Below are positions 1 to 64,000 of a stretch of DNA of 64,000 bases, in pieces. Numbering within the stretch: the stretch's first letter is position 1; the number at the start of each line of letters is the position of its first letter. The stretch covers positions 1 to 64,000 of the forward strand of contig JAFQQN010000004.1 in NCBI GenBank assembly GCA_017410605.1, in the 5' to 3' direction. The notes under the pieces are model-generated. The model saw nothing but the letters and a program-made list of their open reading frames with translations, was not told where the DNA came from and did no database searches. Made by a program: the position numbers and the translations under genes. Origin of the DNA: Clostridia bacterium. GTDB lineage: Bacteria; Bacillota; Clostridia; Oscillospirales; Acutalibacteraceae.

Positions 1-42
1 ATATTTCAGTTCGTATCTCTTAAATACGGTTTGAAATGCCAT
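1..42 (-). CDS. VTC domain-containing protein, 5' end only
   Basis: Only the first 14 codons are in the window, reading leftward off the edge: MAFQTVFKRYELKY. This opening closely resembles the start of VTC-domain proteins of Clostridia (polyphosphate polymerase-like, triphosphate tunnel fold), where a K-R-Y-E-x-K-Y motif begins the tunnel domain. The ATG at 42 has an AGGAGG ribosome site at 49-54. It lies directly downstream of a sensor kinase and response regulator on the same strand, a common setting for VTC genes. The identification rests on very few residues and is therefore provisional. The RBS is buried in a hairpin, which is described separately. Confidence 0.55.
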   Translation of the reverse strand, partial: MAFQTVFKRYELKY

Positions 43-83
43 AAAAAACCTCCTGTACCATGATACAACCATTGTACAGGAGG
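43..83 (-). promoter_or_regulatory. Hairpin that contains the RBS of the VTC-type gene and ends in a T-tract
   Basis: On the minus strand a perfect 10-bp stem (CCTCCTGTAC at 83-74 with GTACAGGAGG at 58-49) encloses a 15-nt loop and is followed at once by six T residues and the ATG. The 3' arm of the stem is itself the Shine-Dalgarno sequence. It could act as a terminator after the sensor kinase, as a switch that hides the RBS, or as both. Confidence 0.6.
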
Positions 84-116
84 AAGATTGAAGTTTTATT
101 GAATTTCTTTAATTTT

Positions 117-1364
117 TTAGATTGTTGGAATTTGTACTCTGTATTCTACGAATCCATCAAAGCAGTGCACCGCGATATTACCTTTGTGTGAGGTGGTAAT
201 TGCTTTAGCAATAGCAAGTCCAAGACCGTAATGCTTGTCCTCGCCGTTACGAGCAGCGTCCACACGATAAAAACGCTCGAAAATATTTGCTCGCTGCTCT
301 TCGGGGATTTCATCACCTTTATTGATTACCGAGAGTTTTGCAAAGCCGTGTTCTTTGGTCAAGGTCAGCCAAACTTCGCCTTTCTCTTTACTATGGCGAA
401 TAGCGTTATCAAGCAGTATGGACACAATTTGTTTAAGCTGCGTGCTGTTGCCAATCACACCGATATTGCTTGTAATGTTTGTGTTCAAAGTGAGTCCTTT
501 TTCAAAAGCAACGCTTTCAAAGGGCAGAGCTTCACCTGCAACAAGACGGCTGAAATCAATGTGTTCCATCTGTGGAGCTACATTCTCTGTTCGTGCAAGG
601 TCTAAAAGCTGACCGACCAACATTCCCATCCGCTCATTTTCATACTGAATATTTTTAAGCCACGTGTTGTCGCCAATTTCACGGGATAAGAGTTCTGCGT
701 TTGCACTAACCACCGATACAGGGGTTTTTAATTCGTGACCGGCATCCGAGATAAACTGCTTCTGCTTTTGATAGCTTTCTTCCAAAGGGTTTACAATCCT
801 TTTTGCAAGGTACATCGAAAGGAAAAAGAATAAAACAAGGGCAACAACGCCGAAAATCAGCGTATAGCGGAACAAGGTCATCGCACTCTCGTTTATAACG
901 GTATTGTCCATAAAGGTGACAAGGGTATATCCGCCTTTGTCTGTTTTATAGAAAGCAAGGTTATTCTCGGTTCCGTTGTTTCTACCGCTTTTTATAATAC
1001 TTTCTGTCAAACTCACTAATTCTTCATTAGTATGTACCGTAGACATTCCGTTTTTCACTTCAAGGATTTCACCATCATGGGATACGGCTACCGAATAAAA
1101 GGTTGACAACTGAAAACGCGGTGATTCAGGATTGAATTTATGATTAAAATCACGATTGCCATCCGGTCTTGGCCTAAAAGACGGAAAGTCACTTACAGAC
1201 TGATTAATGGTATACATTTCGGCGTGTGCCTGAAGCATCTGCTCGTTTTGTTTTGTCATTTCAAAATAACTTGATGCATAAATAACGCCAAGTGTTCCCA
1301 CCCACAAAAGCACGAGAATGGACATAATGGTGGCAACGATTTTTCTACGGGACTTCTTAAACAT
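117..1364 (-). CDS. Sensor histidine kinase
   Basis: This is a membrane-bound histidine kinase of about 415 residues. Visible parts are a first membrane helix near residues 8-30, an extracellular sensing region of about 130 residues, a second helix near 165-185, the phospho-acceptor box FISDAGHELKTPVS, an N-box with DNAIRHS, and an ATP-lid glycine motif HYGLGLAIAK. The extracellular part has no domain I recognise, so the signal is unknown. The start is placed at the ATG at 1364 because GAGG lies 7 nt upstream; a GTG at 1370 is also open. The start overlaps the response regulator stop, so the pair is translationally coupled. A VTC-type gene follows, which hints at a polyphosphate or envelope role, but this is inference. 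Confidence 0.93.
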   Translation of the reverse strand: MFKKSRRKIVATIMSILVLLWVGTLGVIYASSYFEMTKQNEQMLQAHAEMYTINQSVSDFPSFRPRPDGNRDFNHKFNPESPRFQLSTFYSVAVSHDGEILEVKNGMSTVHTNEELVSLTESIIKSGRNNGTENNLAFYKTDKGGYTLVTFMDNTVINESAMTLFRYTLIFGVVALVLFFFLSMYLAKRIVNPLEESYQKQKQFISDAGHELKTPVSVVSANAELLSREIGDNTWLKNIQYENERMGMLVGQLLDLARTENVAPQMEHIDFSRLVAGEALPFESVAFEKGLTLNTNITSNIGVIGNSTQLKQIVSILLDNAIRHSKEKGEVWLTLTKEHGFAKLSVINKGDEIPEEQRANIFERFYRVDAARNGEDKHYGLGLAIAKAITTSHKGNIAVHCFDGFVEYRVQIPTI

Positions 1365-2040
1365 CGTCACACCTCAATTCATATCCGATGCCGCGCACCG
1401 CTTTGATTTCGGTTTTCGCTTCCACAAAGCTAAGCTTTTTACGGGTAAACGACATATATACTTCCACGTTGTTGTATTCGGCTTCACTCTCAAATCCCCA
1501 AATTTTCACTGCCAACTGCTCACGGGTAAGAATCTGACCGCTGTTTGTAATTAAATATTCAAGGATTCGGTATTCCTTTTCGCTGAGCCGAACACTCTGA
1601 CCATTGGTAGGGCAAGATAATGTGAGAGTGCTTGTATCAAGAGTAATATCAGCAAAAGAAAGAATGCCATCTGTCGTGCCGAGCATTCTTCTACCAAGTG
1701 CACGAAGTCGGGCAAGGAGTTCCTTAGTCATAAACGGCTTTGTTAGGTAATCATCTGCACCGCTGTCAAGACCTGTCACTTTGTCGTCAAGTTCTGCTTT
1801 TGCGGTGAGCATTAAGATCGGTGTAGCGATTCCTTTGCTTCGAACACGCTTTGCAATTTCAAAGCCATTCATTCCGGGAAGCATAACATCAAGGATAATA
1901 ATATCATATATATCACTTTCAATGGCTGCTAAACCGTCAAGACCATTTGCATAATGGTCAACCTCATATTTTTCAAGACGCAGGATTTCGCATAGCGCCT
2001 CTGCCATTCTTTTTTCATCTTCAACGAGTAAAATCCTCAT
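1357..2040 (-). CDS. Response regulator, OmpR/PhoB family
   Basis: This is a two-domain regulator of 227 residues. The receiver domain (about 1-118) shows acidic residues D8/E9, the phosphorylated D51 in ILDVMLPGMNG, a conserved Thr/Ser region and a K in TKPF. The C-terminal part (about 128-225) is a winged-helix OmpR DNA-binding domain with the typical LSEKEYRILEYLI and VRGIGYEL motifs. It is the partner of the overlapping sensor kinase. The start has GGAGGTG upstream. An extended -10 box (TGGTATAAT, near 2060-2070) lies about 20-30 bp before the gene and is a likely promoter. Its target genes cannot be read from the sequence. Confidence 0.95.
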   Translation of the reverse strand: MRILLVEDEKRMAEALCEILRLEKYEVDHYANGLDGLAAIESDIYDIIILDVMLPGMNGFEIAKRVRSKGIATPILMLTAKAELDDKVTGLDSGADDYLTKPFMTKELLARLRALGRRMLGTTDGILSFADITLDTSTLTLSCPTNGQSVRLSEKEYRILEYLITNSGQILTREQLAVKIWGFESEAEYNNVEVYMSFTRKKLSFVEAKTEIKAVRGIGYELRCDDV

Positions 2041-2137
2041 AGGGACACCTCCACTTATACATCATTATACCATAAAAGATTGAAAAATCATTGAAGAAAT
2101 TTTTATGTATTATTTTTTCAACTGTTAAATTTCCAGA

Positions 2138-2178
2138 AAAGAAAGCCGGACGAGACATAAAACTCATCCGGCTTTGTG
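2138..2178 (-). terminator. Rho-independent terminator-like hairpin
   Basis: AAGCCGGA and TCCGGCTT form the stem. On the minus strand it is followed by CTTTCTTTT. It lies between fucI and the response regulator and would stop any transcription that passes the first fucI terminator. Confidence 0.6.
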
Positions 2179-2374
2179 ACAGTTTGAATATTTAATTTTG
2201 GCTACTCAGAGTATGTATTTCTGACGCATATTTAGAATGATTTTCGCTCCTTTCTAAAACCGCCCAAAACCCATAAAATTAGGGGCTTGTGTTCAATAGT
2301 GCAAACTAGCAAAAAACCCAGCGTTTATGCGGTTTTCTCAACTTTTGTGTTATTATTACGACCGCAGGGAGTAA

Positions 2375-2545
2375 CAAGGTTCTCTTAGCCGCCGAAAACT
2401 TGTTTTCGTTCGCGGCGTGAGGTTCTTATACCACATTCCTCTATTCTACGTACTATACCTGTTGCTTTCATATATAAGAACCTCACCCATTTGAAAAATC
2501 AAAGATTTTGAATGGGTGCCCGAGAACCTTGCCACGCTTCGCGTG
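2375..2545. repeat. Nested multi-hairpin palindromic element, first example
   Basis: Outer arms CAAGGTTCTC (2375-2384) and GAGAACCTTG (2522-2531) are perfect inverses. Inner arms TGAGGTTCTTATA (2418-2430) and TATAAGAACCTCA (2473-2485) are perfect 13-bp inverses. Independent hairpins sit between or next to the arms: one on GCCGC/GCGGC with an inner CGAAAAC-TT-GTTTTCG (2388-2416), one on CCCATT/AATGGG (2486-2518) and CACGC-TTC-GCGTG (2533-2545). The spacer word AGGTTCT is direct on the left half and inverted on the right half. This is the same plan as the element at 6513-6722, with a different word. No protein is encoded. Confidence 0.8.
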
Positions 2546-2546
2546 T

Positions 2547-2605
2547 AAAAAATCTCCTTGCTTTACAAATTTGTACTGTTAGTATCTGTAAAACAAGGAG
2601 ATTTA
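2547..2605 (-). terminator. Terminator of fucI
   Basis: On the minus strand AAATCTCCTTG pairs with CAAGGAGATTT, with a further TTTAC/GTAAA pairing, and the stem runs into a T-tract. It begins about 12 nt after the fucI stop. Confidence 0.75.
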
Positions 2606-2617
2606 TACTGTGTGAAT

Positions 2618-4423
2618 TTACTTTTTAAACTGCGGACCGTAGGTCAGGCAAGCACGATAGTCCTGTCCTTCTTTATCCATACCGAATGCATTCCAACAAG
2701 AAGGACGGAAGATATCATCCTCGGGTACATTATGCATACATACAGGTATACGAAGCATTGAGCACATAGTAATAAGGTCGGCGCCGATATGACCATAACT
2801 GATTGCGCCATGGTTAGCACCCCAGTTCTGCATTACCTCGTAAGCGGTTTTAAAGGGGCTGCCTTCCTTGCCGTCGCAACGAGGCGCAAACCAAGTGCAA
2901 GGCCAGGTTGGGTTTGTTCTTTCCATAAGAGTATCCGATACTTTGTCGGGAAGATTTACTGTCCAGCCCTCTGCGATCTGCAATACAGGCCCCAAGCCCT
3001 TAACAAGATTAAGTCTGATCATTGTGCAGGGCATTTCTGATTTAGTTGTAAAGTGACTCGAGAATCCACCGCCACGGAAGTTATCGAAGCCTGCTTCGCA
3101 CCAAACGGTAGCATCGGTCATTTTTTTAATATCCTCATCGGTTACTTCCCACCATTTTTTCATAATGGCGTTGCCGTTTTCATCTTTACATTCGCCGCAA
3201 GCATCTAAACAAGCCGCACCCGAATTCAGAAGATGTATAATACCGTCAGATTCTTTTGCTTTGCCTTCTAATTCATAGTCGGCAACACGCTTTACAGCAT
3301 CACCGCTCCAATATGTACGAACATCTGCAAAGATTTGTGCGCGGTGAGTTAATAATCTCATAAAGAGCATACCCATACCGTTAAGTACGTCATTTTCGGT
3401 GGCGAGTGTGTACGGCTCTCTTGCACCTTCGTAGTCAAAGGTAGAGCTGAGCAGTGCTTCAGGATAGTCACAGTTAGGCCAATGGTCTGTCCACTGTCTT
3501 TGACCTTGGAAACCGCCAACGATAGCATTGTGACCCACCATTTCTTCTTCAAAGCCTTCGGGCAAGTTTTTATTACCTGCCATAAGGTCTTTGATTATAC
3601 AGTACATTTTAACAGTGAATTCCCACTGCTTTTCTTTTTCTTCATCTGAGAACTTAACAAAATCGGGATTATCGTCTCTGCCCTCTTTGCAGTGTTCCTT
3701 AGTCCAAGCGAGAGCTTTTTTGTACTCTTCTTCATTATAGATTCCTTCTTCCATACGGCGAAGGATTTCAACTTCATCAACACTCTCAACGCGCATACCG
3801 AAGTATTCTTCCATAAAGTCTTGGTCAATAATAGAACCAGCGATACCCATACATTGAGAACCGATTTGAAGATATGACTTACCGCGCATAGTAGCAACTG
3901 CAATAGCGGCACGACCAAAGCGTAAAAGCTTTTCTTTTACATCTTCGGGGATTTCGTTTACCATATCAACGTCCTGCACTTCGTGACCGTAAATACCGAA
4001 TGCAGGAAGTCCCTTTTGTGCATGACCTGCCAAAACAGCTGCAAGATAAACCGCACCGGGACGCTCGGTTCCGTTAAAGCCCCAAACACCTTTTATGGTG
4101 TGAGGATCCATATCCATTGTTTCAGAACCGTAGCACCAACAAGGTGTTACAGAAAGGGTAATATCTACGTTATTTTTTTTAAATTTATCGGCGCAAGCGG
4201 CGGTTTCAGCAACACGACCGATTGTTGTGTCTGCCATTATTACCTTTACCGGCTCACCGTTTGAATAGAAAAGATTTTCCTCGAACAATTTTTTGGCAGC
4301 GTTAGCCATAGCCCAAACCTGCGGTTCAAGGCTTTCACGAAGCTTCATTGGTCCGCGTCTGCCGTCAACAACAGGACGGATTCCTATTACCGGATAATCA
4401 CCTACGTATCTGTTTTTTGTCAT
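2618..4423 (-). CDS. fucI: L-fucose isomerase
   Basis: The enzyme converts L-fucose to L-fuculose (and D-arabinose to D-ribulose) in the cytoplasm, the first step of fucose breakdown. The protein has about 601 residues, the usual length. Family signatures include GIRPVVDGRRGP near the N-terminus and the metal-binding region with the Glu in ATENDVLNGMG, the Asp in FADVRTYW and the His in WGANHG. The Mn2+ ligand assignment is from knowledge of the E. coli enzyme. I chose the ATG at 4423 because GGGGGTGA lies just upstream; an in-frame ATG at 4438 has no ribosome site. No fuculokinase, aldolase or permease lies nearby, so the rest of the pathway must be elsewhere. The divergent AraC-type gene is the probable regulator. 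Confidence 0.95.
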   Translation of the reverse strand: MTKNRYVGDYPVIGIRPVVDGRRGPMKLRESLEPQVWAMANAAKKLFEENLFYSNGEPVKVIMADTTIGRVAETAACADKFKKNNVDITLSVTPCWCYGSETMDMDPHTIKGVWGFNGTERPGAVYLAAVLAGHAQKGLPAFGIYGHEVQDVDMVNEIPEDVKEKLLRFGRAAIAVATMRGKSYLQIGSQCMGIAGSIIDQDFMEEYFGMRVESVDEVEILRRMEEGIYNEEEYKKALAWTKEHCKEGRDDNPDFVKFSDEEKEKQWEFTVKMYCIIKDLMAGNKNLPEGFEEEMVGHNAIVGGFQGQRQWTDHWPNCDYPEALLSSTFDYEGAREPYTLATENDVLNGMGMLFMRLLTHRAQIFADVRTYWSGDAVKRVADYELEGKAKESDGIIHLLNSGAACLDACGECKDENGNAIMKKWWEVTDEDIKKMTDATVWCEAGFDNFRGGGFSSHFTTKSEMPCTMIRLNLVKGLGPVLQIAEGWTVNLPDKVSDTLMERTNPTWPCTWFAPRCDGKEGSPFKTAYEVMQNWGANHGAISYGHIGADLITMCSMLRIPVCMHNVPEDDIFRPSCWNAFGMDKEGQDYRACLTYGPQFKK

Positions 4424-4535
4424 AAAAATCACCCCCATTAAATTACAGTGTACTTGTATTATATCAAACTATATGCTATAATACTCACACGAATTTCGCT
4501 TATAATTATAATAATTTTCACTTTTGGAGTGTTTT

Positions 4536-5420
4536 ATGAATTACATAGATTATATAGAAAAAAGAAAACACGGCACTGTCGCCTTTCCTATTCAATATTA
4601 TTATGTGGATAAAACTCATCCCCGTTATGTTATGAATGCACATTGGCATCAGGAATTTGAAATTATACGTGTTTTATCCGGCAGCTTTACTGTTTATTTA
4701 AACAACTCAAAGTTTAATCTTACGCAAGGTGATATTTTGTTTGTAGGATGTGGCTGTTTACATCGCGGACAACCAACGGATTGTGTTTATGAATGTATTG
4801 TTGTTGATTTGAAAATGCTTTTAACAAAAAATGACAGCATTACCAATCATTATATTTTTCAAATAACAGACTCCCAAGTCAGCATTAAAAACATATTCAT
4901 TCCAAAGGAATGTGAACTTTACAAAACATTAACGGAATTATTCGTTTTGATGAACAATCCCAAATCATACTACGAACTGTCTGTGTACGCGTTAATTTTT
5001 TCTGTGATTTCACAGATTTATTCAAACGGTTATACATCTTCTTTAAATTGCGCGCAGTCAAACAGGCAAGTAGAGTTAGTCCGTTTCGTCTTGGATTGGA
5101 TAAATCAGAATTTAAAAGAGGAGATAAACTCTAAAAAACTTTCTCAGATTTCTAACCTGAATTTTAATTATCTTTGCAAGATATTTAAAAACTTCACAGG
5201 TCAAACTATTACACAATATGTAAATGAGCAGCGCATTGAAAATGCCTGTTATGATATTATTGAAAAAAATAAAACTATCACGGAAGCTGCATTTGGCAAT
5301 GGGTTCAATGATTTGAGTTATTTCACAAAGATATTTAAACGCTATAAAGGAATGTCACCGAGGGAGTTTAAATCATTGAAGAAGCAGCATAAAGAAATAA
5401 TCCTTCTGCGAAAAAGTTGA
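4536..5420 (+). CDS. AraC family transcriptional regulator, probably of fucose use
   Basis: This is a protein of 294 residues with an N-terminal cupin-type sugar-sensing domain (about 10-150; MNAHWHQEFEIIRVLSGS and GDILFVGCGCLHRG are typical) and a C-terminal pair of helix-turn-helix motifs (about 190-290; NLNFNYLCKIFKNFTGQT, AFGNGFNDLSYFTKIFKRY, MSPREFKS). It is divergent from fucI with about 110 bp between the two starts, and a regulator in this position normally controls its neighbour. The ATG at 4536 is preferred over the in-frame TTG at 4524 because TGGAGT sits upstream at 4525-4530. The ligand is inferred, not seen. Confidence 0.88.
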   Translation: MNYIDYIEKRKHGTVAFPIQYYYVDKTHPRYVMNAHWHQEFEIIRVLSGSFTVYLNNSKFNLTQGDILFVGCGCLHRGQPTDCVYECIVVDLKMLLTKNDSITNHYIFQITDSQVSIKNIFIPKECELYKTLTELFVLMNNPKSYYELSVYALIFSVISQIYSNGYTSSLNCAQSNRQVELVRFVLDWINQNLKEEINSKKLSQISNLNFNYLCKIFKNFTGQTITQYVNEQRIENACYDIIEKNKTITEAAFGNGFNDLSYFTKIFKRYKGMSPREFKSLKKQHKEIILLRKS

Positions 5421-5446
5421 TAAGTATAGGTCAAAACATACTATTT

Positions 5447-5637
5447 TCTTCGAAAACCGCTCAAAAACCCAGTGTTTAGGCGGCTTTATAGCTCTTGGTG
5501 TTATTATAACTCAAGCATATTTTCTACAAACTATACTTGTTGCTTTCATATATAAATCTCCTTCAAATTCAAATAGTGATGTTAGTGTTTGTGATTAAAG
5601 GGAATTTATACTGTACGAATTTACTTTTTAACGAGTG
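5447..5637. repeat. Diverged direct repeat, right copy
   Basis: This is the shorter copy of the repeat described at 2255-2635. It lies just after the AraC gene and ends with GAATTTACTTTTTAA, the same bases as the inverse of the fucI 3' end. It appears to be the trace of a second fucI tail, left by a duplication or recombination around the module. It contains no gene. Confidence 0.7.
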
Positions 5638-5668
5638 TATGATATAATAAATTAAAGGCAGTGAGTAT

Positions 5669-6406
5669 ATGAAAAAAACACTATATATTTTATGTTTAAC
5701 CTTAATTTTTTCTATTTCGGCATGTGTTGATAACGGCTCATCTAACAACTCTGTACCGGACAGCAACAGCACCACCTCTAGTCAAAACCCAACTAATTTG
5801 TCTACGCTTCCCTATGAATATGATATAATAATCAATAATACTATAAATGCATACCCTTGGAATAATGATATAACTATTGTTCCCGAAAATCCGGAGCTTA
5901 GTGATATGTACCGTCATAATTCTGCTCTTTCTGAAATTGGATTTGCCTTGATCGATCTGGATAATAACGGTCAAAAAGAATTGATTATTTCTGATATAAA
6001 CAAGACGATCACCTATGATCTATATACAATAATAGAAGGAAAAGCTACTCATCTTTTCGCTAGTCATGAACGCAATTATTATATCATGTATGAAAACGGT
6101 TTTATCGATAATGGGTGGTCTGGATCTGCCGTAACAAGCGGTCACGATTTTTACAAATTAAATGACGGAAAACTTGATTTCGTCGAAAGAATTACATTGG
6201 ATGCCTATCGTGCTTTGGATATAGGAATGATAGATGATCTTTCAGAAGCAAATGCCGATAATTGTTTCTTTAGATCGAGTAGTAAAGATGAAAAAGATTA
6301 TAAGGCAGTATCTTCCGATGAAGCAATAAAAGCTATCGAAAATTATCAAAATACAAACAAGCCCTTAATTATTGAATATACATTGCTTTCGGAATATAAA
6401 CAGTAG
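5669..6406 (+). CDS. Putative lipoprotein of unknown function
   Basis: The product has 245 residues. An N-terminal signal MKKTLYILCLTLIF ends in a lipobox SISAC, so lipid attachment at Cys19 or so is expected. A Ser/Asn/Thr-rich linker (about 22-45) follows. The folded part includes ALIDLDNNGQKELIISD, an Asp/Asn-rich loop like those of FG-GAP/VCBS or EF-hand-like calcium loops that are common in secreted Clostridia proteins. A second stretch, LNDGKLDFVERIT, resembles the descriptor line of such domains. I cannot assign a function. It stands alone, between a repeat and a strong terminator. Confidence 0.8.
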   Translation: MKKTLYILCLTLIFSISACVDNGSSNNSVPDSNSTTSSQNPTNLSTLPYEYDIIINNTINAYPWNNDITIVPENPELSDMYRHNSALSEIGFALIDLDNNGQKELIISDINKTITYDLYTIIEGKATHLFASHERNYYIMYENGFIDNGWSGSAVTSGHDFYKLNDGKLDFVERITLDAYRALDIGMIDDLSEANADNCFFRSSSKDEKDYKAVSSDEAIKAIENYQNTNKPLIIEYTLLSEYKQ

Positions 6407-6418
6407 TACCTAACCACA

Positions 6419-6448
6419 AAAGCGAGGTGAAATTCACCTCGCTTTTGC
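6419..6448. terminator. Strong terminator hairpin
   Basis: AAAAGCGAGGTGAA and TTCACCTCGCTTTT form a near-perfect stem directly after the lipoprotein gene. It is symmetric and could work in both directions. Confidence 0.85.
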
Positions 6449-6512
6449 TATGCATATATTGTTTTATGCAAATTGAGTTTTCGGGCTATGGGTTTGAACT
6501 CCTACATATTAA

Positions 6513-6724
6513 ATCACACCGTAGGTGTGAATGTAATAAATGCGAAGCATTGTATGTAATCGCAACGATAGTTGCGTATGTAATCAAGCCGAAGAAAGAA
6601 TATACAAGGCTAACGCCTTGATGACATACAGTTTGTAAAGCAAACCGATTACATTCCGCTAACGCGGATTACATACCAAGCCTTCGGCTTGGATAAAAAT
6701 AAGACAGTCCAAAGACTGTCTTAT
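6513..6724. repeat. Modular array of small hairpins separated by ATGTAAT / ATTACAT words, second example
   Basis: The element holds at least seven tight hairpins: CACACC/GGTGTG (6515-6529), AATGC/GCATT (6539-6551), CGCAAC/GTTGCG (6561-6576), CAAGGC/GCCTTG (6605-6620), GTTTG/CAAAC (6631-6645), CCGC/GCGG (6656-6667), CCAAGCC/GGCTTGG (6676-6692), then a terminator stem AAGACAGTC/GACTGTCTT (6701-6722). They are separated by ATGTAAT at 6531, 6553 and 6577 and by ATTACAT at 6648 and 6668, so the word inverts at the centre. The last two hairpins recur at 32107-32163. An open frame crosses it but is not a gene. Confidence 0.85.
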
Positions 6725-6728
6725 TTTT
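6699..6728 (-). terminator. Terminator of tRNA-Ser
   Basis: The stem AAGACAGTC/GACTGTCTT is followed on the minus strand by ATTTTTATCC. It starts a few bases after the tRNA 3' end, so it serves as the tRNA terminator while also forming the end of the hairpin array. Confidence 0.75.
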
Positions 6729-6821
6729 TGGCGGAGAAGGAGGGATTCGAACCCTCGAACGGCGATTAACCGTTACACGATTTCCAATCGTGCGCCCTCG
6801 ACCGGACTAGGCGACTTCTCC
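6729..6821 (-). tRNA. tRNA-Ser, anticodon GGA
   Basis: On the minus strand the acceptor stem GGAGAAG (6821-6815) pairs with CTTCTCC (6739-6733). The anticodon arm is CACGA-TTGGAAA-TCGTG, giving anticodon GGA, which reads UCC/UCU Ser codons. The long variable arm typical of tRNA-Ser is present, and the T arm has the GGTTCGAAT core. The discriminator is G and CCA is encoded (6731-6729). Confidence 0.97.
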
Positions 6822-6926
6822 AAACTTTCTTATTAAATTATGCCGAACCTTTCGCTGACCATATTATTATAACTACAAATAAAGGAAAAATCAAGTATTT
6901 TTTTCAAAATACCTGAAAAACTTTAT

Positions 6927-6963
6927 TGCCCCGGCCTAAAACTGCTTTAAGCCGGGGCAATTA
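6927..6963 (-). terminator. Terminator of the dockerin gene
   Basis: TTGCCCCGGC and GCCGGGGCAA form a 10-bp GC-rich stem immediately downstream of the gene that ends at 6972, followed by T-rich sequence on the minus strand. Confidence 0.85.
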
Positions 6964-6971
6964 TACTATTA

Positions 6972-7271
6972 TTACTCAGCCCAGTCAAGGTAAACCCTTG
7001 CTAAAGAAACAGTGTCGCTAAGGTTTACAACATTATCTTCGTTAGCGTCTAAATATTCGGGCTTTAAAATTAAGCTGTCAACATCCCATCCGGCGGCTTT
7101 TTTAGCCGAAAGAACAATATCTTTCATATCGAAAACATCGTCTCCGTTAATATCCGGCTTAAAAATGTTTCCAACATCAATATCTACATCCTGCCTATCG
7201 GCAAACACAGGTAGCGCAAACGCATTAAAAATGAAGCAAATTGCTAAAATAACAGATAAAAACCTTTTCAT
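6972..7271 (-). CDS. Small secreted protein consisting of a dockerin domain
   Basis: The product has 99 residues. A signal peptide (about 1-24, MKRFLSVILAICFIFNAFALPVFA) precedes two calcium-loop/helix repeats: DINGDDVFDMKDIVLSAKKA at about 39-58 and DANEDNVVNLSDTVSLARVY at about 75-94. The spacing and the Asp/Asn pattern match the duplicated segments of type I dockerins, which bind cohesins on cellulosome scaffolds or cell-surface proteins. No catalytic module is attached and no cohesin is visible in the window. The family is known; its role here as a free dockerin is unknown. The start has a GAGG site upstream. Confidence 0.85.
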   Translation of the reverse strand: MKRFLSVILAICFIFNAFALPVFADRQDVDIDVGNIFKPDINGDDVFDMKDIVLSAKKAAGWDVDSLILKPEYLDANEDNVVNLSDTVSLARVYLDWAE

Positions 7272-7426
7272 AATATACCTCCTCTAATATATGTTGAATT
7301 ATACCTCATTTACAACCGTTTTGCAACAGTTTTTTTAAAATTATTATACAATACATACTAAATTTAACAAAAATATAGGTTTCATTAGTTTCATTCGTAA
7401 AAATTTTTGTATTATTTTGTCAGTAG

Positions 7427-7455
7427 TTGAAAATATTTGTATTAAATGGTATACT
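7427..7455 (+). promoter_or_regulatory. Predicted sigma-A promoter of the phosphofructokinase gene
   Basis: TTGAAA (7427-7432) and TATACT (7450-7455) are spaced by 17 bp, about 64 bp before the chosen start. Confidence 0.7.
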
Positions 7456-7518
7456 TAATATATACTCAAAAGAGTAGAACAAACAACTATTAAATACACG
7501 AAAATGAGGTATTTTGTA

Positions 7519-8739
7519 ATGAATATTGCTGTTGCTCAATCCGGCGGACCGACCTGTGCCATAAACGCCTCTCTTTTAGGGGTTATTAAAGAAGCTCTTC
7601 GCAACCCGGAAATTAACACTATTTTTGGGGCTGTGAACGGCATTGAGGGTGTTATTGACGACCATTTGGTAAACCTCAAATCGGCCATTCGCACCAACGA
7701 AGATATGGAGCTTTTAAGGCAAACCCCATCAACAGTACTTGGCTCTTGCCGTTACAAGCTTCCCCCGGTGGAAGAAAACAGTGAGGTTTATAAAAAAATA
7801 ACCGATTGCTTTGACCGTCACGGCATTAAAGCCTTTTTTTACATTGGCGGTAATGACTCTATGGATACAGTAGCGAAGCTTTCAGCCTATTTTAATAAAA
7901 ACAACATTGACATTAAGGTTATGGGTGTTCCCAAAACCATTGATAACGACCTTTGCGAAACCGACCACACCCCCGGCTTTGGCTCTGCTGCAAAATATGT
8001 TGCCACCTCTATTCAGGAAATTACAAGAGACAGCTCGGTTTACAGCATTAAATCGGTAACCATTGTTGAAATTATGGGCCGCCACGCAGGCTGGCTTGCG
8101 GCTTCTTCTTGCACCCTTCACGCTAACGGCGAGGTTGCGCCACACCTTATTTATTTGCCTGAATGTGATTTTTCTATTGAAAAGTTTTTAGAAGATATTA
8201 AGAAAAAGCTTGAGGTTTATAAGGCTGTTATTGTTGTTGTTTCTGAGGGAATTGACCTTTCTAAGCTTGATGCCAACCTGCGTTCCGGCCAGACCGATGC
8301 TTTTGGCCACCAATTTTTAAACGGTGTTGGAAAATGTCTTGAGGGCATTGTTAAAGATGCGTTTTCTTGTAAGGTTCGCTCAATTGAGCTTAATGTTATG
8401 CAGCGTTGCTCTTCCCACATAAGCTCCCGCACCGACATTGACGAGGCTGAGCGCATTGGTTCTTATGCCGTTAAGGCTATGATGGCAGGTCATACCGGCA
8501 AAATGATGGCCTTTAAGCGAATTTTAGATATGCCCTATACCGTTGTGATTGAGCCTGTAGACGCAACCTTGGTTGCCAACAATGAGAAGTTTTTCCCAAA
8601 AGAGTGGATAAATAACGAACAAAACAACATTAAAGATGAGGCACTGGCATATTTCTTACCCCTTATTGAGGGTGAGCAGGTAATTAAAATGCAAAACGGT
8701 TTGCCGGTGCATTACAAGGTTGGTAATATTTTAGATTGA
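7519..8739 (+). CDS. 6-phosphofructokinase, probably pyrophosphate-dependent
   Basis: The enzyme phosphorylates fructose 6-phosphate to fructose 1,6-bisphosphate in glycolysis. It has 406 residues and belongs to the PFK-A superfamily: AQSGGPTCAINAS is the phosphate-donor loop, IGGNDSMDT the substrate/donor site and PKTIDNDL the catalytic segment. An Asp in place of the second Gly of GGDG, together with PKTIDND in place of PGTIDND, is the known signature of PPi rather than ATP use, so this is probably a reversible PPi-PFK. The Asn of GGND is a less common variant. The ATG at 7519 is preferred to the one at 7504 because GAGG lies at 7506-7509. It is a single-gene unit with its own promoter and terminator. 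Confidence 0.92.
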   Translation: MNIAVAQSGGPTCAINASLLGVIKEALRNPEINTIFGAVNGIEGVIDDHLVNLKSAIRTNEDMELLRQTPSTVLGSCRYKLPPVEENSEVYKKITDCFDRHGIKAFFYIGGNDSMDTVAKLSAYFNKNNIDIKVMGVPKTIDNDLCETDHTPGFGSAAKYVATSIQEITRDSSVYSIKSVTIVEIMGRHAGWLAASSCTLHANGEVAPHLIYLPECDFSIEKFLEDIKKKLEVYKAVIVVVSEGIDLSKLDANLRSGQTDAFGHQFLNGVGKCLEGIVKDAFSCKVRSIELNVMQRCSSHISSRTDIDEAERIGSYAVKAMMAGHTGKMMAFKRILDMPYTVVIEPVDATLVANNEKFFPKEWINNEQNNIKDEALAYFLPLIEGEQVIKMQNGLPVHYKVGNILD

Positions 8740-8752
8740 CTTTATAAGGAAC

Positions 8753-8780
8753 AAAGCCTTCGGAAAACTCCGAAGGCTTT
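8753..8780. terminator. Bidirectional terminator between convergent genes
   Basis: AAAGCCTTCGGA and TCCGAAGGCTTT make a perfect 12-bp stem with a 4-nt loop. It lies between the phosphofructokinase and lactate permease genes, which converge here. Confidence 0.9.
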
Positions 8781-8809
8781 AATTCTTAAACAATATTAAT
8801 TTAACAATT

Positions 8810-10441
8810 TTAAACCGCGGGTGAAACCCCGAGTCCTATTACAATATATAACAAAGCAATTGTAACTGCACAATATATTAGCATAGGAATAGCGTTGGTT
8901 TTTATGAGTTTACCCTCGCGGCCAACGGTACCAATGGTGGCACTTGCAGCAACGGCGTTGTTAATACAAACCATATTACCAACGGCGGCGCCAACACACT
9001 GCATAGATATAATAAAGACGGTGGGCAGGTCTAATACTGTAGCGGTATCAAACTGAAGGTTTGAGAAAAGGTTCATAGAAACAGTGGCCGAGCCTGAAAC
9101 GAAAGCACCAAGAACACCGATGAATGGGGCAATTATAATATAAAGCTCTTTACCAACCTTTGCAAGTGCGCCGGCCATTTCGTCCATCATACTAAAACCC
9201 GAGGGGCCTTTAAACTTCATAATCTCAACCAACGCAAGGCCGAAAAGCAAAGCAAGGGCGGCACCCGAAATTTGACTGCCGGTATCTTTCCAGGACTTCT
9301 TAATTTTTCCCCAGCTCATTTTATGAATAAGATTGGTTATAATAGCAACTATTATAAAGAATGTTCCGGGAAGATAGGCCCACTTTAAGCTCCAATCAAG
9401 GTTATCAAAGCCAAGTATATTATTTATCTTCGCAACAAATGGCGCACCCGAGGTTAACAGTCCCTTAATTCCAAGCTGAGGAATACGGGTGATTACCAAA
9501 ATAAGCGCAACTAAAAGATAAGGAACCCAGGCTTTAATTAAAGACATATTTGACTGCTCGGTAGGTGAAACCTTGCTGGTTGCAAGCCAGTCTTTATTCC
9601 ACTCCTTAGGGTCGCCAAAATCCCAAGTGTTTTTGGGAACAAGGAAGCCTGTTTTTGCGGCGATAACCGTTACAGCAATAGAAACCAATGCGCCTATAAG
9701 AGAAGCAAACTCATAACCTATAAAATAAGAAACGGCCAACATAGGTAATGAAAAAGAAAGGCCGGTGAAGATTGCAAAGGGTGCGGCCTCTAAAGCCGGT
9801 TTAAAGGATTTTTCTTTACTGAAAAACTTAGTGGTCATCATTAAAACTATAAGGGGAAGAAAAACACCCATTATAGCGTGTGGCAATGCTGTCCAAAAAG
9901 CAAACTGAGCTGTGTATGCCGCATCACCCGAAAGACCCAAGGCGCTGAGTGCCGATGTTACAGGTGTTCCTACAGCACCAAAGGAAACAGCGGTAGAGTC
10001 GAAAATTAAGGTTATCATTGCGGCCGCCATTGGGGGGAAGCCAAGGCTAACAAGCAACGGACCCGCTAATGCGGCAGGTGTGCCAAAGCCGGCGGCAGAC
10101 TCAATAAATGAGCAAAGAGAAAAACCAATTATACAGGCCTGAACACGCTTGTCGGGGCAGATGTTCATAAAGCCACGGTTAATGGCGGCCGTAGCGCCTG
10201 AAGCTTTTAAAGTGTTCATAAGAAGTATTGCACCGGTGATAATTATTAAAACATCAACCGAGCTTAACATTCCATAAATACTGCTTCCAAGCAAAGCCAA
10301 AGGTGATATATCCCAAAAGAAGAAGCCAAAAACAAGAGCCATTACCAAAGAGATAAGCAAACTCCACTTTGCAGGCCAATTAAAAACCATCATCAAAACC
10401 AAGGTGACCAATATAGGTACAAAAGCAATTAACGCTAACAT
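8810..10441 (-). CDS. L-lactate permease, LctP/LldP family
   Basis: This is an integral membrane carrier of 543 residues with about 12-14 hydrophobic helices. It belongs to the lactate permease family that moves L-lactate or glycolate with protons. The family-typical patch [20 protein letters not shown] and the conserved C-terminal region with [15 protein letters not shown] and [14 protein letters not shown] are clear. I place the start at 10441 because GGAGG lies 5 nt upstream; earlier in-frame codons (to 10471) have no good ribosome site. It stands alone. In a fermenter it may export or take up lactate. A LarA-type racemase is 20 kb away. Confidence 0.93.
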
Positions 10442-10575
10442 AACATCCTCCATAACATATTTCTTATCCAATATTTTACCATATATTTAAGATAATTGTT
10501 ATATAAAAAATATACAATTATTTACTAAATAATAAAATATTTACATCAAATATATATAAAGTGTTTTTTCGCACT

Positions 10576-10604
10576 AAAACGGCGTTGCAATGCAACGCCG
10601 TTTT
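10576..10604. terminator. Terminator after the glycosidase lipoprotein gene
   Basis: AAAACGGCGTTGCA and TGCAACGCCGTTTT form a perfect 14-bp palindrome with T/A flanks, 18 bp beyond the stop at 10622. Confidence 0.88.
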
Positions 10605-10621
10605 AAAAATCCATATTTCCT

Positions 10622-12472
10622 TTAGTCCTTAACGGTTGTATAAACTGCTACAGAACCGGCCGGCAAAGTGTCAATAAACGCATCTTCAACGCCTTTAATA
10701 ACCTTATCGGCATTAAGCATTTCATTTCCGGCAACCGGCTTAATATCACTAGCTACATAGAGGTGTCTGTAAAAATCCTTACCACCTAAACTGTCTTCAA
10801 TATTAATTTTGAAGGTAGCGTCAAGGAGGTTGTAGTTTGTAACAATTATTGTCCACTCGCCATCGTTACGTTTAATACAAGAAGCATAAACACCAATATC
10901 AACCTCGCACCCATAAAGAGCGCCTTGGTCAACATACTTGGTCAGGAGTGAAGTAACATACCAAGCAGGACGGGGAATTGTGGCCTCCTGCAAAGCAGGT
11001 AAGAAGCCGTTTATCTGAATGCCCTGGTGGAACTCACTATTTGTTGGGGCCTCACCACCGCTGGTGTCACCCATACCCGGCCACTGCTGGTCATAAAGGG
11101 TCCAGAGATAAAGGTTATCTACACCCAAATTCATAACGGCGTTGGCCATAGCGCCAATAGCTACACCCTTCCAGGGGTGACCCATGGTTTCACGCTTAGC
11201 AGAGGCAGAGGATCCTTTATCTGAAGCGTTATACTCATCAATAAAATATCTCATACCCTTTTCTCTTGTTTTATTAAGAGGGTCGGGAATTTTATCGAAA
11301 GGAATATCATAATACTGGTCGTTAATATACTCATTAGCGCGGTCGTAACCGTAGTGGGTACCTATAATATCAATAACATCGGTAAGGTTTTCAAGAGCGT
11401 AGTCAACCATACGGGAACTTTCAGGGCTATTTTGGTCGTCACGCCAGTTGTCACAAGGTCCTACAATTTCATAATTCTCTCTAAGACCTGCATCCTTCAG
11501 ACCGGCATCTAAGGCTCTTACTGCCTTGTCATACATAGGAATAATTGTATCATACATACGGCGCTCGTCTAAAGTTGCCTCTTGGTCTTCATACCACCCA
11601 AGACCGCTTAAAGTGTTGTTTACCTCGGTATAGGCAAAAAGCTGTTTAACATTGGTAATTCCGTGAGCTTTAAAGGCTAAAACAGAATCTCTTACAAATT
11701 CACGGTGGCCCTTAAGGGTGGCTTCAAAGGCTTCTTCCATTGTTATAGTGTTGCTGGGCAAGGCGGTAAAGCCTGTGAAATAAAGACCAACATAAGATCC
11801 ATATGCTCTTGCTTCATACTCGCCAGTTTCTTCATTTTTAGTAGGTATAAAGCCTGAGAAAGACCACTGGGGGGTTATTCCAACCTCTATGCCAATCTTT
11901 TCCATATCCTTGCAGTTTTTATAAAAGGCCTGCATACCAGCATTGTCCCAGTCAAACTTGCCGGTTTCGGGGTCCCAAGCAAGGGAAGGACCGTAGAAGC
12001 TTCTTATCATATCTACGCCCATTTTTTCCATTGTATCTAGCTCGTGGGCAATTTGCTTCTCGGTGTTCATACGGTCATATTTATCGGGAATATAGTTGTA
12101 AAGCTGATGAATCATATTAAAGCCAAGGAAGTTTTCGTTTATAGGCTTTTTGTTGTTTATAAACAGCTCTTGCTCATAAAGAGATTCTTCAAACTCTTCT
12201 TCCTCTTCCCAATCATCAAACTCGTCTTCGAAGTCTTCCCAATCGTCCTCATAGTCCTCAAAATCATCTTCGTACTCGTCGTCTTGGTACTCATCATCTT
12301 CGTACTCGTCGTCTTGGTACTCGTCGTCTTGGTACTCGTCGTCGACAAAATTATCCGCCGTATCGGAAGAAGTATTGGTTGTTTCGCCCTGTTTTTTACA
12401 ACCTGCAAACAAGGCAAGGCTGATGCACAGAGTTAAAATTAAACAGATAAGCTTTATTAATTTATTTTTCAT
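10622..12472 (-). CDS. Lipoprotein with clan GH-A-like glycoside hydrolase domain and acidic stalk
   Basis: The product has 616 residues. A signal peptide with lipobox LFAGC (Cys about 25) is followed by an extremely acidic stalk (about 43-95) of repeated DDEYQ/DDEYE units. The TIM-barrel-like domain (about 100-520) carries AYTEVNN (candidate acid/base Glu) and YFIDEYNASD (candidate nucleophile Glu), the pattern of GH39/GH51/GH5-like retaining glycosidases. DMIRSFYGPSLAWDPETGKFDW is typical of the first strands. A small beta domain follows (about 530-616). I cannot name the GH family or the substrate. The gene overlaps the upstream 1417-residue gene by 11 bp (translational coupling), so the two act together on the cell surface. 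Confidence 0.78.
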   Translation of the reverse strand: MKNKLIKLICLILTLCISLALFAGCKKQGETTNTSSDTADNFVDDEYQDDEYQDDEYEDDEYQDDEYEDDFEDYEDDWEDFEDEFDDWEEEEEFEESLYEQELFINNKKPINENFLGFNMIHQLYNYIPDKYDRMNTEKQIAHELDTMEKMGVDMIRSFYGPSLAWDPETGKFDWDNAGMQAFYKNCKDMEKIGIEVGITPQWSFSGFIPTKNEETGEYEARAYGSYVGLYFTGFTALPSNTITMEEAFEATLKGHREFVRDSVLAFKAHGITNVKQLFAYTEVNNTLSGLGWYEDQEATLDERRMYDTIIPMYDKAVRALDAGLKDAGLRENYEIVGPCDNWRDDQNSPESSRMVDYALENLTDVIDIIGTHYGYDRANEYINDQYYDIPFDKIPDPLNKTREKGMRYFIDEYNASDKGSSASAKRETMGHPWKGVAIGAMANAVMNLGVDNLYLWTLYDQQWPGMGDTSGGEAPTNSEFHQGIQINGFLPALQEATIPRPAWYVTSLLTKYVDQGALYGCEVDIGVYASCIKRNDGEWTIIVTNYNLLDATFKINIEDSLGGKDFYRHLYVASDIKPVAGNEMLNADKVIKGVEDAFIDTLPAGSVAVYTTVKD

Positions 12473-15400
12473 TGTGCTTACCGCCTTTCTTGAATTTTAA
12501 GATTAAAACTACTGCGACAGCTATAATGATAACCAATAATATTGCAGGTAAAATAAATTTGATTACAATTGAAGAGTCTTTCTCGTCAGATTCTTCTGTT
12601 TCATCAGAATCGTCGGGAGTTTCTTCGGTATCGGTTTCTTCAAAGTCTTCAGAATCATCAAAGTCTTCAGAATCATCAAAGTCATCGTAATCATCATACT
12701 CTTCAGAATCGTCAAGGTCGTCATATTCCTCGTCCTCAGACTCTTCCACATCGGTTGTTGACTGTAAAGTATCCTTTGCCCAGACAACCTCTGTGCTTTC
12801 GGGTTGCTTTAAGGGAACGTTGGGGTTTTCTTCATAACCCATAGGAATCTTACAGGAAAGTGAAGCAGGAACAAAGAAATCGGGGTCGCTAAGCTTGAGA
12901 GAACCGTCATTGTTTTCAATTACAAGGTATAAAACACCGCTGGAATCGGTTGCAAGGCGGTAGCCGTAACGCTTTTCACCGTTACCGTTTGACTTTATAA
13001 TTCCATCAGGAGATTGGTCGCCGCTCTTTGCAAGAGGTGTTTTACCGTCAGCAGAAACGAACACTCTGTCTGCAGTAGCCGAGCTGCTGTTTGCGGTAAT
13101 ACTAAAGGAATAAGTGGTATTGGGCTTAAGGTTAAGCTTAATTGACTGGGTTTTGCCCTGTGAAACGCTCTTAACATTTTCTTCTGTAAAGAGATTATAC
13201 ATATCTTCACAGTAGGTAAGGCTAATTTCATCAATAATTCCGGGCTTAACTTCTTTAAGAGTTATATCATCTAACCAGCAAGCACTTATAACAGCACCGG
13301 CATCAAAAGCAGTTGAAATAAAGTACTGCTCAGGTCCGGTAATAAATTCTACCGACTGCTTAACCCATTGGCCTGTGGTTGCAAAGCCGCCTACACGGTA
13401 AATAACCCTTGCTCCGCGTTTTGAAACGTCAGGACCTTCAATAGTAGCATTTGGGTCTTTGGCCAAATCGGGGTCAGCATCGCCGTAGTTTACATAGAAA
13501 GACCAATAAGGAATTTTAGACTGACCCTCATCAAGATACACCCAGAAGCTATATTCATAAAGAGTGTTAGGCTTAACGGGTATTGTGAAAATGGGGTCGG
13601 TATATCTTGCTGCCTTAGTAAGGCTGAAGGTTGCGGAGTTTATATAGTTTTCTTGATATAAACGCAAGGCATTGGTCTGTTTGCCATCACGCTCTGGTGC
13701 CAAAAGAACACCCATTCTTTCATGTTGATTAACAGGAACATAAAAATCGTCAAAGTTAACTACAAACTCGTCTGTGGGTCCATTATGGCCCTCAAACATT
13801 GTGGGCACACCCATATCGGTAATAACAATATCGTCTATCCATATTTCGGGTGTTATTTTGCCTCCGTTAAGGGTAAAGCTAAGAACATCTTCGTCATCAC
13901 CCATAATTACCACTGCGCGGTAATCTCTCCAAACATCCTTTGCCTCTATATACATAGGCGTTGCAATGGTGGTTGAGGTTGTACCGTGTTTTACTTGGAA
14001 AGACAACCAATCACTAACCAGACCACTGCCAATCTTGGCACGTAAGGTTATTTCATATTGGTGGCCGGGGTTAACAGGGATTGAGAAATATTTATCAATT
14101 CCGTTTGTTGTGTTGGTATAGTTGAGCGCTGTTGTGCTTTTATATTCACCCTGTTTAATGTGAAGCATTTTAGACTGTGTTTCATCAAATGCCTCATCGG
14201 TGATAACCTCAAAACGGTCGGTCTGTTGGAAGGTTGCATCGCCGCCGCGGTTGTCAAAATCAATGCTAACCTGGTCCTGAGGTTCTTTAATATCGGTCAC
14301 AACGGGGGCCTTAATAGTGGCGCCGCCCTTTTCTAATTTAACATCGTCAATATAAACGGTGTAAGGATTCTGTCCAACTGCGGTACAAATAACAAGGGCA
14401 AGTTCGCTATAGTCAGCAGAGTTAAAGGTAAGCTCCATATAATTCCAGGTGTTTGCGGCAACGGGTGTTGTTCCCTCAGGAGTAATATTATTGGTAGTTC
14501 TGAAGGTGTTAACACGGCGTTTACTGTAAATACCGTCTTTGGTTGTATATGCTTGGTTATATGCAATAAGGTTTAAATAACCGTCGGTTTTCTCACCAAG
14601 GGTAGCGGTTTCTAAATTGGGGTCATAAATACCGGCAAAGTTAACCATTGTGCCTCTTTTTTCCGTTTTAGTTTCATAAACAACCGGACTGTTATACCAG
14701 AAGGAAACGCGATAATCGGTATCCTTTTCAAGATTATCAAAAATAGTGTAAAGATAACCTGGGTTAGCTCTTACCTCTAAAGAATAATTACCACTCTTTA
14801 CAACATCTTCATCAACGGTAAGCCAAGGCATTTTCGCATCTTCAGGAAGCTTACTAAAGCAGTTGATTTTTTCGGCGGGAACCTCTTCGGTGCCATAGCC
14901 GGGAAGATTTTTTTGACCTGTTGTTATCTTGTTTGCTTCACCAACAAGCTCTTGCTTATGGGCAAGGAACCACTTAGAAATATCTTCAGTTTCGCTATCA
15001 GCGGCGAAAGGTGCGGCCTCAAAATGGGCATAAAGGTTAGTCTTTATATTAGCAAGGTCGCTAAGCACAAGATTATATGTAGCGTCGGTGCTAACAGTAT
15101 TACCCTCAGCATCCTTCCATGCTACAAATCTATATCCCTCACCTGCGGTTGCGGTGTAAACTGCAGTTTCACCAACTGCATACTGTGCGCCGGCGGTGAT
15201 ATAGTTTTTATCGTTTGTTGCGGTGTTAAACTCTGCAACCGAGTTTTCAACCTTAACGGTACCCATACCGTTACTGTTGTCGGCAACAGAAGCGTTAATC
15301 ATTGAGCTTGGAATAACTTCGCTTACAACAAAATTATCTGCATAGGTTGTGTTAGCATTGGTGCCAACATAATACAAAAGATATTTGTTAGTTGAGGTAA

Positions 15401-16715
15401 CGGTTGTTGCATAAGTATTATAACCATTAACCTCGTTGTCAGAAATTTTAGCAGGTCTTGCAGCTTTACCTGTAATTGGGTTAATAAGCTGTGTTCTGCC
15501 GGTAACAACATTATTCGTGCTGTTAGTCCAGAAGCTATAGTTTGTAGAAGCAAATGTTTTGCCGTTCAGGTTCATCTGATAGGTTATGCGGTAAACTTTG
15601 CCCTCACTGAGAAGATTGTTAGTATCGGTAATAATGTTTGCTAAGGGGTGGGCATCTGAGCTCTCTTCCTTATAAAGAGATTTTGTTCCTGCATAGGCAG
15701 AAGCCTCTGAAATAGATAAAACGGGGGTTCCGCTTTTTACTCTGAGCCAGCCGCTTGTGGTAGGATAATTTTCAAAATCCTGTGTATAGGTATAAAACTC
15801 TGTGGTTTTCTCCTTGAAGTGAGCGGTAAGAACGGTTGCCTTGGAAAGTGTAGCATCAAGCTCAACCTCGTAGGTTGCACTAGTGCTAACAGGGTTGCCG
15901 TTCGCATCTTTCCAACAATCGAAAATATAGCCCTCAGCTGCAGTTGCGGTGTAAACAGCAGTTTCGCCTACTGCATACTGCACATTGGCGGTGATATAGT
16001 TTTTCTTTTCGGTTGCGGTATTAAACTCGGCAATTTTATTTTCTACCTTAACGGTACCCATACCGGTGCTGTCAGCGCCTAGTGTGGCCTGAATTTTTTC
16101 GCCGGGTATAATTTCGCTTATTACAAAATCATCTGTATAGGAAGCGGTGGTATTACTGTTGTAGAAATAAACATTAGAGTTGTCTGCTGTAAAGGTATGA
16201 GCAAGAATATTAAAATCCCCTGCGGCACCAACCTTATAAAGAAGTGCCTTATTATAGTCCCCCAAGGTAGAAGGAACTGCAGGATTATAGGCCTTTACAG
16301 TGCTGCCTGTAGTACTGGCAGAATCATTACCTGTTCTAAAAACGGTCTTAGAACTGGCTGAAGCGGTAGTATAAACATAAATTCTATATTTTTTGCCCGC
16401 TGTAAGGTTCTTAGAAGAATCTGAAATAATTCTGATAAGAGGGTGGCTATCACTTTTAGCCTCTCTTAAAAGAGCCTTGTCTCCGCTATAAACCTTGGCA
16501 GAAGTATCTGCGGTTTTGTCAACCATAGAATAGGCCTGAGTACGGAACCAACCTATTCCGCCGTCGGCAGTTTGTTTATAATTTTCAAAATCCTGAGTAT
16601 ATGTATAATATTCTACCTGCTCGGCCAATGTTACCGCCAACATTGAACCAAAGCTGGATAAAAGCAAACATACTGACAGGAAAACACTTAAAGTGCTTTT
16701 TGCTTTAAATCTCAT
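12462..16715 (-). CDS. Giant membrane-anchored surface protein with carbohydrate-binding-like modules and acidic stalk
   Basis: The product has 1417 residues. A signal peptide (about 1-31) is followed by two copies of a module opening with YTYTQDFENY (near 37 and 307), each ending in a repeat with GMGTVKVEN, YAVGETAVYTATA-EGY and WKDA-GN (near 208-302 and 480-570), similar to InlB B-repeat/Flg_new-type repeats. At least three jelly-roll, CBM4/9-like regions follow (about 575-790, 800-960, 965-1150), each with lines such as IWIDDIVITD or VYIDDVKLEK. Near 1325-1385 lies a Ser/Asp/Glu/Tyr stalk, then one membrane helix (about 1385-1407) and a Lys-rich tail. No catalytic site is seen. It is probably a polymer-binding partner of the coupled glycosidase. 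Confidence 0.8.
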   Translation of the reverse strand: MRFKAKSTLSVFLSVCLLLSSFGSMLAVTLAEQVEYYTYTQDFENYKQTADGGIGWFRTQAYSMVDKTADTSAKVYSGDKALLREAKSDSHPLIRIISDSSKNLTAGKKYRIYVYTTASASSKTVFRTGNDSASTTGSTVKAYNPAVPSTLGDYNKALLYKVGAAGDFNILAHTFTADNSNVYFYNSNTTASYTDDFVISEIIPGEKIQATLGADSTGMGTVKVENKIAEFNTATEKKNYITANVQYAVGETAVYTATAAEGYIFDCWKDANGNPVSTSATYEVELDATLSKATVLTAHFKEKTTEFYTYTQDFENYPTTSGWLRVKSGTPVLSISEASAYAGTKSLYKEESSDAHPLANIITDTNNLLSEGKVYRITYQMNLNGKTFASTNYSFWTNSTNNVVTGRTQLINPITGKAARPAKISDNEVNGYNTYATTVTSTNKYLLYYVGTNANTTYADNFVVSEVIPSSMINASVADNSNGMGTVKVENSVAEFNTATNDKNYITAGAQYAVGETAVYTATAGEGYRFVAWKDAEGNTVSTDATYNLVLSDLANIKTNLYAHFEAAPFAADSETEDISKWFLAHKQELVGEANKITTGQKNLPGYGTEEVPAEKINCFSKLPEDAKMPWLTVDEDVVKSGNYSLEVRANPGYLYTIFDNLEKDTDYRVSFWYNSPVVYETKTEKRGTMVNFAGIYDPNLETATLGEKTDGYLNLIAYNQAYTTKDGIYSKRRVNTFRTTNNITPEGTTPVAANTWNYMELTFNSADYSELALVICTAVGQNPYTVYIDDVKLEKGGATIKAPVVTDIKEPQDQVSIDFDNRGGDATFQQTDRFEVITDEAFDETQSKMLHIKQGEYKSTTALNYTNTTNGIDKYFSIPVNPGHQYEITLRAKIGSGLVSDWLSFQVKHGTTSTTIATPMYIEAKDVWRDYRAVVIMGDDEDVLSFTLNGGKITPEIWIDDIVITDMGVPTMFEGHNGPTDEFVVNFDDFYVPVNQHERMGVLLAPERDGKQTNALRLYQENYINSATFSLTKAARYTDPIFTIPVKPNTLYEYSFWVYLDEGQSKIPYWSFYVNYGDADPDLAKDPNATIEGPDVSKRGARVIYRVGGFATTGQWVKQSVEFITGPEQYFISTAFDAGAVISACWLDDITLKEVKPGIIDEISLTYCEDMYNLFTEENVKSVSQGKTQSIKLNLKPNTTYSFSITANSSSATADRVFVSADGKTPLAKSGDQSPDGIIKSNGNGEKRYGYRLATDSSGVLYLVIENNDGSLKLSDPDFFVPASLSCKIPMGYEENPNVPLKQPESTEVVWAKDTLQSTTDVEESEDEEYDDLDDSEEYDDYDDFDDSEDFDDSEDFEETDTEETPDDSDETEESDEKDSSIVIKFILPAILLVIIIAVAVVLILKFKKGGKHNEK

Positions 16716-17034
16716 AAAATAACCTCCGTTTGAAATTTTTCAAAGACTTTTCTTCAAGATAATAATATAATACACCTTTTTTTCTTTCAATGGTCTATTA
16801 TACTGATTTATGTATTATTCTACGATTTTTTCGCAGGTAAATTTTGGGTCGAACGAATATTATAAATAGTTGGTGAAAAGTATAAATACTTTTCACCATA
16901 AAAAGCTGTTTTATATATAATATAAATAGTTTTTATATGGTTTTCCTTATTTAATGACAGATTTTTAATTCTTGACAATTTTGAAAATATATGGTTGAAT
17001 ATCCTATATGACTAGTTAAAAAGGAGGCGTTATT
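16716..17034. other. Divergent regulatory region with a perfect 13-bp inverted repeat
   Basis: The region is AT-rich and separates the surface-protein operon from the divergent AraC gene. TGGTGAAAAGTAT and ATACTTTTCACCA (16871-16898, 2-nt loop) form a perfect inverted repeat with no T-tract, so an operator is more likely than a terminator. I see no clear sigma-A box pair with ideal spacing; TTGACA occurs at about 16973. No small gene is evident. Confidence 0.6.
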
Positions 17035-17853
17035 TTGGAAGTAATAACTTGGGAATCGGCAGGAAAAAACTTTTTGGTTCCAACCTATTTGAACGGACAA
17101 TATACTAGGGGACCCGAAAAAAGAAATGAAATAACCAACAGAAAATTCAACACCTTCTTATATATAAAATCGGGCTATTATATTATCGAATCTAAAAGCG
17201 GAAAAAGGTTAGCCCTTACCCCCGGAAATCTTATTTATATTCCTAAGGGCGCCAGTTACACCACCAGCACCTCTAAAGAAAGCTTTGAACTATTCTTTTT
17301 AGATTTTAACCTTAAAAACCTTGATACGGATAACGAGGTTGTCTTTAGCGATGATATTGAACTTATAACAGACCAAATGCCCGAAAATTTAAAAGAGGTA
17401 ACGAGGGAGTTTTCTTCATATCGCCCAAACCGCAAAAGAGGAACAATGATTCATTCCCTGTATTTGTTTTCAAAAATTTTATATAATGTTATAGATATTG
17501 TCGCCGCTTATAAAATTAAAAAGGGTTCTTCCTACAAGGTTAGCTATGCCATTGCATACACTCACGGGCATTACACCGAACCCCTTACAGTAGAGGATAT
17601 GGCAAAAAGGTGCAATATGAGTGTTTCTCGCTTTCACGAATGCTTTAAAGCCCAAACTGGACAAACCTTTATAAACTATCGAAATCACCTAAGGCTAGAA
17701 AGAGCCAAGATTCTTTTAATTCAAAACCAAGGTAAAACCATTGGCAAAATTGCAACCATGGTAGGCTTTTCTGACCCCCTTTATTTCAGCAAATGCTTTA
17801 GAAAATATTTTGGACAGTCGCCTAAAGAATACGTTGGTCAGAAAAGGTATTAA
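17035..17853 (+). CDS. AraC family transcriptional regulator of the surface glycosidase operon
   Basis: The product has 272 residues. The N-terminal half (about 20-110) is cupin-like (YIKSGYYIIESKSGKRLALTPGNLIYIPKGASY). The C-terminal 100 residues carry the two AraC helix-turn-helix units (LTVEDMAKRCNMSVSRFHECFKAQTGQTF and IATMVGFSDPLYFSKCFRKYFGQSPKEY). The start is TTG at 17035, supported by AAGGAGG at 17021-17027; no ATG is near. It is divergent from the 1417-residue gene, so it is probably the activator of that operon. The inducer is unknown. Confidence 0.88.
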   Translation: MEVITWESAGKNFLVPTYLNGQYTRGPEKRNEITNRKFNTFLYIKSGYYIIESKSGKRLALTPGNLIYIPKGASYTTSTSKESFELFFLDFNLKNLDTDNEVVFSDDIELITDQMPENLKEVTREFSSYRPNRKRGTMIHSLYLFSKILYNVIDIVAAYKIKKGSSYKVSYAIAYTHGHYTEPLTVEDMAKRCNMSVSRFHECFKAQTGQTFINYRNHLRLERAKILLIQNQGKTIGKIATMVGFSDPLYFSKCFRKYFGQSPKEYVGQKRY

Positions 17854-17883
17854 AGCCTCCATCCATACGGAAAAATAAATATT

Positions 17884-17922
17884 AAAACAAAAGAAGCCTC
17901 TGGGGAAGGCTTCTTTTGTTTT
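17884..17922. terminator. Bidirectional terminator
   Basis: AAAACAAAAGAAGCC pairs with GGCTTCTTTTGTTTT around a short loop. It lies between the AraC gene and the convergent small gene at 17932. Confidence 0.88.
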
Positions 17923-17931
17923 ATTTCAGCT

Positions 17932-18162
17932 TTATTTATTTTCCTGCCACTCTTTAGCTTTTGCAGCAGACATACGCTTAATATCTTCTTTCTTATAAGG
18001 TGATTCTTCACCGCCGTTTACATAAAGAAAATATTTACCGTCGGGGGTTTTGAAAAGAACCTCTTCATAACCCTTTGGGTCGCCGAACGCTCCCTCGCTT
18101 TTTTTATCAATAAAGGTAGCTGTTTCGGTATTGTATTCTACTTTACAAATAATCTTTGTCAT
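17932..18162 (-). CDS. Small protein of unknown function
   Basis: The product has 76 residues, beginning MTKIICKVEYNTETATF and ending in a charged helix. The middle, VLFKTPDGKYFLYVNGGEES, resembles a short beta-hairpin family found as stand-alone small proteins in Clostridia, often with a final Lys/Glu helix. I do not know a function. I prefer the ATG at 18162, which has AAAGGA 8 nt upstream; the in-frame ATG at 18171 sits directly on that site. It is monocistronic. Confidence 0.75.
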   Translation of the reverse strand: MTKIICKVEYNTETATFIDKKSEGAFGDPKGYEEVLFKTPDGKYFLYVNGGEESPYKKEDIKRMSAAKAKEWQENK

Positions 18163-18275
18163 AAGTTTCATCCTTTCTTTATTAAGCTATTATATAATAG
18201 CACATTTTTACTAAATATTCAAGGCTTCGCAAAATGTTACATAAAGGTACTAAAAATTACATATTTTTGTAATTG

Positions 18276-18304
18276 TTGAATTTTTTCAACTTTTATGATA
18301 TGCT
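18276..18304 (+). promoter_or_regulatory. Predicted sigma-A promoter of the gtrA-like gene
   Basis: TTGAAT (18276-18281) and TATGCT (18299-18304) are spaced by 17 bp, ending 21 bp before the start codon, so the leader is very short. Confidence 0.55.
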
Positions 18305-18325
18305 CTTTAAAGGAGAGTGATATAA

Positions 18326-18739
18326 ATGTCAAAGGAACAAAGCAAATCAATATTGCAGATAATCAAATTTACCCTTTTTTCGGCTTCTGCCGGTATTATA
18401 CAGGTTTCGAGTTTTACCCTTTTAAACGAGCTTTTAAATATTATATACTGGCCGGCCTACCTTGTTTCGCTTATTTTATCAATCCTTTGGAACTTTACAC
18501 TGAACCGCCGCTACACCTTTCAGTCGGCAGCAAATGTTCCTATTGCCATGCTAAAGGTTTTTGGGTTTTATCTTGTTTTTACCCCGCTTTCAACCTGGCT
18601 GGGTCAATTAGCTGAAAATGTCGGTATAAATGAATACATTATTCTTGCCGTTACAATGCTTTCTAACTTTGTTTTAGAGTTTTTGTTCTGTAAGCTTGTG
18701 GTTTACAAAAACCAGGAAAATACAAGAAACACAAAATAA
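18326..18739 (+). CDS. GtrA family membrane protein
   Basis: The product has 137 residues and four hydrophobic helices (about 8-32, 38-58, 72-92, 103-125), the size and layout of GtrA proteins. The motif WNFTLNRRYTF after helix 2 is the family hallmark. GtrA proteins are thought to flip or help transfer lipid-linked sugars such as undecaprenyl-phosphate-glucose during cell-wall polysaccharide modification. No glycosyltransferase lies next to it, so the donor is unknown. AAAGGAGAGTG precedes the ATG. Confidence 0.88.
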   Translation: MSKEQSKSILQIIKFTLFSASAGIIQVSSFTLLNELLNIIYWPAYLVSLILSILWNFTLNRRYTFQSAANVPIAMLKVFGFYLVFTPLSTWLGQLAENVGINEYIILAVTMLSNFVLEFLFCKLVVYKNQENTRNTK

Positions 18740-18755
18740 ATTTCACTAAATATTT

Positions 18756-18792
18756 AAACGCGGCCTTGGGTATACCTAGGGCCGCGTTTTTT
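18756..18792. terminator. Bidirectional terminator
   Basis: AAACGCGGCCTTGGG pairs with CCTAGGGCCGCGTTT and is followed by T residues. It lies between gtrA-like and the convergent amidase gene. Confidence 0.9.
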
Positions 18793-18796
18793 CGCC

Positions 18797-21700
18797 TTAT
18801 GAAAGTTCCAAAAAATAATCTACTATTCCCTTGACTATAGCATCGGCGCACCTATCGTTCCAATCACTGTTCATCATATTATTATAATCTGTAGCGTTGC
18901 TCATAAATCCGTTTTCGGTAAGCACTACAGGGCAATCACTTATTCGGGATAGGAAGAAGTAATGCCAACCAATATCAACAGAACGGTAGGTTCCTGCTTC
19001 ACTCATTCGGTTTTTAATTTTTGTGGCAGGTAAGGCCGTATAGGGGTTAAAATAATAACTATCAAACCCGTGAGCGCTAGAACTTGTAGCGGCATTTCGG
19101 TGCACCGAAACTGCAAGGTTCGGCTGAGCATTTTTAACCTTTAAGATTCTGGTGTCATTATCTAAGCTTGTATCGTCGGTTCGGGTCATAACTACTGTTG
19201 CCCCTAAGGCTTTAAGCTTGGTTGCAATTTGGTTTGCAAGAAACAGATTTCTTTCTGCTTCGTCATATTTTGGGTTAGAGCCAACCGCACCGCCGTCTGA
19301 ACCGCCGTGACCGGCATCAACAGCAATTACAATTCCGTTTAAGGTTCCGCCGTAAGAATTATTTGCCTTTTGGGCGGTGGCAGGATTTAAAAACTTAAAT
19401 ATAAGGTTTCCCTTGCTGTCATAATCGGCTGTCCAGCCGTAGAACATTCCGGTCTTTCTAAGGTGAAGTCTTAAGGTATAGTCTGCAGTACCCTTTATAA
19501 GCTCTGCCTTAGAAAATACAGGGCTGTTTTCAACCGCAGAAAGACTTCCTTCAAAGATTGTTGCGTAACTAAATTTTATATCAACATAGCTATAGGTTGC
19601 TGATTCTATTTTTCCTCTGCTGTCGCTTACTCCGCCGTAATATTTCTGTGGAGATAGGGTAAGTGTAAAGGGGGCCTTCCAATAACTTGCAAGGGATAGC
19701 ACCGTATACCTTCCGCTAGTGGAAACAGAGTTTATTCGAAGCTTATTAAACGAGGGCAGGGTTCCCCTTGTTGTGGTTATATTATCGCCGCTTTTCTTTT
19801 TGGCATAAACCCTTTTGCCATAATTCAGCGCCCTATATGTGTTGCCCGATGAGGGGTCATAAGAGGTTTTTTCACTGCAATAATCTAAGGTTCCTAAGGG
19901 CAGATAACTGTTGTAGGGCTGAGAAAGGTCGTCAAGGGTATTACCATCAAAGGTTTCTATTTGATATTTTATAACCTGAGCAATAAGGTTATTTCCGGCG
20001 CTTATGGGGTTGGTAAGGGGGCTCCAGGTGGTAGATTCGGTGTTTTCCCAATCGTTAGAAAAGGTGTCTGAAAAAATATTGGAAATTACACTTGAGGGGG
20101 GAACAACCTCCTTCAACACGGTAACATTTCCACCCTTTATGCTATCTGTAACACCGCCGTGGGTGCCCTTAAATACCACTTTTCCAAGGGAGGTGTCTTT
20201 ACTGTAGGTGCCTATATCAAACCCGCCTATGTAGGTTGCAAATTCGGTATCCTTTTGGTCCTCTTGGCTTTTTAGGGTTATTGTTTGGCCCGAAAGAGTG
20301 GCGGTAACGGTGCTTCCCACCCTGGCAGTAGCCTTAACAATAAGTGTAGAATTGCTGTCAATTGTAACTGCCGAAGAGGGTGAGCAAGACTGCAATACAA
20401 CATATTTATAATTTACTGTGTATGTATCTGTTTTACCCTTATGGGTAAAGGCAAAGGTATTTTTGCCCGGCTTTAGCTCTTTTGTGAGGGAAAAATAGCC
20501 GTACTCTGTGCGCTCGGGCTTTTCGCCGTTTAAGGTTAACTCAAAATTGGGGTCCGATGCGCCAACAAATGTAATAATGTTGTCATAAACCGTTACGTTC
20601 TTCTGTTTAGGCGAAGTTATTGTAAGGTCTTTTAAAACCAAATCGTCAGAAACACCGCCTGTAAGGTATTTATAAGCAACACCCGAGGCTTCGGTTTTAT
20701 CGTTTTCCATTGAATAAAAACTGTTAAAAACAAAGTTAAACCTGTTAAGCGTGTTAAGGGTCATAAGCTGTCGCGTTAGTTGGTCGGGGTTTTTCCAACT
20801 GCCCTCACCCTTTACTGCAAGGTCAGAGGATAAAACAAATGCAATATCCCTGTCTGCAGGTATAGAGCCTGTCCACCAATCTATAATGCTTTTAAATGAG
20901 GGTTTACTGTCCTCTGTAGAGGCATCTGCCTTAACAAAAACCCCATCAAAATATTTTTTCTCAAGCCATAGAAGAACATCAGAGTTTTTGTCCTGCATAA
21001 GCTGTGCTCTGCCCTCTGCCTCTATTCCCGTGGCAGAAAAGGCAGTTGTCTGATAAACAGGGTCGCACATAACACCAAGGTAAAGGCTTGGCGCTGTTTG
21101 TTTTACCCCCCGTGATATTTTTTTTACCAACCCTGTTAGGCTGTTTTGTGCATAGGCTTTATAGCTGTTTACATTACCTAAGGATATATATTTCTTAAAA
21201 TCTTGACTGGTTTTAACCTTTTCAAGTGAGCTTAAAACAATTCCACCAAGATGTTCTATCTTAGCAACCTCTTCTATTTTTGAAACGGTCTGCTCTGACA
21301 AAATATTGTCTGTTATATCTAATGGGCTGAGCTTGGAAACGTCTATAAGGGCAAAAACCGAAATGTTTTTTTCTGCCCCTAGGGTTATAAGGCTTTTTAA
21401 TGCCGCCATACCCTGTTGGGTTTCGTTTACCAAGGCGGTTTCCTGGTTAAGACTTATAAAAAGGGTGGTCATTCCCTTAGAATAAAGGTTCTCTATAAGC
21501 TGTGAAAATTTTTCAGCGGTATCAGTAACATTTAAATCGGTGCCAAAATAAAGGGTGGTTCCCACAAATTTTGTGGGCCTTGTAGGGGCAGCGTATGTAA
21601 CCTCTTTTTCCTCCCAAAGCTCAGGGCTAAGGGATACCTGCGCAGAAGAATTTTTGGTGAAAACTGCCGCAATTTTAGATACCGAAATAAGCTCTAGCTT

Positions 21701-21892
21701 AAAAAATATACCTATAACTGCAACAACCAAAACCAAAAGCAAGGAAACGGCTATAATGGGGCCGCGCTTTTTATACATTGTGGTTTTTTTGAAGCTTTTA
21801 TTACGCTGTTTTTCTTTCTTTTTTAGCTCAGTAACATAACGGTCTATTATTTCTTCATTAGTTACCTGCTTTTCCTTTTCTTTTTTAAGCAT
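18797..21892 (-). CDS. Membrane-anchored N-acetylmuramoyl-L-alanine amidase with an N-terminal barrel-like domain
   Basis: The product has 1031 residues. A cytoplasmic Lys/Glu-rich segment (about 1-45) and one membrane helix (about 48-68) anchor it. Residues about 100-410 (TKFVGTTLYFGTDLNV, LFISLNQETALVN, FDGVFVKAD) look like a TIM-barrel related to GH18/GHL-type domains. A beta-rich middle follows, then an Amidase_3 domain (about 855-1031). Its zinc ligands are seen as His in DAGHGGSDGG, Glu in DEAERNLF and His in SVHRNA, with the catalytic Glu in LTENGFMSN. It cleaves the amide between muramic acid and the peptide in peptidoglycan. ATG 21892 has GGAAGGG upstream; the in-frame TTG at 21922 is less likely. 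It follows the GHL10 gene by 14 bp, so it is one operon. Confidence 0.9.
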   Translation of the reverse strand: MLKKEKEKQVTNEEIIDRYVTELKKKEKQRNKSFKKTTMYKKRGPIIAVSLLLVLVVAVIGIFFKLELISVSKIAAVFTKNSSAQVSLSPELWEEKEVTYAAPTRPTKFVGTTLYFGTDLNVTDTAEKFSQLIENLYSKGMTTLFISLNQETALVNETQQGMAALKSLITLGAEKNISVFALIDVSKLSPLDITDNILSEQTVSKIEEVAKIEHLGGIVLSSLEKVKTSQDFKKYISLGNVNSYKAYAQNSLTGLVKKISRGVKQTAPSLYLGVMCDPVYQTTAFSATGIEAEGRAQLMQDKNSDVLLWLEKKYFDGVFVKADASTEDSKPSFKSIIDWWTGSIPADRDIAFVLSSDLAVKGEGSWKNPDQLTRQLMTLNTLNRFNFVFNSFYSMENDKTEASGVAYKYLTGGVSDDLVLKDLTITSPKQKNVTVYDNIITFVGASDPNFELTLNGEKPERTEYGYFSLTKELKPGKNTFAFTHKGKTDTYTVNYKYVVLQSCSPSSAVTIDSNSTLIVKATARVGSTVTATLSGQTITLKSQEDQKDTEFATYIGGFDIGTYSKDTSLGKVVFKGTHGGVTDSIKGGNVTVLKEVVPPSSVISNIFSDTFSNDWENTESTTWSPLTNPISAGNNLIAQVIKYQIETFDGNTLDDLSQPYNSYLPLGTLDYCSEKTSYDPSSGNTYRALNYGKRVYAKKKSGDNITTTRGTLPSFNKLRINSVSTSGRYTVLSLASYWKAPFTLTLSPQKYYGGVSDSRGKIESATYSYVDIKFSYATIFEGSLSAVENSPVFSKAELIKGTADYTLRLHLRKTGMFYGWTADYDSKGNLIFKFLNPATAQKANNSYGGTLNGIVIAVDAGHGGSDGGAVGSNPKYDEAERNLFLANQIATKLKALGATVVMTRTDDTSLDNDTRILKVKNAQPNLAVSVHRNAATSSSAHGFDSYYFNPYTALPATKIKNRMSEAGTYRSVDIGWHYFFLSRISDCPVVLTENGFMSNATDYNNMMNSDWNDRCADAIVKGIVDYFLELS

Positions 21893-21906
21893 AATGCCCT
21901 TCCTTT

Positions 21907-23139
21907 TTACGGCCTTAGCCAATTTAAGTTATATTTTACTGCCTGTTCATAAGAAAACACCGCATAACCGTCAAAGCCCTTATCAAGGCAGTCGCTAATC
22001 TGTCTTAAAACAAGCTCTTTACCCTGGCGCTTCCATTCATCACCGTCGGCAGCGGTGGGCTGGTCAATTTTATATGCGCCAATTCCAATATAAACCGATA
22101 TATTCTTTTCTTTAGGCATATTACCCCAAAGATTTAAAAGGTTATTAAATTTAAACTCCTCTGTCTTATATTCATAACCAAAATAAAGCTGAGGTGCTAT
22201 ATAATTAACAAAGCCCTCCTCCCTTATCCAAAGGGCAATATCGGCATAGGCCTCATTATAATTTTTGTCTGTTTTATCAAGGGAAATATGCGCCGACGGG
22301 CTTATTCCAAAGGTTTTTTTATACCTGCCGCACAGCCTATACACCGAGGCCACAAGACTGTTAACATTGGCTCTTCGCCAGTCATCAAGCGAAAGCTTTC
22401 CGCCATTTTTGGTATAGGTGCTATATGTATCCTTATCAAACTCCGGCGAAGTGGTGGGGTAAAAATAATCGTCGAAATGAATACCATCAATATTATAATT
22501 TTCTAAAACCTCTTTAACACCCTTTAAAACAATATCTATACAGTCGGGGTGGCCTGGGTCTAAATAAAATCTACCCCCAAAGGCCTTGGCTCTTCCGCTT
22601 TTGTCATTTAACCAACTGCGAAGAAGCTCATCTTCGGTCAGATTATTATAGTCGTCACTCTGGCTCATTCTATAGGGGTTTATCCAGCCGTGAAGCTCTA
22701 TTCCCTTATCTTTCGCCTGCGCTATAAAAATTTCTAAGGGGTCAAAGCCGGGGTCTTGCCCGCGGGTGCCGGTTAAAAATTCCGAAAAAGGGAAAAGGCT
22801 TGATTTATAAAAGGCATCACCAAAGGGTCTTATATGAAAAAATATGGTATTATATCCCAAAAGGTAAGCGTTATTTACAACCTCTTTTGCAAAAGCTTCA
22901 AATTCTTTTTTTGAATAACCCGTTGTTTTCTTCATATCATAACAAGAGAGCCACAAGGCACGAAGGGTATCGGTCTTTTTATTTTCAGACTGTAATGAAG
23001 TGATTTCTTTTTCACCTTCGGTTGAAACCTTAAAGGAAGTGTTTTCCTTAACAAAATTTACATCGCAACCGGAAAACAAAATCAAAATAAACGAGAAAAA
23101 AACTGAAAAAACTATATATATAAACCTTTTACCCACCAT
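21907..23139 (-). CDS. GHL10 (DUF187) family putative glycoside hydrolase, lipoprotein
   Basis: The product has 410 residues. The signal peptide ends in LFSGC (Cys about 25), so it is a lipoprotein. The rest is one GHL10/DUF187 TIM barrel: RALWLSCYDMK, YNTIFFHIRPFGDAFYKS, WINPYRMS, YNIDGIHFDDYFYP and GISPSAHISL are the usual signatures, with Asp residues in HFDDYF likely catalytic. The family is linked to peptidoglycan or cell-surface glycans. It is the first gene of an operon with the big amidase, so a joint role in cell-wall turnover or spore/septum remodelling is likely but not proven. Confidence 0.88.
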   Translation of the reverse strand: MVGKRFIYIVFSVFFSFILILFSGCDVNFVKENTSFKVSTEGEKEITSLQSENKKTDTLRALWLSCYDMKKTTGYSKKEFEAFAKEVVNNAYLLGYNTIFFHIRPFGDAFYKSSLFPFSEFLTGTRGQDPGFDPLEIFIAQAKDKGIELHGWINPYRMSQSDDYNNLTEDELLRSWLNDKSGRAKAFGGRFYLDPGHPDCIDIVLKGVKEVLENYNIDGIHFDDYFYPTTSPEFDKDTYSTYTKNGGKLSLDDWRRANVNSLVASVYRLCGRYKKTFGISPSAHISLDKTDKNYNEAYADIALWIREEGFVNYIAPQLYFGYEYKTEEFKFNNLLNLWGNMPKEKNISVYIGIGAYKIDQPTAADGDEWKRQGKELVLRQISDCLDKGFDGYAVFSYEQAVKYNLNWLRP

Positions 23140-23524
23140 AATTTACATTTTACCCCTTTTTTTCACTAAAATCAACAGCAATTATCTATTTTCCATATTT
23201 TGTTTTTTATGTAATTCACGCAGCTTTTGTAAAATAGCTTGATTATATTTGTATATTTGCCTTATATTTCCGTTAATATTTTTTAAATTACTATGTTAAA
23301 AATATTAACAAATTTTGTGCATTTTGTCGTTATATAACGCATTTTTTAGAATTTTTATGATGATTTTTAGAAAAATTATATAAATTTTCGCATTTTTCTA
23401 AACATAATATACTTAGAATACTTGAAAAATCTCTCAAAATATAATATGATATAATAGTTAAGGTGAATAATATAATTTTATGCATCTATTAAAATGCTTA
23501 TTATCCTATAAGGAGTAATGTATT
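23140..23524. other. AT-rich intergenic region
   Basis: This 385-bp gap between the divergent GHL10 and glycogen phosphorylase genes is very AT-rich. It holds -10-like words (TATAAT at about 23452) but no well-spaced -35, and no clear hairpin or small gene. Confidence 0.5.
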
Positions 23525-25921
23525 ATGGAAATTTCTGCAAAAGAACTTAAGAAAAAAATTGCCGCTTCTCTGTCACATAATTTTGGTGTGTCGCCAGAGC
23601 AGGCCTCTGATGAATTTTTCTACAAGGCTACCGTAATGGTTCTGCTTGACATTATGAGAAAGCGCCGAAGTGATTTTAGGCACAAGGCCGAGAAAAAACA
23701 GGCAAAAATGATATACTATTTAAGTATGGAATTTTTAATGGGCCGCTCTCTTAAAAACAATCTTTATAATTTAGAGCTTGAGGGTCCAATGGCTGAGGCC
23801 TTAAAAGAATTTGGCGTAAAGCTTTCAAACCTTTACGAGCTAGAGCCCGACGCCGGTCTTGGCAACGGCGGACTCGGCCGTCTTGCCGCCTGTTTTTTAG
23901 ATTCTCTTTCTACCGGCTCTTACCCTGCAATGGGTTACTGTATACGCTATGAGTTTGGTATTTTTCGTCAAAAGTTGGTTGACGGTTGGCAGACCGAAAT
24001 GCCCGATTTTTGGCTTCCCGGTGGCCGTGTATGGCTGGAAGCCCGTCCTACCTCTGCTGTAGATGTTAATTTTGACGGCGAGGTTAAAGAATGGTGGGAC
24101 GGCGACTATCACCACGTTGAAACCGTAAACACCACCACAGTTCATGCCGTTCCTTACGACCTTATGGTGGCCGGAAACGACGGAAAAACCGTTAACGTGC
24201 TTCGCCTTTGGAGTGCCGAGTCTCCCAGCATTGATATGGCCGCCTTTAACCAGGGTAATTATGTAAGAGCCTTAGAGCAACAGGCTATGAGTGATGTTAT
24301 AAGCAAGGTGCTTTACCCTGAGGATAACCATATGGAGGGTAAATCTCTTCGTCTTCGTCAGCAATATTTCTTGGTTTCGGCCTCTATTCAGGATATTCTT
24401 CGCCGTCACCTCAGAATTTACGGCAATCTTGACAATCTTCCCGAAAAGGCCGCTATTCATATTAACGACACCCACCCTGCTCTGGTTATTCCCGAGCTTA
24501 TGAGAAACCTTTTAGACGAGTGCGGTTATAGCTGGGACGAGGCTTTTGATATTGTTTGTAAAACCGCCGCTTACACAAACCACACTGTTATGAGCGAGGC
24601 TTTAGAGTGTTGGCAGTGCGATTTATTTAAAAGCCGTCTGCCCAGAATTTATGATATTGTTAAAGAAATTGACAACCGCTTCCGTGCAAAGGTATGGGAG
24701 CAAACCCACGATGCCGATTATGTTGAGCGCACCGCTGTTATTTCGGGCGGTATTGTAAAAATGGCCAACCTTTGCGCCGCCGTTTGCCACACAGTTAACG
24801 GTGTTTCTAAGCTTCACAGTGAAATTTTAAAGGACGACCTTTTTAACGACTACTACCGTTTAGAGCCCTCTAAATTCACCAACGTTACCAACGGTATTGC
24901 TCACAGGCGTTGGCTTTGCTCTTCTAACCCCAAGCTTACCGCTTACCTTACCGAGCTTATAGGCGACGGCTTTAAGCACAACGCTGAAGAGCTTTCCAAG
25001 CTTACTGCCTTTGCCGATGACAAAAAAGTTCTTTCAAAACTTGCAGAAATTAAAAAGGATAATAAAGAGCGCCTTGCAAAATATTTAAAAACCAACACCG
25101 GCATTATTTTAAATACCGATTCTATTTTTGATATGCAGGTAAAACGACTTCACGAATATAAGCGTCAGCACCTTAATTTACTAAACATTACTGCGCAGTA
25201 TTTAAAGCTTAAAGCTAACCCTAATATGGAATTTGTCCCGAAAACCTATATTTTCGGCGCAAAAGCCGCTCCCGGATATATGCTTGCTAAGAAAATTATT
25301 CGTTTAATATGCTGCATGGCAGACATTATTAACAACGACCCTGCCGTTTCTGATAAGCTTAAGGTAGTGTTTATGGAGGATTACCGCGTAACACTGGCCG
25401 AGCTTATGATTCCGGCGGCCGATATAAGCGAACAAATCTCTCTAGCCGGTACAGAGGCCAGCGGTACAGGTAATATGAAGCTTATGATGAATGGTGCAAT
25501 CACCCTTGGAACCGAAGACGGCGCCAATGTTGAAATTCACAAGGCTGTAGGCGATGAAAACATTTTCATCTTCGGAATGGAAACCGAAGAGGTTAACCGC
25601 CACAAGAAAAATGGCTATAACCCCCGCGCTTATTATGAAAACAACCCCGAGCTTAAAGAGGTTATTGATTTTCTTTCAACCATCTCCGGCGGCGATTTCA
25701 GAGATATTACAGACCTGCTTTTGAATGTTGACTCATATATGGCTCTTGCCGACTATGCAGATTATTCTAAGGCTCAGCAGAGGGCATCGAGAATTTATAC
25801 CGATACTCAGCGCTTTCAAAAAATGTCACTTAACAATATCGCTGCTTCCGGCATTTTTGCCGCAGACCGCTCTATAAAAGATTATGCCGAAAACATTTGG
25901 CATATTAAACCCATTAAATAA
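23525..25921 (+). CDS. glgP: Glycogen/starch/maltodextrin phosphorylase
   Basis: The enzyme releases glucose 1-phosphate from alpha-1,4-glucans with phosphate and the cofactor PLP. The 798-residue length is normal for the bacterial GT35 family. Clear signatures are YYLSMEFLMGRSLKNN, DAGLGNGGLGRLAACFLDS, INDTHPAL, TNVTNGIAHRRWL, MQVKRLHEYKRQHLN and the PLP-lysine motif EASGTGNMKLMMNGA. It is the first gene of a two-gene operon with the GH13 enzyme that starts 12 bp later. AAGGAGTAATG precedes the start. Together they mobilise stored or imported glucan. Confidence 0.97.
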   Translation: MEISAKELKKKIAASLSHNFGVSPEQASDEFFYKATVMVLLDIMRKRRSDFRHKAEKKQAKMIYYLSMEFLMGRSLKNNLYNLELEGPMAEALKEFGVKLSNLYELEPDAGLGNGGLGRLAACFLDSLSTGSYPAMGYCIRYEFGIFRQKLVDGWQTEMPDFWLPGGRVWLEARPTSAVDVNFDGEVKEWWDGDYHHVETVNTTTVHAVPYDLMVAGNDGKTVNVLRLWSAESPSIDMAAFNQGNYVRALEQQAMSDVISKVLYPEDNHMEGKSLRLRQQYFLVSASIQDILRRHLRIYGNLDNLPEKAAIHINDTHPALVIPELMRNLLDECGYSWDEAFDIVCKTAAYTNHTVMSEALECWQCDLFKSRLPRIYDIVKEIDNRFRAKVWEQTHDADYVERTAVISGGIVKMANLCAAVCHTVNGVSKLHSEILKDDLFNDYYRLEPSKFTNVTNGIAHRRWLCSSNPKLTAYLTELIGDGFKHNAEELSKLTAFADDKKVLSKLAEIKKDNKERLAKYLKTNTGIILNTDSIFDMQVKRLHEYKRQHLNLLNITAQYLKLKANPNMEFVPKTYIFGAKAAPGYMLAKKIIRLICCMADIINNDPAVSDKLKVVFMEDYRVTLAELMIPAADISEQISLAGTEASGTGNMKLMMNGAITLGTEDGANVEIHKAVGDENIFIFGMETEEVNRHKKNGYNPRAYYENNPELKEVIDFLSTISGGDFRDITDLLLNVDSYMALADYADYSKAQQRASRIYTDTQRFQKMSLNNIAASGIFAADRSIKDYAENIWHIKPIK

Positions 25922-25933
25922 CAGAGGTATACT

Positions 25934-27793
25934 ATGCGAACAGCACCTTTTTTATCACGCGACCCTTTTTACAAATCAATATTCGGCAGCGTGGAGGAAG
26001 GTGCTGTTTTAAGGCTTAGAGTTCTTCTTCCAAGCGACGGTTATGTCACCGGTGTTGTAGCCGTTTTTAACAAAGACGGTGCCGAAGAGAAAAAAATAGA
26101 GCTTTTAGAAGAGGGTGTTACCTACGACGGCGGTTTTCATGCCAGGGTGTGTGAGGTTTCGCTTTCTAAGGGGCTATATTTTTACCACTTTATAATGTAC
26201 ACCGTGGAGGGTGAAAGGTTGCTTCTCAATATGGGGGGCGGCAGGGGTGATTTTGACCCCAATGGCGGAATGCCATGGCAGCTTACGGTATATAAAAAGG
26301 GCTTCAAAACCCCCGACCACATTAAAGGGGGAATTATATACCAAATTTTCCCCGACCGTTTTTATAAAGCCGAAAACCATTTGCCCTACCCAAAGGACCG
26401 CTATATAAGGGAGGATTGGGGGGCACAGCCCATTTTCACCCAAACCGACCCTATAAAAAAGCTTGGTAACGATTATTTTTGCGGCAACCTTAAGGGAATA
26501 GAAGAAAAGCTTGATTATATTAAGGGCTTGGGTGTTTCTATAATTTATCTTAACCCCATCTTCGAGGCACACTCAAACCACCGCTATAATACGGCAGACT
26601 ATATGAAAATTGACCCCCTGCTTGGAAGTGAAGAGGATTTTAAAAGCCTTTGTTCTGCCGCTAAGAAAAAGGGTATTGATGTTATATTAGACGGTGTTTT
26701 TTCTCATACTGGCGACGATAGCATTTATTTTAATGCCCTAAACCGCTATGATTCCACAGGCGCCGCCAATAGCACCTCTTCACCTTATTATTCTTGGTAC
26801 AGCTTTGAAGAGTACCCCACAAAATATGAAAGCTGGTGGGGCATTAAAACCCTGCCCGAGGTTAAAGAAAACGACCCTGAATTTTCTAAGTTTATAACAG
26901 GAGAAGAGGGGGTTATAAGGTATTGGATGAGAAAGGGCGCGGCCGGTTTCAGGCTTGATGTTGCAGACGAGCTTCCCGACGAATTTTTAGAAAAGGTAAG
27001 AGCGGCTGTTAAAGCCGAAAGCCCTGAGGGCTACCTTTTAGGCGAGGTTTGGGAGGATGCTACAAACAAAATAAGCTACTCTGCCAGAAGAAAATTTTTA
27101 ATTGGCGACCAGCTTGACAGCGTTATGAACTACCCCTTTGCCAATGCCATAATTAATTTTATAAAAAATGGAAACGGCAATCGCTTTGCCGAAAGCATTT
27201 TAGAAATAGCCGAAAATTACCCCTCTCCCGCACTGCACTGCCTTATGAACCACATTGGCACCCACGATACACCAAGGGCAATTACCCTTTTGGGTGGTGA
27301 AGACGCGAATGGGCGAGGAAGAGAGTGGCAGTCTAAAGAACAACTTAGCCAAGAACAATACTCCCTAGGGGTAAAAAGGCTTAAAATGGCCGCCCTTTTG
27401 CAGTATACTCTACCGGGAATACCCTCGCTGTATTATGGCGACGAGGCGGGTCTTTCGGGATATGGCGACCCTTTTTGCAGAGGTTGTTTCCCGTGGGGTA
27501 ACCAAAACAAAGACCTTACCTCTTTTTATAAAAAATTAGGCTCTGCCAGAAGAAAATGTTCAGCCTTTTCAAAGGGTGATATATTCTTTTTAGCGGCTAC
27601 AGATGACCTTGTTTTATATAGAAGAGATTTTAATGGCAAAACCGCCGTTATGGGTGTAAATATTAGCCAAAATGCCCAGGCTATAAAAACCGATATTGAT
27701 TTTTCACCCTTTACAACTGTTTTCGGCGATAGTCCCAAAGAGGGCATAGTTACCCTACCTCCTATGGGATATGTTATGTATACTATTAAATAA
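25934..27793 (+). CDS. GH13 alpha-amylase family enzyme (neopullulanase/cyclomaltodextrinase-like)
   Basis: The product has 619 residues, without a signal peptide, so it is cytoplasmic. An N-terminal beta domain (about 20-110) precedes the catalytic barrel. The conserved regions are DGVFSHTGDDS, GFRLDVADEL (nucleophile Asp), LLGEVWED (acid/base Glu) and NHIGTHDTPR (transition-state Asp). The N-domain and the IYQIFPDRFY start of the barrel are typical of neopullulanase, cyclomaltodextrinase or maltogenic enzymes. It probably trims branched or cyclic maltodextrins so that the phosphorylase encoded 12 bp upstream can finish them. Exact specificity cannot be read here. Confidence 0.92.
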   Translation: MRTAPFLSRDPFYKSIFGSVEEGAVLRLRVLLPSDGYVTGVVAVFNKDGAEEKKIELLEEGVTYDGGFHARVCEVSLSKGLYFYHFIMYTVEGERLLLNMGGGRGDFDPNGGMPWQLTVYKKGFKTPDHIKGGIIYQIFPDRFYKAENHLPYPKDRYIREDWGAQPIFTQTDPIKKLGNDYFCGNLKGIEEKLDYIKGLGVSIIYLNPIFEAHSNHRYNTADYMKIDPLLGSEEDFKSLCSAAKKKGIDVILDGVFSHTGDDSIYFNALNRYDSTGAANSTSSPYYSWYSFEEYPTKYESWWGIKTLPEVKENDPEFSKFITGEEGVIRYWMRKGAAGFRLDVADELPDEFLEKVRAAVKAESPEGYLLGEVWEDATNKISYSARRKFLIGDQLDSVMNYPFANAIINFIKNGNGNRFAESILEIAENYPSPALHCLMNHIGTHDTPRAITLLGGEDANGRGREWQSKEQLSQEQYSLGVKRLKMAALLQYTLPGIPSLYYGDEAGLSGYGDPFCRGCFPWGNQNKDLTSFYKKLGSARRKCSAFSKGDIFFLAATDDLVLYRRDFNGKTAVMGVNISQNAQAIKTDIDFSPFTTVFGDSPKEGIVTLPPMGYVMYTIK

Positions 27794-27794
27794 T

Positions 27795-27830
27795 AAAAGA
27801 AGCTGCGGTTAATAACCGAAGCTTCTTTTT
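27795..27830 (+). terminator. Terminator of the glgP operon
   Basis: AAGAAGC and GCTTCTT with an inner CGGTTA/TAACCG stem, followed by TTTTT, begins right after the stop codon. Confidence 0.88.
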
Positions 27831-27845
27831 GTTTTTCATATTACT

Positions 27846-28212
27846 GTGAGCAGACCTATAAGCCGGGTTCTGTCTTGAACGGCTATCTATCTTGGCGCAG
27901 AATTGCTTCTACGCTCCAGCCACCCGTTGGGGCACATCGGGCAGATGTATAGCCCCGGTCGGTGTTGCTTCGAATAGAGTTTACAGGGAGGCGTAGTCTC
28001 CTACACCACCGGTGAGCTCTTACCTCACCTTTCCACCCTTACCTTAGTGGGCCACGGGAAAACCGTGTTCAAGGCTAAAGCCAAGCCACTAAGGCGGTAT
28101 ATTTCTGTTGCACTTGTCCTAAGGTCGCCCTCGGCGGCGGTTAGCCGCTATCCTGCCCTACGAAGCCCGGACTTTCCTCGCACTTTTGTACGCAGCCGTC
28201 CGGTCTGCTCAC
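27846..28212 (-). ncRNA. rnpB: RNase P RNA, bacterial class A
   Basis: On the minus strand the RNA starts GTGAGCAGACCGGACGGC and ends with GGTCTGCTCAC, so its ends pair (P1). Inside are the hallmark CGAGGAAAGTCCGGGCT and the ACAGAACCCGGCTTA tail that forms P4 and the CCA-binding region. The size, about 367 nt, fits class A. It processes tRNA 5' ends together with RnpA. Exact ends are set by the P1 pairing. Confidence 0.97.
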
Positions 28213-28278
28213 AAAAACTATGATACCAAATTTTTCGAAACTTTTCAATAAAAAGTTTCACATTTAAAGACATATTCC

Positions 28279-29613
28279 CTAATATTTATATTTTGGCTGT
28301 TTTATTTTAAGGAAAAATGTTCCCAATAAAACGGCCATTAGCTCGGCCACCACAATAGAAAGCCATACCCCGTCTATTTTAAAGATTAAGGGAAGTAAAA
28401 ATACTGCGGCAATTTGAAAAACCAGTGTTCTTAAAAAAGAAAGCAAAGCAGAGGTAAGCCCATCGTTTAAGGCGGTGAAAAAGCCTGATATAAAAATTGC
28501 GAAGCCCATAAAAATAAAAGATAGCCCAAAAATTCGAAAGCCTGAAACCGTAAGGTGCATAAGAGCCTCATCATATCCAACAAAAATTTTTGCAAGAGGC
28601 GTTGCCAAGACTTCGGCCATGGCTACCATAAGCAAGCCAAAAACAGCGGTCATTATAAGGCTTTTTCTCAGAAGACTTTTAAGCTCCTTTTGATTTTGGG
28701 CACCATAATGGAAGCTTACCACCGGTGCCGTGCCAATAGAATAGCCTATAAAGGCGCCTGAAAAAATCATACTGACATACATCATAACACCATAGGCGGC
28801 AATTCCGTTTTCCCCAGCATATTTAATAAGCTGAATGTTATAAAGCATACCCACAAGGCTCATTGAAACATTGCTCATAAGTTCAGAAGAGCCGTTAGTA
28901 CAAGCCTTTAAAATTGCCTTTTTATCGAGGCTTGTTTTTCCAAGACGAAGAATACTGCCGTTTTTTCTTGCAAAATAAATTATGGGGGCCAAACCGCCTA
29001 CCACCTGGCTCATTGCGGTAGCCACCGCTGCGCCGTGCAGCTTATAGGGAAAGGGAAGCAGGGTAACTAAAAGGGCATCCAGCACCATATTTGTAACGCC
29101 GGAAGCAACCGTAACCGCAAGGCCAAGCTGTGGCTTTTCGGCCGTTACAAAAAAGCTATGAAACAATAGCTGTAAAACAAAAAAAGGAAGAGCTAAAAGG
29201 TTTATTCTTCCATATATTATGCAGTTTTTCAGCAGTTCGCCCGAAGCGCCTAAAAGGATAGATATTTCTCTTATAAAAACAAAACCCAAAAGGGCAAAAA
29301 CAACACCCAGAAAAAATGAAACATAAACAAAAAGAGAAAAAAGGCTATTGGCCCTTTCTTTTTTCCCCTCACCCAGAAGCCTTGCAACCAAGGCCGAACC
29401 GCCTGTGCCAAACATAAAGCCTACAGTGGCCGTCATCATTAAAAAGGGCATTATTAAATTAACGGCGGCAAAGGGAGTTTTTCCTGCAAAATTAGATACA
29501 AAAAAGCCGTCTACCACACCGTAGATAGATGTAAATATCATCATAGCTATAGAGGGCAGGGTAAACCTTAAAAGCTTTGAATATGTAAAATGGTCTGAAA
29601 GCTTAATATCCAT
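28279..29613 (-). CDS. MATE family efflux transporter
   Basis: The product has 444 residues and 12 hydrophobic helices in two related halves, as in MATE (NorM/DinF) exporters that expel cationic compounds against Na+ or H+. Typical motifs include LPSIAMMIFTSIYGVVDGFFVSN at the start, FMFGTGGSALVARLLGEGK in the first half and GAQNQKELKSLLRKSL in the second half. The substrate is unknown. It begins 26 bp after the glycerate kinase stop on the same strand, so it may be the last gene of that operon. Confidence 0.92.
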   Translation of the reverse strand: MDIKLSDHFTYSKLLRFTLPSIAMMIFTSIYGVVDGFFVSNFAGKTPFAAVNLIMPFLMMTATVGFMFGTGGSALVARLLGEGKKERANSLFSLFVYVSFFLGVVFALLGFVFIREISILLGASGELLKNCIIYGRINLLALPFFVLQLLFHSFFVTAEKPQLGLAVTVASGVTNMVLDALLVTLLPFPYKLHGAAVATAMSQVVGGLAPIIYFARKNGSILRLGKTSLDKKAILKACTNGSSELMSNVSMSLVGMLYNIQLIKYAGENGIAAYGVMMYVSMIFSGAFIGYSIGTAPVVSFHYGAQNQKELKSLLRKSLIMTAVFGLLMVAMAEVLATPLAKIFVGYDEALMHLTVSGFRIFGLSFIFMGFAIFISGFFTALNDGLTSALLSFLRTLVFQIAAVFLLPLIFKIDGVWLSIVVAELMAVLLGTFFLKIKQPKYKY

Positions 29614-29639
29614 AATTTCTCCGAAAAATTATAATTCCT

Positions 29640-30764
29640 TTAAAGTTCCTCAAACACTCGCTTTGCTGTGTTTTCCATATTTTTAAGGGCGTTTTCTTTT
29701 TTCATGGCCTCTCGTGTAGTCATTGTTTTTGGGGTAATGCAGTAATAACTGTCTATTCCACTGCTGAGACAAAGCTCAGCCCCTTTGCCTAGTGCCCCTG
29801 CAAAGGCAATAACCTTTTTTTGGTATTTTTTAGCCATTCGAGCAACCCCTATTGGGGCCTTGCCCATAACAGTCTGCCCGTCTATTTTGCCCTCACCGGT
29901 TATAACAAGGTCGGCTGTTTTTATTTGTTCTTCAATATTAAGGCTTTCTAAAACCAGGCTTACACCCGACCTAAGACCTGCATTGGTAAAGGCCAAAAAG
30001 GCAAAGCCCAGCCCCCCGGCGGCACCTGCCCCTGGAAAATCGGCATCGGCAAAGAGGTTTATTTCCTTAGCCAGACGGCTATAATTTAAAAGCCAAGAAT
30101 CCATTTTTAAAATATCTTCTGACCTTGCCCCCTTTTGGGGTGAAAAAACGGCACTGCAACCGTTCTTTCCGCAAAGAGGGTTTTTAACATCACAGGCTAT
30201 TTTAAAGCTACACTGTTTAAGCTCGGGCATAACCTTTAGGCTAGAAATTTTTTCAAGCTGTGAAAGACCGATAGCCCCTAAGGGAATTTCTTTACCGTAT
30301 TTGTCTAAAAACTCAAAACCTAATGCCTTTAACATTCCTGTGCCGCCGTCGTTGGTAGCGCTTCCCCCAATGCCAATAATAAAGCTTCGGCAGCCCTTAT
30401 TAATAGCATCTTTAATAAGCTCACCTACGCCGTAGGTGGTGGTTTTCAAGGGGTCTCTTTTATCCTCTGGCACAAGGGTTAGTCCCGCCGCAGATGACAT
30501 TTCTATAACAGCGGTGTTATCTTGTAAAATATAATATTCTGCCTCAACCTTGTGTGTGAGTGGGCCTGTAACACTAAGACAAACCCTTTCACCGCCGCGT
30601 GAAAAAGCAATGGCTCTTGCTGTGCCCTCGCCCCCGTCGGCCAAGGGGAACACACTAATATCACACTGAGGGAAAATCTTTTGGGCGGCTTTTTTTACCG
30701 CCCCGCCTGCTTCAAGGGAAGAAAGGCTACCTTTAAAAGAATCTATAGCAATTACTATCTTCAT
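29640..30764 (-). CDS. Glycerate kinase, GlxK/GarK family
   Basis: The enzyme phosphorylates D-glycerate (to 2- or 3-phosphoglycerate, depending on subtype) and so feeds glycerate to glycolysis. The protein has 374 residues, normal for the family. Signatures are IAIDSFKGSLSS at the N-terminus, PLADGGEGTARA, GIGGSATNDGGTGML and TGEGKIDGQTVMGK. Its ATG overlaps the stop of the LarA-type gene by 4 bp (ATGA), so the two proteins are made together. This suggests a route in which a 2-hydroxyacid is first racemised or epimerised and then phosphorylated. Confidence 0.93.
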   Translation of the reverse strand: MKIVIAIDSFKGSLSSLEAGGAVKKAAQKIFPQCDISVFPLADGGEGTARAIAFSRGGERVCLSVTGPLTHKVEAEYYILQDNTAVIEMSSAAGLTLVPEDKRDPLKTTTYGVGELIKDAINKGCRSFIIGIGGSATNDGGTGMLKALGFEFLDKYGKEIPLGAIGLSQLEKISSLKVMPELKQCSFKIACDVKNPLCGKNGCSAVFSPQKGARSEDILKMDSWLLNYSRLAKEINLFADADFPGAGAAGGLGFAFLAFTNAGLRSGVSLVLESLNIEEQIKTADLVITGEGKIDGQTVMGKAPIGVARMAKKYQKKVIAFAGALGKGAELCLSSGIDSYYCITPKTMTTREAMKKENALKNMENTAKRVFEEL

Positions 30765-32041
30765 ATCTTTTTGGCAATAACCGAAACACCATCAGGGATA
30801 GCGTTAATTGTTATTTTTTCTTTACCCAAAATTTTTCTGGCCTTATTTAAGGCCTCTTCAAGTGAATGGGCAGGTATCATATGCATATCCTCAACAATTT
30901 TGTCTTCTACCTGGGAAACATAAATAACCCTTGCCTTCATTAAAATTCTAAGAAGAATTTGTGCCTCCCACTGGTCGGGCTCGGTTTCGTTTCGGCCTCT
31001 TGCAAGAAATTTTGCCATAGTTTTTGTTATATCTCTTTCATCGGCCAGTTGATGGTAAAGGTCATCGCCCCCAACACCGTCATTTGAAGCGGCAACCATT
31101 ATAATAACGCCATTCTCTTTAACAACTGCCTCGGCGGCCGTCATTCCCTTTACGGCCTGATAAATATTCTGGTCTAAGGGGTAACCGCCGTTTGTAGATA
31201 TTGCAACGTCACTTTCTTTTGCCTCAACAGCGCAAAGCTTTGATAAAAAGTCGGTTCCCTTTTTATGCGCCTGTTCGGTATCACCCGCAGTGGCGAAAAT
31301 AACCTCTTTTTCGGCATTAAGCACCACATTTACAACAAATTTAAGTTTAGCCGCCTTGGCCGCCCAGAGCATATCTTTATGAATAGGATTGTTTTCTAAA
31401 TTACCTGTTCGGGCAAAGGGACTATCAATAAACTCTGAGCAATGGTTGGCAAGAACGGTGGTTCTTCCTGCAACGCCGGGTAAAACGCTTTTTCTACCAC
31501 CCGAAAAACCTGCGAAAAAGTGAGGCTCTATAAAGCCCTCTGCTACAAGCAGGTCGGCCTCACAGGCAATTTTGTTAACCTCACAGTCGCCGCCTGAGGG
31601 TAGCGTGCCTAGATTAACAAGCATTTTTTCGTCGGCGCAATCGTGAATATAAATATTCTCATTATCTACTATTTCTTTGCCGAATTTATTAACAAGCTCA
31701 TCCTTAGTAGTGCCTCTATGACAGCCTGTAGCAATAAGAATAGTGATTTTAGCATCTGGGTTGCCCTTTCTTATTTGTCTTAACATTTCGGGCATAATAA
31801 CCTTACTTGGCACCGGTCTTGTATGGTCACTTGCAATAATTACAACCTTTTTCTTGCCCCTTGCAAGTTCATAAAGGGGAGGCGACCCAACAGGGTTTTG
31901 CATTGCCTCTATAACAAGCTCTTCTCCCTTTTTTTCGGGAACATATTCGTTAATTAAGGATTCTAAAACCCCAATAAGCTCTTCTTCGTTAAAGCTATAG
32001 CTTAACTTTTCTTTTCCATAAGGAAATAATACCTTTTGCAT
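30761..32041 (-). CDS. LarA-family nickel-pincer-dependent hydroxyacid racemase/epimerase
   Basis: The product has 426 residues. LarA enzymes interconvert 2-hydroxyacid stereoisomers using a nickel pincer nucleotide bound to a Lys. The family motifs are SDHTRPVP, IATGCHRGTT and HFFAGFSGGRKSVLPG (the Lys here is the expected cofactor attachment site), with catalytic His residues in HTRP and near EPHFF. The cofactor makers LarB, LarC and LarE are not in the window. The next gene, overlapping by 4 bp, is glycerate kinase, so glycerate is a better substrate guess than lactate. LarA homologs of several substrate types are known, so this is an inference. Confidence 0.88.
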   Translation of the reverse strand: MQKVLFPYGKEKLSYSFNEEELIGVLESLINEYVPEKKGEELVIEAMQNPVGSPPLYELARGKKKVVIIASDHTRPVPSKVIMPEMLRQIRKGNPDAKITILIATGCHRGTTKDELVNKFGKEIVDNENIYIHDCADEKMLVNLGTLPSGGDCEVNKIACEADLLVAEGFIEPHFFAGFSGGRKSVLPGVAGRTTVLANHCSEFIDSPFARTGNLENNPIHKDMLWAAKAAKLKFVVNVVLNAEKEVIFATAGDTEQAHKKGTDFLSKLCAVEAKESDVAISTNGGYPLDQNIYQAVKGMTAAEAVVKENGVIIMVAASNDGVGGDDLYHQLADERDITKTMAKFLARGRNETEPDQWEAQILLRILMKARVIYVSQVEDKIVEDMHMIPAHSLEEALNKARKILGKEKITINAIPDGVSVIAKKI

Positions 32042-32106
32042 TGCTGCACCTCTTAACGATATATTTTTTATGTTGTATTAGAACCATAATAATCAATCAA
32101 GTTTTA

Positions 32107-32163
32107 CACCAAGCCTTCGGCTTGGATAAAAACAAGACAGCATTCGCAACTGTCTTGTTTTTT
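32107..32163. repeat. Partial copy of the 6.5-kb hairpin array end
   Basis: CCAAGCC-TTC-GGCTTGG followed by ATAAAAA and an AAGACAG/CTGTCTT stem match 6676-6722, but the inner loop differs (CATTCGCAA here). The flanking bases are unrelated, so this is a dispersed module. It also serves as the terminator of the comM gene. Confidence 0.75.
32131..32160 (-). terminator. Terminator of the comM-like gene
   Basis: AACAAGACAG pairs with CTGTCTTGTT and continues on the minus strand into TTTTATCC, directly after the stop at 32162. Confidence 0.8.
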
Positions 32164-33685
32164 ATTCCCAATACTTCCTATCCAGGCTTCTGAACTGAAT
32201 GGCCTGAGCAATATGTGAAAATTCTATTTTTTCGCTTTGCTCTAAATCGGCAAGGGTTCTTGAAACCTTTAAAAGGCGGTCATAAGCCCTTCCCGAAAGC
32301 CCCATTGCGTCAAAGGCAGATTTAAGGGCCTGTTCAGCCTCCTTAGTCATAACGCAATATTTTTTAAGCATTGAGGGTGTTAAACGGGCATTACAGGTAA
32401 TATTTTCATTTTTATAACGCTCGGTTTGAATTTTACGTGCAATGTCTACCCTTTGCTTAATCTTAGCAGAGGTTTCTTCCTTTCCGTCGGCTTGAAGCTC
32501 GTCATATTTTACCGGGGGAACCTCAACGTGAATATCAAGCCTGTCCAACATCGGGCCTGAAATTTTGCTAAGATATTTTGAAACCGCGTTAGGCGAACAG
32601 GTGCAACGCTTGGTGGGGTGACCGAAAAAACCGCAAGGGCAGGGGTTCATAGCACCAATAAGGGTGAATGAACAGGGGTAGGTAAGGGTTCCTGCCACGC
32701 GTGACACCGTTACTGTTCCGTCCTCAAGCGGTGCGCGAAGAGCCTCCATAACATCTCTTCTAAACTCCGGTAGCTCATCTAAAAACAAAACCCCGTTATG
32801 GGCCAATGAAATTTCTCCCGGTTTAGGCACTGTACCACCGCCCGACATTGCCGCCGAAGAAACGGTGTGATGTGGTGAACGGAACGGTCTTGTTGTAATT
32901 AGGGGTGAATTTTTAGGCAATACCCCAGCTACCGAATGTATTTTTGTTGTATCTATAGATTCCCTTTCGGTCATTTCGGGCAGAATAGTGGGAAAGCGCT
33001 TGGCTAACATACTTTTACCCGAACCGGGAGGCCCAATAAGCAGCACGTTATGGCCTCCGGCGGCCGCAACCTCTAAAGCCTTTTTAGCAAAGGTCTGACC
33101 CTTTACCTCTGAAAAATCATAAGGGATAGAGGCGGTACTTTCGTTTAAAAGCACAGGTACAGCCGGTTCTATTTTAGTCTCGCCCGAAAGGTGCTTTACA
33201 AGCTGGTTTATATTTTTTACAGGGTAAACCTTAAGGCCGGATACTACTGCACCCTCGGTGGCATTTTCCTCAGGAACAAAAAGCCGCTCTATTCCACATT
33301 CTTTTGCCATTATTGCCATACTAAGAAGTCCATTTACAGGGCGAAGCTCACCGTCTAAAGAAAGCTCACCTATAAAGGCGCAGTCAGAAAAATCACCCAC
33401 AAGCTGACCTGTGGCAACCAAAATAGCAACAAACACCGGCATATCATAAAGGGTGCCCTCTTTTTTGCGGTCGGCGGGGGCAAGATTTATTGTGGTGTGG
33501 CCTGAGGGAAAGCGGTATTTCATATTGCGCATAGCAGCGCGAACCCTGTCTTTAGATTCCCTTACCGCCATATCGGGAAGACCTACAATATCGAAGCTAA
33601 AGCTTCCGTCAGAAATGTCGGCCTCTACCTCTATCATATAAGCATCCATACCAAAAATGCCAACACTGTTTTGCTTGGTAAACAT
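32162..33685 (-). CDS. YifB/ComM family Mg-chelatase-like AAA+ ATPase
   Basis: The product has 507 residues. The N-terminal ChlI-like domain (about 1-170, with GLPDMAVRESKDRV) is followed by an AAA+ core with Walker A GPPGSGKSMLAKR, Walker B VLFLDELPEF and the CPCGF/C-x-C cysteine cluster (MNPCPCGFFGHPTKRCTCS) of the family. ComM is a hexameric helicase that promotes branch migration during natural transformation in some bacteria. ATG 33685 has GGAGG 7 nt upstream; a longer form from 33712 is possible. It follows alr by 26 bp, so it is probably co-transcribed. Confidence 0.93.
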   Translation of the reverse strand: MFTKQNSVGIFGMDAYMIEVEADISDGSFSFDIVGLPDMAVRESKDRVRAAMRNMKYRFPSGHTTINLAPADRKKEGTLYDMPVFVAILVATGQLVGDFSDCAFIGELSLDGELRPVNGLLSMAIMAKECGIERLFVPEENATEGAVVSGLKVYPVKNINQLVKHLSGETKIEPAVPVLLNESTASIPYDFSEVKGQTFAKKALEVAAAGGHNVLLIGPPGSGKSMLAKRFPTILPEMTERESIDTTKIHSVAGVLPKNSPLITTRPFRSPHHTVSSAAMSGGGTVPKPGEISLAHNGVLFLDELPEFRRDVMEALRAPLEDGTVTVSRVAGTLTYPCSFTLIGAMNPCPCGFFGHPTKRCTCSPNAVSKYLSKISGPMLDRLDIHVEVPPVKYDELQADGKEETSAKIKQRVDIARKIQTERYKNENITCNARLTPSMLKKYCVMTKEAEQALKSAFDAMGLSGRAYDRLLKVSRTLADLEQSEKIEFSHIAQAIQFRSLDRKYWE

Positions 33686-33711
33686 AAACTTCCTCCAAGG
33701 TAAATTCTTCA

Positions 33712-34881
33712 CTAAACCGAGCGGTGACGAATTACCTTAATTTCTTTTCCGTCAAGTGTATAAACTCTGGGCACACGGTGTGCCACAGCACAAATTAGCT
33801 CATAATTAATGGTGCCGTTTGTTTTAGCTACCTCTTCTATAGCAAGACCATCACCGAAAATTATTGCAGTATCTCCGGTTTTAACATTTTCTATATGAGT
33901 TACATCTACAATCGTCTGGTCCATACAAACTCTGCCTACAATATTGGCCTCTTTTCCGTTTATAAGCACCTTTCCCTTGCCCGAATTGCTCCTAAAAAAG
34001 CCGTCTGCATAGCCTATAGCAACCGTTGCAAGTTTCATTTGAGTCTTGGCTTTAAAGCTTCGGCCATAGCTTATAAAATCTCCCTCGTTTACGGTTTTAA
34101 CCTGTGTTATAACCGATTTTAAGGTCATAACCGGCTGTAATTTTATGGGAAGCTTCAGTCCCTCGGCAGGGGTGAGGCCGTAAAGCATAATACCCGCTCT
34201 GTAGTAATCTGAAGAAATAGTTTTATTTTCTAAAAGGGTTGCCGCCGAGTTAGAGCAATGAAAAGCAATATCATCTCTTTCGGCTAAATTAAGAACAATT
34301 TCTTTAACCTTTAGAAAACGCTCATACTGAGCCTTTGTGAAAGTGCCGTCCTCGTCGCTATCCCTATCTGCGGCGGGGAAATGGGTAAATACACCTGTCA
34401 CATAAAGGCCTTTAAGGTTTAATATTTCTTTAAGCTCTGAAGCCGAACTTTCATTTACCGAGCTTCTGAAATCGACACCAAGACGTCCCATACCCGTGTC
34501 TACCTTAATATGGCATTTAAGGGTAACACCCTGTTTTTGCGCCTCGAAAGAAAGTTGTTTTGCATATTCAAGGTCATAAACGCAAACGGTTATATTGTTT
34601 TGGGCCAACTCTTTAGTGGCGCCAAAATCAACATTGCCTAAAACTAATATTTCGCCCTCTACGCCTAAAAAACGAAGATCTAAGGCTTCATAAACGTTAG
34701 AAACCGCAAAAGCCTTAACACCGGCGGCAGTAAGCTCTTTGGCAACTTCCCCAGCACCGTGACCGTATGCATTAGCCTTAACCACGCCCATTATTTTATG
34801 TACAGGAACAAGGCTAGATATTTCTTTTATGTTATGTCTTAAAGCATTAATATTAATTTCTGCCCAAACGTGACGGTACAT
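33712..34881 (-). CDS. alr: Alanine racemase
   Basis: The PLP enzyme makes D-alanine for peptidoglycan. It has 389 residues. The PLP-lysine motif is VVKANAYGHG, the substrate site motifs are CHIKVDTGMGRLG and HCSNSAA, and the C-terminal half carries YGRSF and GRVCMDQTIVDVT. The start is put at the ATG 34881, where GGGGG lies upstream; the longer frame (34914) begins at a TTG without a ribosome site. It is followed by the comM-like gene. Confidence 0.95.
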   Translation of the reverse strand: MYRHVWAEININALRHNIKEISSLVPVHKIMGVVKANAYGHGAGEVAKELTAAGVKAFAVSNVYEALDLRFLGVEGEILVLGNVDFGATKELAQNNITVCVYDLEYAKQLSFEAQKQGVTLKCHIKVDTGMGRLGVDFRSSVNESSASELKEILNLKGLYVTGVFTHFPAADRDSDEDGTFTKAQYERFLKVKEIVLNLAERDDIAFHCSNSAATLLENKTISSDYYRAGIMLYGLTPAEGLKLPIKLQPVMTLKSVITQVKTVNEGDFISYGRSFKAKTQMKLATVAIGYADGFFRSNSGKGKVLINGKEANIVGRVCMDQTIVDVTHIENVKTGDTAIIFGDGLAIEEVAKTNGTINYELICAVAHRVPRVYTLDGKEIKVIRHRSV

Positions 34882-34966
34882 TAAAAAGCCCCCAAACTGT
34901 CTTGGTATATACAAAAAATATTATACACCGCCCCCACTTATTCGTCAAGGGAAAGCGGTGTATTAA

Positions 34967-37072
34967 TTAAAAGTTAACCGAGCCTAGTTTTGAATAATTA
35001 TTTATATTATAGGCGGTAATTTTCTCATTAGAGCAAACATAGAAAACGTCACCAATATAAAGACCTCTGGTATCAGGTCCTGTGCCCTCTAAAACTGCTT
35101 TTTGAACAAATTCTCCCGAAGAATAGCCATAGACATAATAGCTATAATAGCTTTTTGTGGAAACTGTATCGTAATCAACACCTGAAAAGGCTATTATATT
35201 TTTTGCCTCGTCTACCATAACGGTTTTGTGACCGTTTTCTGCGCCGATATAGGTTTGCTCACATGGAGCAAGATGTTTTGTCTTTTCATAAACGGCTTTT
35301 GGGTCGCTTACATCAAACATAGAAAGCTTAGCCCCAAGGGTTCGGCCTGTTTCAAAGTCTGCCTCCATTCCTATTCCAAGCAATAAGCCCTCGCCAAAGG
35401 GGTGAAGATATTCTGAAAACCCGGGAATTTTAAGGGCAGATAATATTTTGGGGTTGGCAGGGTTAGAAAGGTCTACGCTAAAGAGGGGGTCAACCTGCCT
35501 AAAGGTAACAAAATAACCTATATCGCCGTTAAACCTTACCGAATATACCCTTTCATCGGGGGCAATATCTTCTAGCTTACCAACCGTTTCAAGACGGCTG
35601 TTTAAAACGTAAAGTGAATTTGTTTGCTTGTTGGCAACCACCCTGTCATCACTAAAAACTGCCGAATTACTGCTTGAAACGGCACTTTTCTCTTTGCTTG
35701 TTTCTGACGAAACAGGAACATACTCTCTTACGGTAGTAACAATTCTAAAATATCCGTTATATTCGTCCATAGAAAACTGGTTTAAAATAGTTCCCTTAAC
35801 CTTGCCGTCAGCCGCAAAGAGTAATACTCCATTTTCTATTTTCAGCTTTAACAAACGGGTAATATCGGTGTTTTCAGAAGGGTTGTCATTTTTATACCAA
35901 GCTGAGTAACAGTTGGCGGCGGCATAAATAGAATTATTGTTTACATAAACGGTATCTCCTGCACCTAAAACCGCCTTTTTGTCTTTAATAACGGCGCTAT
36001 TTATATCTACCGACAGGGCAATAAAATAACTTGGGTCTACATCACCGTTAAAAGCACAAATATCCTTTTCGGGGATAGGGGTTAAATCTTCACCCTCGCC
36101 TGCGTAGGGCAGATAAGTTTGCTTTTCTTCCTCACTGGGCTTATTATAAAAGCTTTGTGTGGTGAAAACAAAAAGGTTGTTTTCTATAAGCCGAGAAGAA
36201 ATATACTGCCCAGTCTGGGAAAAGCTTTTAATAAGGGTGGGATTTTCGGGCGATTCTATATTATATATGTCTGTAACAATTTTTCTTGAAGAACCGTTAT
36301 TTTTGCCGCTCTTTGTTTTAACATCATCTATACTTATAACAACAAGACGGTTATTTTTAACAAACATATCTCTAGCCGTTTTGAAAGAATAGGTGTCCCC
36401 GTCACTACTCCACTCTTCTCTCCTCCAACTAACCTTTGAAACCTTTTTGGGCTGCCCCTTGTTTGCAAGGGCTATTTCTACAGTACCGTCATAGGGATTT
36501 AACACATAAATATATTTTCCGTCGGTCTTAACAATATCGGCCTCGTCTACCCCCGAAACCTGAGTGTTGGTTTGGCTAAAGCTATCATTTTGGGTAGCCA
36601 TATCACTGCCGCTGTCCTCCACTGTACCCATGGTGGCAGAGGCTGTACCCTTTAGGCCATCGCCGTAAGTTTTGTAGGTGCTGTTTCCACGATTAATAGA
36701 TTTATATATTTCATTAAACCGTGTATAAATTTCTTTATAGGTGGTGCTTTGAGAAACGCCTAAACCGTCATCGTGGGTGCTTTCGTCACAATCAAAAACC
36801 ATTTCCTTAGAATCTTCTAAAACAGCGTCGAAGTTGTTCGAAAAGCCGTCTTTAGAAAAAAGGCCGAAACGGTTTATTGCCATACCTGAAAGGCCAACGA
36901 ACAAAGCCAAGGCTACACAAACCGCACTGTAAACCCAGCGTACTTTATTTACCGGTCTTTTTTGTGGTTTTTCCGTTACCTGCCTTTTATTTATATCGGC
37001 CAAAATCTTTTCTTTAAGCTGTTTTGAGGGTTTTATATTGTCTATTTCTTTTTTAAGCTGTTCTTTAAACAT
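34967..37072 (-). CDS. Membrane protein with C-terminal beta-propeller, probable anti-sigma partner
   Basis: The product has 701 residues. The first 45 residues are cytoplasmic and charged, a single helix follows (about 46-66), and the large outside part is a beta-propeller of the Beta_propel (PF09826-like) family: SQTNTQVSGVDEADIVKTDGKYIYVLN is its signature, with LYVLNSRLETVGKLEDIAPDERVYSVRF later. It overlaps the upstream ECF sigma gene by 8 bp. The layout (sigma gene, then a one-helix membrane protein with a short cytoplasmic N-terminus) is that of sigma/anti-sigma pairs, so the propeller is probably the sensor. I see no zinc-binding ZAS motif. Confidence 0.82.
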   Translation of the reverse strand: MFKEQLKKEIDNIKPSKQLKEKILADINKRQVTEKPQKRPVNKVRWVYSAVCVALALFVGLSGMAINRFGLFSKDGFSNNFDAVLEDSKEMVFDCDESTHDDGLGVSQSTTYKEIYTRFNEIYKSINRGNSTYKTYGDGLKGTASATMGTVEDSGSDMATQNDSFSQTNTQVSGVDEADIVKTDGKYIYVLNPYDGTVEIALANKGQPKKVSKVSWRREEWSSDGDTYSFKTARDMFVKNNRLVVISIDDVKTKSGKNNGSSRKIVTDIYNIESPENPTLIKSFSQTGQYISSRLIENNLFVFTTQSFYNKPSEEEKQTYLPYAGEGEDLTPIPEKDICAFNGDVDPSYFIALSVDINSAVIKDKKAVLGAGDTVYVNNNSIYAAANCYSAWYKNDNPSENTDITRLLKLKIENGVLLFAADGKVKGTILNQFSMDEYNGYFRIVTTVREYVPVSSETSKEKSAVSSSNSAVFSDDRVVANKQTNSLYVLNSRLETVGKLEDIAPDERVYSVRFNGDIGYFVTFRQVDPLFSVDLSNPANPKILSALKIPGFSEYLHPFGEGLLLGIGMEADFETGRTLGAKLSMFDVSDPKAVYEKTKHLAPCEQTYIGAENGHKTVMVDEAKNIIAFSGVDYDTVSTKSYYSYYVYGYSSGEFVQKAVLEGTGPDTRGLYIGDVFYVCSNEKITAYNINNYSKLGSVNF

Positions 37073-37583
37073 TAATATCCTCTCCCTTCAACTGCAGTTT
37101 AAGTTGTTGTCGTGCTCTTGAAAGTCGGGATTTAACTGTGCCCTGCGGAAGCGAACAAAGTTTAGCTATATCCTCTACAGAATAGCCCTCGTAATAATAC
37201 ATATAAACAACCGTTTTAAATCTTTGGGGAAGCTCTAGCACAAGGGGTAAAACGCTTTCCTCTGTAGTTGCCGCTTTTTGTTTAGAAAGCTCTTCAAAAT
37301 CGGCGCGGTGCCTCCTATAGGCGCTTGAAAGTACAGAATAACTGCAATTTATGGTGGCTCTTATAAGCCATGCCTTTAAATGCTCCTCGCTTTTGATTTT
37401 TTTAGAGTTTTTTATTAGACGCAAAAACACATCGGACAAAACATCTTCGGCATCGCTTGTATTGCACAAGCGAACAAAGGCTAAGCGATATACCATATCA
37501 GAATAGCTTTCAAAGGCCTTGGCCGCATTAAATAAATATTCTGTTTTTGGCAAATCCACCGTGCATAGCGATTCCCTTAACAT
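37065..37583 (-). CDS. ECF-type RNA polymerase sigma factor
   Basis: The product has 172 residues with sigma region 2 (YRLAFVRLCNTSDAEDVLSDVFLRLI, about 32-57) and region 4 (VVYMYYYEGYSVEDIAKLCSLPQGTVKSRLSRARQQL, about 124-160), the minimum for extracytoplasmic-function sigma factors. The start has GGGAGG upstream. The overlapping next gene is a membrane propeller protein that is likely to hold it inactive. The signal and the target promoters cannot be read from the sequence. No autoregulated promoter with a recognisable ECF box could be assigned. Confidence 0.92.
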   Translation of the reverse strand: MLRESLCTVDLPKTEYLFNAAKAFESYSDMVYRLAFVRLCNTSDAEDVLSDVFLRLIKNSKKIKSEEHLKAWLIRATINCSYSVLSSAYRRHRADFEELSKQKAATTEESVLPLVLELPQRFKTVVYMYYYEGYSVEDIAKLCSLPQGTVKSRLSRARQQLKLQLKGEDINV

Positions 37584-37658
37584 TACCTTTTCCTCCCTTA
37601 GGCAATTTTACCTGACTTCGTAAATAATACCATTTAAAAGGCTGTTTGGTTCCGCTTA

Positions 37659-38282
37659 TTAAAAATTTCTTACAATTCTTTTTACCTCGCCCAGAACACT
37701 TAATGCTCTAAGCTCCTTTCCCTTAAAAACCTTATCCTCTGCAAGGCATTTGCCCTTTAAAACAACCGTTTCATTTTTGAAAAGAAGCTTTTTAAGCTTG
37801 GGAGCATCGCCATCAATTGACACTAAAGCTATTCCTCCGCTTTGTACCGAATTTTTTAAAGCTATAAGCACAAGGTCGTTCTTAATACAGTTAGGGTAGT
37901 GTGAATCGTCAGCAGAGCGGTAGAAAATACAGTTTTCACTGTCAATCAATAAATCTGATGGTATTGCCTCAAAGCCAACAACATCATTCAGAGTTATAAC
38001 CGAGCCCTCGCAGGGAAGCTTTTCCACTATAGGTACCCATTTAACCTTAGAAAGATTTTCGTTGGCTAAAGAATCATTTTCGCCCATAAGTAAACTAATC
38101 TTTATTCCGAACGCCGAGGCCATTTTTCTCATCTGCCCCATTTTAGGCGCTCTTATACCTCTTTCCCAATTTGAAATGGCCTTGTCCGTCACACCAATTA
38201 TTTGTGCCAATTGCTTTTGTGTCATTAAATTTTGCTCTCTGTATTTTTTTATATTATCGCCAATTGTAATCATGCTCTGCAC
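37659..38282 (-). CDS. XRE-family repressor with S24/LexA-type C-terminal domain
   Basis: The product has 207 residues. An N-terminal helix-turn-helix (about 8-62; LMTQKQLAQIIGVTDKAISNWERG) is followed by a LexA-like S24 peptidase domain (about 80-205) with RSADDSHYPN, where the Ser fits the nucleophile, and a Lys within DGDAPKLKKL as possible partner. Such repressors cleave themselves or dissociate after DNA damage and control prophages or mobile elements. GTG at 38282 is preferred because AAGGTGA lies 7 nt upstream. It is divergent from a small XRE gene and a cluster of small genes, which looks like the control region of a degraded mobile element. Confidence 0.88.
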   Translation of the reverse strand: MQSMITIGDNIKKYREQNLMTQKQLAQIIGVTDKAISNWERGIRAPKMGQMRKMASAFGIKISLLMGENDSLANENLSKVKWVPIVEKLPCEGSVITLNDVVGFEAIPSDLLIDSENCIFYRSADDSHYPNCIKNDLVLIALKNSVQSGGIALVSIDGDAPKLKKLLFKNETVVLKGKCLAEDKVFKGKELRALSVLGEVKRIVRNF

Positions 38283-38437
38283 TTTATATCACCTTCGCTG
38301 TATTTTCTTTTGGGTTTTCTTTTGCCAAGTCTTAGAGCATAGTCTTGAAAACTTTGCCCTACCTTGGCTATCGCAAAAACATTATACACTTTGTGTGGAT
38401 GAAAATCAATAGTTTTTGAATTTTTTTCACAAAATCA

Positions 38438-38466
38438 TTGACAACTTTCCTTATTTAGTGTATACT
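38438..38466 (+). promoter_or_regulatory. Predicted sigma-A promoter of the small XRE gene cluster
   Basis: TTGACA (38438-38443) and TATACT (38461-38466), spacing 17 bp, lie about 70 bp before the XRE gene. The repressor encoded divergently may act here. Confidence 0.78.
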
Positions 38467-38534
38467 ATGGGCGGAAATTCCATTTTTTTTGACAAACTGT
38501 TGAATTCAATCATCTGTCGCGGAGGTGCAATTTT

Positions 38535-38723
38535 ATGAAAATTTCGCTGAGGTCAGCACGAGAAACTAAAGGCTATACTATTAATGAAATCGCCGAAAAA
38601 CTTAGTGTTTCTGCTAGGTATCTCAAGTTTTTAGAAGATAACCCTTCCCTCGTTCCTGCCCCTTTGGCCCTAAGGCTTTCGGCCATTTACCACATTTCGG
38701 TGGATTATATTTTTTTCGAATGA
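38535..38723 (+). CDS. Small XRE-type DNA-binding protein
   Basis: The product has 62 residues, a single Cro/C1-type helix-turn-helix (TINEIAEKLSVSARYLKFLEDN with recognition helix near 25-40). It resembles phage Cro or antirepressor-size regulators. GGAGGTG precedes the ATG. It heads a run of four short genes and faces the S24 repressor, the arrangement of a cI/cro switch. No phage structural genes follow, so it is probably a remnant. Confidence 0.85.
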   Translation: MKISLRSARETKGYTINEIAEKLSVSARYLKFLEDNPSLVPAPLALRLSAIYHISVDYIFFE

Positions 38724-38757
38724 AAGTACACAAAATGTAGAATTGGAGTGATTTTTA

Positions 38758-38877
38758 ATGTTAAAAACCAAACAGCTTCTTAAAATAATAGGAGAACAGT
38801 TGGCAGAGATAATAGAGCTTAATCATTGTCTTGACATAGCCGACTCTTATATTGCCAATAACAAAAACAAAAACTAG
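38758..38877 (+). CDS. Very small protein of unknown function
   Basis: The product has 39 residues, MLKTKQLLKIIG to NNKNKN, mostly one amphipathic helix with a single Cys. TTGGAGTG is 8 nt before the ATG at 38758. It is too short for family assignment. The tight spacing with its neighbours (34 bp after the XRE gene, 17 bp before the next) supports it as real. Confidence 0.6.
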   Translation: MLKTKQLLKIIGEQLAEIIELNHCLDIADSYIANNKNKN

Positions 38878-38894
38878 CCGGGCGAGGATTTTTT

Positions 38895-39044
38895 ATGTAT
38901 ATTTGTCGAGATTGTTTACACACCTTCTATACTCCGAAAATTTACATTGAGCGGCACGGTCTGCCCGAACCGCCCTTTGAAGAATTTGCCTGTTGCCCAA
39001 AGTGTAATGGACTTAGCATTGAAAGGAGGCGAAGTAATGCCTAA
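38895..39044 (+). CDS. Very small zinc-ribbon-like protein
   Basis: The product has 49 residues with MYICRDCLHTF at the start and FACCPKCNGL near residue 35, two CxxC-type pairs as in zinc ribbons. GCGAGG lies upstream of the ATG at 38895. The 3' end overlaps the next gene start by 8 bp and contains its AAAGGAGG ribosome site. Small zinc-ribbon proteins of this sort are common in Clostridia mobile-element early regions. Function unknown. Confidence 0.65.
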   Translation: MYICRDCLHTFYTPKIYIERHGLPEPPFEEFACCPKCNGLSIERRRSNA

Positions 39045-39270
39045 GGATGATTATGCAATTATTTGCCCGTATTACCATAAAACTATTGGCAATGCAATTT
39101 TTTGTAACACCTTTCCCGCCGACGGCGAATTTTCAACCGAGGACTGCTTTTACAAACAGGTTTTCACCGACAAGGCGGCCCGAAACCTTTGCTATAAAAA
39201 ATATTGCGCCACCTTTCGCTATAAAAAGTGCAATATTGCTATGTTGAACAGTTTGTTCTACAATAGCTGA
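39037..39270 (+). CDS. Small Cys-rich protein of mobile-element type
   Basis: The product has 77 residues with CPYYHKTIGNAIFCNTF at the N-terminus and C-x4-C-x6-C spacing later (NLCYKKYCATFRYKKCN). This resembles short proteins with a CP(Y/F)Y...C pattern found in clostridial prophages and integrative elements. AAAGGAGG lies 7 nt before the ATG 39037. A longer in-frame start upstream (38947) would overlap the previous gene and is less likely. Function unknown. Confidence 0.7.
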   Translation: MPKDDYAIICPYYHKTIGNAIFCNTFPADGEFSTEDCFYKQVFTDKAARNLCYKKYCATFRYKKCNIAMLNSLFYNS

Positions 39271-39371
39271 TAAATAAGGCAAAAATCTTTCATAAAAACT
39301 GTTTTTGTTGGCTCTTTACTTATTTTTTTATTAACAAAATTTAAACTTTTGAAAAACTTTCCATATAGGGG

Positions 39372-39399
39372 TTGATTTTTCAAAATAAATGATTACAAT
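39372..39399 (+). promoter_or_regulatory. Predicted groESL promoter
   Basis: TTGATT (39372-39377) and TACAAT (39394-39399), spacing 16 bp, stand directly before the CIRCE element, the usual arrangement for HrcA control. Confidence 0.8.
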
Positions 39400-39404
39400 A
39401 TATA

Positions 39405-39431
39405 TTAGCACTCAAACCATCAGAGTGCTAA
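39405..39431 (+). promoter_or_regulatory. CIRCE operator (HrcA binding site)
   Basis: A perfect TTAGCACTC-N9-GAGTGCTAA inverted repeat. In Firmicutes HrcA binds it and represses the chaperonin operon until heat shock. Confidence 0.98.
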
Positions 39432-39466
39432 TTACATAAATTTAGGCCTAGTGCCATTAATTTTAG

Positions 39467-41424
<1,958 letters not shown>

Positions 41425-41504
41425 TAAAACATTTACGGTAATAAAGACAAAAAGGGGCTGTAAAAAACTAACCCTATGAACCCCTTAAAATAAGCCAATT
41501 TGTG

Positions 41505-41550
41505 AAAAAGTGTATTATAGAGTAGTCGAAAACTCTGTAATACACTTTTT
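41505..41550. terminator. Terminator downstream of groEL
   Basis: AAAAAGTGTATTA pairs with TAATACACTTTTT, with a further AGAGT/ACTCT pairing inside. It can serve both directions. Confidence 0.85.
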
Positions 41551-41569
41551 ATGTTTCAATATATTAAAG

Positions 41570-41741
41570 TCACTGTTGGTTTTTCCAGGCTTCATAAGGA
41601 GTTTTTATCTCGTCTTGTACAAGAAGAACATTAGTAAGATACTCTCGGTCTTGCTGGGTGCCAAGCAATATTAAGGTGTAAGGAAAACAATTTTTACTGT
41701 TTACGAGCTTGAAAAATAGTAAAACACCCCTGTGGAAGGCT
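41570..41741 (-). pseudogene. 3' fragment of an unknown coding sequence
   Basis: On the minus strand a frame of about 57 codons reads LAFHRGVLLFFKLVN, later TLILLGTQQDREYL, and ends EAWKNQQ-stop at 41570. It has no start codon with a ribosome site and is preceded in frame by a stop, so it looks like the tail of a lost gene. I do not recognise the family. It sits between the groEL terminator and another hairpin at about 41720-41759. It could also be chance coding. Confidence 0.35.
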
Positions 41742-41759
41742 AATTCCTAAGAGGTGTTT
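41720..41759 (-). terminator. Terminator of the DUF2130 gene
   Basis: AAACACCTC pairs with GGGGTGTTTT on the minus strand, with a T-rich end, about 20 bp after the stop at 41781. Confidence 0.6.
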
Positions 41760-41780
41760 CGCTTAACAGCTGAAATTAGT

Positions 41781-43049
41781 TTATTTTTCCGAAAGCTCTT
41801 CAAACTTTTGCTTCATTGTGGGATTGTTTTTTGTAAGGCGCTTTATTGAAAGCTCTTCGGCCTTATTATTCGCAAGGCGAAGATTGTTTTCAGAAGAAAG
41901 CAAAGCCTCTTTAGTTTTTTGAAGATGGTCTATGGTTTTATCAATTTCGTCTATAGCTTTTTGGAATTTCTCACTTGCTAAGCGGTAATTTCGTGAAAAC
42001 TTTTCCTTAAAATCATTCATATCTTCTTCAAAATGGGTAATATCTATGTTTTGATTTCTTATAACCGCTAACTCGGTTTTATATTTAAGGCTGTTAAGTG
42101 CGGCGTTTCGAAGAAGAGTGATGAGGGGAATAAAAAACTGAGGCCGCACAACATACATTTTTTCATAACGGTATGAAACGTCTACTATTCCCGTATTGTA
42201 AAGCTCACTGTCGGCCTCTAAAAGAGAAACCAAAACTGCATATTCACAGCCCTTTTCTTTGCGGTCCTTATCCAGTTCTTTAAAAAAGTCCTCGTTTTTG
42301 TGCTTGGTGGCAGTAGTATCCATTTCGTTTTTCATTTCAAACATAATTGAAATAAATTCTACACCATCGGCGCTTTCTCTGTAAATAAAATCTCCCTTAC
42401 TGCCGGTTCTTGCGTCATTATCCTTCTCAAAATATGCGTTAGGGAAGGCGGTGGCTCTAAGCTTATTAAACTCGTTTTCGCAGTGCTGCTCTAAGCTTTC
42501 GCCCACCATTTTTGTAGACTGTCTTGCCTTAAAATCTTTATATCTTTCTATTTCGTCATCTCTTATTTTAAGCTCGTCGGCGTGTTTTTCACAAAGGGAT
42601 TTTTCTTTAAGCTCCCACTCGGTATTTTTTAAGGTTATTTTGCTTTCAAGCTCTAAAATTTTAGTTTGGCTTTCAGCAAGGGCATTTTTAACCAAAAGGT
42701 CTGAATTGGTTTTGCTCACCTCAAGTTCATTTTTAAGCCTTGCAATCTCTAAATCTTTTTGGGCAAGTTCTTTTTCCTTAACCGATTTTGCTTGTTCCAT
42801 TTCTAAGCTCTTTTTGGCAGAAACGGTTTTAATTTCTGCCTCTAAACGAGAAATTTCCTTTTCTTTTTCAGCATTAGCCTTTTCTACCGCAAGTTCTATT
42901 GCGCTTTGCTTTTCGATGATAAGGGCCTTTTCTCTAGAGATGATTTCCTTTTCAAATTCTTCATCTCTTACCTGCTTTAATATTGCGGCATAGCCCGACT
43001 GGTCTACCTGAAATATTTCACCACATTTGGGACATTTAATTTTCTGCAT
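41781..43049 (-). CDS. DUF2130 protein: zinc knuckle, coiled coil and PD-(D/E)XK-like domain
   Basis: The product has 422 residues. The first residues [15 protein letters not shown] look like half of a zinc ribbon. Residues about 25-180 are a long Glu/Lys coiled coil. The core (about 190-330) is the DUF2130 domain with [10 protein letters not shown] and [11 protein letters not shown], an Asp...Glu-x-Lys pattern like the restriction-nuclease fold, and a second short coil ends the protein. DUF2130 proteins are widespread, probably DNA-associated, and of unknown role. I moved the start to 43049 because GAGG lies upstream; the open frame begins at a TTG at 43064. It is monocistronic. Confidence 0.85.
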
Positions 43050-43151
43050 AGACTCATACCTCAATCTTTATATTTTCAAATTTATTATACCTTTTGCGCC
43101 TCTTCAAGTCAACCGGTGGTGTGAAAAATTGATTTGAAAATACAAGGGGTG

Positions 43152-43180
43152 TTGACAAATTTTAAAAAATATGCTACACT
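43152..43180 (+). promoter_or_regulatory. Predicted sigma-A promoter of the GntR-ABC operon
   Basis: TTGACA (43152-43157) and TACACT (43175-43180), spacing 17 bp. Confidence 0.88.
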
Positions 43181-43182
43181 AC

Positions 43183-43209
43183 AACTGTACTAGTTGTTAT
43201 AGTACAGTT
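43183..43209 (+). promoter_or_regulatory. Operator-like inverted repeat for the GntR regulator
   Basis: AACTGTAC (43183-43190) and GTACAGTT (43202-43209) are perfect inverses starting just after the -10 box. YtrA-type GntR proteins bind such repeats and repress their own operon. Confidence 0.75.
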
Positions 43210-43226
43210 ATGTTGGGGGTGATAAG

Positions 43227-43604
43227 GTGATAAATATTGACTGGAAAAGCGGGGTTCCGGCTTATGACCAAATTGTGTCGGGCTTTATAAGGCTTAAGGC
43301 CGTTGGCGCAATGGGGCCGGGGGAACAGCTTCCCTCTGTAAGAAGCCTTGCAATGCAGCTTGGTGTTAACCCAAACACCGTTCAAAAGGCTTATTTTATT
43401 TTAGAAGAAAAGGGTATAATTTTTTCGGTAGCGGGAAAAGGCTCTTTTATTTCAGAGGGTGAGGAGGCCGAAAAGGCAATTAAAGCCTCGGTGGCCGCCG
43501 CCTTTGAAAAGGCCGTTAACGTGGCCTTTCGCCACGGGCTTGACCTTAAAGATGTGAATAAAATTTTAGAAAAAGTTTATAAGGAGGGTGGCAAAAATGA
43601 TTGA
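43227..43604 (+). CDS. GntR family regulator, YtrA subfamily
   Basis: The product has 125 residues. The N-terminal winged helix has GEQLPSVRSLAMQLGVNPNTVQKAY, the short GntR form, and a small C-terminal helical part without a large effector domain, as in YtrA. GTG at 43227 is the start and has GGGGGTG upstream. It overlaps the ATPase gene at its 3' end and is the first gene of an ABC operon, so it is probably an autorepressor of a peptide/antibiotic-responsive exporter. Confidence 0.92.
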   Translation: MINIDWKSGVPAYDQIVSGFIRLKAVGAMGPGEQLPSVRSLAMQLGVNPNTVQKAYFILEEKGIIFSVAGKGSFISEGEEAEKAIKASVAAAFEKAVNVAFRHGLDLKDVNKILEKVYKEGGKND

Positions 43605-44496
43605 AGCCGTTAACCTTTGTAAATATTTTGGAAGTAAAGCCGCGCTTGATAATGTTAATTTTAAAATAGAAAAGGGAAGCGTTTTTGGGCTTATAGGCTC
43701 AAACGGTTCGGGCAAATCTACCCTGCTTAGAATTTTGGCCGGTGTTTACAGCCCCGAGGGCGGTTTTGTTTCGATAGAGCACCAAAAGGTTTTTGATAAC
43801 CCGGCCCTTAAGGGTAAAATTTTCTTTTTGTGTGATACACCTCACTTTTTTGTAGGTGCCGATACTAACGAAATGGCTTTATTTTATGAAAGCTTTTATC
43901 CACGCTTTTCTAAAGAGCGTTTAGCAAAAATGGTCGAGGTTTTTTCTATTGACCCTAAGGCTAGAATTTCCACAATGTCTAAAGGAATGCAAAGACAGGT
44001 GGCCTTGGCTTTGGCCTTTTCCTGCAGACCCGATTATCTGCTTTTAGACGAAGCCTTTGACGGCCTAGACCCCGTTATGCGTGACCTTTTAAAGCGCCTT
44101 ATAGCAGAAGATATAACCGAAATGCAAACCACTGTTATTATTGCCTCTCACAATCTTCGTGAGCTTGAAGACCTTTGCGACTCTGTTGGCCTTTTACATA
44201 AGGGCAAGGTGGTTGTAAACGGTGAGCTTGACAATATAAAATCCAGTGTTCATAAAATTCAGGCAGTGTTTAAAACGGTTCCTGAGGAAAATACCCTTTC
44301 GGGAATGAATGTTTTAAAAGTTACCCGAAGCGGAAGTATGCTCCAAATGGTGATTAAGGGAAATATAGAAGATATTGAAAATTATATTAATTGCCTTGAG
44401 CCTGTTTTTTATGAAAGACTTGAGCCCTCGCTAGAGGAGTTATTTATACTAGAGTTAGGAGGTTTGGGCTATGAAGCAAATGGAATTACTTGCTAG
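43597..44496 (+). CDS. ABC transporter ATP-binding protein
   Basis: The product has 299 residues with Walker A GSNGSGKSTLL, signature MSKGMQRQVALALA, Walker B DYLLLDEAFDG and an H-loop (ASHNL). The signature deviates from LSGGQ, as is common in the YtrB/BcrA-like export group. ATG 43597 is chosen because AAGGAGG lies 9 nt upstream; a GTG at 43588 touches that site. It overlaps the GntR and permease genes, so all three are co-translated. Confidence 0.93.
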   Translation: MIEAVNLCKYFGSKAALDNVNFKIEKGSVFGLIGSNGSGKSTLLRILAGVYSPEGGFVSIEHQKVFDNPALKGKIFFLCDTPHFFVGADTNEMALFYESFYPRFSKERLAKMVEVFSIDPKARISTMSKGMQRQVALALAFSCRPDYLLLDEAFDGLDPVMRDLLKRLIAEDITEMQTTVIIASHNLRELEDLCDSVGLLHKGKVVVNGELDNIKSSVHKIQAVFKTVPEENTLSGMNVLKVTRSGSMLQMVIKGNIEDIENYINCLEPVFYERLEPSLEELFILELGGLGYEANGITC

Positions 44497-46270
44497 ACCG
44501 GACTGTCTGTTTAGAAAAATGGTGCTGTTTACCTTTATTAAAAATAAGGCCGTAAACATTTTAGGGGCAGTATTTTCGCTTTTGGTTATGCCAATTTTCC
44601 CATTAGCGCTTATGTTAAACAACCATGACGAGGAATTTATAGGCGAATATTATATGGCCGGACTTTTTATTTGCTGGGTTATTGCAGTTTTACAAACAAT
44701 GCTACTCACAGCTATTAATCTTGGCTTTATGCACAACAAAAATGCCTCGGATATGTTTTTTGCCCTGCCCATAACGCGAACTAAGCTTTTTCTGTCCCGT
44801 CTTACGGCATCGGTCTTTGGGGGAATAATTTCTCTTTTGTTGGCCACTCTTTCCGCCACCATTTTAGAGCTTGTTGTCAAAACCACCGTTGGTGTGGGAA
44901 GTATATGGGTATTTTTCTTGGCTTCGGTGGCGACGGTTATTATGACGGCGGCGGTTTGCGGCTTTTTTATGGTCTTCTCCGGCCGTTCCTTTGACGGCAT
45001 AGCCGCATTTTTACTAACAAACATAGGGCTTCCGGTTTTAGCTGTTATTGCTCTGTTTCAAACCACCGAAAACCTTTACGGTATTCCCGACAACTTTTTT
45101 ACAGCCGATTTTGTTTTAGGCTTTTCACCCTTTACTGCCGCCGGGCATTGGATTTTCAATATAATGAGAACCCTTGAAAGCCTTAATGGGGCGGCTAACT
45201 GCATTCCTTTTTCGGCCATAGTTTGGCTTATAATTTCTGTAGGGCTTGTTATAGTTTCTGCATTTTTTGTACGTAAAAGGAAATGTGAATCTGCCGGCAG
45301 TAGCTTTTCCCACTTTTTAGTTCCCATTATTCTTATTGCTATAGCTTGTATAATTGCGGCCTTTTGCTTTGGTTTGATTTTCACCCTTGATTATGAATTT
45401 AACCTTATGTTTGGATTTTTTGCCGTAGTGGGCGGAATTTTATGTTCTATAATTTTAGGTGCAATTTTCGACCGTGGCTTTAAGGGGCTTTGTAAAAATA
45501 TTTTGGTGGGAATTTCGGCCACAGCCCTTTATTTTGCCTTTTTAATTGTCATTACTACCGGTGGCTTAGGTTATGAGGGTCGTGTGCCGGAAAATGAAGA
45601 TGTTTATTCTGCTACATATATTGTTGAATCTTATATGCACAGTGAGTATGCTGACGATGCCGCTTCGACCACATATACAAAGGCCGAGGACATAGAGGGA
45701 CTTTTAACGGTTCACAAAAACATTTTAAAATACAAGACCCTTAATAAAGACGGCAATCAAAAAATTATCTTAGCCTATCGCCTTAAAAACGGTTTTATAA
45801 TGAGAAGAGAATATTTTTTCAACGCTACTATGGATAGCAATCAAACAGAGCTTTTGTCACGTAACCCCAACCGAATGAACAATATAAGGTTTAAAACAAA
45901 CGAAAACCTTGCAACAGCCGAGCTTGAAATAAACCATAGCGCAGAATATGAAAATTATGTTATTTCCCTTGGCGATGCGAAAGAGCTTGTAAAAGCTTAT
46001 GTTGAGGACAGTAGAAACGGTGCACTGCCCGACAATTCACGAATTTTCACCCTTTACTCTGACGCCATTTATGATGATGGTTTAAAGGTTTTGGGTGTAG
46101 ACGAGGCGCTTTATAACCGAAACCTCTATTTCCGTTATTCCAAAAGCTTTGAAAAATCTATGAAAGTTTTGGAAAGAATTTTATCTGAGGGAAATTATGT
46201 ACTTAAGAATATGGACAAAGAGATAGATTTTTCATACCATTCCCCAGAACAGTTTGAATCGGTTTCATAA
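44471..46270 (+). CDS. ABC transporter permease with extracellular domain
   Basis: The product has 599 residues. Eight or more membrane helices occur in the first 360 residues and a soluble C-terminal part of about 230 residues (from about 375, NEDVYSATYIVESY) lies outside or between helices. The layout fits the large permeases of YtrCDEF/bacitracin-type exporters. It overlaps the ATPase by 26 bp and has AGGAGG upstream. The substrate is unknown; the C-terminal part has no recognised domain. Confidence 0.85.
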   Translation: MKQMELLARPDCLFRKMVLFTFIKNKAVNILGAVFSLLVMPIFPLALMLNNHDEEFIGEYYMAGLFICWVIAVLQTMLLTAINLGFMHNKNASDMFFALPITRTKLFLSRLTASVFGGIISLLLATLSATILELVVKTTVGVGSIWVFFLASVATVIMTAAVCGFFMVFSGRSFDGIAAFLLTNIGLPVLAVIALFQTTENLYGIPDNFFTADFVLGFSPFTAAGHWIFNIMRTLESLNGAANCIPFSAIVWLIISVGLVIVSAFFVRKRKCESAGSSFSHFLVPIILIAIACIIAAFCFGLIFTLDYEFNLMFGFFAVVGGILCSIILGAIFDRGFKGLCKNILVGISATALYFAFLIVITTGGLGYEGRVPENEDVYSATYIVESYMHSEYADDAASTTYTKAEDIEGLLTVHKNILKYKTLNKDGNQKIILAYRLKNGFIMRREYFFNATMDSNQTELLSRNPNRMNNIRFKTNENLATAELEINHSAEYENYVISLGDAKELVKAYVEDSRNGALPDNSRIFTLYSDAIYDDGLKVLGVDEALYNRNLYFRYSKSFEKSMKVLERILSEGNYVLKNMDKEIDFSYHSPEQFESVS

Positions 46271-46287
46271 TAACCCCGCAAAAAGAA

Positions 46288-46321
46288 AAGCGGTAGAGGA
46301 AAATTTTATCCTCTACCGCTT
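46288..46321. terminator. Bidirectional terminator
   Basis: AAGCGGTAGAGGA and TCCTCTACCGCTT form a 13-bp stem between the ABC operon and the convergent DUF4838 gene. Confidence 0.9.
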
Positions 46322-46352
46322 GTTTTATGTTTGTTTTATTATTTATTATAGC

Positions 46353-48329
46353 CTATATATCTTCCTTAACCGATGAGAACACGTTAGAGGTGAAACCAAA
46401 TGTAACCTTTAGTCTGCGGTAAAGAAGATGGAGGTCAAACTCCTGAACATAATCGTCCTCAATCTCTTGAAGAAACTTTACAAGTTTACGACAGATATTC
46501 TGGGCGGTAGCCATATCTCCCGCAGCACCGGCGCACAAGCCTTCGGCAAGTTGTCGCGCAATCTTGGCGTGAACTCGAAGAATGTCCCAAGATTTTCTTA
46601 CACATGCCTCGGGGTGTTCAATATTTTCGGCAATTACTGACTCAAAATCTGAAATTACGTCGCCAATCTTAGAAAAATCTTTAAGGGCTTCGGGATTGTT
46701 CATATAAGGGAGAACTATTTCAACCCCATTTTTATTGAACATTTCGTCAGCGGCGCCCACCGCAGTATTTCTAACAAGGTCGGGATTAAACAACTCTGAC
46801 AGAGTGCGAAGGTATGTATATGCCTTGCGCCAATCCTTTCCAAAGGCCGCAGAGTAATAATCTTCTGAAATTTCTTCTTCCCCTAAAGTTGGGTCCATCA
46901 AAATTCTGCCGCTCATATACATGGGATATGAGGTGGGCATACTCTTCCTTGGTGAGCTGCAATGCATATAACCCTTAACCCCAATATCATCCAGCAGCTT
47001 AAGGTCACGCATAAGGCGGTCGGAAATCTGACAGTATCCGGGGTCACAGTAATGGTCAGAATAGAGATGGTATTCGAAGAAGAAGATGTCGCCTTCAAAG
47101 TTTTTTCTCCACTCATTCAAAAAGCTCATGTTCAGAATAAAATCTGTCCTTGGAACTGTATTGTTGTTCAATTCAAAGGGGGGAAGTTCTTTCGTCTTAT
47201 CCCAGTTGGTGTAACCGCTGATATAATCTTGTCTAACGGCCGACAGGAAGACAAAGCGGTCGGTGTTCTTCAGTTTTTCAAAAACGGGAGCCCAACAACT
47301 GTCATTATACATTATAAAAACAACTCTGGTTTTAATACCATTTTCGCTGAAGGCTTGGTCAACATCGTTAAGTATTTTTATGTACTGGTCAGAAACGTTA
47401 CCTTTTCTGCATTCTTCACATTCACAGTTGGTATTTGGTGAGTCTGCCATCCAGATGTGCAAAAAGTCTACCTCGGGTTTTTCGGTAACATATTTTACAA
47501 AAAATTCTGCAAGTTTTTGTCTTGCAATGGGATTGGTGAAGCAAAGATTGGTGTAGCGGAAATGGTTTTTCATTATTTTGCGCTCACCGTTTATAAGAGC
47601 CAGATACTCGCGTATACCCTTTTGGTCAACCTCTTCCTCGGTAGTATTCTTACCAAAAAGGCCAAACGCCGGAGCCATATAGTCGTGTCCTATAGAATGC
47701 AACTGCAAACCGCAACGATGAATGTCTGCCTCTAGCTTGTCTGTGATAACGTCTGCTTCTTCGGTGGACAGTGGCTCGGCCGGTTTGTTGGGATTGCCCT
47801 GATGCTCGTACCATTTTGCATACCATACATAAGGGGAGGTTGCCTGTAGCATATAAGAGTTAAAGCCGATTTTTGGCAGCCATTCCACATGGTCGCGTAC
47901 AAATTCATAGGATACTGCGCCCTCAATGCAGTCACCACGGAAGCGGTGATGAGCCTTAACTCTGAAATCCGCCTTAAAAGTGGAAAGGTCAACAGTAGGC
48001 ACAATTTCTCCGTCCTTGCCGGGACGAACAAATCAGCAACCTGCCGCCTTCAAATATGCATACACGCCGTAGAGAATGCTACGAATGTTACTTCCGGCAA
48101 TATATCCGCGAAAGCCGTCAACCTTTACTTCATAAGCGTCGTCTAATTCGGGGTTTTCAATTCCCTCAAAGGAAAGGCCTAAAGTCTCAAAAAGTCCCAG
48201 AACAATGCCGTTTTCGCCCCGTTGACAACGAAATTCTGCACGTTCCCCGCACATCTTTTCAATATATTTTGCAAGTTCCGTAGTCGCGTAGTCGGCGGTA
48301 ACACCGGTTTCAAGTTGATAAATTTGCAT
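46353..48329 (-). pseudogene. DUF4838 (alpha-glucuronidase-like N-domain) protein broken by an in-frame TGA
   Basis: Two in-frame pieces are separated only by a TGA at 48035-48033. The upstream piece (98 codons, from ATG 48329 with TTGGAGGG) is the small alpha/beta domain found before hexosaminidase- or glucuronidase-type barrels and ends YLKAAGC. The downstream piece (from the Phe after the TGA to 46353) is the DUF4838 barrel with PSPNTNCECEECRK-like and FFEYHLYSDHYCDP lines. Relatives carry Arg after the Cys (GCRF/GVRW), so CGA to TGA is the simplest change. The rest of the frame is intact for about 560 codons, so the lesion is recent or an error. Family function: probably cleavage of acidic sugars. 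Confidence 0.85.
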
Positions 48330-48505
48330 ACGCAATCCCTCCAACAATTAAATAATCCTTCATATATTTTATTATAAATGATTAAACAGAAAAGTAAAGT
48401 TATAATTATTAACTATTAGATATAACTATTGATTGTTTCGACTAACTACTATCATTATTGCAGACCTTTTGTAAGCCTTGTTTTTTATTTTATTATTTTA
48501 AATTA

Positions 48506-48534
48506 TTGAAAAATTCATAAGTTTATTGTATAAT
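48506..48534 (+). promoter_or_regulatory. Predicted sigma-A promoter of the flavodiiron operon
   Basis: TTGAAA (48506-48511) and TATAAT (48529-48534), spacing 17 bp, lie about 95 bp before the start. Confidence 0.8.
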
Positions 48535-48628
48535 AATTATAATATGTTAAACAATTAACACACTATAATTTACAGGTTTTGAGAAAAACTAAGCTTTAAG
48601 AACATTAATCTTTTTAGAGGTGAAGAAT

Positions 48629-50419
48629 ATGAACATTACAAAAGATATTAAATATATTGGTGTTAACGACCATAAGATTGACCTTTTCGAGGGGCAATAC
48701 ATTGTACCAAACGGAATGTCTTACAACTCTTATGTGATTATTGACGAAAAGGTTGCCGTTATGGACACAGTAGACGCCGCCTTTACCCATGAATGGCTTG
48801 ATAATTTAGAGTCTGCCTTAAACGGCCGAAAGCCCGACTATTTAATAGTTCAACATATGGAACCCGACCATTCGGCTAACATTGTAAATTTTGCAAAGGC
48901 CTACCCTGAAGCTGTAATTGTTTCTTCAAGCAAATCTTTTGTTATGATGAACAATTTCTTCGGCACAGATTTTTCTGACAGAAGACTGGTTGTAGGCGAG
49001 GGCGACACCCTTTGCCTTGGTGCACATACCCTTAACTTTGTTACAGCTCCAATGGTGCATTGGCCTGAGGTTATTGTTACCTACGACAGCACCGACAAGG
49101 TTCTTTTTTCAGCCGACGGCTTTGGCAAATTCGGCGCTTTAGATATAGAAGAAGATTGGGCCTGTGAAGCAAGGCGTTATTATATTGGAATTGTTGGAAA
49201 ATACGGAGTTCAGGTACAAAATCTTCTTAAAAAGGCCGCCGGGCTTGATATTCAGATTATCTGCCCTCTTCACGGCCCCGTTTTAAAAGAAAATCTTGGC
49301 TATTATATTAACCTTTACAACACCTGGTCAAGCTATAGCTATGAGGAAGACGGCGTTGTTATTGCCTATACCTCGGTTTACGGAAACACCAAAAAGGCTG
49401 TTTTGCAATTTGCCGAAATGCTTAAAGCAAGAGGTTGCCCTAAGGTGGTTGTAAACGACCTTGCGCGGTGCGATATGGCCGAGGCGGTTGAAGACGCTTT
49501 CCGTTACAGTAAGCTTGTTCTTGCCACCACCACCTATAATTCAGAAATTTTTCCCTTTATGAGGGATTTTATTTGCCACCTTACCGAAAGAAACTTTTCA
49601 AACCGCACTGTAGGTCTTATTGAAAACGGAAGCTGGGCGCCTATGGCCGCCAAGGTTATACGTGGTATGTTTGAAAAAAGCAAAAACATCACCTTCACCG
49701 AAAATACCGTTAAAATTCTTTCGGCCTTAAATGAAGAAAGCCGCTCTCAGCTAGAGGCACTTGCCGAAGAACTATGTAAAGAATATCTTGCAAAGCAGGA
49801 TTCTACCGCAAACAAAAATGACCTTACTGCCCTATTTAATATTGGTTACGGCCTTTATGTTGTAACCTGCAACGACGGCAAAAAGGATAACGGCCTTATA
49901 GTTAACACTGTTACCCAAGTAACCGACACCCCCAACAGAATTGCCGTTACAATCAACAAGCAAAATTATTCCCACCACGTTATAAAGCAAACAGGCAAAA
50001 TGAACATTAACTGCCTTACCGAAGAGGCACCCTTCTCGGTTTTTGAAAGCTTTGGCTTTGTAAGCGGAAGAAATGTTGATAAATTTAAAGACTGCGCCCC
50101 TCTGCGCTCAGATAACGGGCTTGTTTTTCTGCCCAGGTATATAAATTCCTTTATGTCACTTAAGGTTGAACAGTATGTAGACCTTGACACCCACGGTATG
50201 TTTATATGCTCGGTTAGTGAGGCCAGGGTAATTTCTGATAAAACCACAATGACCTACACATACTATCATAGCAAGGTTAAACCCAAGCCCCAGACAGAGG
50301 GTAAAAAGGGTTATGTTTGCAAAATATGCGGATATGTTTATGAGGGTGACGAACTTCCCGAAGATTTTATCTGCCCACTTTGTAAGCACGGCGCGGCCGA
50401 CTTTGAAAAAATTAATTAA
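48629..50419 (+). CDS. Multidomain flavodiiron protein with flavin reductase and rubredoxin domains
   Basis: The product has 596 residues and four parts: a metallo-beta-lactamase-like diiron domain (about 1-250; ligands in HMEPDHS, a VHWPEV line and CPLHGP), a flavodoxin FMN domain (about 255-390; TSVYGNTKKA), a flavin reductase domain (about 400-545; VTCNDGKKDNGLIVNTVTQV) and a rubredoxin (about 548-590; CKICGYVYEGD, CPLCKHG). Flavodiiron proteins reduce O2 or NO to water or N2O in anaerobes. Having the electron partner domains fused suggests near direct use of NAD(P)H electrons. GAGG precedes the ATG at 48629. A second rubredoxin gene follows after 12 bp. Confidence 0.94.
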   Translation: MNITKDIKYIGVNDHKIDLFEGQYIVPNGMSYNSYVIIDEKVAVMDTVDAAFTHEWLDNLESALNGRKPDYLIVQHMEPDHSANIVNFAKAYPEAVIVSSSKSFVMMNNFFGTDFSDRRLVVGEGDTLCLGAHTLNFVTAPMVHWPEVIVTYDSTDKVLFSADGFGKFGALDIEEDWACEARRYYIGIVGKYGVQVQNLLKKAAGLDIQIICPLHGPVLKENLGYYINLYNTWSSYSYEEDGVVIAYTSVYGNTKKAVLQFAEMLKARGCPKVVVNDLARCDMAEAVEDAFRYSKLVLATTTYNSEIFPFMRDFICHLTERNFSNRTVGLIENGSWAPMAAKVIRGMFEKSKNITFTENTVKILSALNEESRSQLEALAEELCKEYLAKQDSTANKNDLTALFNIGYGLYVVTCNDGKKDNGLIVNTVTQVTDTPNRIAVTINKQNYSHHVIKQTGKMNINCLTEEAPFSVFESFGFVSGRNVDKFKDCAPLRSDNGLVFLPRYINSFMSLKVEQYVDLDTHGMFICSVSEARVISDKTTMTYTYYHSKVKPKPQTEGKKGYVCKICGYVYEGDELPEDFICPLCKHGAADFEKIN

Positions 50420-50431
50420 GAGGTGTATAAT

Positions 50432-50596
50432 ATGAAAAAATATGTATGCGATGTATGCGGCTGGGTCTATGACGAGGCCTTAGGCGATGAGGAAAACGGT
50501 ATTGCCCCAGGCACAAAATTTGAAGACCTGGATGACGATTTTGTTTGCCCCCTTTGCGGAGTAGGCAAAGACCAGTTTCAAACGTGTGACGTTTGA
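50432..50596 (+). CDS. Rubredoxin
   Basis: The product has 54 residues with the two iron-binding motifs CDVCGWVY and CPLCGVG at the usual distance. It carries one electron at a time and probably feeds the flavodiiron protein encoded just upstream. AAGAGGTG precedes the ATG at 50432. The last four residues (TCDV) and the TGA stop are encoded by the first unit of the 92-bp tandem repeat, which therefore overwrote or extended the natural end. The core fold should be complete by about residue 50. Confidence 0.95.
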
Positions 50597-50936
50597 TCCA
50601 ATTCCGTAATAGACAACCATTTTAGTTAAGATTATTCCCCGCAGACGGAAGGTTAGCACACGCTATATTTTTAACGTGTGACGTTTGATCCAATTCCGTA
50701 ATAGACAACTATTTTAGTTAAGCTTATTCCCCGCAGACGGAAGGTTAGCACACGCTATATTTTTAACGTGTGACGTTTGATCCAATTCCGTATAAAATTA
50801 CTATTTTAGTTAAGTTTATACCCCGCAGACGGAAGGTTAGCACACGCTATATTTTTAACGTGTGACGTTTGATCCAATTCCGTAATAGACAACCATTTTA
50901 GTTAAGCTTATTCCCCGCAGCCTAAAGGTTAGCACT
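50581..50936. repeat. 92-bp tandem repeat, four units
   Basis: Units start with AACGTGTGACGTTTGATC at 50581, 50673, 50765 and 50857, exactly 92 bp apart. Units 1-3 each can fold: CGTGTG with CACACG and TTCCGT with ACGGAA around a loop of about 38 nt. Unit 3 differs in the loop, and unit 4 loses the ACGGAA arm and is truncated. No spacers of variable sequence exist, so it is not a CRISPR array. No open frame of note runs through it. The first unit supplies the rubredoxin stop codon. Confidence 0.95.
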
Positions 50937-50971
50937 TTGCCGATAGGCGGCGCAAAGTTAGTACAAACAAA

Positions 50972-50999
50972 TCACCTTCCCCTTAGAGGGAAGGTGAAT
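50972..50999. terminator. Hairpin after the repeat array
   Basis: TTCACCTTCCC pairs with GGGAAGGTGAA around a short loop. It lies upstream of the ZIP gene and probably ends the flavodiiron-rubredoxin transcript; the T-tract is weak. Confidence 0.55.
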
Positions 51000-51022
51000 T
51001 ATGTTGTTATGAAGGTGATTTT

Positions 51023-51775
51023 ATGAAGCTTGTTTTACTGACAGCCTTAGGAGTTGGCGGTGCAACCGTTTTAGGCTCTCTAATAGGGTTTATCTTCAAA
51101 AGGCTTTCACACAAATTTTCGGATATTGTTTTATCCTTTGCGGCAGGTGTTATGCTTTCTGCAGCAGTTTTAGGACTTATTGTGCCGTCAATTGAGCTTG
51201 GCGGAAAATTCAGTCTGGTGGTAACCGTTGCAGGAATTTTCACCGGCGCTTTATGCCTTAATTTGATAGATAAGCTTGTTCCCCATTTGCACAGTTTTAT
51301 TGGGGGAGATATTGAATCTCATCACAATGCAAATTTAAATCGAGTTTTGCTTTTTGTTACCGCCATAGCAATACATAATCTTCCCGAAGGTATTGCCGCC
51401 GGTGTTGGCTTCGGCTCTGATGCGGTTTCAAAGGCTCTTGTTATAGCAGGGGGCATTGCATTGCAAAACATACCTGAGGGTATGGTTATTATAGGCCCTA
51501 TGCTTGCCGCCGGTGTAACGCCGAGAAAAACCTTTGTTTGTGCTATAATAACAGGCCTTGTAGAGGTTGTGGGCACCCTTATAGGGTATTTTGCTGTTAG
51601 TGTGGCCTCTTTTATTTTACCCTTCGCCCTTGCCTTTGCAGGGGGAACAATGCTTTATGTTATAAGCGATGAAATGATACCAGAGACCCACGCTCACGGC
51701 AACCAAAGAGGTGCTACCTATGCCTTGCTTGTTGGTTTTTGCGTTATGCTTATAACCGATGTGCTGTTAGGTTGA
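51023..51775 (+). CDS. ZIP family metal transporter
   Basis: The product has 250 residues and about eight membrane helices. The metal-site motifs HNLPEGIAAGVGF (helix 4) and QNIPEGMVII (helix 5) are those of GufA-type ZIP importers of zinc, iron or manganese. A His-containing loop (HSFIGGDIESHHN) precedes helix 4. Which metal is moved cannot be told. AAGGTGA precedes the ATG. Confidence 0.93.
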   Translation: MKLVLLTALGVGGATVLGSLIGFIFKRLSHKFSDIVLSFAAGVMLSAAVLGLIVPSIELGGKFSLVVTVAGIFTGALCLNLIDKLVPHLHSFIGGDIESHHNANLNRVLLFVTAIAIHNLPEGIAAGVGFGSDAVSKALVIAGGIALQNIPEGMVIIGPMLAAGVTPRKTFVCAIITGLVEVVGTLIGYFAVSVASFILPFALAFAGGTMLYVISDEMIPETHAHGNQRGATYALLVGFCVMLITDVLLG

Positions 51776-51889
51776 AATATTTAAAGGTATTCTTTTTTAT
51801 GGTTTTTACAAAATTAAAACCACAAGAAGCACCTTGCCGCGGGCAAAACTAAATAAAACATCACAATTATTATGTTAACAATTTTGCAC

Positions 51890-51918
51890 TTGACACTGAG
51901 AGCAGCAAAAAATAAAAT
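51890..51918 (+). promoter_or_regulatory. Predicted sigma-A promoter of the Cys-rich membrane protein gene
   Basis: TTGACA (51890-51895) and TAAAAT (51913-51918), spacing 17 bp, about 45 bp before the start. Confidence 0.75.
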
Positions 51919-51962
51919 ATAAATATCTTAAAATTTACCCCAAAGAAAAGAAGTGCTATGCT

Positions 51963-52739
51963 GTGTCAAAAACTCAAAAAGAAAATTGTTCACAAATAAT
52001 AAAAACTGAAAGACAGCCACTTTCTCCCTTAAGAAAAAAATATATAATAAGGCTTATAGGCCGATTGTTTGTGCTTGGGATTTGTCTTGTTGCTTATTTT
52101 ACTGCCCCTCATAAATTTGATATTGTAGACGGAATGAACTTTTTTAAAGGTTTTTCCCCCTTTCATTTACTTTGGGCAATTTGGGTGATTGATATGGTTT
52201 GTCAGCTTATCCCCATAAAAAACCACATACCCCTAGGCTCTCAAAAGCTATTTCGTAACCGTTTTAAGCCTATAAGAGAAAAAATTAACCGCTCTGCACT
52301 TAAAAGCCATATTCTTTCGACCACCAAGGCCGCAGGAAAAGTAATGCTCTTATGGGGCGCTCTTGTTAGTGTTATAGGTGTTCTTTATATTATGAATATA
52401 ATAGACAAAAAAATATTGCTGTTGCTTTCTGTTGTTTTTTATGTATGCGATTTAATATGTGTACTAATATGGTGCCCTTTCAGGCTTATACTAAAAAACC
52501 GCTGCTGTACTACCTGCCGAATTTTTAACTGGGACCATCTTATGATGTTCAGCCCCCTATTGTTTATGGGAGGATTTTTTGCTATCAGCCTATTTAGTCT
52601 TTCTTTGGTGGTATGGCTGGTTTGGGAGCTTTCAATTTTAATTTACCCAGAACGGTTTTGGGAATTTTCCAACGATGCTTTAAAATGTTCTAACTGCACC
52701 GACAAGCTTTGTACACAGTATTGCCAAAAGTTAAGATAA
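51963..52739 (+). CDS. Integral membrane protein with conserved cysteines, unknown function
   Basis: The product has 258 residues and about five membrane helices (near 28-45, 62-80, 120-142, 148-170, 195-222). Cysteines cluster in RCCTTCRIFNWDHLMMF and in the tail CSNCTDKLCTQYCQK, four to eight of which could bind a metal or [Fe-S]. I recall similar unnamed proteins in Clostridia with the NWDH(L/I)MMF line, but no function. The start is GTG 51963 with only a weak ribosome site, so the start is uncertain. It has its own promoter and terminator. Confidence 0.75.
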   Translation: MSKTQKENCSQIIKTERQPLSPLRKKYIIRLIGRLFVLGICLVAYFTAPHKFDIVDGMNFFKGFSPFHLLWAIWVIDMVCQLIPIKNHIPLGSQKLFRNRFKPIREKINRSALKSHILSTTKAAGKVMLLWGALVSVIGVLYIMNIIDKKILLLLSVVFYVCDLICVLIWCPFRLILKNRCCTTCRIFNWDHLMMFSPLLFMGGFFAISLFSLSLVVWLVWELSILIYPERFWEFSNDALKCSNCTDKLCTQYCQKLR

Positions 52740-52748
52740 TTAAAAATG

Positions 52749-52786
52749 AAAAATACCTGCGGCTTTCTTCAGCCGTAGGTATTTTT
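52749..52786. terminator. Bidirectional terminator
   Basis: AAAAATACCTGCGGCT pairs with AGCCGTAGGTATTTTT between convergent genes. Confidence 0.92.
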
Positions 52787-52799
52787 ATATATTTTTCTT

Positions 52800-53597
52800 T
52801 TATTTAGAAAGCATAACCTTGTCGCTGGTGAACTGACTTCCACTAGAGGCCTCAAACATTGAAAGAAGCTGTTCAATAGTAAGCTTTTTCTTTTCTTCGC
52901 CCTTAATGTCAACAACTATTCTGCCCTCATGCATCATAATAAGACGATTGCCAACCCTTATGGCATCTGCCATATTGTGGGTTATCATTATTGTTATGAG
53001 GTTATTTTTTTCAACAATTTCTTCTGTAATATCTAAAACCTTTTTTGCGGTTTTGGGGTCAAGCGCGGCGGTATGCTCGTCAAGAAGAAGTACCTTGGGC
53101 TTTTTAAGGGTTGCCATAAGTAGGGTAAGTGCCTGGCGCTGACCGCCCGACAAAAGGCCAACCTTAGCAGTAAGCCTTTCCTCTAAGCCTAAATCTAAAA
53201 TTTTAAGAAGCTCTTTATACTCTTTACGCTCTTTAGCAGTGATACCGGTTCGAAGCGTTCTTCTGTTTCCTCTTCTTGCGGCAAGAGCAAGGTTTTCTTC
53301 TATTTGCATATCGGCGGCGGTGCCTGTCATTGGGTCTTGAAACACGCGACCGAGATATTTTGCCCTTTTATATTCGGGCAGTTTGGTAACATCAACACCG
53401 TCTATAACAATACTTCCGCAGTCAACCGGGTAAACGCCGGCTACCATATTAAGCATTGTAGATTTTCCGGCTCCGTTACCGCCTATAACGGTTACAAAAT
53501 CACCCTCATCAAGGTGAAGATTTATGCCGTTAAGGGCCTTTTTTTCGTTTATTGTGCCGGGGTTAAAGGTTTTTTCAACATTTTTAATATCAAGCAT
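52800..53597 (-). CDS. ABC transporter ATPase, TrpXYZ-like set A
   Basis: The product has 265 residues with Walker A GGNGAGKSTMLN, signature LSGGQRQALTLLMA, Walker B PKVLLLDEHTAALD and an H-loop ITHNMAD. It is the third gene of set A, overlapping the permease by 8 bp. The closely similar set B ATPase (55769-56566) shares most motifs and the same C-terminal end LFEASSGS. It energises uptake of a small organic solute, probably an aromatic amino acid by family. Confidence 0.95.
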   Translation of the reverse strand: MLDIKNVEKTFNPGTINEKKALNGINLHLDEGDFVTVIGGNGAGKSTMLNMVAGVYPVDCGSIVIDGVDVTKLPEYKRAKYLGRVFQDPMTGTAADMQIEENLALAARRGNRRTLRTGITAKERKEYKELLKILDLGLEERLTAKVGLLSGGQRQALTLLMATLKKPKVLLLDEHTAALDPKTAKKVLDITEEIVEKNNLITIMITHNMADAIRVGNRLIMMHEGRIVVDIKGEEKKKLTIEQLLSMFEASSGSQFTSDKVMLSK

Positions 53598-54522
53598 TTA
53601 CCTTACCCCCTTTTGGTTTTCTAATATGCTTTGCGTTATACTCTCTCTTCCAATAAGGAATAGCAAGGAAAATTGCAACTATAGCGGCCGAAAGTAGCTT
53701 TAAAAGGTTGGCGTCGAAGCCTAAGGTAATAACGGCCTGAATTACTATGTAATAAATAACCGAACCTAAAGCAACAGAAAGTAACCTTAGTGCAAAGTTT
53801 TTAAAGATTTTTCCAAACACAGCCTCACCAATAATAACGGCGGCAAGACCGATAACAATTGCACCCTGACCCATTTTAACGTCGGCAAAGCCTTGGTACT
53901 GGGCAAGGAATGCACCCGAAAAGGCAACAAGGCCGTTGGAAAGCATAATTCCCAAAACCTTATTAAAGTTTGTATTAATACCCTGAGCACGGCTCATATT
54001 AAGGTTGGTTCCGGTAGCACGGATTGCACAGCCCATTTCGGTTCCGAAAAACCAATAAAGCAAGGCAATAAGAACTATAAGCACTATACCAACCGTTATA
54101 AGTGGGTTATGAAAAGCAAACTCCTTAACCCAGCGAAGAGAAACCAAAAGGTCGGTTTGATTAACATTAACCGACTGATTTGCCTTACCCATAAGCTTTA
54201 GGTTTATAGAATAAAGCGAAAGCTGGGTTAAAATACCCGCAAGAATGGGGGGAATGCCCATTAGGGTATGCAAAAGTCCTGTAATTGCGCCGGTGAGAAC
54301 ACCTGCAATAAAGGCAATAAGCATTGCCAACCACAAGTTACAGCCGTTAAGAATAAGAATAACGGCCACAGCACCGCCGGTGGCGAAAGAGCCGTCAACC
54401 GTAAGGTCGGCTACATCAAGTATTCTATAGGTGACATATACACCTATGGCCATAATGCCCCATATAAGTCCCTGTGCAACCGAGCCGGGAAGGGCATTAA
54501 TAAGCTGTCCTAATATTTCCAT
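53590..54522 (-). CDS. ABC transporter permease, TrpXYZ-like set A
   Basis: The product has 310 residues with 8-9 helices, in the BPD_transp_2 group that works with PF04392 solute-binding proteins. The line YVTYRILDVADLTVDGSFATGGA near the start and SRAQGINTNFNKVLGIMLSNGLVA are typical and are matched in set B by similar lines. It overlaps the ATPase gene and follows the binding protein by 82 bp. Confidence 0.92.
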   Translation of the reverse strand: MEILGQLINALPGSVAQGLIWGIMAIGVYVTYRILDVADLTVDGSFATGGAVAVILILNGCNLWLAMLIAFIAGVLTGAITGLLHTLMGIPPILAGILTQLSLYSINLKLMGKANQSVNVNQTDLLVSLRWVKEFAFHNPLITVGIVLIVLIALLYWFFGTEMGCAIRATGTNLNMSRAQGINTNFNKVLGIMLSNGLVAFSGAFLAQYQGFADVKMGQGAIVIGLAAVIIGEAVFGKIFKNFALRLLSVALGSVIYYIVIQAVITLGFDANLLKLLSAAIVAIFLAIPYWKREYNAKHIRKPKGGKVNA

Positions 54523-54555
54523 TTAATTCACCTTTGTTTATTTTTTAGCAAACAG

Positions 54556-54582
54556 CCGGAGAGAAGCAAAGCTTCCCTCCGG
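54556..54582 (-). promoter_or_regulatory. Intercistronic hairpin between binding protein and permease, set A
   Basis: CCGGAGAGAAGC and GCTTCCCTCCGG form a long stem with a 3-nt loop after the binding-protein stop. Such hairpins usually keep the upstream mRNA stable or stop part of the transcripts, giving more binding protein than permease. Confidence 0.65.
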
Positions 54583-54604
54583 TAACTTTTTAATTTTATA
54601 TTTA

Positions 54605-55576
54605 TTATTTTGCTTCAATAGCAACATAACCCTCGGGGGGCGTAAGACCTAAAGCCTCGCAGTTTTGCTTGTCATATTTATAGGTCTGCTTTTCGGCATA
54701 TTCAATGGGCATGGTAGAAATATCTGCGCCATCTCTTAAAATTTTAACAGCCATTTTACCGGTGGTGTAGCCCAAATCATAATAGTTGATAGAAAGTGTT
54801 GCAACACCGCAACCGGCACATTCACCCTCTTCGCCTGCAATAACAGGAATTTTCTTAGGCTCACAAATATTATCTATAATTCCGGTATTTTCTGCAACGG
54901 CATTATCGGTGGGAATATAAATAACATCGCTGTTATCGGCAGCTGTTGTGCAAATTTGAGCAAGGTCATTAGAATCGGTAAAGGGATAAAGTGTAGCAGT
55001 AAGACCCTTGTCTTCTAAAGCGGCCTTAACAAAATCTACCTGATATTTACTGTTTGCTTCCTTAGAGCAGTAAATAAGGCCAATCTTTTTTGCCTGGGGG
55101 AACCACTGAGTAATCATTTCAACCTGCTTATCAAGGGGGGCAAGGTCGGATGTACCTGAAATATTACCACCAACAGTACCGTTAAAATCTTTAATCTCTA
55201 AGGCCACGCCATATTCGGTTACAGATGTTCCTAAAATAGGAATATCGGCAGTAGCGGCTGCAGCAGCCTGAAGAGCAGGTGTTGCGTTTGCCATAATAAG
55301 GTCTACATTATTTGAAACAAACTGGTTGGCAATTGTTGAACAGGTTGCCGGGTCGTTCTGACCGTTTTGAAAATCAAACTCAACCTTATCTTCGCCAAGC
55401 TCGTCAATAATGGCTTGCTTAAAGCCCTCGGTTGCCGCGTCAAGGGCAACATGCTCTACCAACTGGCAGATACCGATTTTATATTTATCGGCAGAGCTTC
55501 CACCCGAACAGGCGGTAAGCATAAAGCAGCTTGTGCAAAGAACAAGCGCCAAAACGACTGATAATATTCTTTTCAT
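54605..55576 (-). CDS. ABC transporter solute-binding lipoprotein, PF04392 (TrpX-like), set A
   Basis: The product has 323 residues. The signal ends with LTACSGG (lipid-linked Cys about 23). The two-lobed ABC_sub_bind family is recognised by YKIGICQLVEHVALDAATEGF near the N-terminus, VDLIMANATPALQAAA, PILGTSVTEYG and YIPTDNAVAENTGII. ATG 55576 has AGGAG upstream; a long N-terminal extension to 55624 is not a proper signal. Unlike set B, it has a plain promoter and no T-box. It may bind a different or broader range of amino acids. Confidence 0.92.
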   Translation of the reverse strand: MKRILSVVLALVLCTSCFMLTACSGGSSADKYKIGICQLVEHVALDAATEGFKQAIIDELGEDKVEFDFQNGQNDPATCSTIANQFVSNNVDLIMANATPALQAAAAATADIPILGTSVTEYGVALEIKDFNGTVGGNISGTSDLAPLDKQVEMITQWFPQAKKIGLIYCSKEANSKYQVDFVKAALEDKGLTATLYPFTDSNDLAQICTTAADNSDVIYIPTDNAVAENTGIIDNICEPKKIPVIAGEEGECAGCGVATLSINYYDLGYTTGKMAVKILRDGADISTMPIEYAEKQTYKYDKQNCEALGLTPPEGYVAIEAK

Positions 55577-55672
55577 AACAATTCTCCTAACAACAAATAA
55601 AATATGAATACAGCAATTAAACACCTATGAAAGCCGTTATCTTTCAGGTAACTTACTGTTTGATTCTTTAAG

Positions 55673-55701
55673 ATTATATCACTTTAAATCGCTAAAGTCA
55701 A
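55673..55701 (-). promoter_or_regulatory. Predicted sigma-A promoter of ABC set A
   Basis: On the minus strand TTGACT (55701-55696) and TATAAT (55678-55673), spacing 17 bp. No T-box lies between it and the gene. Confidence 0.88.
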
Positions 55702-55726
55702 CCCTTTTTCTAAAAGATTTTATAAA

Positions 55727-55758
55727 AACAAAAAAGAGGCTGTAAAATATGATACAGC
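55727..55758 (-). terminator. Terminator after ABC set B
   Basis: GGCTGTATCATATTTTACAGCC on the minus strand folds on GGCTGTA/TACAGCC and is followed by TCTTTTTTG. It separates set B from set A. Confidence 0.8.
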
Positions 55759-55768
55759 CCCTTGATTA

Positions 55769-56566
55769 TTATTTTGAAAGAATAGCCTTATCACTGGCAA
55801 ATTTACTGCCGCTGGAGGCCTCGAACAACTGAAGAAGCTGTTCTATGGTGAGCTTTTGCTTTTCTTCCCCTCTTACATCTACCACAACATTTCCCTCATG
55901 CATCATAATAAGGCGATTGCCATACTCAATCGCATCGTGCATATTGTGGGTAATCATAAGAGTAGTAAGGCGGTTTTCAGAAACTATTTTATTTGTAAGC
56001 TGAAGCACCTTAGAAGCCGTTTTAGGGTCGAGCGCCGCTGTGTGTTCGTCAAGAAGCAGCAGCTTAGGCTTGTTAAGGGTTGCCATAAGCAGGGTTACGG
56101 CCTGCCGCTGACCGCCAGACAAAAGACCAACCTTTGTTGTGAGGCGGGTTTCAAGGCCAAGCTCTAAAGAAGCAAGTAGCTCTCTATACTGCTCTTTATC
56201 GGCCTTTTTAACACCCCATTTAAACCTTCTTTTAATGCCCCTTTTAGAGGCTATGGCAAGGTTTTCGGCAATCTCCATATCCGGCGCGGTGCCCTTCATA
56301 GGGTCCTGAAAAACGCGCCCTAAAAATTTTGCCCTTTTATGCTCTGATATATTTGTTAAATCAATACCGTCAAGTTCAATTTTACCGTAATCCGGCTTCC
56401 ATACACCTGCAATTGCGTTAAGCAGGGTAGATTTTCCCGCCCCGTTACCGCCTATAACGGTTACAAAATCGCCGTCTTCAAGGGTTAAGTTAAGGCCACT
56501 CAAAGCAGTTTTAGCGTTTACTGTGCCGGGGTTAAAGGTTTTTTGCAAATTTGTTATTTTAAGCAT
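55769..56566 (-). CDS. ABC transporter ATPase, TrpXYZ-like set B
   Basis: The product has 265 residues, parallel to the set A ATPase: GGNGAGKSTLLN, LSGGQRQAVTLLMA, PKLLLLDEHTAALD. ATG 56566 has AGGGGGTGA upstream; the open frame extends to a GTG at 56575. It overlaps the permease gene. It belongs to the T-box-controlled operon. Confidence 0.95.
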   Translation of the reverse strand: MLKITNLQKTFNPGTVNAKTALSGLNLTLEDGDFVTVIGGNGAGKSTLLNAIAGVWKPDYGKIELDGIDLTNISEHKRAKFLGRVFQDPMKGTAPDMEIAENLAIASKRGIKRRFKWGVKKADKEQYRELLASLELGLETRLTTKVGLLSGGQRQAVTLLMATLNKPKLLLLDEHTAALDPKTASKVLQLTNKIVSENRLTTLMITHNMHDAIEYGNRLIMMHEGNVVVDVRGEEKQKLTIEQLLQLFEASSGSKFASDKAILSK

Positions 56567-57485
56567 TGCCGTCACCCCCTGACTGAACGGTGGTAATAAG
56601 GGGCTCTGCCTTTTTGTTCTTAAAATATGTGGTTTTCAGGTAAGGAACTGCCAGGAAAATTGCAACAATAATTGCCGACAGCATTTTAAGAAAATCGGTT
56701 TTAAGGCCAAGAAGAATAACAAAATTATAAACTATATAATAAATAACTCCGCCGCCCACAACACCAATAAGGCTTACCACAAAGTTTGGTTTAATTTTAA
56801 GAGAAACCGAAAGACCTATAAATATTGCGGCAAGACCAATAACGATGGCGCCGCGGCCGTCGTTTATGTTTGCCGAGCCCTTATACTGAGCAAGAAGAGC
56901 ACCGGCAAGAGCAACAATACCGTTTGAAATAGCAAGACCTATAACCTTGTTGCGGCTGACATCTACACCCTGAGCGCGGCTCATATCGGGGTTGTCGCCT
57001 GTAGCTTTTAAGGTAAGACCTATTTCGGTATAGAAGAAGAGCCAAAGACCCACAATTATTGCGGCGGCTATTGCCACCATTACAACAATTGCCAAAGTAT
57101 TATTGCTCATATTAAGCAATAAATTATTTGTACGAGGGTCAATGGTTGCCAAGCTTTTTCCACCAAGAATTGTAAGATTGACTGAATAGAGTATAAGCTG
57201 GGTTAAAATACCCGCAAGAATAGAGGGTATACCAAGCGCGGTGTGAAAAAGCCCGGTTACAACACCTGTTAGAACACCTGCTAAAAAAGAAACAATTACA
57301 GCAAGAATTACAGGACAGCCGCCGCCAATAAGCATGGCGCAAACACAGGCCCCTGTACAAATAGAGCCGTCAACCGTCAAATCGGCAATATCAAGCACTT
57401 TATATGATATGTAAACGCCTATTGCCATAAGGCCCCATATAAGCCCCTCTGCAACGGCACCCGGTAATGCGTTTAAAAAAGCCAT
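56559..57485 (-). CDS. ABC transporter permease, TrpXYZ-like set B
   Basis: The product has 308 residues with 8-9 helices. YISYKVLDIADLTVDGSICTG and SRAQGVDVSRNKVIGLAISNG match the set A permease. It follows the binding protein by 15 bp and overlaps the ATPase, so the three genes form one operon behind the T-box. Confidence 0.92.
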   Translation of the reverse strand: MAFLNALPGAVAEGLIWGLMAIGVYISYKVLDIADLTVDGSICTGACVCAMLIGGGCPVILAVIVSFLAGVLTGVVTGLFHTALGIPSILAGILTQLILYSVNLTILGGKSLATIDPRTNNLLLNMSNNTLAIVVMVAIAAAIIVGLWLFFYTEIGLTLKATGDNPDMSRAQGVDVSRNKVIGLAISNGIVALAGALLAQYKGSANINDGRGAIVIGLAAIFIGLSVSLKIKPNFVVSLIGVVGGGVIYYIVYNFVILLGLKTDFLKMLSAIIVAIFLAVPYLKTTYFKNKKAEPLITTVQSGGDGNA

Positions 57486-57500
57486 TTTCTACCTCGTTAA

Positions 57501-58433
57501 TTATTTTTCGGGAACGGTAATACCAAGCTGAGCGCAGAGATCTTCGTTATAAGAAACAGAAGGTGTAAGGGTTTTTATCTCAATATCAGCAGGGGTTTTC
57601 TTTCCTAAAAGTATTTCAGCTGCCATTTTACCGGTTTCTTTACCAAGCTCATAATAATCAATAGCAAGGCTTGCATAGCAAACTGCACCGCCGTAGCTGG
57701 TATAAACAGGAACCTTTTTATCGTTACAAATAGTGCCAACAACACTGTCGTTATCTGCAACGGTATTATCAGAAGGAACATATATAGCCTTGCTTTCATT
57801 TGCGGCATTGGTTACAATACCCTGAAGCTCGGTAGTATCAGAGAAGGTGTAGGCCTTTACAACAATGCCCTTTGCTTCAAACTCTTTCTTAACGGCTTCA
57901 TACTGAATAACCGAGTTAGATTCGTTAGAGCAGTAAAGAACACCAACCTGGTCACCGGCCTTAAGGCCTAAGGACTCAACCATCATATTAGCCTGTTCGT
58001 TAAAAGGAACAGCGTCAGAGGTTCCGCTTACATTTTCGGGAATGTTGTTTGAAAATGTATCGGCATAATCTGTTACAGAGGTGCCCAAAACAGGGATTTT
58101 ATTGCTTGTGGTTCCGTTAGCGGCTGCTAAAAGAGCAGGGGTTGCATTTGCCATAATAAGGTCAACATTTTTAGCAGTTAAGGTATTAACCACCGTTGTG
58201 CAAAGGTTGGGTTCACCGGCAACCTGTGTATCAAACTCAACGGTTTTACCCTCTTTTTCAAGCTCTTCGGTTAAAGCATCAACAAAGCCTTGGGTTGCTT
58301 TGTCAAGTGATTCATGCTCCATAAGCTGACAAATTCCTACAGAATAATCGGTTTTACTGCCACAGGCAGACATGGTAAGGCATACGCCAAGGCACAAGGT
58401 AAGTGCAAGTACAAGTGAGATAACTTTTTTCAT
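57501..58433 (-). CDS. ABC transporter solute-binding lipoprotein, PF04392 (TrpX-like), set B, T-box regulated
   Basis: The product has 310 residues. The signal ends in LTMSACGS (Cys about 24). YSVGICQLMEHESLDKATQGF, VDLIMANATPALLAAA, VLGTSVTDYA and YVPSDNTVADND are family lines shared with set A. It is the first gene after a T-box leader whose specifier I read as UUC (Phe). TrpX proteins of this family are predicted tryptophan binders; here the leader suggests phenylalanine or mixed aromatic uptake. AAAGGAGC precedes the ATG at 58433. Confidence 0.92.
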   Translation of the reverse strand: MKKVISLVLALTLCLGVCLTMSACGSKTDYSVGICQLMEHESLDKATQGFVDALTEELEKEGKTVEFDTQVAGEPNLCTTVVNTLTAKNVDLIMANATPALLAAANGTTSNKIPVLGTSVTDYADTFSNNIPENVSGTSDAVPFNEQANMMVESLGLKAGDQVGVLYCSNESNSVIQYEAVKKEFEAKGIVVKAYTFSDTTELQGIVTNAANESKAIYVPSDNTVADNDSVVGTICNDKKVPVYTSYGGAVCYASLAIDYYELGKETGKMAAEILLGKKTPADIEIKTLTPSVSYNEDLCAQLGITVPEK

Positions 58434-58491
58434 AATAAAAGCTCCTTTAAAATTTTATTAACACAGCTTATTTGCTGTGAAAACCAAAAAA

Positions 58492-58773
58492 ATAAAAAAA
58501 CCTGCTCATCTAAATAGATGAACAGGGACAGTCATAGACCGTGGTACCACTCTGCTTCGCTGATTTCTCACAAAAACAGCCTTAAAAGGTGCCAATACAC
58601 CTCTTCGATATAACGGTCGAACCCGGACAGCCTACACAGCACAAAACCTTCAGCCAACAGCTCGCGGAATGAATTCGCCGTTTATGCATTACTGCTTTGC
58701 ACCAAACAGCAGCTCTCTAAAATGCAGTTACACGGGTACTGGTTTCCGTTCAAACGCCTTTAATTTTTATTTG
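58492..58773 (-). promoter_or_regulatory. T-box riboswitch with predicted Phe (UUC) specifier
   Basis: On the minus strand the leader has the T-box core AGAGTGGTACCACGG (58553-58539), a stem I with AGAGAG and GGTGCAA apical motifs, and a specifier loop with AGTA on its 5' side and GAA-UUC-A on its 3' side (specifier 58673-58671). The loop is closed by CGGAA/UUCCG below and CCGU/ACGG above. UUC is a Phe codon. The T-box UGGU matches an NCCA end whose discriminator is A, as in tRNA-Phe. A terminator stem follows at 58526-58501. Uncharged tRNA would permit expression of the transporter. Confidence 0.92.
58494..58526 (-). terminator. T-box controlled terminator
   Basis: CCTGTTCATCTA pairs with TAGATGAGCAGG on the minus strand and runs into seven T residues. 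The antiterminator with the T-box would compete with it. Confidence 0.88.
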
Positions 58774-58779
58774 CATAAC

Positions 58780-58808
58780 ATTATATCACAACACTAAATA
58801 AATGTCAA
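58780..58808 (-). promoter_or_regulatory. Predicted sigma-A promoter of the T-box operon
   Basis: On the minus strand TTGACA (58808-58803) and TATAAT (58785-58780), spacing 17 bp: both consensus boxes are perfect. Confidence 0.93.
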
Positions 58809-58952
58809 TTAGATAAAGTGGAAAAACTTTTTAACAAATTTCAAAGAAAAGTAAAGGCAAAAAGATGTTGCATTGTTCGTCAAAACGATGTATAATATGG
58901 TTGTAATGAGCGTGTTTGCGAATGATATGTTTTATGTCAGAAAGGTTATTGT

Positions 58953-60200
58953 ATGGAATATTTAAATATAACAGAAACGGCAGAAAAGTGGGGAATTTCA
59001 CCAAGAAGGTTACAAACGCTATGTGCGAACGGAAAAGTAAAAGGTGCCACACGGTTTGGTAAAGCGTGGATGATTCCTAAAACTGCGCAGAAGCCTATTG
59101 ACGGTAGAACGAAAGCAAGTAAAAACAATATAGATTCCTTATTAGAAAAGAATATGCCAATGCCGCGTAAAACTCCTTTCTTGCATATGACCGATTTGTA
59201 TAGTGTTGCCGGTAATGCCGAAAAAAGTATATCCGCACTTGAGGGTAATCCTGAAGCACAAATCCTTTTGGGTGCTGAAATAGCTTACTCTAAAGGGAAT
59301 ATTGAAAAGGTTTATGACAGCGCATATTACCTTCTTCATAAACATTCCGGCTTTTATGCTGTTATATCGGCAGGTATGCTTTTGGGCCTTTGTGCTATTT
59401 GGCGCGGTGATCTTAATATGTGGCGACAGGCGAAGATACATATAGCGGAAGCACCTGCCAAATCAGAAGCAGATCGTGATATTATGGCATTTTCAATAAC
59501 GGCGATAGATAGTATTCTGTACGATGTTTCTTCCTTCCCCGAATGGTTCAAATTAGGGCGTTTTGAGCCGCTGCATAAGGATGCCCTTCCTGCTGCAAAG
59601 GTTTTTTATGCCAAGTACCTATATGCAGTTGGCTATGGTCTTGCTACAAAGCAGTTTGAGTTACAGGGTGTACAAGGTCTGTCACTTTTGACTATAATAC
59701 CAAACACTATAGAGCCTATGATTTCACAGGCAGTTGCAGATAATTCAATCATTGCGGAAATCTATCTTAGAATGACCTGTGCTGCCATTTACCATACCGG
59801 AGGTAACAGGGAACAAGCTATATACCATATTGACCGCGCATTAGCACTTGCTTTGCCCGATCAATTGTTTGGTATATTGGCAGAATACGGTCGAACTTTA
59901 GATTCGCTTTTGGAGCAGAGAATATCACGAGTTGATGCTGATGCGTGGCATAAAGTACGTGATTTATACAACATTTATATGGCGGGATGGACAAAGCTCA
60001 GCGGCTCTGTTCGGGGAAAGAATTTGGCAACAACCCTTTCACCTAAAGAGCGAGAGGTTGCCAAGCTTGCGGCTTTCGGTTTTAAAAACAGTCAAATAGC
60101 CGAATCGCTTAATATGTCTATATCCGCCGTAAAACAAGCTGTTACCAATATTTCAAACAAAACAGGAATGTCAAGAGAAGATTTTGCCGCCATATTATAG
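58953..60200 (+). CDS. LuxR-type regulator with an N-terminal excisionase-like helix-turn-helix
   Basis: The product has 415 residues. Residues 1-50 (LNITETAEKWGISPRRLQTLCANGKVKGATRFGKAWMIP) look like a MerR/Xis-type DNA-binding domain. Residues about 60-340 are helical, TPR-like in character. The last 60 residues (LSPKEREVAKLAAFGFKNSQIAESLNMSISAVKQAVTNI) are a LuxR/GerE DNA-binding domain. Having two DNA-binding domains at opposite ends is uncommon. No clear -10/-35 pair is seen upstream, though TATAAT occurs near 58892. It faces a small Cys protein and a surface vWA protein on the same strand and may control them. Confidence 0.85.
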   Translation: MEYLNITETAEKWGISPRRLQTLCANGKVKGATRFGKAWMIPKTAQKPIDGRTKASKNNIDSLLEKNMPMPRKTPFLHMTDLYSVAGNAEKSISALEGNPEAQILLGAEIAYSKGNIEKVYDSAYYLLHKHSGFYAVISAGMLLGLCAIWRGDLNMWRQAKIHIAEAPAKSEADRDIMAFSITAIDSILYDVSSFPEWFKLGRFEPLHKDALPAAKVFYAKYLYAVGYGLATKQFELQGVQGLSLLTIIPNTIEPMISQAVADNSIIAEIYLRMTCAAIYHTGGNREQAIYHIDRALALALPDQLFGILAEYGRTLDSLLEQRISRVDADAWHKVRDLYNIYMAGWTKLSGSVRGKNLATTLSPKEREVAKLAAFGFKNSQIAESLNMSISAVKQAVTNISNKTGMSREDFAAIL

Positions 60201-60274
60201 CCACTTTTGTTCAAAAATGGCTATATAACACACCAAAAAATATGGCCAAATAAATTGTTTTTAGGTAATACTTA

Positions 60275-60327
60275 AATCGAAAAAGATCTGCTATACTTTT
60301 ATCATAAAAGGTATGGCAGATTTTTCT
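60275..60327. terminator. Terminator after the LuxR-type gene
   Basis: AGATCTGCTATACTTTTAT and AAAAGGTATGGCAGAT form a long stem followed by TTTTTC. Confidence 0.85.
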
Positions 60328-60355
60328 TTTTGCCGTAAGACAGAAAGGAGCCTAT

Positions 60356-60736
60356 ATGTTAACAAAAATCCCATCACAAGACATAGAACAATCCCCTGTG
60401 CCTAAGGAGGGTGACTTATATAAGGAAGTCACCATCTTCGATAAAACCTTTAGGTTGTTATATGGATATTACGAAAGCTTTGAACGGGAAAGTCCGTTTA
60501 ACGATCCGATACCTATTTATCCCGACTTTATCAAAGAACCGCATTATACGGCTGAAGGAATTCCTATAGCGACAGCAATGCAAAATGTGTGTGAATTCTA
60601 TAACGGAAAAAATGATGAAGATAGTAGCTGTTCGGATTGTGGTTTTTTTCAAAAATATGAAGAACTGTTTGGGCTATGCAATTACCCCCGTAACAAACGA
60701 GAATGTAAAGAAGGGTCGGTTTTAAAAAATGAATAG
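60356..60736 (+). CDS. Small cysteine-containing protein of unknown function
   Basis: The product has 126 residues and no signal. Four or five cysteines lie in the second half, in CEFYNG, SSCSDCGFF, GLCNYP and KRECKEG, a spacing that suggests a zinc or iron-sulfur site. Proteins with C..C..FGLCNYP-RNK are found next to other accessory genes in Clostridia, but I cannot name a role. AAAGGAG lies upstream. It is followed after 69 bp by the surface vWA protein and may share its transcript. Confidence 0.75.
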   Translation: MLTKIPSQDIEQSPVPKEGDLYKEVTIFDKTFRLLYGYYESFERESPFNDPIPIYPDFIKEPHYTAEGIPIATAMQNVCEFYNGKNDEDSSCSDCGFFQKYEELFGLCNYPRNKRECKEGSVLKNE

Positions 60737-60805
60737 TATACGACCGTTCAATTTACTGGCAAAAACAAATACACCAACCTTAAATTTATTGTAGGAGGAA
60801 AGGAT

Positions 60806-63800
60806 ATGAAAACCAATTTTTTAAAAAGATTATTAAGCATATTTCTTTGTATCGCGCTTATTATGACCTACTTGCCCATCTCGGCAATGGCGGCTTCTGC
60901 TTCGAGCGACCGTATAAGCCGCGTGTCAGACCCATCGACAATGAATAGTTGGAGAGATTTCTTCTTGCCAGGTGGCAAAATCTCTACAGAGAATGCCGGT
61001 GGCGTTTGGATGGATAAGTCTGTATTTACAAATAACAATGAATTTGGCAATACAGGTATTACAATGGATAGCAACAATGCTTTATTAGTTGCTCTATCGG
61101 CAATGGCAACCAATATAACGGTAACAGGTATGTCCCATGTTCCGACAGATACAATGTTAATTTTAGATGTCAGTGCTTCAATGGGCCCCGGACAAAACAA
61201 TGTTGCTTCTTCTCTTATTAAGGCGGCGAATGAAAGTATCGCTTCTCTGTTAGATACCAATGCCAATAGCCGAGTAGGTGTTGTTCTCTATTCCGGCCCT
61301 ACAACACAGGGAGGCTCTGCAACAGCTACCGATGCGGTTCTTGTGTTACCTCTCGGCAGATATGAAACCCAAAATGACATATATTTAAATTTGTCAAATA
61401 ACCATGTATCTCTTAATAATAATGTGGTTATTGAGGGAACAACTACCCGTCCGTCAACCACCAACAAGTCAGTAACCGGCGGCACCTATATTCAAAAGGG
61501 CGTTATGTTGGCGGCAGACCAGCTTACCGCAGACGGTCTTGATACAACCATTAACGATTCGGTTCTCGGCACTATTAAGAGAAAACCCGTTATGGTGCTT
61601 ATGTCTGACGGTTCGCCCACCTTCAGTAGCACTAACTTCCAAAATCCAACCTCTATTAACCTCGGTGACGGAACTGCCACAAGTTCAGCTCAAGGCTTTG
61701 TTAATCAGCTTACTGCCGCCTATGCAAAGGATTTAGTGGAAGAAAAGTACGAAACCGATGCTCTCTTCTACACCATAGGTCTTGGTGTTTCCAACGATGC
61801 CGTAGCTCTTAGTGTTCTTGACCCCGATAATAAAGATGCTTCTGTTGCCGTGAATGACTTTTGGACTCAGTGGAATAATGCAACCGTTGGCAACACAGTA
61901 ACAGTTCGTGCGAGGACTCAGTGGAGCAGCGCAAGAACCGTAACAAAAATTGCGGGTCTTGAACAGAATTATGTTGATGAGTTCATTAATGTAACCAATA
62001 ATGGCTCAGGGCAAGGCTCTTTGGGCGATAGACTAATTGCGGCTTTTGCAGACATCGTAAGCAAAATTAATTTACAATCTCAATATAAGCCTACCTTGGT
62101 TTCACAAAAGGGAGAAGACCATTCCGGATTTATTTCCTTTGTCGATAAAATTGGCGAATATATGCAGGTTACCGATGTAAAAGGTATTCTTATCAACAAT
62201 ACTCTCTATTCGGGTGCAGACCTTGCCTCTAATTTCGTATCAGGTGGCGGAAATCTCGGAACATTCGATAACCCCACCGAGCTTGGTCACGAAATGGTGG
62301 CAGCAGTACGAGAGCGAATCGGTCTTGCAAATGATGATGAAGCCAGAACTCTTATCGGCCTTGCCTATGAATATGGACAGATTAGTTATAATAACGCCAA
62401 CGATTATTCCAACTATATTGGTTGGTACGCTGATGCAAACAGCAGCTTCCTCGGTTTCTATCAAGATGGCGTAACTAACATTACCGACCCCAATGCCGTA
62501 TATACAATTAAGTCCTATGGCTATCTCGGTGTAGAACACGACTCCAATATGATGTATGCTACCGTTCAGGTAAGACATAATATCAAAACCGGAGAAGAAA
62601 CCTTAGCTTTTGCGGTTCCTGCGGCTCTCATTCCGATTATGACCTACAATGTATCTCTCGACCAAGATGGCAACCTTTTAGATGTTGAGCTTAGTGGCTC
62701 TGACAGCCCCATACGTCTTGTGTACGAAGTGGCGCTTGACAGTCATATAAATGAATGGAATGTAAAGGAAGTTGTTTCGGCAGATTATCTCGCTGATACA
62801 CACAACGTTAATGCAGACGGCTCTATCAACTTCTATACTAACGACTGGGAACACACCAACAGCACAGGATATAACACAGTAAATACTTATTCATATTTTA
62901 ATCCTTCAAGACAGAATGATAAGTATTACTTTACTTCAAACGCTCCCATATATACTGATGATAACGGAACTTTGTATGCAGGTTCTACCAAGCCCGATGC
63001 TAACGGAACCTTCTACAATGCATTTACCGTATATGAAAAAGACGGTGCTTCGCATACTAAAAAGACTGTTTACCGCAGGTTGTCATCTAATGCCCTTGAA
63101 ACTGCAGAGCAGACAGCAGGTACAAATAATTGGTATATTCCAAGCGGTGATGTTCATGTAAACCTTGAGGGTTATACTATCCCCAAAGATCCTAATGAAA
63201 CCAACACTCTTAATGTTGCAAATCAGCCTTTCGTGGATATTTACGGCCACAATGTAAACGATGCAAACCATTCCTTCTATGTTGGCGCAACCCTTGGCAA
63301 CAACGGTAAACTGACACTTAAGCCTCAGACCGGCATTAAGCTGAGCAAGGAATTAGCTGTCGGTGCGACCGCAACTAATGTTCCGTTTGAGTTTATTATC
63401 ACAAACAATGATGCCTCGTCAGGACATTATGCTGCATTGCTCGTTGATGTTGACGGAACAGAAATTTCTACCTATATTTCTTTCCAAAACGGTGTAGCTG
63501 ATGTAACTCTCTACCCAGGGCAGACACTCTATATTGGCGACTTGTCTGGTGCTATCACAGTAAAAGAAACAGAAACCTCAAAATATGTCCCAACAGTTAC
63601 CGTAAAGGGTGTGGCATCTTCGAATCCTGCAACTGTTACGATTGTGAATAATGAGTTGATTGATGTTAACTTCGTTAATGCCGAAAGAGGCACAGGAAAT
63701 CTCACAATCGCAAAAGAAGTTGAACACGACTTTGGCGCTGATTATCAAGTTCCTGCCGATAAGCTCTTCACTATGCAGGTTACTCTAAGCGGTATAGGAA

Positions 63801-64000
63801 CTTCAAATGCTACCTTTGAAGCGAAGCATACAAACGGAACCTATACCGAAATCACAACCGATGCCAACGGGCAGTTTACTGTACAGCTTGCTCACAAACA
63901 GCAGTTTGAAGTGTTTGGTCTTCCTACAGGAACAGTAGCAACCGTTGTAGAAACAGTGAGCGGCACAGGCTTCACTCCTGCTTATTATGATAACGGCGCT
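60806..64000 (+). CDS. Large secreted von Willebrand A-domain surface protein, 3' end outside the window
   Basis: The reading frame is open to the window edge (1065 codons seen). A signal peptide (about 1-29, LSIFLCIALIMTYLPISAMAA) is followed by a vWA domain (about 115-340) with the MIDAS motif DVSAS (D121, S123, S125) and MSDGSPTFSS for the metal-binding Thr/Asp region. Residues about 350-850 are beta-rich. From about 840 Cna-B/SpaA-type repeats start (GIKLSKELAVGATATNVPFEF, NLTIAKEVEHDFGADYQVP), as in Gram-positive pilin tips and adhesins. ATG 60806 has GGAGGAAAGG upstream. A cell-wall anchor is expected beyond the window. Function: probably adhesion. Confidence 0.88.
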   Translation, partial: MKTNFLKRLLSIFLCIALIMTYLPISAMAASASSDRISRVSDPSTMNSWRDFFLPGGKISTENAGGVWMDKSVFTNNNEFGNTGITMDSNNALLVALSAMATNITVTGMSHVPTDTMLILDVSASMGPGQNNVASSLIKAANESIASLLDTNANSRVGVVLYSGPTTQGGSATATDAVLVLPLGRYETQNDIYLNLSNNHVSLNNNVVIEGTTTRPSTTNKSVTGGTYIQKGVMLAADQLTADGLDTTINDSVLGTIKRKPVMVLMSDGSPTFSSTNFQNPTSINLGDGTATSSAQGFVNQLTAAYAKDLVEEKYETDALFYTIGLGVSNDAVALSVLDPDNKDASVAVNDFWTQWNNATVGNTVTVRARTQWSSARTVTKIAGLEQNYVDEFINVTNNGSGQGSLGDRLIAAFADIVSKINLQSQYKPTLVSQKGEDHSGFISFVDKIGEYMQVTDVKGILINNTLYSGADLASNFVSGGGNLGTFDNPTELGHEMVAAVRERIGLANDDEARTLIGLAYEYGQISYNNANDYSNYIGWYADANSSFLGFYQDGVTNITDPNAVYTIKSYGYLGVEHDSNMMYATVQVRHNIKTGEETLAFAVPAALIPIMTYNVSLDQDGNLLDVELSGSDSPIRLVYEVALDSHINEWNVKEVVSADYLADTHNVNADGSINFYTNDWEHTNSTGYNTVNTYSYFNPSRQNDKYYFTSNAPIYTDDNGTLYAGSTKPDANGTFYNAFTVYEKDGASHTKKTVYRRLSSNALETAEQTAGTNNWYIPSGDVHVNLEGYTIPKDPNETNTLNVANQPFVDIYGHNVNDANHSFYVGATLGNNGKLTLKPQTGIKLSKELAVGATATNVPFEFIITNNDASSGHYAALLVDVDGTEISTYISFQNGVADVTLYPGQTLYIGDLSGAITVKETETSKYVPTVTVKGVASSNPATVTIVNNELIDVNFVNAERGTGNLTIAKEVEHDFGADYQVPADKLFTMQVTLSGIGTSNATFEAKHTNGTYTEITTDANGQFTVQLAHKQQFEVFGLPTGTVATVVETVSGTGFTPAYYDNGA

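Follow-up and report, generated by a model that had tools for sequence, protein, structure and literature searches.

A recurrent pair of surface-protein genes in gut Clostridia as a probable two-anchor unit for glycan capture and cleavage

Two overlapping genes on the minus strand were analysed in the window (the whole 64,000-nucleotide stretch of contig JAFQQN010000004.1, from a Clostridia bacterium). They encode a large anchored protein, hereafter the partner, and a lipoprotein with a predicted enzyme domain, and an AraC-family gene diverges from them. The features are as follows.

10575..10605, inverted repeat (15+1+15), terminator-like, which ends the two-gene unit ahead of a lactate permease gene
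10622..12472, minus strand, lipoprotein of 616 aa with an acidic stalk and a predicted GH30-like clan GH-A enzyme domain
10625..12181, minus strand, enzyme domain of the lipoprotein (residues 98-616), modelled as a TIM barrel with a C-terminal beta sandwich
12182..12397, minus strand, acidic stalk of the lipoprotein (residues 26-97, 72 aa, 57% Asp/Glu)
12398..12472, minus strand, lipoprotein signal peptide with lipobox FAGC, the Cys25 of which is invariant in 31 aligned homologs
12462..12472, minus strand, 11-nt overlap ATGAAAAATAA of partner stop and lipoprotein start
12462..16715, minus strand, large anchored partner of 1417 aa
12498..12575, minus strand, C-terminal transmembrane (TM) region of the partner (about residues 1381-1406), followed by a KK tail and with no sortase motif before it
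12576..12749, minus strand, acidic stalk of the partner (about residues 1323-1380), a stalk present in only 1 of 30 partners of the genus
12801..13208, minus strand, partner-specific anchor-proximal module (residues 1170-1305), common to all 34 partners
13860..14153, minus strand, best CBM_4_9 stretch of the partner (residues 855-952)
16871..16898, perfect inverted repeat (13+2+13), candidate operator
17035..17853, plus strand, divergent AraC-family regulator of 272 aa with a weak cupin-like N-terminus (HTH_AraC, 3.7e-24)

Both open reading frames and their 11-bp overlap, as reported by the first-pass annotation, were confirmed. Indeed, ATGAAAAATAA contains the ATG of the lipoprotein plus, in another frame, the TAA of the partner, and a Shine-Dalgarno-like AAGAAAGG lies just upstream of the second ATG, at which the lipoprotein starts; translation of the two genes may be coupled. 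Note that the genomes of the genus are all draft assemblies and that gene starts come from longest-ORF calling. The neighbours recognised by the family scan are PFK, lactate permease, AraC, GtrA-type and amidase proteins, the last of which (18797-21922, 1041 aa) ends in an N-acetylmuramoyl-L-alanine amidase domain, the long N-terminal region before it matching no family strongly. The neighbours scanned include no SusC/SusD pair, and no sugar transporter or further carbohydrate enzyme was found adjoining the pair. The term ‘self-contained polymer-use locus’ is therefore overstated, all the more since the terminator-like hairpin stands before the lactate permease gene.

The element between the divergent genes, previously called a perfect 28-bp repeat, is indeed a perfect inverted repeat, but the 28 bp count both arms together with the central AA, which is unpaired. 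On either strand, the best match to a consensus promoter overlaps this element. Arms of at least 13 nt appeared in none of 20 Markov windows, and 0.05% of simulated intergenic regions had them. The palindrome occurs once in the genome, so that a genome-wide operator or a mobile repeat was rejected; a terminator, flagged on the minus strand by the scan, was also rejected because the flanking genes diverge and the stem holds few GC pairs. An AraC gene, identified by its BLAST label, lies near about 13 of 31 pair loci and is immediately divergent in eight of them, the window included, and no equivalent of the palindrome was found upstream of most other AraC/pair loci. The AraC gene is present as first described, but its being ‘dedicated’ to the pair is not established, since AraC genes are common in these genomes. 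The AraC protein may control the pair through the palindrome as a candidate operator. Just after the AraC gene, a second inverted repeat (17883-17923, 17+7+17) is terminator-like.

The lipoprotein carries a signal peptide with a lipobox cysteine, as expected for bacterial lipoproteins, and Lgt is present in its own genome (G000). Besides Cys25, the 31-homolog alignment keeps E283, H373, D412, E413, W457 and W464 invariant. The AlphaFold2 model of the enzyme domain (pLDDT 78, pTM 0.83) displays a barrel plus C-terminal beta sandwich. In model numbering, strand 4 (185-189) is followed by E193, which is E283 of the protein, and strand 7 (318-326) bears E323, which is E413; this is the arrangement that defines clan GH-A, i.e., a (beta/alpha)8 barrel with one Glu after strand 4 and another on strand 7. 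Barrel and sandwich together correspond to the GH30 fold, and GH30 came out on top in both Foldseek and VIA: among solved structures, GH30 xylanases match best (Z 28.7 and 15% identity, with an rmsd of 2.7 over 347 residues), while GH79-type and GH51 structures rank behind them at Z 22-24. The likeness to GH30 xylanases and glucuronoxylanases (e.g., B. subtilis XynC, 3kl3) extends over the whole domain and includes the placement of the putative catalytic glutamates, whereas the window enzyme is only about 15% identical to them, has a long acidic stalk and matches no Pfam or NCBIfam family.

Indeed, when the window protein and its 31 stalked homologs were scanned singly, no Pfam or NCBIfam family covered any of them, and without a Pfam hit the window protein lacks the sequence signature of GH30. 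One of the 31 homologs weakly matches Glyco_hydro_30C (E 0.011), and the enzyme profile, searched against the PDB, matches GH30 at 7e-5 over a short stretch only. Fold and invariant Glu pair together suggest that the lipoprotein is probably a retaining glycosidase of clan GH-A, GH30-like in its modelled fold and not assignable to GH30 by sequence. The earlier label ‘lipoprotein glycosidase’ is supported at that strength.

The partner combines a signal peptide, two divergent InlB B-repeats (Flg_new_2), CBM_4_9-type modules, a conserved C-terminal module and finally an acidic stalk, a TM region and a KK tail, the PxTG motif being absent. CBM_4_9 and InlB B-repeat families are matched by 19-20 of 30 partners, and the carbohydrate-binding type of the CBM_4_9 modules bears out the description of this protein as ‘binding-type’. 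Its structure model is poor (pLDDT 52), and the fold search with this low-confidence model returned generic beta-sandwich matches only. In the same genome, a protein of 1081 aa (L068:4408-7653) is 58% identical to the window partner over its N-terminal 350 aa; these are joined to a DUF4886 domain, and the protein lacks a C-terminal TM.

The 8 genomes of the genus contain 69 homologs of the enzyme, 32 of them stalked and 37 unstalked. A homolog was considered paired when the next gene on the same strand encoded a protein of 850 aa or more with a C-terminal TM and lay no more than 150 bp away. This holds for 29 of the 32 stalked homologs and for 0 of the 37 unstalked ones (Fisher 2e-16). The stalked exceptions are one locus with the partner two genes off (L075), one with a module-bearing neighbour without TM (L084) and one with no partner (L094); an unstalked homolog of 622 aa (L078) lies 194 bp past a complete pair. 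Most pairs display the order partner-enzyme and mostly overlap or abut, and four (L076, L078, L079 and L080) have the order enzyme-partner with gaps of 11-21 bp. On the 65-row enzyme tree, the stalk state requires 5 changes, and across 5 independent contrasts pairing changes with the stalk in 4.8 on average and never in the opposite direction. Note that a sign test on 5 contrasts cannot reach p below 0.0625, and that paralogs, which are not independent, inflate the counts given above.

Unstalked homologs mostly lack a signal peptide, or else form the C-terminal parts of large secreted proteins; those without a signal peptide are probably cytoplasmic. As an example of the large forms, two tandem secreted proteins of 1260-1290 aa in the window's own genome (L065:5369-13291) have about 670 aa of other sequence ahead of a C-terminal enzyme domain. 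Three other genera also contain pairs (G212, loci L158 and L175; G226, L160; G096, L157), and the related genome G004 alone holds about 14. Some pairs have other carbohydrate-active genes nearby (GH43, GH36 and AXE1). The closest named relatives are metagenome-assembled, namely Oscillospiraceae bacterium SIG590 and Clostridia bacterium RGIG8635 from water deer cecum, and a scan of genome contigs with alignment A2 yielded 7 named loci, all from SIG590 or RGIG8635. The co-occurrence analysis thus excludes that the two genes stand apart in most genomes, an outcome named by the first-pass annotation as a refutation, and establishes that they recur as a pair, in most cases overlapping or abutting. 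The open literature searched yielded no description of such a pair, which is weak evidence of absence.

Both window proteins carry the extreme acidic stalks originally noticed, with 57% Asp/Glu over 72 aa in the lipoprotein and 63% over the 60 aa before the TM in the partner. At the DNA level, the DDEYQ repeats of the lipoprotein stalk form a 15/30-nt tandem array (12263-12343), and the partner stalk an 18-nt tandem array (12640-12723). Across the family, the linkers from the lipobox Cys to the enzyme domain measure 56-89 aa (median 61) and contain 28-57% Asp/Glu with 0-5 Lys/Arg; their sequence is unconserved, while composition and length range are conserved. The maximal Asp/Glu fraction in 40 aa has a median of 0.50 in stalked enzymes versus 0.21 in other ORFs with a lipobox match (p=3e-8), for a control set of only 16 ORFs from the same loci, several of which are partners with a probably spurious match. 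In addition, enzymes of other genera (L157, L158 and L175) keep the acidic stalk with an N-terminal TM helix replacing the lipobox. The simplest reading of this composition is that the stalk may be a negatively charged tether that stays extended in the negatively charged wall.

The suggestion of matched stalks with matched reach does not hold as a rule, as only the enzyme stalk is conserved and 25 of 30 partners carry a sortase signal instead. Since the other partners have 8-31% Asp/Glu before the TM, and 12-30% when the 60 residues preceding it are taken, the double stalk is an exception of the window's genome, and matched stalks were rejected as a general design. The length of the linker shows a moderate correlation with that of the juxtamembrane stretch (Spearman 0.54, p=0.002, with non-independent paralogs).

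The usual sorting signal is [STNY]PxTG[DES] before the TM and a basic tail, found in the said 25 of the 30 genus partners, and sortase genes are present in 8 of 8 genomes of the genus. SPKTG is the cleavage target of C. difficile SrtB (PMC4371152), and the partners of the relatives resemble such SPxTG substrates in motif, TM and Lys/Arg tail. In contrast, the window's partner, with its TM and basic KFKKGGK tail, has no PxTG-type motif before the TM and displays the acidic stalk in its place. Its genome contains two sortase-domain genes, one of class B above the TIGR03064 cut-off, with solved relatives that include chains named ‘putative peptidase C60B, sortase B’. This class B gene (L131:1477-2802) adjoins that of a 163-aa protein ending in SPPTGN, a TM and a basic tail, which is likely its substrate. 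Sortase matches in several other genus genomes also fall within long frames (892-985 aa), and a 771-aa frame (L136:1183-3498) seems to combine a sortase domain with an N-terminal part of CinA type. The idea that the acidic stalk replaces the sortase signal, although attractive, was rejected because the window is its only case (n=1): the partners at L158, L092 and L101 lack a canonical motif and are also stalkless.

A block of about 130-180 aa, in single copy just before the anchor, is common to 34 of 34 partners examined. Because the first profile of this module had been trained on the partners themselves, the search was repeated with parts held out. A profile made without the window clade recovered 7 of 7 window-clade partners and 3 from other genera and, among 570 ORFs at E<1e-3, matched in addition L114, itself a partner truncated at the end of its contig, and no non-partner. 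The reverse profile, from the window clade alone, missed L081, L085 and L088, found L095 weakly (2e-4) and found the rest; its extras among the 570 ORFs were two partners lying at contig edges (L112 and L114) and two large proteins that carry the enzyme (3e-4 and 8e-4). Over 250 genomes of the family, the enzyme is present in 7, the module in 8 and both in 6, and in the window's own genome two modules correspond to two stalked enzymes. In an order-wide sample of 394 genomes, the module was not seen outside the family and the enzyme occurred in one genome of another family.

The distant solved relatives of the module, to which its sequence match is weak, are domains named ‘S-layer associated multidomain endoglucanase’ (2zex, E 5e-5), which we take to be of CBM16 type, and a module that is CBM16-like by sequence may bind glycan rather than dock the enzyme. 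The partner modules resemble CBM4/9/16/22 beta-sandwich modules both in its CBM_4_9 matches and in the 2zex match of the C-terminal module; this last one, unlike them, occurs once, beside the anchor, and almost only in partners of stalked enzymes. A natural fusion from another genus (L174:2828-13516, G212) joins the two halves of the pair: this protein of 3562 aa has a signal peptide, the partner architecture and an enzyme domain, the module (2867-3029) running directly into the enzyme (3044-3562) and both the anchors and the acidic stalk being absent, which provides Rosetta-stone evidence that module and enzyme belong together. Two further module-bearing, C-terminally TM-anchored proteins from other genera (L176:63-6968, 2301 aa, and L177:6658-11415, 1585 aa) have no stalked enzyme among the neighbours in view, and the latter has solute-binding proteins and a CBM_4_9 protein nearby; there the module may have other partners.

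Altogether, we favour, with a probability of roughly 0.6, that the pair is a surface glycan capture-and-cleave unit with two anchors in a Gram-positive-type gut Clostridium. The lipid would hold the putative clan GH-A retaining glycosidase in the membrane, and the presumably disordered, negatively charged stalk (56-89 residues across the family) would push it outwards. The partner would be a multi-module glycan-binding scaffold, in the family usually linked to peptidoglycan by a class-B-type sortase through [STNY]PxTG[DES], and its conserved anchor-proximal module, placed next to the enzyme, would either dock the enzyme or present glycan to it. The window's pair would be a variant in which the partner, having no sorting signal, should stay membrane-anchored with an acidic stalk of its own. 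Docking, the nature of the substrate and the spacer function of the stalk are what we infer from these features.

A rather unlikely alternative is that the two co-expressed proteins share a substrate without touching, the operon only matching the dosage of surface binder and enzyme. The CBM16-like sequence of the common module and the GH43, GH36 and AXE1 genes near some pairs would fit it, whereas the module is nearly specific to partners of stalked enzymes, and the L174 fusion sets it directly against the enzyme domain, a junction that substrate sharing alone does not require. Considerably less probable is that the acidic stalk merely reflects a composition habit of surface lipoproteins in this lineage, with no special link to the partner: Ser/Asp/Glu-rich linkers do occur in other lipoproteins of these loci, namely a solute-binding one of 518 aa (L089) and one of 497 aa (L084), at 0.35-0.38 Asp/Glu over 40 aa, but the enzyme stalks are far more acidic, keep a narrow length range with few Lys/Arg and persist in other genera behind an N-terminal TM anchor. 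A mere lineage-wide trait, which the first-pass annotation had named as an outcome that would undo its proposal, is thus exceeded by the stalk.

In the least probable of the readings considered, the stalk is not a spacer but has a chemical role, either binding Ca2+ or another cation or attaching to a surface of positive charge. Extreme Asp/Glu density and the DDEYQ repeats of the window would suit such a role, but no repeat is conserved and the relatives contain Ser/Glu/Asp mixtures; that only composition and length range are kept is more in line with a spacer than with a specific metal site. For the window alone, it is unlikely that the partner lost its sorting signal by recent accident, its acidic tract being drifting repeat DNA and this copy possibly mis-sorted. 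Tandem-repeat DNA does encode both stalks, the form occurs in 1 of 30 partners, and the stalk contains TPDDSD, which might have arisen from TPxTGD by degradation; against this, the ORF is intact, with a strong TM and a Lys tail, and the in-frame stalk is nearly pure Asp/Glu/Ser/Thr/Tyr, a composition that one would not expect to be kept under drift alone.

The two-anchor unit can be compared with systems of the Bacteroidetes, in which the outer-membrane utilisome consists of a surface glycan-binding protein and a surface GH lipoprotein together with SusCD (PMC7618045). Both team a surface glycosidase with a glycan-binding surface protein, whereas the present pair belongs to Clostridia, has no SusC/SusD, anchors its binder by a C-terminal signal and, in the window, has no sugar transporter beside it. 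DUF1735, a folded Ig-like, membrane-bound spacer domain confined to Bacteroidota (PMC11216935), also stands between a lipid anchor and a carbohydrate-active domain, but the spacer of the window is an acidic low-complexity stalk. In a bolder form that we put forward only tentatively, the pair would be a two-anchor complex, previously undescribed, in which a lipid-tethered clan GH-A enzyme without an assigned family, carried by an acidic spacer that varies little in length, docks onto the single anchor-proximal module of a giant, usually wall-linked scaffold, the unit having been duplicated many times in one genus for different polysaccharides.

If true, some uncultured Clostridia of the herbivore gut would own a Gram-positive counterpart of the Bacteroidetes binder-plus-enzyme unit, built from different parts and expanded. 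It would include a glycosidase family unrecognised by the libraries searched here (Pfam and NCBIfam), a partner-specific module usable as a genomic marker, and a charged tether that keeps its length range and not its sequence.
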